IMG/VR virus record: IMGVR_UViG_3300035181_000004
Location: 1-23,967 of that record
Length of the DNA stretch: 23,967 nt
Direction: 5' to 3' (one strand)
Origin: a virus
The translations under genes were made by a program, and so were the position numbers. Each line of letters opens with the position of its first letter. Positions within the stretch are counted from its first letter, which is position 1. The notes beneath the pieces are model-generated. The model was given only the letters and a program-made list of their open reading frames with translations, was not told the origin of the DNA and searched no databases. Of this stretch, positions 1 through 23,967 are shown piece after piece.

Positions 1-706
1 GGTAGCCATTCGCATTATTCATGGCAGTTGGGACAACACGCAATCCTGTAATCTGAATAGCGTCAGTCAGGGCTGGCGAGGTTGGCGCTGTTGTTGTCCA
101 TGAGCCTGATACTCTATAGAGTGTCACTGTTCCATCTGCGTTGATGGCAGGGGTAGTCGCCAGCGTTGTCCAGACAGAAGCAATGTTAGCCTGAATTGTA
201 TAGGCTGTTGGGTAATCGAATGTATTTTCGAATCCAATAACTACCTTGTTAGCCCAGACAGCAGATGTATAGTCAATCTGTGCCGTTGGCATCTTGACTG
301 ATGATGTGAAGTATTTATACTGATCGTTAGGACCGGCTGCATAGTAGCGCGGCTTTATCGTATACCAATCATTTACGGCATCATAGGTAGCGGACATATT
401 AAAGTTATTTAGCCAGTCGTGGCTCTGCCACGTATAGGCCGGTGGTGTACCCAGAACTGGTGCTGTAACTCTGATAAAGCGCGGGCGAACAATTCCCGCC
501 GTGGGACGAACTGGACGAACGACTGATTCTAGCGGGTACTTATTTTTGAAGTACGCAACGCTCGACGCATTGCTACCATAAATGCTATCAGAGATAGCAC
601 CAATGGTTGCATAGCGATTCATATTAAGTTCTAGAATGCAGCGGTTACTCATACTAACCACTGTATTCTGCTTTAGGTAGGTCTTTGTTCCTGCACTACC
701 GCGCAT
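1..706 (-). CDS. Minor tail protein, 3' part missing (runs off left edge)
   Basis: An open frame of 235 codons starts with ATG at 706 and has no stop before the window edge, so the C-terminal part is missing. The start overlaps the TAA of the upstream gene by one base (TAATG) and has GGAAGAGG just upstream, so it is translationally coupled. The N-terminus begins MRGSAGTKTYLKQ. The middle contains WANKVVIGFENTFDYPTAY followed by IQANIASVWTTLATTP, a pattern typical of galactose-binding-like (jelly roll) modules that report a shift relative to a bound ligand. The place after tape measure and a small tail protein, and the beta-rich composition, point to a baseplate or tail-tip protein, possibly one that contacts host glycans. 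The family is not recognised with certainty. Confidence 0.75.
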   Translation of the reverse strand, partial: MRGSAGTKTYLKQNTVVSMSNRCILELNMNRYATIGAISDSIYGSNASSVAYFKNKYPLESVVRPVRPTAGIVRPRFIRVTAPVLGTPPAYTWQSHDWLNNFNMSATYDAVNDWYTIKPRYYAAGPNDQYKYFTSSVKMPTAQIDYTSAVWANKVVIGFENTFDYPTAYTIQANIASVWTTLATTPAINADGTVTLYRVSGSWTTTAPTSPALTDAIQITGLRVVPTAMNNANGY

Positions 707-1116
707 TAGACCTCTTCCATTTCAATAGAGACGTTGATAAGATCGAACCCCGTCGTTGAGCGGCCTGTGATTTCATATGCTGGTGGTGATGAAAAGACCA
801 CAGTTTTAGTAATGGTAGTACCTCCCGCATCGTCATATCGAAGATCAAGGGTGAACGAACCTGTAGTTGTACGATAGAAGTCAAGGATATCTCTGCCGCC
901 CATAAAACCATCAATGGTTTTTGTTGTGAGCGAGGGAACCTGCGACCATGACACGGAATAGGAGTTCTTCGTTGCAATTACATTCTTGCGCAGAGTTCCA
1001 TCTGCCATTCGACTAGACTTCTCAATACGATTAGGAGTAATCGTAAGGGGGCCTCTATTATGCTCGGTAACCCTTGTGGCATTCCAAGACATAACTGTAT
1101 CGCGTGGTAGAATCAT
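706..1116 (-). CDS. Minor tail protein (distal tail region), 136 aa
   Basis: ATG at 1116 overlaps the tape measure stop in an ATGA junction, with GAGAGG about ten bases upstream. The protein is 136 residues, with no signal peptide or membrane segment. It is beta-rich, with a segment SVSWSQVPSLTTKTIDGFMGGRDILDFYRT followed by a strand-turn-strand stretch ending in INVSIEMEEV. Small proteins of this size directly after the tape measure are commonly tail-tip or tube-closing proteins related in fold to phage tail tube or distal tail domains. The C-terminal pattern (FDLINVSIEMEEV) resembles the last strand of such domains. The role is inferred mainly from gene order. The gene ends in a TAATG overlap with the next minor tail gene. 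Confidence 0.75.
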   Translation of the reverse strand: MILPRDTVMSWNATRVTEHNRGPLTITPNRIEKSSRMADGTLRKNVIATKNSYSVSWSQVPSLTTKTIDGFMGGRDILDFYRTTTGSFTLDLRYDDAGGTTITKTVVFSSPPAYEITGRSTTGFDLINVSIEMEEV

Positions 1117-4100
1117 CGCTGGTATCCTCTCTTCTTGGCGTCAAAGGCCATTGCTTCACGTACTGCCGCAACAATCTCGCTCTTTGACGCGCCTGGCTCG
1201 GTGATATATACATTAACCTTTGTATCTCCATATTGTACAGGAGAATTAGCCATACCACCAGTTGAGTATTTCACCGGCCCGCCTGCATTGTAGAACATAG
1301 ACTTTCCTAGGGCGTGGTATGCCACGTCCTTTCCGATAGCCAGACCACCATTTGCAAAGCGTCCTGCATTAAGCATATCCATCATGTGAGGACCGTACTT
1401 GGCTACAGAAGAAGCCTTAATAACATATTCTCCATTTGATAGCCAGGCAGGAATATCGTCAGATGTACCTGTACCCGGTCCACGGATCATTCCACCGGTA
1501 GCACTACCAGGAATATTTGCTGCCTTGTTTGCAGCAGATACACGAGCAGCACCCTGCGAGGGAGCGGTCATCCAGATCTTTAGGTTTTCAAGTTTCTTAG
1601 CAAGTAGCGCGCTATCTCCGGACATTGCTGCTTCTACAACCTTACCAACAAGTCCCCATGGCGCATTGGCAATATCTTTCTTGATTACCTTGAAAATTTC
1701 TGTTCCAGTATTCTCAAAGTTCTTCGGGAAGTTAATGCTCTTTAGGGAAGCCTCAATGGAAGATGATAGGTCTAGGCCAGACTTTTTGGCTGCCAATACC
1801 ATCGCTGCCATCTTCTGATCCCAGGTTAGGGTAACGTCTCCCATAATCTTAGAAATAGCCGCGCCCAAGTCCTCCCACTTTTTAGCGACCTGCTCCGCTG
1901 CTACAGTGGCAGCATTAGATACAGCCGCGCCAGTTGACCTAGCACCAGCAGCAGCCTTAGAGTTTGCTGCATTCTGTGCGTCGATAACCTTTTGAATTGC
2001 GGCTAGTTTAGCGTCGCGCTCCTTTTCTAGAAGTGCAATCTTGGCATCTGTAGCACTCTGTTGTTTCTTTAGGTCATCGTCAACCTTGTCTTGCTTTTTG
2101 TTGGAGTCATATTCGTTCTTAATCTTGGCCGCGCCAGCAAAGTCACCGGATGCAAGCGCGGTGCGGTAATCGATAAGACTGTTAAGGTCACGCTTCTGAC
2201 GCTCAATGCGTATTTTCTCTTTGGCTGCGGCATCTTCCTTAGCCTTTTCGGCATCCTTAACTTTCTTGATTTCAGTGTCATAGTAGTCCTGAACAGCCTT
2301 TTTACGCTTTTCTAGACCATCAGATTTAGTCTTACCAGCAGAATTACTTCCGCCTCCGCCGCCAGAGTTATTGGCTTTAGTAGATGCTCGGCCAGCAGCG
2401 CGTGCGCCAGCAGCCTTTTTCGAGAAGTATGAGGTGGCAGCATCGGCGGTATTTTTTAGCATAGTCTGTTCTGCGTTATATGTATCATAGTAGACCGCTA
2501 GGTGAACGGGGTCAAGACCCTGCATTTCCTGCCATGTTGAGATAACGCCAGCATTGACAAGGGCAATTGCTTGTAGCATCTGCTGGGTAGTCCAGCCCTT
2601 ATCTGCAAGTGTCTGCATTGCGTTAGCAGTATCAATTGTTACGCCGGGGATCTGACCAAATGCATCAGCAAAGGTGTGGGCGCTAATCGCGCCGACCTGT
2701 AGGCTATCTGCGGTTGCTAGGAATTGATCGGTAGGCATGTTTACTGCTGCATTTGCTAGTAGTTCGACAGGCTTTGCTAGGGCGTCCCCCAGAGCATTAC
2801 TGTCTGTGACCATCTGCTGCATTTCGGGGGACATCTTAGAGAATGTCTCATACAGGCTATTCCACTCTGACTCTTTTCCTAGACGCTGGGCGAATAGAGA
2901 GGTTGGGCTATTTAGTCCTTCTCCTGCATTCTTCCAGTCAGCGCCGAACATTTCGTGAAGTTTGTCCTTAATCTTGCTGACATTCGGATCGATCTTTGTT
3001 AGCGCATCATTGATTTGATCCTGTAGGGCACCCTTTCCAGTTGACATATTAAGTTTGATTTCTGTCGTCACGGGAAGAATATACTGGCTCTTTCCAGCGG
3101 CGGTAAGGATACCTGCAATCTGGTTACGAACATCGTCTGGCTTTACACCGGCGATTGTTAGTTCAGCAGCACGGGTCTTTAGTGTTCCCATAATTGAACT
3201 AGCGTCACTCTCGCCCTTAATAAAATCAAGCAAGGTCTTATCTGCACTACCATCGGCAGCGTTCTTCATAGCCTCAGCAATTTGGTTGATCTGGTCAAGC
3301 ACAACCTTATTTCCCTGGGTAAATGTTGCAACGTTAACATCTTGAATCTTACTTAGAGTTAGCCCATATCGGCTAACAGCATCTTCTCCCAGAGAGAATG
3401 CTGCTTCTGTAACCCGGCCCATCTCCCCCATCTTGTCCATTAGTTGCATTACGGCAGGAATTGCACCACCGACGATTGCTCCTATAAGAGTTCCGACGCC
3501 AGGAATCATGGAGCCAACCATTGCACCCATTCCGGCCCCACCGGCAATATTGGATGCGCTGTCTATGGCTGTATTACCTGTATCTGGAAGCATCATTGGA
3601 ATCATCGATGCCGCCATTGCAGCACCGCCTAGTTTACCGGCCATACGACCCTTAGACTTTTTAGATTCTTTCTTGGCAGCAGCGACTTCACCGGCAGCAA
3701 TTTCTTCACGAATTGTTGCAGCCTCAACGTGCGCGCGGGCAGTAGCCTCTTCCATGTCGATTGTACGGTTCTCGTTTGTAAGTATGGGTGCTACTCCTGC
3801 TCCGGTGAATCCAGCCTTTCCAGAACTGGACTTTGATCCAGTAACAGGAGACACTAGTGCTGGTGCCTTTCGTCCCTCTCGGGAAGCGACAGCAGCGTTC
3901 TCGGCGTTGATACGGTTAGTAGCCTCAATTGATGTTGTCATAACAACAAGTTGGTCTCGGGCCGTGATTACGCCAGCATCGATCTGTTCCATGAGAAGTT
4001 TGTATGACATTTCAAGAGTCCCAGCGTTAGCCTTTAGTTCGACCAATACCTGTTCCTCGGTCAATGTACTAACTCGGGCCACCTCACTAGCAAGGCCATC

Positions 4101-6518
4101 TCGGGCAGCGGTAAAGTATCCCTCAAAGATAGAGGTAAATCCATTAGCAATTGCTAGCGCCTCAGTCTTAAACCTATCACGCAGTTTCGCCTGGGCGGCT
4201 GGATTACCAACATTCTTTGCTACTTCCTTTTCAATTTCTGCATAGAGTTTGCGTAGTTCCGCAGCCTTTGCATTACCAACTCTATTAAGGGTCATTTGCC
4301 AAGCCTCAATTGACGCAGCACTATTGATTGCTGCATTGGGGTTGAATCTCTTCATGTTCTCAGAACCCGGCCCACCATAGAATGTCGCGGCGCGCTTGTC
4401 CTTATTAGATTCGACGCCCTCTGCACCCATAGAAAGACCATACCTTAGGGTTGGGTCTTGGAATCGACCGCCACCCAATTTGGTATCACGATAGACCTGG
4501 CGTGGAATGCTGTGACCATACTGATATGGCTGGTGTCCAGGCACAGATGTTTGTGCTGCAAGTAGGGACTCCTTCTCTGCAACGGCAAGAGCAGATAATT
4601 CCTTTCCGGCTCCGAGTGCGGTTCCAGCCATTTCTGCTAGACTTTGCTCTAGTTTCTCAATTGCACTAGTCAGGGTTGAAACTGCTTTTGCCTGATCAAA
4701 GAAACTTGATGATAGGCTGTTTGATAGCATTTCTGCTGCCTGCATTTCAGGGGTGATGTATGAGTATGCGGCCCCGGTTCCGCGAATTTTTTGGATCAGG
4801 GCATTAAGGATAAGTCCACCCTTAACGATTGTTCCGAAGAAGTTAAGCAAAACACCGCCGACCATAACGATAGGTCCGATGACTGCTGCGAGTACCGCAC
4901 CCCAGGTCAGGAAGTTCTTTAGCCAATCCGGCATTCCACCAAATGCTTTAAGCATCCAGTTGGCGACATTTAGGGCGATAGTTCCAACCTGTAGGAATGA
5001 TTCACCGATGCTCGCTAGAGTAACCTTCATTGATTCCAGGGCGCGGTTCCACTTACCAGATGCGCTCTCTGTAATCTGTGACAACTCTCGGTCAGCGACG
5101 GCGGCTAGTTGCTTATTTGAAGCAGACATCAACTGTATAACCTTTTGAGTCTGGCTTCCATCCTTTCCAATGTTATTGAATAGGGCGGTCATACGGGCTA
5201 CCTGATACTTACCGAACAGTTGCGCTAGCGCAGACTGGCGGTTTAGTGGATCAAGTCCGTCAAGGTCTTTCTTCAAAGCCATAATGGTTGCGGTGATATT
5301 TCCAGCATTACCCTTTACAATGGCCTCGATATCGATTCCGAATCCTTTAAGGAATTCGCGGGCTTTCTTCGTCGGTGCGATGATAGAGATAAGACCTGAC
5401 TTGATTGCGTTAGCACCCTGGGCAGCATTAACGCCACCCTCTTTCATGGCTACCATGTAAAGGGCTAGATCCTTAAAGTCTCCACCTAGACCCTTGACAA
5501 CTGTACCGGCGCGAGGAATTGCCTCGGTCATATCCTGTAGGGTCAGAGAGGTTTGGTTTTCTACAGCATTTAGGAAGTTAACGGAATTTGTAAGTTCCTT
5601 GGTTGGAACCTTGAATGCTGAGGTAAGGGATAGGGTTGTCTGCATTGCAGCCGCGCGGTCAACTTCACCCAGGGTTGCAAGGCGAATTGCAGCACGAGTC
5701 TCATCGATAAGTTGAACTCCGGTAGCGCCAGTAGCCGCGAAGTCACCGGCAAGGGCGATTGTATCAGTCATGGAGGTTCCATAAGCCCCGGCCAATTCCT
5801 TTGACAGAGCGATAACCTCTAGACGAAGTTCCTTAATTGCGGTTGGAGAAACACCATTAAGGTCTCCGTATACCTTCTGTAGACGGACAAGGCCAGCATC
5901 CATATCAAGGAATGCCTTACCAGCAGCCGCCCCAAATAGGGAGATAGGGATTGTCAGACCAACCATCATCTGACGACCGGCCCACTGAATGTTCTTACCC
6001 ATATCGATGATCTTACCGGAAGCCTTAGAGATAACCTCGGTGAAGATCTTCATTTCCTTGTTGTGAAGCGCCTGCTTCGCAGCAGCAGATGATGCATCAT
6101 ATCCAGTTGGAGTATTTACACTGACTATCTTTTTACCGGATGCATCAGTACCGACTTGCTTAACAACGGAGTTTTGGAGTGCGAGTTGCTGCTTGGCGAG
6201 TTGCTTAATCATACCCTCGCGGCGACGAACAAAGTTCTGAATTTCCTGGTTGTAAGCCTTGAATCCAAGTCTATTCTCGGCCATCTGCTTACCCCAGGTA
6301 GCCTCGGCGGCGGTGATCTTGTGGACAGAATTGATATACTGTCCGCTAGATGCTAGAGTCTGATCAAACTTGTTGAATACGCCAACAACTTCCTTCGAAT
6401 CGATAGTACGAAGGGTTGCATTCATCGCTTTTAGGGATGCCTCCACACGGTTTACCTGACTGGCAATTTCGTGGAAGTTGGCCGAAGCCTTAAATTCAAT
6501 GTCTACAATTGTTGTCAT
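1113..6518 (-). CDS. Tail tape measure protein, 1801 aa
   Basis: This is the second longest gene in the window, in the position and with the character of a tape measure protein, which sets tail length and is ejected into the host during DNA entry. Residues about 195-470 match the TP901-type tape measure core, including LDMDAGLVRLQKVYGDL, AGDFAATGATG, VNFLNAVENQTSLTLQDMTEA and GGVNAAQGANAIKSG. A hydrophobic segment lies near residues 535-570 and a Gly-rich hydrophobic one near 985-1030 (MVGSMIPGVGTLIGAIVGG); both could cross the host membrane. A charged coiled coil rich in Lys, Glu and Ala is near 1405-1445. The C-terminus has the DDIPAWLSNGEYVI motif (about 1685) common at the ends of tape measure proteins. 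No lysozyme or peptidase motif was recognised. Start ATG 6518 overlaps the chaperone stop by one base. A long protein of 1801 residues suggests a long tail. Confidence 0.95.
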   Translation of the reverse strand: MTTIVDIEFKASANFHEIASQVNRVEASLKAMNATLRTIDSKEVVGVFNKFDQTLASSGQYINSVHKITAAEATWGKQMAENRLGFKAYNQEIQNFVRRREGMIKQLAKQQLALQNSVVKQVGTDASGKKIVSVNTPTGYDASSAAAKQALHNKEMKIFTEVISKASGKIIDMGKNIQWAGRQMMVGLTIPISLFGAAAGKAFLDMDAGLVRLQKVYGDLNGVSPTAIKELRLEVIALSKELAGAYGTSMTDTIALAGDFAATGATGVQLIDETRAAIRLATLGEVDRAAAMQTTLSLTSAFKVPTKELTNSVNFLNAVENQTSLTLQDMTEAIPRAGTVVKGLGGDFKDLALYMVAMKEGGVNAAQGANAIKSGLISIIAPTKKAREFLKGFGIDIEAIVKGNAGNITATIMALKKDLDGLDPLNRQSALAQLFGKYQVARMTALFNNIGKDGSQTQKVIQLMSASNKQLAAVADRELSQITESASGKWNRALESMKVTLASIGESFLQVGTIALNVANWMLKAFGGMPDWLKNFLTWGAVLAAVIGPIVMVGGVLLNFFGTIVKGGLILNALIQKIRGTGAAYSYITPEMQAAEMLSNSLSSSFFDQAKAVSTLTSAIEKLEQSLAEMAGTALGAGKELSALAVAEKESLLAAQTSVPGHQPYQYGHSIPRQVYRDTKLGGGRFQDPTLRYGLSMGAEGVESNKDKRAATFYGGPGSENMKRFNPNAAINSAASIEAWQMTLNRVGNAKAAELRKLYAEIEKEVAKNVGNPAAQAKLRDRFKTEALAIANGFTSIFEGYFTAARDGLASEVARVSTLTEEQVLVELKANAGTLEMSYKLLMEQIDAGVITARDQLVVMTTSIEATNRINAENAAVASREGRKAPALVSPVTGSKSSSGKAGFTGAGVAPILTNENRTIDMEEATARAHVEAATIREEIAAGEVAAAKKESKKSKGRMAGKLGGAAMAASMIPMMLPDTGNTAIDSASNIAGGAGMGAMVGSMIPGVGTLIGAIVGGAIPAVMQLMDKMGEMGRVTEAAFSLGEDAVSRYGLTLSKIQDVNVATFTQGNKVVLDQINQIAEAMKNAADGSADKTLLDFIKGESDASSIMGTLKTRAAELTIAGVKPDDVRNQIAGILTAAGKSQYILPVTTEIKLNMSTGKGALQDQINDALTKIDPNVSKIKDKLHEMFGADWKNAGEGLNSPTSLFAQRLGKESEWNSLYETFSKMSPEMQQMVTDSNALGDALAKPVELLANAAVNMPTDQFLATADSLQVGAISAHTFADAFGQIPGVTIDTANAMQTLADKGWTTQQMLQAIALVNAGVISTWQEMQGLDPVHLAVYYDTYNAEQTMLKNTADAATSYFSKKAAGARAAGRASTKANNSGGGGGSNSAGKTKSDGLEKRKKAVQDYYDTEIKKVKDAEKAKEDAAAKEKIRIERQKRDLNSLIDYRTALASGDFAGAAKIKNEYDSNKKQDKVDDDLKKQQSATDAKIALLEKERDAKLAAIQKVIDAQNAANSKAAAGARSTGAAVSNAATVAAEQVAKKWEDLGAAISKIMGDVTLTWDQKMAAMVLAAKKSGLDLSSSIEASLKSINFPKNFENTGTEIFKVIKKDIANAPWGLVGKVVEAAMSGDSALLAKKLENLKIWMTAPSQGAARVSAANKAANIPGSATGGMIRGPGTGTSDDIPAWLSNGEYVIKASSVAKYGPHMMDMLNAGRFANGGLAIGKDVAYHALGKSMFYNAGGPVKYSTGGMANSPVQYGDTKVNVYITEPGASKSEIVAAVREAMAFDAKKRGYQR

Positions 6519-7194
6519 TATTCTGTTTCATACCCGAATGCATTTACGCCGAAGTCATCTGAGATTACCGCGTTCATATCGTTCACCGCGTCGTCTCCCC
6601 AATCCTGGCCGGTGGCCCTTCGTGCAATATCTGCAACAGTCAATTCAACTATATCCTCTTCTGGGAATGGGTCTTGCCCGTGGGCAGACATAACCATCTT
6701 GCGGAATAGTTCCTTGTCCTGCTTACGTAGATGCTTTGCAGTCTCTACGAGTTCGTGTATTGTAAGTGATTCCTCCAACTCTTCATATGATTTCCATGCA
6801 CCTGTCTGACTAAAAACTTCGACCTCTAATTCAGCGAGGTCAAGATCATCCCAACTTACTCTTCCATCATCGCCGCTACTGCTTGAATTAAATTTGGATC
6901 ATTCAGTTTAATTCCGGTAGAGATTTCGATAACCTTGTACATAGACTCTAGGTCAAGGGTGTCCTCTAGTTTGTCACGGTCCCCGGCCAACTCTGGGGCT
7001 GGGCCTAGGAGACAAATTACGGCTAGGTCGAGAAGCCCGTCGATTGCCTTGGCTTCATCGGTATTGTCCTCAGACTGTAGTTTTGCAAACTTAGTCTGGA
7101 ATTCCTTCATCTTACGAATGTTTAGGGGGCGCAGTTTAACTACCGAGCCGTCTAGAAGTTCAATTTCTTCTGTGTTGAATACGGTCTTAGCCAT
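6518..7194 (-). CDS. Tail assembly chaperone, -1 frameshift product (G-T type fusion), about 225 aa
   Basis: The first chaperone frame (from 7194) and the next open frame (ending at 6518) lie in frames 0 and -1. The second frame has no convincing start: the only candidate is a TTG at 6778 with no ribosome binding site, yet the frame is open far upstream of it, back to about 6900. In the overlap sits A AAT TTA at 6895-6889, a perfect X XXY YYZ slippery heptamer in the correct phase (codons 101-102). A -1 slip there gives 102 residues of the first protein plus 123 more, continuing NSSSSGDDGRVSWDDLD and ending NAFGYETE. This matches the well-known G/GT arrangement of siphophage and myophage tail chaperones, in which the minor fusion product helps recruit tape measure and tail tube. 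Slippage itself is inferred. Confidence 0.85.
6856..7194 (-). CDS. Tail assembly chaperone, short form (G-like), 112 aa
   Basis: ATG at 7194 has an AAAGGAG ribosome binding site six bases upstream, and its own promoter lies at 7221-7249. The protein is small, acidic and helical. It starts MAKTVFNTEEIELLDGSVVKLRPLNIRKMKEF, which resembles the strand-then-helix N-termini of siphophage tail assembly chaperones (an XX-LxDGxxVxLRPL motif), and it has a Cys-Leu-Leu-Gly helix in the middle. It lies between the major tail protein and the tape measure, exactly where these chaperones are found. In that family the short form is made in excess and coats the tape measure during tail assembly. It terminates with AAMMEE at TAA 6856 when no frameshift occurs. 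Confidence 0.9.
   Translation of the reverse strand: MAKTVFNTEEIELLDGSVVKLRPLNIRKMKEFQTKFAKLQSEDNTDEAKAIDGLLDLAVICLLGPAPELAGDRDKLEDTLDLESMYKVIEISTGIKLNDPNLIQAVAAMMEE
6889..6895 (-). other. Programmed -1 frameshift slippery site A AAT TTA
   Basis: The heptamer AAATTTA reads as A AAT TTA in the frame of the chaperone gene (CCA AAT TTA, codons 100-102), giving the canonical X XXY YYZ phase. The -1 frame has its last upstream stop (TGA) a few codons before the site and is then open to 6518, so the site lies inside the short window where a shift would yield a fusion. No strong downstream pseudoknot was identified by eye. Confidence 0.8.
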
Positions 7195-7220
7195 TTATAT
7201 CTCCTTTGGTTGTTAGTCAG

Positions 7221-7249
7221 ATTATATCTTGGAAATCCATATGACGCAA
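7221..7249 (-). promoter_or_regulatory. Promoter for tail chaperone and tape measure unit (TTGCGT-17-TATAAT)
   Basis: The -35 box TTGCGT (7249-7244) and perfect -10 box TATAAT (7226-7221) are separated by 17 bp. The predicted start near 7214 leaves a leader of roughly 20 bases that includes the AAAGGAG ribosome binding site. It lies just downstream of the hairpin at 7257-7280, so one unit ends and the next starts here. The -35 box resembles the TTGCAT boxes at 8033 and 21107. Confidence 0.65.
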
Positions 7250-7256
7250 ACAGAAA

Positions 7257-7280
7257 GGGCCGGTCCCGAAGGACCGACCC
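7257..7280 (-). terminator. Hairpin terminator after major tail gene
   Basis: A 10-bp stem (GGGTCGGTCC with GGACCGGCCC, one G-U pair) closes a UUCG tetraloop in the very stable C(UUCG)G context on the minus strand. It begins 18 bases after the major tail stop codon and is followed by TTTCTGTTTGCG, an imperfect U-rich tract. This fits an intrinsic terminator, perhaps leaky, or a 3'-end stabiliser of an abundant message. Confidence 0.75.
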
Positions 7281-7298
7281 AGACTGTAACAACCAAAC

Positions 7299-7943
7299 TC
7301 AGAATCCGCGATCTACGATCTTGCCGTATGCGTTCGAAGTTGATGCTAGTGGGAGTACACGGAATGAAACTGGGAATACAGTTACATCCTCACGCTTTAG
7401 AGCGTGTGTTGATGAGTCGATTGACATTGCGCGAGCCAGGTAGTAAATACGCTCAGAGTTACCTGAGACTGGACGTGGACCTGGGCCAACGAATGTTAGC
7501 GAACGCTCAACAGGGTAATCGCCAAGTGCTCCACCTAGTACCTGAACGGAACCGGTTGCGCCCTGTACGGGAACTGTGTCAGTATCAGTTGATGCTGAGT
7601 AACCTGTTGCCTGGTTCATGGTAATGAAAAGGTTTGCCAGTGTTGCCTCGGAGAACGAGGTCTGAATGGTAACCTTCATGGAGGTCTTGAATAGACGAGC
7701 AGCGTCTAGTAGTTGATCTACTACTGCTTCGCCGTAGTTTGGTTCATACATTGTCGAAATACCGTCTGTGGTGTAACCAATATCATTCCAGTTTACGTCA
7801 GATGCGAGGGTCACTCGGGCTGAGGTGCTGGCGATGAATGTTGGTAGTGCGGCTGCGGCTGTACCGTCCTGCTTTGTTGCTACAGAGAGATACGCTGATG
7901 CTGCTCCAACGATGATATTACGAACTGATGGTGCTCCTGCCAT
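7299..7943 (-). CDS. Major tail (tube) protein, 214 aa
   Basis: ATG at 7943 is preceded by AAGGTAGGTGAAA, shared with the capsid gene. The protein starts MAGAPSVRNIIVGAASAYLS and has the pattern of long-tailed phage tube proteins: a short N-terminal strand, a segment DVNWNDIGYTTDGISTMYEP of the type found in tube subunits (a statement about a lowered 'start value' loop), a helix, and a C-terminal strand region with ERIYYLARAMSIDSS. Length is in the usual range of 150-250 residues for tube proteins without an extra Ig-like domain. It lies between tail terminator and tail chaperones. Its own promoter, special leader and downstream hairpin suggest high expression, as expected for the most abundant tail protein. 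Confidence 0.85.
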   Translation of the reverse strand: MAGAPSVRNIIVGAASAYLSVATKQDGTAAAALPTFIASTSARVTLASDVNWNDIGYTTDGISTMYEPNYGEAVVDQLLDAARLFKTSMKVTIQTSFSEATLANLFITMNQATGYSASTDTDTVPVQGATGSVQVLGGALGDYPVERSLTFVGPGPRPVSGNSERIYYLARAMSIDSSTHALKREDVTVFPVSFRVLPLASTSNAYGKIVDRGF

Positions 7944-7951
7944 TTGCTAAC

Positions 7952-7970
7952 TTTCACCTACCTTATCTTT
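7952..7970 (-). promoter_or_regulatory. Shared leader / ribosome binding element of major tail gene
   Basis: AAAGATAAGGTAGGTGAAA on the minus strand ends nine bases before the ATG of the major tail gene. It differs at one of 19 positions from the element before the capsid gene (19748-19766). AGGTGA within it pairs with the 16S anti-Shine-Dalgarno sequence. Confidence 0.7.
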
Positions 7971-8009
7971 GTGTGAATTTTCTGCTGGCTAGGCACTTCC
8001 TCAAATCCC

Positions 8010-8038
8010 ACTATAGACCCAGAGACATTAAAATGCAA
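8010..8038 (-). promoter_or_regulatory. Promoter for major tail gene (TTGCAT-17-TATAGT)
   Basis: The -35 box TTGCAT (8038-8033) and -10 box TATAGT (8015-8010) are spaced by 17 bp. The -35 box lies inside the 16-bp element TAATTTGCATTTTAAT (8042-8027), identical to the one after portal at 21116-21101. The TAA of the tail terminator gene is the first three bases of the element. The predicted transcript has a leader of about 60 bases before the major tail ATG. Confidence 0.7.
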
Positions 8039-8039
8039 A

Positions 8040-8555
8040 TTATGCGAAGTTACCGGAAGTATCCAGATAGCGGACGTAGGTGTAGTCGATGATGACCTCG
8101 CCGGTAGAGCGCCCACCCTCATCGGTTGACTCTCCGCTGACCTCTGTTTTCATCACGTAGACACAGTGGAAATTGTACTTTCCACTTAGGCCGGAAGTTT
8201 TATTGATAAGTTGTGCTGAATCGTCAAACCTACGCAAGAAATCAACCATAACGTTCTTGATGGAGATAATTTTATTGACATCTGGGCAGAAGATCATAAA
8301 CTGAATGGAGTCGCGTGAGCGCCACCAGTCGGTGTCATTTGTGGCATCTACCGATGAGGTCGTGTAAACGATGTAGGGCTTATCACCTAACTGGTTATAG
8401 AACTCTGGTAGTTCCTGTACGGGGACAAAGGGAACTACTGTAATACCTTCATTAGATAGCAGGTAGTCGGAAGGGGACATTACCCCAGCCGCCTGCAATT
8501 TATCCCAGATGAATTTGATTATGTCTTGTGAGGCATCTACTTTATAGTCAACCAT
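8040..8555 (-). CDS. Tail terminator / tail completion protein, 171 aa
   Basis: ATG at 8555 was chosen because GGTGG lies six bases upstream; a GTG at 8564 is in frame but has no site of its own. The protein begins MVDYKVDASQDIIKFIWDKLQAAG, an amphipathic helix, and continues with PYIVYTTSSVDATNDTDWWRSRDSIQFMIFCPD. The latter is the central strand pair seen in minor tail or tail terminator proteins of the lambda U / SPP1 gp17 fold. It caps the finished tail tube and joins it to the head. The place just before the major tail gene supports the call. The sequence pattern is suggestive, not definitive. The neck protein gene ends two bases before this start. Confidence 0.7.
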   Translation of the reverse strand: MVDYKVDASQDIIKFIWDKLQAAGVMSPSDYLLSNEGITVVPFVPVQELPEFYNQLGDKPYIVYTTSSVDATNDTDWWRSRDSIQFMIFCPDVNKIISIKNVMVDFLRRFDDSAQLINKTSGLSGKYNFHCVYVMKTEVSGESTDEGGRSTGEVIIDYTYVRYLDTSGNFA

Positions 8556-8557
8556 TG

Positions 8558-9394
8558 TTACCACCCATACTGAGCCGCCCGGACTGCTTGTTTTGCCATA
8601 GACTCGACGGCTGTCTTTGAAATTGTTCTATGGAACCCTGCATGAGTAATTGTAACAGGGATTCTTTCCCCGGCCCGCTTCATTACCTTGATCGGGCGGT
8701 CGAGGACACCGCTAGACTTTAGTCTCTTAGTTGCTAGGCCAGACTGGAAATATGAATTCATTGTTCTGGCAAAGCCGAACTTAACTCCGCGACCGCCAGG
8801 GAAACGGATTGTCAGTGGGCCGCGAGAGAATGCAATTCCGCGCTTATTGCGGTATCCACGGAATTTTCCAGTTGGGATTGCCAGGTAGTTATCGCCAGTA
8901 GGACGAATTGTAACCTTAGTTCCCTCTTCCATGATGAAGGCTTTACGGCGAAATACACCAGTCTTAGTTACTACCTTCCCGGTTGGGCCGGGAGTCTTTA
9001 GGATTGGGTTGATGGGAACTTTGGTCCGAGAGTTGACAAAGTTATATGTCACTTTGAATCCATGATCTGTCTGCTTTGAACGCTTGATCCTGAACAGTCT
9101 TTTGCCGGGTAAGCCGACCCCGCCCCACTCATAGACGTGGTGAAGTTTTGATGGGTCCATCGTCGCTGTGCGGTCAACATATTCACCAATCTGCTTATCG
9201 AATACCTTCCAAACAGCATCAAGATATTTTTCCATCTGCTTTCCAGTAGCAGACTCATATGCGACCATCAATTCATAATAGAGGGCGGCAGAGATTGCGA
9301 CGGGAGCATTAGTCTGAATAGAAACCATACTTCTGTGCCTTGGTGGTACTGATACAGAGCCTTGGTAGTCGGCAACCTGTGGCTTATTAGCCAT
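8558..9394 (-). CDS. Neck / head-tail joining protein (HK97 gp10-like position), 278 aa
   Basis: ATG at 9394 overlaps the previous gene by eight bases. An in-frame TTG 51 bases upstream (9445) has no ribosome binding site and lies deep in that gene. The product begins MANKPQVADYQGSVSVPP. It has a helical region near residues 40-80 (PVAISAALYYELMVAYESATGKQMEKYLDAVWK) and a strongly basic, Gly/Arg-rich second half, then a C-terminal SKTAVESMAKQAVRAAQYGW. Its slot between head closure and tail terminator is that of the HK97 gp10-like neck proteins, but it is about twice the usual 120-150 residues, with an insert in the middle. The exact family could not be fixed by eye. Confidence 0.65.
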   Translation of the reverse strand: MANKPQVADYQGSVSVPPRHRSMVSIQTNAPVAISAALYYELMVAYESATGKQMEKYLDAVWKVFDKQIGEYVDRTATMDPSKLHHVYEWGGVGLPGKRLFRIKRSKQTDHGFKVTYNFVNSRTKVPINPILKTPGPTGKVVTKTGVFRRKAFIMEEGTKVTIRPTGDNYLAIPTGKFRGYRNKRGIAFSRGPLTIRFPGGRGVKFGFARTMNSYFQSGLATKRLKSSGVLDRPIKVMKRAGERIPVTITHAGFHRTISKTAVESMAKQAVRAAQYGW

Positions 9395-9812
9395 TTTGTA
9401 CCTGTACTCTCTTAGCAAGGACTTCGTATTCGATAACCGCCCCAAATGGGTCAGAGATTGAGGTCACACCCTGAACTTCAAATACAGTAGCGGCTTCGCC
9501 ACGCTCGTACTCTGACCATAGAAGGACGCCATTAGATCCACGAATGTTTGTGATTCTCTGGCGACGATTCAACTTCTCGCCTGTCATAATTTTGATAAAC
9601 TCATACTCAGCATAAATATCGTTTACCTTTTTACCAGATGCAGCATCGGATACTGCATCAGTCTGAATAGAGCGAGCATAGCACGTAATGCTATGATCTT
9701 TTGCCCAAGAGTCTGCAACTGCATATGAGGTTGGGTCTTGAACCAGAGTCTTTTTGTAGATATCTGCTGTGTGGTTATAGGTAGCGCCAACTAGGCATCC
9801 TGAGAAAATCAT
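9387..9812 (-). CDS. Head closure (stopper) protein, 141 aa
   Basis: ATG at 9812 overlaps the adaptor stop in an ATGA junction. The protein has the look of small beta-barrel head closure proteins (HK97 gp7 / SPP1 gp16 type): an early strand YNHTADIYKKT followed later by ITCYARSIQTDAVSDAASGKKVNDIYAEYEFI, then a strand run to VEYEVLAKRVQVQNG. It would bind under the adaptor ring and keep packaged DNA in the head. Length is typical. The role comes from size, strand pattern and gene order. Confidence 0.7.
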   Translation of the reverse strand: MIFSGCLVGATYNHTADIYKKTLVQDPTSYAVADSWAKDHSITCYARSIQTDAVSDAASGKKVNDIYAEYEFIKIMTGEKLNRRQRITNIRGSNGVLLWSEYERGEAATVFEVQGVTSISDPFGAVIEYEVLAKRVQVQNG

Positions 9813-10738
9813 ATAATAAAGAAACCAAGGTCGCGGTAACGCTTTAGAAGGTTGTCCACAATCAGGTTTCCGGTTCCTCGGAATGCCTCCTTTTCGTATG
9901 TAAACTTCCAGTCACGCATTTCAACCTTGTTGATATAGCGGGCACGCCATAGTGCATCACGGCACATGTAGTCGTTGACAAGCATTGACGTTGCATCTAC
10001 GATATCTGTTGGTACGTAGTTAAATCCAAAAATTCCATCTATAACATAGCGGAATCCTTGCTTAAATGTTCCCCCGCCACCGATGGTCACCCTAAGATTC
10101 TCTGATTCAGAAAGGTCGGTGAAGTTTGGATCGATGATTCTGATGGCCTGTCCAGTCTCGGTTACCTCTACCGCCCACCCGAAGGCTGATGTATTCACAC
10201 CATCAATTACCAGAGCACCATTCTCATAAAGTTTGGATACTGAGATAATTGGCTCCCTTAGTACGAGCGTGTCAGTATTTTGGCCATAGGCCGTAACCTG
10301 CTTGGCAATAGGGTTGAAGTATTTGTTTGTATAGGCATTAATCGTATAACGAGCAGTTCGCTCTGCTGAGATTACATCCTCACGGTCACGATAGTTTGCG
10401 TCTCCGGGCGTGAAAGACCAATTATAGCGCGCGGCTAATTCCTCTGCGCTGATATAGGGGGTAATAATTTCAACATAGTCAACCTTGACCGCTGACTCAC
10501 CGCCCACAGTTGCAGCCCAATTAACTGTAACTTGGTCGTCTACGGTTGTTTCGGATAGAGGAATATAGGCTTTCCAACTCTGGGTTACGCCTGTAGGAGT
10601 AGGGACAACAAGGGTCACAGAGAGCGGAGAATCTGCCGACCCTGGGCGTGTTAGAACAGCGGTCGGCGTGCCGGTTGCTGAGGCGTTGTAAATATCAAAG
10701 TATACGTAATGACTCGTATTCTTGTAGATTTCTGTCAT
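9809..10738 (-). CDS. Head-tail adaptor with N-terminal beta domain, 309 aa
   Basis: ATG at 10738 overlaps the fibre stop (ATGA). Residues about 1-95 form a beta-sandwich-like unit (NTSHYVYFDIYNASATGTPTAV, later VDYVEIITPYI). After that comes the typical start of a head-tail connector, ISAEELAARYNWSFTPGDANYRDREDVISAERTARYTINAYTNKYF. In such proteins the helix with a Tyr/Glu-rich start packs against the portal. The C-terminal part has VDATSMLVNDYMCRDALWRARYIN and ends KRYRDLGFFII. The usual adaptor is about 100-200 residues, so the N-terminal domain is an extension that could bind neighbouring capsid or fibre proteins. The adaptor call is firm in position and good in sequence. Confidence 0.8.
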   Translation of the reverse strand: MTEIYKNTSHYVYFDIYNASATGTPTAVLTRPGSADSPLSVTLVVPTPTGVTQSWKAYIPLSETTVDDQVTVNWAATVGGESAVKVDYVEIITPYISAEELAARYNWSFTPGDANYRDREDVISAERTARYTINAYTNKYFNPIAKQVTAYGQNTDTLVLREPIISVSKLYENGALVIDGVNTSAFGWAVEVTETGQAIRIIDPNFTDLSESENLRVTIGGGGTFKQGFRYVIDGIFGFNYVPTDIVDATSMLVNDYMCRDALWRARYINKVEMRDWKFTYEKEAFRGTGNLIVDNLLKRYRDLGFFII

Positions 10739-13700
10739 ATTACTCGTGTGCTCCTACTTCCAAAAATTACCCCTGGGGCGCTGGAATCCTGTCCAAACGA
10801 CGTTCCGTCTGTAACTCTCTCTCCAAGTATTTTATCAGATGTAGCCCGGAATGCAAAGGACTTTTCAGATTGTCCAATGTCAACCTGTAGGGTGCTGGAT
10901 ACCTCTGATACTCCGACTGATAGGGCGTCGGAAGCCATCTTTGAAATCTGTCCGAATACCCCAACTCCGGAAGTCTCGGATACTGAAATTGTTACCGTGT
11001 CGGAGGCGCTAATCTGTGTAACATTCAGCACAGATGAGGAATCTGCAACAGATAGGGTTAGAGAGTCTGCTGCGGCCTGGGCCACGGTGACCTGGCGACC
11101 CTCAGTTACAGTCAACGACAGCGCATCATTAGTGCTAATGTTAACAGTTACGCTTGATGCTTCATTGACGCTTAGGCTTGGGTTATCTGTTGTTGCAACG
11201 AAAATACCTATTGGAGAGGATACATCTGTTACGGTTAGGGATAGGGTATCGCTTACTCCCGGCCCGGAGGTTAGGCTGCTTGAATCCGCCACTGAAACAG
11301 TAAGGGAGTCGCTGGCAACCAGCGGAACGGTAACCGCGCTATTGTCAGATACAGCGATACTTAGGCTATCTGAACGAGATAGCGTAGAGGTTGACGACGA
11401 TGTATCGGAAACGGTAAGGCTAAGGCTATCAGAAGCAGCAACCGTAATTCCGGTTGTGCTTGTTCCTTCGGTAACCGTTAGGGTCAGGCCATCAATTGCA
11501 GACTTATTTACAAATCCAGTATCAACGGAAGATACATCGGCTACAGTCAGCGATAGGGCATCTGTAGTTGATATTGGGACGGTAACCGCTGAAACATCAG
11601 ATACAGATACACCTAGAGCATCTGTCGTAGAGATTGTGGACTTGCTAGAACTGCTATCTGCTACAGAGATAGATAGACCGTCCGTCGTTGCCACATTTGA
11701 TGTACTTGAAGATACATCAGCCACGGATAGTGTCAGGCTATCAGAAGCGACAATTAGAACTGTCACCGCTGATACATCGGCAACAGATAGTGTAAGCGAA
11801 TCTACGCGACTCAGAGTGCTTGTAGATGTAGATACATCGGATACGGATAGCGTCAGCGCATCCGTCGTATTAACCTGAACTGTAACAATTGAGGTTCCCT
11901 CGGCGACTGTTAGGCTTAGGCTATCGGTTGTAGACGGTGTTCCTGTTCCAGCACTTACGTTACTCGTTTCAGCGACAGTCAGGCTCAGAGCATCTGTTGT
12001 AGAAATTGGCACAGAGACAGCAGAGGAATCTGCGACAGAGATACTTAGTGCATCTGTAGAAGCAAACTGTGCGGTAACGGCAGATACATCAGATATGGAA
12101 ATGCTTAGTGCATCTGCTGTAGATACTTGCACCGTAACTACACTAGCACCCTCAGTTGCAGTAATTGATAGGGCATCAGTTGTGTTGACAAGGGTCACGA
12201 TTGTTATGACTCCCGCGCCCTCCGTTACCGTCAGGCTTAAACCATCCGACGTATTAACGCTTGATGTAGATGAGGATGAATCAGATACGGTGAGGCTCAG
12301 GGCATCGGTCGTATTGACGCTAGATGTAGATGTAGATACATCGCTCACAGATAGTGTCAACGAATCTACAGTAGTAATCGGTACTGTAATAGCAGATACA
12401 TCGGCTACGGATAGTGTAATCGCATCTACGGTATTAATATTTGACGTAGATGAGGATACATCTGATACTGAGATTGATAGGGAGTCGGTTGTTACTATAT
12501 TTACTACAACAGATGATGTATCAGCAACAGTTAGAGATATAGCGTCTGTTGCGTTAACTGATATTGGGGCAACTCCGCTACCAAATTTATTGACTGGGTA
12601 TGCAATTGCTGCATAAGCACCCGATCCGGTCCAGGTCCATGATGGCGACCCTGTTGTCTGCGAGGTAATGGACATAAATGTAGAAATGGTAGATGATACA
12701 GAACGAATAGTGGTCTGTGACCCTCCCGCTGTCTGAGTTGCCTTACCAACAATACCACTTAGTAGGAATGCTCCTGAGACACCAGAAATAGTAGATGATG
12801 TACCAGCGGTGTTTATATCAGACCCGACCGTGCCAAATGGATTTACTGTATCTGCTCCAATAAGAGATACACCTACAACATCCATCTGAGTATTACCAGT
12901 CATTGTTGAAACAATGTTTGCAGTACCCACGGTAGGATTTATCATATACCATAGTTCAATACGTCGGTCTGTTCCGCTCGCGCCAGACGAGGCATTTCCA
13001 AGGAATGCCATTGTCGTACCACCATATGTGACACCGGTAATAGGAACGCCTGAGACTGGAATACCAACTGCTACAACCAGGAGGGTTTCGCCTGCGGCAA
13101 CAGTATGAGATACCGTTACTGATGTTGCGCCAGGAGTTGATCCTGATGATGTATTACCAACTGTTACCGGAATGATGGATTCTACCACTGAAATCGTTAG
13201 GGAGTCAGTAGTTGAAATGGGGACAGTAACCGCAGATACATCTGTAACGCTCAGAGTCAGGGCGTCTGTGGTAGTGATAGCCACGGCGACGGCTGAGGTT
13301 TCCGCCACTGAAATAGATAGGCTATCTGTGGTAGCCAGGGCATTTGAAATGGCTAGGCTGCTCACGTCGCTTACAGCGACGGTGAGGCCATCTGTGCTAG
13401 AGAATTGATTTTGTACTGCTGATGTGCCCTCGGTTACGGTTAGTGACAGCGCATCAGTTGTAGAAATCTGTACTGTAACCAGGCTCGCACCCTCGGTAAC
13501 CGTGAAACTGAGGGCATCTATTGTCGATAGCGGATTGTTGATTGCTAGGGAACTTACGTCTGAAACAGATAGGGTTAATCCGTCTGTGGTCGTAAACTGA
13601 TTGGCAACAGCGGAGGTACCCTCAGTTACAGTAAGAGTTAGGGAATCTGTGGTATTAACATTTGATGTAGACGATGAGACATCTGACACAGATAGTGTCA

Positions 13701-16431
13701 ATGCATCTGTGCGGGACAGCGTGCTCTGTGATGTGCTTGCATCTGCTACAGATAGTGTCAATCCATCAGTAGTTGAGAATTGGGCGGTGACGGCAGAAGA
13801 ATCTGCTACGGACACACTTAGGGCATCAGTAGTATTGACGTTAGATGTCGAGGAACTTACATCTGCTACGGTAAGGCTGAGGGAGTCGGTAGTAGAAACC
13901 TGAACTGTTACATTAGAAGTTTCTGATAATGTAAGAGTTATACTATCAGATGCACTAATAGGAGTGCTACTGACCTTAGCAAATACCAGCATTGCTGCCG
14001 ACATCTGATCTGCCGTGCCCGTGTGAGTCTGAGTAGTCTCAGCCGTAGATGATGCAGCAAGATCCTTTAGTTCTGCAACGGCAAGTCCTCCACGTCCAGA
14101 TGACGCAAAGGCAAGAATCTCAGTAAATCCATTTGTATAGGTTGGTGTTCCCGTGTTTGATTGACTTGAATCAATAGAGAAGAATGCTAGGGCTAGACCA
14201 ATGTTAGAGATTGTTCCCGTAGTTCCGGTAGATACCGCTAGGGTTGTAGTTTCATTTGTTGGATTTGTTGCTGTTCCTAGTGCCGTCCATGTTCCAGTAT
14301 TAGAGTCACTATATTCAGCAATCCATAATTCATCACCTGCTGCATCTGTTCCTGTATCGTGAGTAAATGTAAATCCTGTCTCTCCGCCCGCCGCGATCTT
14401 CCACCCGATCCATGTTGATACAGATGTGGATGTTTGATTTAGAATAACGTTCCAGCCAGTACCCGGAGCAACAACATTCGGAGCACTCTTGTCCATTGCT
14501 AGTGCGGCGACGATAATATTGCCAGCAGTAGCAGCGGCACCAAGAGTAGCAGTAATGCTTGTGAATGGAGTGCTATTAGTTCCACTGGCAGTCTGTACAC
14601 GAGTAAAGGTGCCTGCACCAGTTAGGGATGACGTTTCTGATACGGATAGTGTTAGTGCGTCAGTCCTCGATAGCGTAGATGTGGAAGAACTTGAATCTGC
14701 GACGGTAAGGCTGAGGGAGTCAGTTGTTAATACTTGAACTGTTACTGCTGATGAATCTGATACAGATAGAGCCAGGGAGTCTGTTCCAGTAATAGGTGTT
14801 CCGCCGATTGGAACACCATTCTTTGTTACGTTAGTTAGGGTATACGAACCGGTAGCATTGTTCTGCTGGAATCCCAGAGTTGGACCGCCAGTAATAGCAA
14901 TGTTTGTAAATGTCAGTCCAGAAACAACACATGATGTAGTATCAGCCTGGATACGAATATCTGCGATGACCGCTGTGGGTGTTCCAGTTACAGTAAAGTT
15001 CTTAATATCTACATTGGTAACGCTATAAGCACCAGTCTGACCATTGTAGATCATAATTGCGCCGTGATTTAAGGTAGTATTAAGTGCCGCATTGGTGATG
15101 GAGGTTCCATCAAACGTAACAAGATTTACCGCGCGTGAGGTATATGAAGGTTCTGAGGCTACATATACTCCCGCCGCCTGGGTGTTACTAATCACAGAAC
15201 TAGTTACAGTAATGTTTGTTCCACCAACGACAGTAATGCCTCGGGCGGCTGATGTATCAACGTGGCTACCAGAAATTGTAATAGTATCACATGATGTTGC
15301 ATCAGTCTGGTATGACACAACGGAAATACCATCATCGCCCGTATTATATGTTGTACAGTTTGTTACTGTTCCGTGATTGGCACCCTCAGTCATGTGGATA
15401 CCATCTGCGCGCGTGTTATTTACGGTTACATTGGTAAGGGAGAAGTTATCTCCCATGATATAGATACCAGCAGCAGCGGAACCTTCAATAGTACAGCCAC
15501 TAAGGCTGACTCCGGTTTTAGTACCAATACGCACCTTCATCTGCTCATACGCAGACCACCTTGTTGTGGTTGATTGCATCTGGAATTTCAAACTTCCAGT
15601 CACGGAAATGTTGTTTGCGTTGATATAGAATTCGCTAGTCGCCTCTGCTGTAGCAAGGATGGTTCCGGTTCCCGTAATGGTTCCGCCGTCATTGCTTACA
15701 GTCAATACTGCATTGTGAGCATATGTTGCATTACAGGTTAGGGTGCTTCCAGCATCTAGAGCATTAAGGGCAGCCTGTAGTGCTACTTGGTCATTGGTAA
15801 CACCATCTCCGACAGCACCGAATTGCTCGGGCGTCAAGGCAGTCGATGGTGCTACCCACTGAGTAGGAGTAACTGTTCCGGCGAAAAGACCCATACGGTC
15901 AATACGGAATTTATCACCTGAAACGCTGGATGCTCCATCGGCCTGCCAAACGTATGGTGCCATGAATGCAGCACCAGCGGGTGCTGTGAATGTATATGCA
16001 AAATCATTCCATGAAGTAGTAGAAGATACAGCATATCCATTATTAACGTTTCCAAGGCTAGTTCCGCCACTATCCCAGAAAGCAATTTGGATAAGAATAG
16101 CGGAAGATGTCAGCCAGCCACCAGCGAGGTGCTTTTGTGACCACAGGAAGGTATATGTACCAGGAGAACATGCTGTTGCAGCAGTTACTAGGGATGGCCT
16201 TACCGATGCGTCTCCACCGCCCGTTACCGTGACTTCTAGTGCTGCTGTACCCTGCTGGAAATCAGATGTAATACGAGCAATGCTACTAACACGAGTATCT
16301 GCTACCCATTGACCAATATTGTTTTCAATAGTGGCTGTATTGTTGCCCATCAAATTGACAATTGGTGGGCCTGCTTTTACTGGCGTTAAGCGCCTTGGCT
16401 GTAATGGCTGCGACCTTCCGACTCTAGCCAT
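10735..16431 (-). CDS. Giant beta-helix and repeat fibre protein, 1898 aa
   Basis: ATG at 16431 has GGTGATGATCT just upstream. Residues 1-25 are basic and Pro-rich. About 26-195 resemble a carbohydrate-binding jelly roll with many Trp. About 200-545 form a right-handed beta-helix of the pectate lyase 3 type, opening with EQFGAVGDGVTNDQVALQAAL and continuing in rungs rich in Asn, Thr and Gly. About 546-606 hold three copies of a 20-residue repeat, 607-822 an inserted beta domain, 823-1090 thirteen more repeats, 1090-1290 a second inserted domain with GVTYGG, and 1290-1850 about 27 more repeats, followed by a short tail. Repeats read like TTDSLSLTVADVSS and have no Cys. The protein should form a long, thin trimeric or monomeric fibre with a host- or glycan-binding head. 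It sits inside the head module, so it may be attached to the capsid or the neck. Confidence 0.9.
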   Translation of the reverse strand: MARVGRSQPLQPRRLTPVKAGPPIVNLMGNNTATIENNIGQWVADTRVSSIARITSDFQQGTAALEVTVTGGGDASVRPSLVTAATACSPGTYTFLWSQKHLAGGWLTSSAILIQIAFWDSGGTSLGNVNNGYAVSSTTSWNDFAYTFTAPAGAAFMAPYVWQADGASSVSGDKFRIDRMGLFAGTVTPTQWVAPSTALTPEQFGAVGDGVTNDQVALQAALNALDAGSTLTCNATYAHNAVLTVSNDGGTITGTGTILATAEATSEFYINANNISVTGSLKFQMQSTTTRWSAYEQMKVRIGTKTGVSLSGCTIEGSAAAGIYIMGDNFSLTNVTVNNTRADGIHMTEGANHGTVTNCTTYNTGDDGISVVSYQTDATSCDTITISGSHVDTSAARGITVVGGTNITVTSSVISNTQAAGVYVASEPSYTSRAVNLVTFDGTSITNAALNTTLNHGAIMIYNGQTGAYSVTNVDIKNFTVTGTPTAVIADIRIQADTTSCVVSGLTFTNIAITGGPTLGFQQNNATGSYTLTNVTKNGVPIGGTPITGTDSLALSVSDSSAVTVQVLTTDSLSLTVADSSSSTSTLSRTDALTLSVSETSSLTGAGTFTRVQTASGTNSTPFTSITATLGAAATAGNIIVAALAMDKSAPNVVAPGTGWNVILNQTSTSVSTWIGWKIAAGGETGFTFTHDTGTDAAGDELWIAEYSDSNTGTWTALGTATNPTNETTTLAVSTGTTGTISNIGLALAFFSIDSSQSNTGTPTYTNGFTEILAFASSGRGGLAVAELKDLAASSTAETTQTHTGTADQMSAAMLVFAKVSSTPISASDSITLTLSETSNVTVQVSTTDSLSLTVADVSSSTSNVNTTDALSVSVADSSAVTAQFSTTDGLTLSVADASTSQSTLSRTDALTLSVSDVSSSTSNVNTTDSLTLTVTEGTSAVANQFTTTDGLTLSVSDVSSLAINNPLSTIDALSFTVTEGASLVTVQISTTDALSLTVTEGTSAVQNQFSSTDGLTVAVSDVSSLAISNALATTDSLSISVAETSAVAVAITTTDALTLSVTDVSAVTVPISTTDSLTISVVESIIPVTVGNTSSGSTPGATSVTVSHTVAAGETLLVVAVGIPVSGVPITGVTYGGTTMAFLGNASSGASGTDRRIELWYMINPTVGTANIVSTMTGNTQMDVVGVSLIGADTVNPFGTVGSDINTAGTSSTISGVSGAFLLSGIVGKATQTAGGSQTTIRSVSSTISTFMSITSQTTGSPSWTWTGSGAYAAIAYPVNKFGSGVAPISVNATDAISLTVADTSSVVVNIVTTDSLSISVSDVSSSTSNINTVDAITLSVADVSAITVPITTVDSLTLSVSDVSTSTSSVNTTDALSLTVSDSSSSTSSVNTSDGLSLTVTEGAGVITIVTLVNTTDALSITATEGASVVTVQVSTADALSISISDVSAVTAQFASTDALSISVADSSAVSVPISTTDALSLTVAETSNVSAGTGTPSTTDSLSLTVAEGTSIVTVQVNTTDALTLSVSDVSTSTSTLSRVDSLTLSVADVSAVTVLIVASDSLTLSVADVSSSTSNVATTDGLSISVADSSSSKSTISTTDALGVSVSDVSAVTVPISTTDALSLTVADVSSVDTGFVNKSAIDGLTLTVTEGTSTTGITVAASDSLSLTVSDTSSSTSTLSRSDSLSIAVSDNSAVTVPLVASDSLTVSVADSSSLTSGPGVSDTLSLTVTDVSSPIGIFVATTDNPSLSVNEASSVTVNISTNDALSLTVTEGRQVTVAQAAADSLTLSVADSSSVLNVTQISASDTVTISVSETSGVGVFGQISKMASDALSVGVSEVSSTLQVDIGQSEKSFAFRATSDKILGERVTDGTSFGQDSSAPGVIFGSRSTRVI
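10880..12560 (-). repeat. Repeat block 3: about 27 copies of a 60-bp / 20-aa unit
   Basis: Within the fibre gene, units with consensus T-T-D-[SAG]-L-[ST]-[LIV]-[ST]-V-[AST]-[DE] recur about every 20 residues (60 bp), with some 21-23 residue variants (for example TVTEGTS types). At the DNA level the copies are degenerate, mostly conserved at the first and second codon positions. The block runs to the C-terminus. Confidence 0.9.
13160..13965 (-). repeat. Repeat block 2: about 13 copies of the 20-aa unit
   Basis: This is the same repeat family as the other two blocks, bounded by the inserted domains. Two recurring subtypes are visible: TVADVSSSTSNVN types and TVTEGTSAV types. They alternate irregularly, which points to duplication of multi-unit pieces. 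Confidence 0.9.
14613..14796 (-). repeat. Repeat block 1: three copies of the 20-aa unit after the beta-helix
   Basis: Copies begin GTDSLALSVSD, TTDSLSLTVAD and RTDALTLSVSE. They lie directly after the last beta-helix rungs and before the first inserted domain. Confidence 0.85.
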
Positions 16432-16437
16432 AGATCA

Positions 16438-17163
16438 TCACCAACTATTCGCGCGCTGAACGGCGGCTGAATTTCCTACAATTTTGGCTGGCCAAAAACG
16501 ACCAACAGGCGGAGCCTGCTCAATAAATGCTACACCGGAGATTACATAGTCGTCTGCAGTAGCCGCAATCCATCCACCAGTAATTGTTGTTCCAGCGGGG
16601 CTGTTAACTGCGGTAAGGCGAGCAAAACCTCTACCAGTATTACCAAGGTCGGTGCTACTAATCAGTGTCCACGCGGGAGTAGTCTGCGGAGTGGCGGTCA
16701 TAGTCTGTAATCCAGAATGGATTGCTTCATACGCCATATGGGCAACACCTGTTGTACAGCCAGTAAGGGTCAGGGCAGGGTTAGCAGCAGACGTGCTTGT
16801 TCCAGTATTACCAGTTCCGATAAGGCCAACTGCCTGACCAGAGGTTACCGTCATTGTTGAAACAGATAGTTGCTTGTCTGTAGCAGCAGTTGTTGTCATT
16901 GCTACATTCTGTGTGCCTGTGGCTATGTTGTCAAGGAAGTAAATATATACTGCACCAGGCTCAGTTGCCTCAGAGTCAAAGCGGATACGCTGCATGGCCG
17001 CTCCACCATACGTTACACCAGAAACCTCGTCAGTTGCAGTACCAGCCTGTGCGATTAACACAACAGCACCACGAGCCGATGCTGATGCAACATGGCTCGT
17101 GGTCTGGGTTCCGGTGGCGACATACGCGGTGGCAGTTGTTGTAACGTCGTGGGCGATAGCCAC
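16438..17163 (-). CDS. Beta-sandwich structural protein related to a fibre insert domain, 241 aa
   Basis: GTG at 17163 follows the previous stop at 17170 by six bases; no better start is seen. The protein is Ala/Thr/Gly-rich and beta-sheet in character, with no Cys pair or signal peptide. Residues near 48-56 read VSGVTYGGAAM, and about 20 residues later VYIYFLDNIATGTQNV. The giant fibre has the matching pair ITGVTYGGTTM and IELWYMINPTVGTANI in its second inserted domain. The stand-alone protein and the fibre therefore share a domain, probably a virion surface module. The C-terminus (PPVGRFWPAKIVGNSA) is basic and Pro-rich, somewhat like the N-terminus of the fibre that follows seven bases later. 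The exact role is unknown; a decoration or fibre-base protein is the most likely reading. Confidence 0.75.
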   Translation of the reverse strand: MAIAHDVTTTATAYVATGTQTTSHVASASARGAVVLIAQAGTATDEVSGVTYGGAAMQRIRFDSEATEPGAVYIYFLDNIATGTQNVAMTTTAATDKQLSVSTMTVTSGQAVGLIGTGNTGTSTSAANPALTLTGCTTGVAHMAYEAIHSGLQTMTATPQTTPAWTLISSTDLGNTGRGFARLTAVNSPAGTTITGGWIAATADDYVISGVAFIEQAPPVGRFWPAKIVGNSAAVQRANSW

Positions 17164-17169
17164 TCAGGA

Positions 17170-17619
17170 TCACTCTTCCCAGATAACGCCTACGGTCGCA
17201 TTTACACCGGCAGGCGCGGTCAAACGCATACGCCAGAAACCTGAAACTGGAACATAGAGTTCTCGTCCAAGGGGTGCTACGTAGTGGAAGCCTGATGTTG
17301 GGCTAATACGCTTAATAATGACATCTGATGCAGTACCCGCGCCCTCGGCGGTAGTCGAGTGCTTAGTTGTATTTCCAGATGCCGGGGCAGCAGTATTAGT
17401 ATACTTACCGGGTGTTAGAGTTGTTGCTGTGGTAACAGCGGCAGAGAATCGGCCAACTTCAACCTTGACCGGTACGGCTGATGCGCTGACACCATCGAAA
17501 TCAACCCACCATTCCACAATACGGATATCCGCAGTAGATGGGGTTGCTATTTCTAGTACAGACTTTGCGGTAGCGGCGACTAGGGCAATAGCATCAACAG
17601 ATGCAATGTAAAGGCTCAT
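17170..17619 (-). CDS. Small beta-rich structural protein, 149 aa
   Basis: ATG at 17619 has no proper ribosome binding site. It overlaps, as ATGA, the stop of an 11-codon leader frame (17651-17616) that does have one, so translation is probably coupled. The product is rich in Ala, Thr, Val and Ser, has IRIVEWWVDFDGVSASAVPVKVEV near residues 32-55, and ends with GFWRMRLTAPAGVNATVGVIWEE. This looks like a jelly-roll type virion protein of the kind found near capsid or fibre genes in actinophages. It lies between two other beta-rich structural genes. Function is unknown; capsid decoration or fibre-base are possible. Confidence 0.8.
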   Translation of the reverse strand: MSLYIASVDAIALVAATAKSVLEIATPSTADIRIVEWWVDFDGVSASAVPVKVEVGRFSAAVTTATTLTPGKYTNTAAPASGNTTKHSTTAEGAGTASDVIIKRISPTSGFHYVAPLGRELYVPVSGFWRMRLTAPAGVNATVGVIWEE

Positions 17620-17651
17620 AATGTCGCCGCCTGTGTTTTCAAGATTCCCAT
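17616..17651 (-). other. 11-codon leader frame before the 149-aa gene
   Basis: ATG at 17651 is preceded by AAAAGGTGGAATA, a strong ribosome binding site at good spacing. The frame encodes MGILKTQAATL and ends TGA inside the ATGA that starts the next gene. The downstream gene lacks its own site, so ribosomes would load here and reinitiate. Whether the peptide itself matters is not known. Confidence 0.55.
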
Positions 17652-17675
17652 TATTCCACCTTTTCTATTAGTCTT

Positions 17676-17703
17676 TGTAGGTGGCCCCGAAGGGCCACCT
17701 ACA
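17676..17703 (-). terminator. Strong C(UUCG)G hairpin between structural genes
   Basis: A perfect 12-bp stem (TGTAGGTGGCCC with GGGCCACCTACA) closes a UUCG tetraloop on the minus strand, 28 bases after the stop at 17732. There is no U-tract after it, so it may be a transcript-end stabiliser, processing site or partial terminator rather than a full stop. The next gene follows without a visible promoter. Confidence 0.65.
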
Positions 17704-17731
17704 GAAAGTAGGGATTGCCCGAAGGCATCTA

Positions 17732-18106
17732 TCAGGTTGTTGTTAGTGTTACTGTAAAGACCCAAGTTTGCGCTGAGGTCTTTGTACCAAGTGACTCAAC
17801 CTTGCGGCTCAACATTGTTCCAGCAGCAGAGGCGTTGAATACGCCCCACTCCTGCCAAGCATAGTTTGCATCGGTTGTTGCAAATGTTGCTCGGTAGGTC
17901 ACAACGTTAGAGGCTACCTGTGGGTAGGTAGCATCCATGACCTTGCGCAGTTTGTTAGATGCTGCCTGTAGGTCAGTTTGTGCCGCTGAGAATGCTGTTA
18001 CTGAGTCACCAACACCAATGTAAGTATTGGTGTTGTTAAATGGTGTTGCTGCTGCTGCGTGGGCTGATGCGACCATGAAGTCACGCCCTGCGGTAGTCAA
18101 TGCCAT
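17732..18106 (-). CDS. Conserved small virion protein, 124 aa
   Basis: ATG at 18106 has AAGGAGG seven bases upstream, the strongest ribosome binding site in this block, and overlaps the TAA of the 49-codon gene by one base. The protein has a typical modular pattern: TYIGVGDSVTAFSAAQTDLQAASNK near residues 28-52, then YRATFATTDANYAWQEWGVFNASAAGTMLSRK, then WVFTVTLTTT at the end. I know this pattern from small phage structural proteins that form a compact beta domain, sometimes annotated as tail-fibre or decoration proteins. The position behind capsid and in front of the fibre block, and the strong site plus hairpin, suggest an abundant protein, perhaps a capsid decoration or fibre-anchoring subunit. 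That role is inferred. Confidence 0.8.
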   Translation of the reverse strand: MALTTAGRDFMVASAHAAAATPFNNTNTYIGVGDSVTAFSAAQTDLQAASNKLRKVMDATYPQVASNVVTYRATFATTDANYAWQEWGVFNASAAGTMLSRKVESLGTKTSAQTWVFTVTLTTT

Positions 18107-18255
18107 TATTCTTCCTCCTTGATAATTTCTGTGATTTCTCCATTTTCGATGATGATAGTCTCGACCAGTCTCCCAGACTCAGCGTCAAACTTTTCAAGTC
18201 TGCCACTTATTTCTACCATATCAAAATCTATGCCCTCGAAAGGTCCGTCAGTCAC
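18106..18255 (-). CDS. Small coupled gene, 49 aa
   Basis: This short frame starts with GTG at 18255, inside the TGA of the upstream gene (GTGA overlap), and ends TAA at 18106, overlapping the next ATG by one base. The product starts MTDGPFEGIDFDMVEISGRL and ends with EITEIIKEEE. It is acidic, with a predicted strand-rich centre. Both junctions are the tight overlaps seen elsewhere in this cluster, and the frame carries the ribosome binding site (AAGGAGG) of the next gene near its end. No family was recognised. An internal ATG at 18219 would give a 37-residue version. Confidence 0.65.
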   Translation of the reverse strand: MTDGPFEGIDFDMVEISGRLEKFDAESGRLVETIIIENGEITEIIKEEE

Positions 18256-18656
18256 GAGTAAAAGTCCTCTAGTTCCTTTTGCATGGCCATACGGAAGCCT
18301 TCTTCGTTCTCTAGAATGGAGTTTGCGACATCCTCGGGCACGGCCACGAATGGGTGCTCTCGTGTGAATGTTACTCCGAAAGTATCATATGCTCCGTTTT
18401 CACGGACCATTCTTAGGAGAATTAGTGGACCCTCAGCCTTAGGTGGCTCGGGTGTGAACTGGCCTTTGTCGTGAACCTCTGGCTCTGGCTTTTCAGCGTC
18501 CAGGCGGTCCTGCCATTCTTTGTACATGGTGAAGTCAATACCCTCGTCCTCAATCTTCTGGACGATGTTCAGTTTACCGCGCACGCCTTCTAGGTCAACG
18601 CCGAAGTATTCTGCCGTTTCCTTCAATTTTTTTACATCTAGATCTGTTAATGACAT
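18252..18656 (-). CDS. Small head protein with SAP/HeH-like N-terminus, 134 aa
   Basis: ATG at 18656 was chosen because AGGAGG lies six bases upstream. An in-frame ATG at 18677 is too close to the -10 box at 18682 to be transcribed usefully. Residues 1-45 form a helical unit (LTDLDVKKLKETAEYFGVDLEGVRGK) like SAP / HeH / Rho-N domains, which bind nucleic acid or act as assembly anchors. A Pro/Glu-rich linker follows near 55-75, and the rest includes EHPFVAVPEDVANSILENEEGFRMA, a motif I associate with small phage head proteins next to capsid genes. It follows the capsid gene and its hairpin. Its role, perhaps head completion or decoration, is inferred from position. Confidence 0.7.
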   Translation of the reverse strand: MSLTDLDVKKLKETAEYFGVDLEGVRGKLNIVQKIEDEGIDFTMYKEWQDRLDAEKPEPEVHDKGQFTPEPPKAEGPLILLRMVRENGAYDTFGVTFTREHPFVAVPEDVANSILENEEGFRMAMQKELEDFYS

Positions 18657-18681
18657 TCTCTGCCTCCTATGGCTCATCTAA

Positions 18682-18690
18682 ATTATAGCA
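18682..18690 (-). promoter_or_regulatory. Extended -10 promoter after capsid gene (TGCTATAAT)
   Basis: The sequence TGC-TATAAT (-10 box at 18687-18682) is a perfect extended -10. The position for a -35 box holds CTGGCT, which is weak. Predicted start is near 18675, giving a leader of about 20 bases with AGGAGG before the ATG at 18656. It follows the capsid hairpin, so transcription is renewed here for the fibre block. Confidence 0.6.
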
Positions 18691-18708
18691 TAGTACATTT
18701 GTAAAGCC

Positions 18709-18740
18709 AGCAGGGCCGGGGCGCAAACCCCGGCCCTGCT
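18709..18740 (-). terminator. Perfect 13-bp hairpin after major capsid gene
   Basis: AGCAGGGCCGGGG and CCCCGGCCCTGCT flank a six-base loop (TTTGCG on the minus strand), starting 17 bases after the capsid stop codon. The following bases (GGCTTTACAAATG) hold only three T in a row, so this is a strong stem but an imperfect intrinsic terminator. It may reduce read-through or protect the capsid message. Confidence 0.75.
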
Positions 18741-18757
18741 AATGTGCGTTAGGTAGA

Positions 18758-19741
18758 TCAGGCTACCTTTACGTCCTTTAGAATAACAAGGGCGTCTGTG
18801 TTTTCGTACTGGACACCTACGCGAACGTAAGCGGTGTACTCGACAGCATCCTTCTTGTTCTTGTACTCAGACATAACCTGAACTTCGCGCTTGATACCCC
18901 AGATACGGTTCTGTGGGAAGGTCAACTCTACGTAACCGTGGTTACCGGTTGCACCTGAGTAGGTGCCGGTAAGGGTCTCGGAGAATAGTGGAACTTCCTT
19001 GATCGGAATACCGAATCCGAATGGAGTTACAGCACCGGCGCTACCAGAAAGTGTACCCTGGCCACGAAGAATACCAGATACTACTTCTTCTGGGTTACCC
19101 GGTAGGGCTAGAAGAGAGTTCAGGTAATCCTGTGAGACACCAGATCCAGTGTAGAAGCGAAGATCGCCACGACGCTGTAGGTACTTACGAGGCATTGCCT
19201 TGATCATTACGTTAAGTGCTGACTTGGTGATTGTGGCACCAGAGTTAGTCTTGACGTAACCACCTGCTAGACCCAACTTACGGAATCCATCGAATGACTT
19301 CAATAGGGGGTCGGATGAGAGGGTTGTGTCACCGTTGATTGCTAGATCCTCAATGTCGTTACCGAACTGAGTAGCCATCAAACGAGCGATGTGGTCCTCT
19401 AGGTCACCAAACTCGATGTTGTCCTCTAGGGACTCACGAGAAAGTTCCCAATCTAGACGGAGTTTCTTGGTTGTGACGGAAACCTTGGTGAAGGTTGCGT
19501 CAGCGTTGACACCATCGTCCACGGCCTCGGTTGCGAGACGTGCAAGACGCTGGCCTACGCCAACCTTGTCAATGTCTAGAGTGTTAGCGCGCATACGGAC
19601 CTGACGGCCCTCGGTTGCTAGTGTGGTTGCGTCCCACATGTAGTCGATGAAGCGGTTGGACTGTTCTGCGTTTAGCAGACCACCTGAACCGGCAGCGACC
19701 TCAGTAGTACGGATTACTTTTTCAAATAGTTCATTTGACAC
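18758..19741 (-). CDS. Major capsid protein, HK97 fold, 327 aa
   Basis: GTG at 19741 follows the shared leader element AGGTAGGTGAAA by good spacing. The protein has the capsid features: a short N-terminal arm, the strand pair around GVGQRLARLATEAVDDGVNADATFTKVSVTTKKLRLDWELS (E-loop and P-domain spine), the helix FGNDIEDLAINGD typical of HK97-fold capsids, and the C-terminal A-domain strand KDAVEYTAYVRVGVQYENTDALVIL. Length fits HK97-type capsids without an N-terminal delta domain; here the scaffold is a separate protein. It lies directly after protease/scaffold, has a dedicated leader, and ends before a strong hairpin, consistent with very high expression. I cannot say which subfamily it belongs to. 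Confidence 0.93.
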   Translation of the reverse strand: MSNELFEKVIRTTEVAAGSGGLLNAEQSNRFIDYMWDATTLATEGRQVRMRANTLDIDKVGVGQRLARLATEAVDDGVNADATFTKVSVTTKKLRLDWELSRESLEDNIEFGDLEDHIARLMATQFGNDIEDLAINGDTTLSSDPLLKSFDGFRKLGLAGGYVKTNSGATITKSALNVMIKAMPRKYLQRRGDLRFYTGSGVSQDYLNSLLALPGNPEEVVSGILRGQGTLSGSAGAVTPFGFGIPIKEVPLFSETLTGTYSGATGNHGYVELTFPQNRIWGIKREVQVMSEYKNKKDAVEYTAYVRVGVQYENTDALVILKDVKVA

Positions 19742-19747
19742 GATTTA

Positions 19748-19766
19748 TTTCACCTACCTTTTCTTT
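19748..19766 (-). promoter_or_regulatory. Shared leader / ribosome binding element of capsid gene
   Basis: AAAGAAAAGGTAGGTGAAA on the minus strand ends seven bases before the GTG start codon of the capsid gene. Eighteen of 19 bases equal the element before the major tail gene at 7952-7970. No other copy was found by eye, apart from a shorter related AGAAAAGGTGG before the leader frame at 17651. Confidence 0.7.
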
Positions 19767-19775
19767 TTGTTTGTA

Positions 19776-20297
19776 TTAGAGACTATCTACGCCGAGGAAG
19801 CGCCCGCCCCAAATACTCTTTGTTGTTGTTACTACTTCCTCTGAACCGCCAAGTTCAGAAGACTTCTTCACGGCGGTAGATGAGTTAAACTCTTCTACTC
19901 GCGCCTCGACCGCATTTAGATTCTCTGAAAGAGACTCTACGCTCTTGGCTAGATCCGCGTGGCTTGTGCCTAGATCCGCAAACTGTGCCTGCACAGTCTT
20001 TACGAATTCTTCGACCGAGGTGCGAATACCCTCAACCTTTGTATTTGACTCTTCTGCGCTCTTTAGGATCGTCTCAGAGACGAACTCACGCATATCATCG
20101 AATAGTTTTACAAAGTCAACAGGTGAATCAACAGCCTCAACTTCGGAGCCTTCATCGGCCTTCTCGACCTCATCGGCTACGGCCTCATCGGCAGCGACCT
20201 CTGCAACCTCTTCGGCTACAACGGCTTCTTCAACTACTTCATCGGCTTTTTCAATTGGCTCGACTTCTTCAACAGAAGTTGCAATACCTTTGCTCAC
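19776..20297 (-). CDS. Internal in-frame scaffold protein, 173 aa
   Basis: Inside the protease gene, GTG at codon 260 (20297) has AAGGAGGT six bases upstream, the strongest ribosome binding match in the window, in the same frame. Initiation here would give a separate 173-residue protein beginning MSKGIATSVEEVE. It consists only of the acidic linker and coiled coil, exactly the scaffold part. This is the lambda C/Nu3 arrangement: protease-scaffold fusion plus free scaffold from an internal start. The sequence shows the site; that it is used is inferred. Confidence 0.75.
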   Translation of the reverse strand: MSKGIATSVEEVEPIEKADEVVEEAVVAEEVAEVAADEAVADEVEKADEGSEVEAVDSPVDFVKLFDDMREFVSETILKSAEESNTKVEGIRTSVEEFVKTVQAQFADLGTSHADLAKSVESLSENLNAVEARVEEFNSSTAVKKSSELGGSEEVVTTTKSIWGGRFLGVDSL

Positions 20298-21074
20298 TTC
20301 TATACCTCCTTCGTTGGTGTTTACCTCTACCTGTGTATCAGGTTCAGGATTTAGATATTTCTGTACGACATCCCTAAGAACGTCGGACTTATCTGTATCG
20401 GTGGATTCAATCCATCCGATGTTCTCCATGGCTTTATTACATGAAGCACAACTTTGACTGGAATCTGATGAGACTACGGCAATCTGGTCTGACGTGCAGT
20501 AAAAGACGTTAGAGACAAGGGTCTCGGTTGCCAATCCTTTATACATCAGTTCTCCTGTATCCGACTTAACGATAGAGAATACATTCGCCAGGCTATTCGC
20601 AGGGCTATCTACCAAACTCAGTTCAACTAGGTCATATTCTTGAATAACTCTGATAGTCCTGTTGTTTTCTGCGTCAAAGACGTTTTCTTGCTCCGTGATG
20701 TTTCCACCAATAGAGAAGCCAGAGAGGGTTCCGTCAAGCACCTTTTCCCAGGTGTCCTGCGCGCCCTTAGAGACATATACAGTTACGTAGATGCCTCTAT
20801 AAGTCATATCAGAGTTAAAGTCATAAAAGTCCTTCTGGGTAAATCCAAGTAGGCGACCAGCAGCAATTGGCTGGTGCATTTCTCGGATATTGCCACGGAA
20901 GTTTTCAAAGGCGCGAGTGGAGGCTTCTGCGGTACAGATATCTCCTACGCGATCAACATTGTCTAGAGTAGCAAAACCAGAAACGGTACGGTTTTCAGCG
21001 TCCACCTTAGAGAAGGGGACTTGAAATGTAATCCGATCAGCGTCGGCTGCCCACGAACTTTTAATGATTTCCAT
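19776..21074 (-). CDS. Prohead protease with C-terminal scaffold, 432 aa
   Basis: Residues about 15-170 are a serine prohead protease of the S78 / HK97 type. Candidate catalytic residues are His67 (MHQPIAAGRL), Ser121 (LSGFSIGG) and an acidic residue near 146-156 in the block ELSLVDSPAN, a family hallmark. Residues 190-215 contain three Cys (193, 209, 212; C-x15-C-x2-C). Residues about 235-310 are highly acidic (Ala/Glu/Val-rich), and 310-420 are a predicted coiled coil (LFDDMREFVSETILKSAEESNTKV and on), the usual build of a scaffold. ATG at 21074 has no ribosome binding site and lies only nine bases after the -10 box, so its message would be nearly leaderless. The protease would process the scaffold, itself and perhaps the capsid. 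Confidence 0.92.
   Translation of the reverse strand: MEIIKSSWAADADRITFQVPFSKVDAENRTVSGFATLDNVDRVGDICTAEASTRAFENFRGNIREMHQPIAAGRLLGFTQKDFYDFNSDMTYRGIYVTVYVSKGAQDTWEKVLDGTLSGFSIGGNITEQENVFDAENNRTIRVIQEYDLVELSLVDSPANSLANVFSIVKSDTGELMYKGLATETLVSNVFYCTSDQIAVVSSDSSQSCASCNKAMENIGWIESTDTDKSDVLRDVVQKYLNPEPDTQVEVNTNEGGIEVSKGIATSVEEVEPIEKADEVVEEAVVAEEVAEVAADEAVADEVEKADEGSEVEAVDSPVDFVKLFDDMREFVSETILKSAEESNTKVEGIRTSVEEFVKTVQAQFADLGTSHADLAKSVESLSENLNAVEARVEEFNSSTAVKKSSELGGSEEVVTTTKSIWGGRFLGVDSL
20304..20311 (-). promoter_or_regulatory. Strong internal ribosome binding site for scaffold
   Basis: AAGGAGGT on the minus strand is complementary to eight bases of the 16S anti-Shine-Dalgarno tail. Six bases (ATAGAA) separate it from the in-frame GTG at 20297. 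As coding sequence it reads Glu-Gly-Gly, which does not require this exact match. Confidence 0.75.
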
Positions 21075-21083
21075 GTTGGACTA

Positions 21084-21112
21084 AATATAACTTGTGTTCG
21101 ATTAAAATGCAA
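21084..21112 (-). promoter_or_regulatory. Promoter for protease-scaffold-capsid unit (TTGCAT-17-TATATT)
   Basis: The -35 box TTGCAT (21112-21107) and -10 box TATATT (21089-21084) are spaced by 17 bp. They are part of the same 16-bp element TAATTTGCATTTTAAT (21116-21101) as at 8042-8027; again its first three bases are the upstream stop codon, here of portal. The -10 box ends nine bases before the protease ATG, so the start of transcription would fall at or within a few bases of the start codon. Confidence 0.75.
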
Positions 21113-21113
21113 A

Positions 21114-22697
21114 TTACTGTGCGCTACGACCACTACCCTGCGTGTTACGGCCTGTTGAGGACGATGCAGAGTCGGTAGCATTATTAGCCCGGTCGCGTGC
21201 CCGAGCATCTGTGCCAGCAGCATTATTGGCGGCGTCAGCGGCCTGCTGTGGCTTTAGTTCCAAGAACTTATCTCCCTCTGGGTGAGGCTGTAGGCCCTTG
21301 CCAGCACGAATTTCGTTGATGGTCTTTAGTTGGTTGCGAGCATCACGTTCGTCAATCTTGCTCTGAGTCTCAGAATCGGTAAGGCTAAGTTCATTAAGTT
21401 TAAACTTAAACACATTGGTTAGTTCACCGATAATTAGATTGACGCGCTTCTCTAGGCGGTCCTGCTCAGGCTGGCAAACCTGCTCTTTGAATGTCTTATC
21501 AGCATCACGGGCTGCGGCAAGGTTGACGTTGGTTGATAGTCCGGTCTTAATCGGAGGGGTGCGGTGAGCCATGAAGATTTCGTCACGGTTCATTTCACGG
21601 TATTTGTTGAACGAAGAATCCTGTGTCCCCGCCTCGACGGCATCCATGTTGAATTCGACCTTGGAGTTGGCTGAGTCTGGTGGTAGTGGGATATATAGGG
21701 TACGGTGATTCTTACCCTTTAGGTTAGTCATAAAGAATTCGTGAAGTTGACGCTCTGCATCTACTCCTAGTTCCGCGCCCTTAATGGTAATAACGTAACG
21801 AGGAACGGCCTTGTGCTCAAAGTAGTCAAGGTTAAATCGTGAAGCAAATTCGTCACCGGCCACGGCAGAAGCAGCAGACACAACGTCTGGCACACCGTAG
21901 AATGTGTTGGTTGGGTTGTACTTCTTAATATGAATAATCTCGTTTAGTTGGCGAGAAGTCTGAGTACCAAGTGGGTCTTTGGTCTTTTTATCTCCAAAGT
22001 TGCGGAAGAATGTAATAGCCTTTCCGACGATCTGAACATATCCATCGCGGGCGCGACGGATACGCATAGTTGTTGAGTTTACGTGTCCAACATATCCAAT
22101 AGTTCCATCGGCTTTACGACCAACCTCAATATATCCATTACCAGTTGACTCGTAGTCAACCCACACCTTTTGAAGAACTTCGATGAAAGTGTCCTCAGCA
22201 TTAAGAGCATCTAGTATATCGTCTAGTTGAATCTTCATACGGTTCAATTTTTTACGAAGTTTGGTGATATCGTCTGCCGTCTTTGCACTTTCAATCTTGT
22301 CAAGAGTCGCACCTGTCTCAGCCCAAGTGTATCCAAGACCGACGATGTTAGATGTTTTAGCGTTGCAGGCAGCATAGTTTGCTGAGTTGATCGTATAGAT
22401 CGTGGCAAGATAATCTAGGTTATATGGAGGATGTACCACATTGAAGGCATCATATGCGGAAAAGTAGCCTGTCTCCACAGCATTAGACTTTGAGTCACCC
22501 TGCCCGGTGTAGGCTTTTTCCATGCGTGTAAGACGGCGCTTGGTATTAACGTCAAGTCCGTCAAGTGTCTTTAGTTCGCTGGCGTTTGCCGCGAATGTGT
22601 CCCCTGAATCTGATACACCCTTAGTTAGATCACCCATACTTACGTGGATAATCTGGGGAAGATCAGTCTCGGTACTTTCGACTTCTGAGGTCGTCAC
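21114..22697 (-). CDS. Portal protein, PBSX-like family, 527 aa
   Basis: GTG at 22697 has AGGAG six bases upstream and overlaps the previous gene by 35 bases. The sequence has the usual features of phage portals: an N-terminal variable part, NYAACNAKTSNIVGLGY near residues 100-125 (wing), helices with KLRKKLNRMK, the block IIHIKKYNPTNTFYGVPDVVSAASAV with the conserved YG-P motif near 255-285, VNLAAARDADKTFKEQVCQPEQDRLEKRVN near 390-420 (the stem/clip-proximal helix typical of PBSX-type portals), and a C-terminal Ala/Asn/Ser-rich tail. The dodecameric portal is the DNA entry and exit channel. It is followed by the protease gene and preceded by a small conserved protein that commonly sits before portal in actinophages. 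Confidence 0.92.
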   Translation of the reverse strand: MTTSEVESTETDLPQIIHVSMGDLTKGVSDSGDTFAANASELKTLDGLDVNTKRRLTRMEKAYTGQGDSKSNAVETGYFSAYDAFNVVHPPYNLDYLATIYTINSANYAACNAKTSNIVGLGYTWAETGATLDKIESAKTADDITKLRKKLNRMKIQLDDILDALNAEDTFIEVLQKVWVDYESTGNGYIEVGRKADGTIGYVGHVNSTTMRIRRARDGYVQIVGKAITFFRNFGDKKTKDPLGTQTSRQLNEIIHIKKYNPTNTFYGVPDVVSAASAVAGDEFASRFNLDYFEHKAVPRYVITIKGAELGVDAERQLHEFFMTNLKGKNHRTLYIPLPPDSANSKVEFNMDAVEAGTQDSSFNKYREMNRDEIFMAHRTPPIKTGLSTNVNLAAARDADKTFKEQVCQPEQDRLEKRVNLIIGELTNVFKFKLNELSLTDSETQSKIDERDARNQLKTINEIRAGKGLQPHPEGDKFLELKPQQAADAANNAAGTDARARDRANNATDSASSSTGRNTQGSGRSAQ

Positions 22698-22995
22698 GTA
22701 ATGCTCCTATGTCATATTCGTCTGGTGTTTCACCAGCAGCCATTCTGCGTACTTGTTCTGCGTGCTCGTCATCGCTAACGCGGCGAACACCTTCGATGAA
22801 AACAGCGTTACCATCGGGGAATCCATAGTGCTTGGCTACTGCGCACAGTTTGGCAATCCTGGCAATATCCCCGCGACGTGATGGAATGTTCAAAAGGTTG
22901 CCTTCATTGTCAGAAAGGTAGCGGCCCTCGGGAAGTTCCCATACATATAGACCAATATTGGTTTCGCTAACTACGCTAAGTTTACTCTCGCTCAT
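22663..22995 (-). CDS. Small conserved phage protein before portal, 110 aa
   Basis: ATG at 22995 is chosen over an in-frame ATG at 23001 and a GTG at 23061 (which overlaps the upstream gene by 28 bases and lacks a ribosome binding site); the choice is uncertain. The protein contains YLSDNEGNLLNIPSRRGDIARIAKLCAVAKHYGFPDG and then a segment rich in Asp, Glu and Arg, ending DEYDIGALRDDLRSRKYRD. I have seen similar proteins between terminase and portal in actinobacterial phages, where they have no assigned function. The 3' end overlaps portal by 35 bases and holds the portal's AGGAG site. Confidence 0.75.
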   Translation of the reverse strand: MSESKLSVVSETNIGLYVWELPEGRYLSDNEGNLLNIPSRRGDIARIAKLCAVAKHYGFPDGNAVFIEGVRRVSDDEHAEQVRRMAAGETPDEYDIGALRDDLRSRKYRD

Positions 22996-23033
22996 AACCA
23001 TCACTTTACCATTTTTGGCTCCATAAAGCCAAA

Positions 23034-23967
23034 TTATGTCGTCTTGGGAACCAATTCCCACTTGTAAGAGTACAAAGTTGGCGTAATTGCGTCCGTAATG
23101 CTCAGAGAATCGACGCTAGTATGCGACCCGACAATAAGTCCTCGACTTGCAGCATAGTGCTCTGTCACTTGGGCGGCAGAGAGAACTGATGAGTACGCAG
23201 CCACTCCCATTACGTCCATAACCGGCGAAGTACCAACTCCGGTATAGTGTTGTGCTAGGCTAAACTTGGTTGTCACACCAGCAGCAACCGTCGCCACAAG
23301 ATGTAGGTTTTGGGCAAGGTTGATAGTTCCACCCGATGTGAATGTTGCACCATTAAGATAAACGTTTGTGAATCCTACCCAGGACAGGGTTGTACCGGTA
23401 ATGGTAATCGCATACTCTGTTCCGCCCGCGTTGTCTCGGACACAGAGGATTTCTCCTGTTCCCGAGCGTACTCGACATACTAACTCAACAGTGTTATAGG
23501 TGGCAGACTCAAATTCGAAACGCTGTGTTCCGGTAATCTTCATGTTCGGTCTGTCCAGCCCCTCATATACTCTATCATTTTCCTGATTTGAAACCCAGTT
23601 ATATGTTGTGGTTAGGCACATCTTGTCAGAGTTAAGAGCCTTAATGTCAACATTGCTGAATATTTTGAAGTTGATGTAATCTAAGAATCCTACGTGGTCA
23701 TCGTCTGTGGTAAGGGTAACCTTAACTATAAATGGGCCGAGCACCTGTGCTCCGCCAAGTGTTCCTGTCTGTGGAAAGTTAGGGATAATGTCACTCTTGT
23801 TCGCGGTAGTGAAACCAGATCCGTTATAGGAAACTGCAACCGTAAGGAATGTTGATTCTGCTCCGCCCCAATCCATGTGGTGATCAACATATGTTCCAGA
23901 GTAAGGCGCGGTGAAGGTATACTGCCACGTACCAATCGCCTTAGGGTTAAGGTTGGTATCTAGTAGG
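23034..23967 (-). CDS. LamG-like (concanavalin-type) structural protein, 5' part missing (runs off right edge)
   Basis: The frame is open from the window edge to TAA at 23034, giving at least 310 residues with the N-terminus outside. An early stretch AIGTWQYTFTAPYSGTYVDHHMDWGGAES looks like the strand region of a PA14- or carbohydrate-binding-like domain. The second half has the laminin-G / concanavalin pattern: FEFESATYNTVELVCRVRSGTGEILCVRDN, VYLNGATF, and the closing MDVMGVAAYSSVLSAAQVTEHYAASRG. Such domains bind sugars on host or environmental surfaces. The tail end contains VDSLSITDAI, similar to the TDSLSLTVAD unit of the giant fibre. Its place before portal is unusual. It may be a virion surface protein; no sign of an enzyme is seen. 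Confidence 0.85.
   Translation of the reverse strand, partial: LLDTNLNPKAIGTWQYTFTAPYSGTYVDHHMDWGGAESTFLTVAVSYNGSGFTTANKSDIIPNFPQTGTLGGAQVLGPFIVKVTLTTDDDHVGFLDYINFKIFSNVDIKALNSDKMCLTTTYNWVSNQENDRVYEGLDRPNMKITGTQRFEFESATYNTVELVCRVRSGTGEILCVRDNAGGTEYAITITGTTLSWVGFTNVYLNGATFTSGGTINLAQNLHLVATVAAGVTTKFSLAQHYTGVGTSPVMDVMGVAAYSSVLSAAQVTEHYAASRGLIVGSHTSVDSLSITDAITPTLYSYKWELVPKTT

Follow-up and report, generated by a model that had tools for sequence, protein, structure and literature searches.

An exchangeable fibre cassette between the capsid and head–tail adaptor genes of a siphophage related to the Stanwilliamsviridae: a candidate neck appendage

Introduction

The neck passage structure (NPS) of lactococcal phages (ORF51 of TP901-1 and its counterparts in the 936 group) is an optional, elongated neck fibre with carbohydrate-binding ends, whose presence varies between close relatives and whose gene in the 936 phages lies between the head and tail genes (PMC4759559; PMC10747895). 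In that group, nps immediately precedes the gene for the major tail protein, and immunogold labelling showed the nps product at the neck (PMC4759559). The neck fibre of Anabaena phage A-1(L) consists of several proteins (gp80–82), in which anchor, stalk and tip are distinct polypeptides and a carbohydrate-binding module lies at the distal end; its tip did not bind the host (PMC10966104). The whiskers of phage Sf14, composed of gp30 and gp31 only, are attached via an adaptor at the neck, and the gp31 gene lies in the head cluster. The neck can also be used by other elements, as in the Streptomyces phage MindFlayer, where it is an accessible docking surface to which the satellite MiniFlayer binds (PMC10690885).

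Here we analyse a 23,967-base virus record (the window), related to MindFlayer, in which a giant repeat-built protein had been noticed within the head gene module. The protein belongs to a gene slot of which we found no description in the open-access literature, and it is best read as the main component of a fibre that would be functionally similar to the lactococcal NPS but built from other parts.

Results

Gene order and family of the window

The head–tail gene module of the window lies on the minus strand and begins with a lectin-like gene, a small gene and the genes for the portal, the protease and the major capsid protein, followed by g141. The slot genes then come in the order KFD, g124, g149, g241 and giant fibre (Table 1), and are succeeded by the genes for the head–tail adaptor, stopper, completion protein, terminator, major tail protein, chaperone, tape measure and distal tail protein, so that the window stops short of the virus's own tail tip. 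The capsid protein matches those of Streptomyces phages such as LukeCage and TunaTartare over its full length (∼64% identity), which fixed the identity of the neighbouring genes, and its sequence marks the virus as a siphophage akin to the Streptomyces Stanwilliamsviridae. Synteny with annotated phages bore out the preliminary description in placing the giant gene between capsid and head–tail adaptor genes. All slot genes are on one strand and overlap or almost touch the head and adaptor genes, the stop of the giant fibre gene and the start of the adaptor gene sharing 4 bases. Promoter and terminator scans of the region gave a signal close to chance level.

Table 1. Features of the fibre slot and its surroundings in the window.
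Feature	Position	Strand	Basis or remark
Lectin-like protein gene, upstream of portal	23034–23966	−	LamG 1.1e-4, under curated cut-off
Major capsid protein	18758–19741	−	64% identical to Streptomyces phages
g141, conserved gene after capsid gene; upstream slot border	18252–18677	−	
KFD, 49-aa acidic protein	18106–18255	−	Start overlaps g141 stop; stop overlaps g124 start
g124, protein of fibre-adaptor (tail-collar) fold	17732–18106	−	AF2 pLDDT 95; structural matches; homologues
g149, small companion	17170–17619	−	Homologue in L019 slot (40%)
g241, presumed beta-sandwich companion	16438–17163	−	phrog_553 minor tail 6e-5
Giant repeat-stalk fibre, 1898 aa	10735–16431	−	ORF; repeats
N-terminal carbohydrate-binding-like domain, aa 24–192 (assignment unproven)	15856–16362	−	No significant Pfam/PDB match
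Right-handed beta-helix, GH87 alpha-1,3-glucanase-like, aa 199–545	14797–15837	−	Pfam Beta_helix 1.9e-12; PDB
Repeat block 1, 3 copies	14608–14787	−	
Presumed beta-sandwich spacer domain I	13966–14607	−	Weak blastp match, L107 slot fibre, E 0.002
Repeat block 2, 13 copies	13153–13953	−	
Presumed beta-sandwich spacer domain II, g241-like	12562–13152	−	27% over 164 aa, E 0.005
Repeat block 3, 27 copies	10876–12552	−	
Head–tail adaptor, extra N-terminal domain of ∼95 aa; downstream slot border	9809–10738	−	

The repeat stalk of the giant fibre

About 43 copies of a 20-residue unit in three blocks, making up some 47% of the protein, had been noted in the preliminary description, and a profile scan returned exactly 43 non-overlapping copies of 20 residues, 3 at residues 549–608, 13 at 827–1093 and 27 at 1294–1852, as against a mean of 0.04 copies and a maximum of 1 in shuffled versions of the protein. 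Taken strictly, the copies amount to 860 residues (45%), and the block spans to 886 (47%). The repeat consensus is TTDALSLSVSDVSSVTVNIS; the Asp at position 3 is invariant in 43 of 43 copies, which are otherwise 41% identical to one another on average. No DNA tandem repeat was found in the array, and the observed codon identity among copies matched what codon usage alone would give (0.34 in both cases), indicating an old array maintained as protein sequence; a recent origin by slippage was ruled out on the same two grounds.

An AF2 model of six repeats was all beta (pLDDT 76 in the best of five models, 53–66 in the others), with beta-solenoid-like contacts that give only a hint of the stalk fold, and a search of the PDB with this model yielded no match better than E 0.08. 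For comparison, T4 fibritin (wac) is a coiled-coil trimer with a foldon. When the whole giant protein was compared with annotated phages, the sole match was to the beta-helix of Arthrobacter phage Peas; the repeat stretch of the related fibre L112, used as a query, gave no matches, some of which may be masked by low-complexity filtering. Long antisense ORFs face the repeat blocks on the plus strand (10709–11878, 12095–12616 and 13601–13903) and were dismissed as probably a by-product of Ser/Thr codon composition. A Trp-rich C-terminal motif (like GxWxxGxLxVYxxGxW) is common to the fibres of L104, L105, L107, L108 and L111, and the window fibre is without it.

A GH87-like head domain

The beta-helix noticed near the start of the giant protein was borne out by Pfam (Table 1), and its PDB matches were GH87 alpha-1,3-glucanases (7c7d, E 1.3e-10; 5zru, 2.7e-4). 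Catalysis by the GH87 enzyme Agl-KA requires Asp1067, Asp1090 and Asp1091 (PMC6814745), with which Asp343, Asp366 and Asp367 of the window protein align at identical spacing, making it plausible that this head is active as a hydrolase. The window protein thus shares with Agl-KA and Agl-FH1 the beta-helix and the three catalytic Asp residues at the same spacing, a likeness read from sequence, but differs from them in that the helix is fused to a phage fibre stalk. In the GH87 enzymes an N-terminal galactose-binding-like domain is packed on the helix; the window protein has a domain of fitting size in front of the helix, the putative carbohydrate-binding-like domain described earlier, which is without a significant match in Pfam or the PDB, the best being to a CBM-bearing xylanase chain (E 0.22).

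g124 and the small gene preceding it

The AF2 model of g124 was confident (Table 1), and its best structural matches were a tail chain of HFTV1 (Z 12.1), the arm segment of phi812 (9.9), A511 gp105 (9.7) and the fibre–tail adaptor of GP4 (8.7), with 115 of 124 residues aligned to the HFTV1 chain and 114 to the GP4 adaptor. Matches in BFVD were tail-collar fibre proteins. On these predicted similarities g124 is very likely a fibre adaptor. Weaker structural matches were obtained with the neck chain K of Sf14 (Z 5.2), which corresponds to the whisker protein gp31, and with a connector chain of Bas63 (5.1). These whisker proteins are small like g124 and similar in fold, but a search for sequence similarity between g124 and Sf14-type gp31 was negative and the Z scores are low enough to reflect a mere shared arrangement. 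Sequence searches of the PDB with g124 gave nothing significant. The parts of GP4, phi812 and A511 that share the predicted g124 fold sit on tails or baseplates, whereas g124 is encoded at the neck slot; the fold alone would fit neck and tail alike and does not discriminate between them.

In several other phages, REQ1 aside, g124 homologues mostly adjoin tail or other fibre genes, and in SP-15, LIS04 and Achromobacter phages they lie within tail or baseplate modules. In the myophages Bacillus phage SP-15 and Listeria phage LIS04 the homologue follows the baseplate genes and precedes fibre genes with an RCC1 annotation and giant ones annotated as pectate lyase (10.7 to 13.2 kb), an arrangement of similar cassette logic in a tail module.

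Directly upstream of g124 lies KFD, a gene absent from the preliminary description, whose product begins MTDGPFEGIDFDMVEISGRLEKFDAESGRL. Counterparts with a KFDG/KYDG-like motif occupy the same position in several slot-filled relatives and in the unrelated phages L120 and L133, and a small acidic gene of this kind precedes g124 across several phage groups. In L124 and L133, which have another gene order with the fibre cluster just before terminase and portal, a short protein encoded near upstream of g124 bears the same type of 20-residue repeat.

The slot is recurrently filled among relatives

Among relatives found by their capsid protein, the distance between g141 and the adaptor gene was below 150 bases in 54 loci and extra genes were present in the others; further slot loci were added by a scan with g124. 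On a capsid tree of 83 rows, 54 slots were empty and 29 filled, 19 of these with a g124 cassette as in the window (class B) and 10 with a cassette of BppU/LtfC-like and collagen/lectin proteins (class A), counts that are not frequencies since many class B rows entered via g124. At least 10 (about 10) changes of state were required on this tree, which was built by a quick method and has 25 of 70 branches weak, as against a minimum of 2. Close pairs with differing slots include L103 (filled) and L027 (empty), and L029 (empty) and L033 (class A). The distribution suggests that cassettes have repeatedly been gained, lost and swapped among related viruses. The search for repeat homologues beside capsid genes that had been proposed earlier was thereby answered, as the same cassette stands in exactly the same place in 19 related phages, and in all 8 of the g124 loci whose slot closes on the adaptor, the ORF immediately preceding the adaptor gene contains the repeat. 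The class A protein was matched by 26 Streptomyces records, including the cultured phages TunaTartare, Faust, Comrade and BillNye; in LukeCage and MindFlayer the slot is empty. HNH_3 endonuclease genes were seen inside the fibre slots of L037 (8608–9126) and L110 (10464–10967) and may help to explain slot mobility.

Different heads are carried on the same type of stalk. That of L019 bears a domain of the PhoD phosphatase family (Pfam 1.3e-14; phrog hydrolase 2.8e-71), that of L110 a GDPD glycerophosphodiesterase domain (1.2e-14) and that of L037 LamG-like domains, the last recognized by inspection, and several other class B fibres have spacer domains and repeats only. Class A cassettes contain L-type lectin, LamG, CBM5/12-like or pectin-lyase-like domains and collagen repeats, and their first domain resembles the N-terminal domain of the TP901-1 neck passage protein (BppU_N 0.002, borderline; hhalign 64%, E 6e-5). 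Head swaps on a constant stalk would fit exchangeable modules directed at surface polymers. Earlier it had been proposed that the fibre binds host surface glycans; glycan-active domains are indeed carried, but binding is too weak a description in view of the catalytic triad and of the PhoD and GDPD hydrolase domains of relatives.

In the contigs of L019 and L037 a complete tail-tip module, including a fibre of roughly 2000 residues or more with FN3-like sequence, follows the tape measure gene besides the filled slot, and the slot fibre is thus an additional one. Tail-tip modules are also present in the slot-empty relatives G004 and G005.

Discussion

On balance we consider it probable, if barely so, that the slot encodes an accessory, exchangeable depolymerase or lectin fibre, most likely mounted at the neck and anchored by g124, which acts on a host surface polymer. 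In this model the cassette of KFD, g124, small companions and giant fibre, which has been inserted after g141 and ahead of the head–tail adaptor gene, would supply the virion with a long beta-rich stalk, presumably oligomeric in some form, made of 20-residue repeats and spacer sandwich domains and bearing an N-terminal glycan-active head, in the window the GH87-like beta-helix. g124 would be the attachment adaptor, the site of attachment would be the neck, at or near the head–tail adaptor, and the fibre would hydrolyse or grip the polymer on the host surface ahead of engagement by the tail tip.

The neck is favoured as the site because two different fibre cassettes are found in one and the same interval beside the adaptor gene, because tail-tip fibres are present separately, because the start of the class A protein resembles the neck-binding N-terminus of the TP901-1 NPS, and because the neck of the close relative MindFlayer is an accessible docking surface. 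Of the capsid or neck attachment proposed in the preliminary description, the neck has become the better reading, given the recurrence of the slot and the additional tail-tip module, while nothing specific for the capsid surface was found. Gene position taken alone is weak evidence either way for position in the virion, as TP901-1 nps lies among the lysis genes, far from the neck genes, yet its product is at the neck; the neck fibre genes of A-1(L) are likewise far from the neck genes.

The main rival, which we judge somewhat unlikely, is that the gene is out of place and encodes a fibre of the tail side or tip, which would dock through g124 on the tail-tip complex and serve there as a second fibre for receptor binding or depolymerization. 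The fold of g124 is of the baseplate type and its stronger structural matches are baseplate or tail parts, its homologues in unrelated phages stand beside tail fibre or baseplate genes, and a 396-residue tail-tip protein of relatives has an N-terminus that aligns weakly with g124 in the right register, without significance (hhalign E 0.009, probability 4%). Homologues in tail modules and a tail-attachment terminus had from the outset been named as arguing against a head or neck fibre, and this is in part what g124 presents. A displaced tail fibre would, however, have to be reconciled with a cassette that is always at the neck slot in 19 relatives and in none of the tail-tip modules examined, with an unrelated second fibre cassette in the same slot, and with a full tail-tip module present separately. 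A fibre coating the capsid shell, which might for instance hold the particle on surface glycans, would suit a position only two to five genes downstream of the capsid gene, and capsid fibre genes can neighbour capsid genes (phi29 gp8.5); we nevertheless rank it lower, as improbable, since g124 matches fibre-to-tail adaptors, not capsid decoration proteins, and a chain of 1898 residues would be extreme for a component present hundreds of times. Free forms of some phage depolymerases are known, and the enzyme domains would function in solution, so that a protein released from infected cells, opening biofilm or cell wall for the progeny and not a stable part of the virion, can be envisaged; its coupling to structural genes, the presence of g124 with its fibre-adaptor fold and the great length of the stalk make this the least credible reading, and we regard it as very improbable.

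The neck-mounted fibre that we prefer would resemble the lactococcal NPS in being optional among close relatives, with the empty and filled states and some 10 changes seen here. The NPS is placed at the head–tail junction of the virion, whereas the window fibre is placed by the position of its gene. Furthermore, the TP901-1 NPS begins with BppU_N (8.7e-29), for which Pfam searches gave no match in the giant fibre, g124, g149 or g241; the window uses g124, KFD, a stalk of 20-residue beta repeats and a hydrolase-like head instead, and the class A cassette is nearer to the NPS than is the window's own. The multi-protein composition is shared with the neck fibre of A-1(L), which differs in folds and gene position and is not reported to carry a hydrolase domain (PMC10966104). 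Unlike the slot cassette, the Sf14 whiskers have only their two components.

The slot of MindFlayer is empty, and slot genes are therefore not needed for satellite docking. The extra N-terminal domain of the head–tail adaptor is present with or without a slot fibre and is, speculatively, a candidate both for the slot-fibre mount and for satellite docking. A broader proposal, which is tentative and rather unlikely, would make the head–tail junction of Stanwilliamsviridae-like phages a general plug-in site, where a universal adaptor N-terminal domain takes either of two unrelated cassettes, enzyme and lectin heads (GH87-like, PhoD, GDPD, L-type lectin, LamG, CBM5/12) change without regard to receptor binding at the tail tip, and the same neck surface may be the grip of MiniFlayer in MindFlayer.

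If the neck mount is true, polymer clearing or reversible binding by a freely swapped neck fibre would be separate from irreversible receptor binding at the tail tip. Cultured Streptomyces phages in which the slot is filled (TunaTartare, Comrade, BillNye) can be compared directly with others in which it is empty (LukeCage, MindFlayer), and the slot could bear on how the satellite phage grips the neck in the Stanwilliamsviridae-like family. Labels such as 'minor tail' and 'hypothetical' may conceal neck appendages, and the fibre heads are candidate enzymes for degrading glucans or polymers resembling teichoic acid.

The lectin-like gene upstream of the portal gene is possibly a second appendage locus outside the slot. 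The LamG companion of the preliminary description corresponds to this gene and is real but weak (Table 1), and it does not adjoin the fibre. A full copy of the gene is present in L002 (4405–6708), and in TunaTartare the corresponding position is taken by gp21, whose LamG domain is clear (5e-14).
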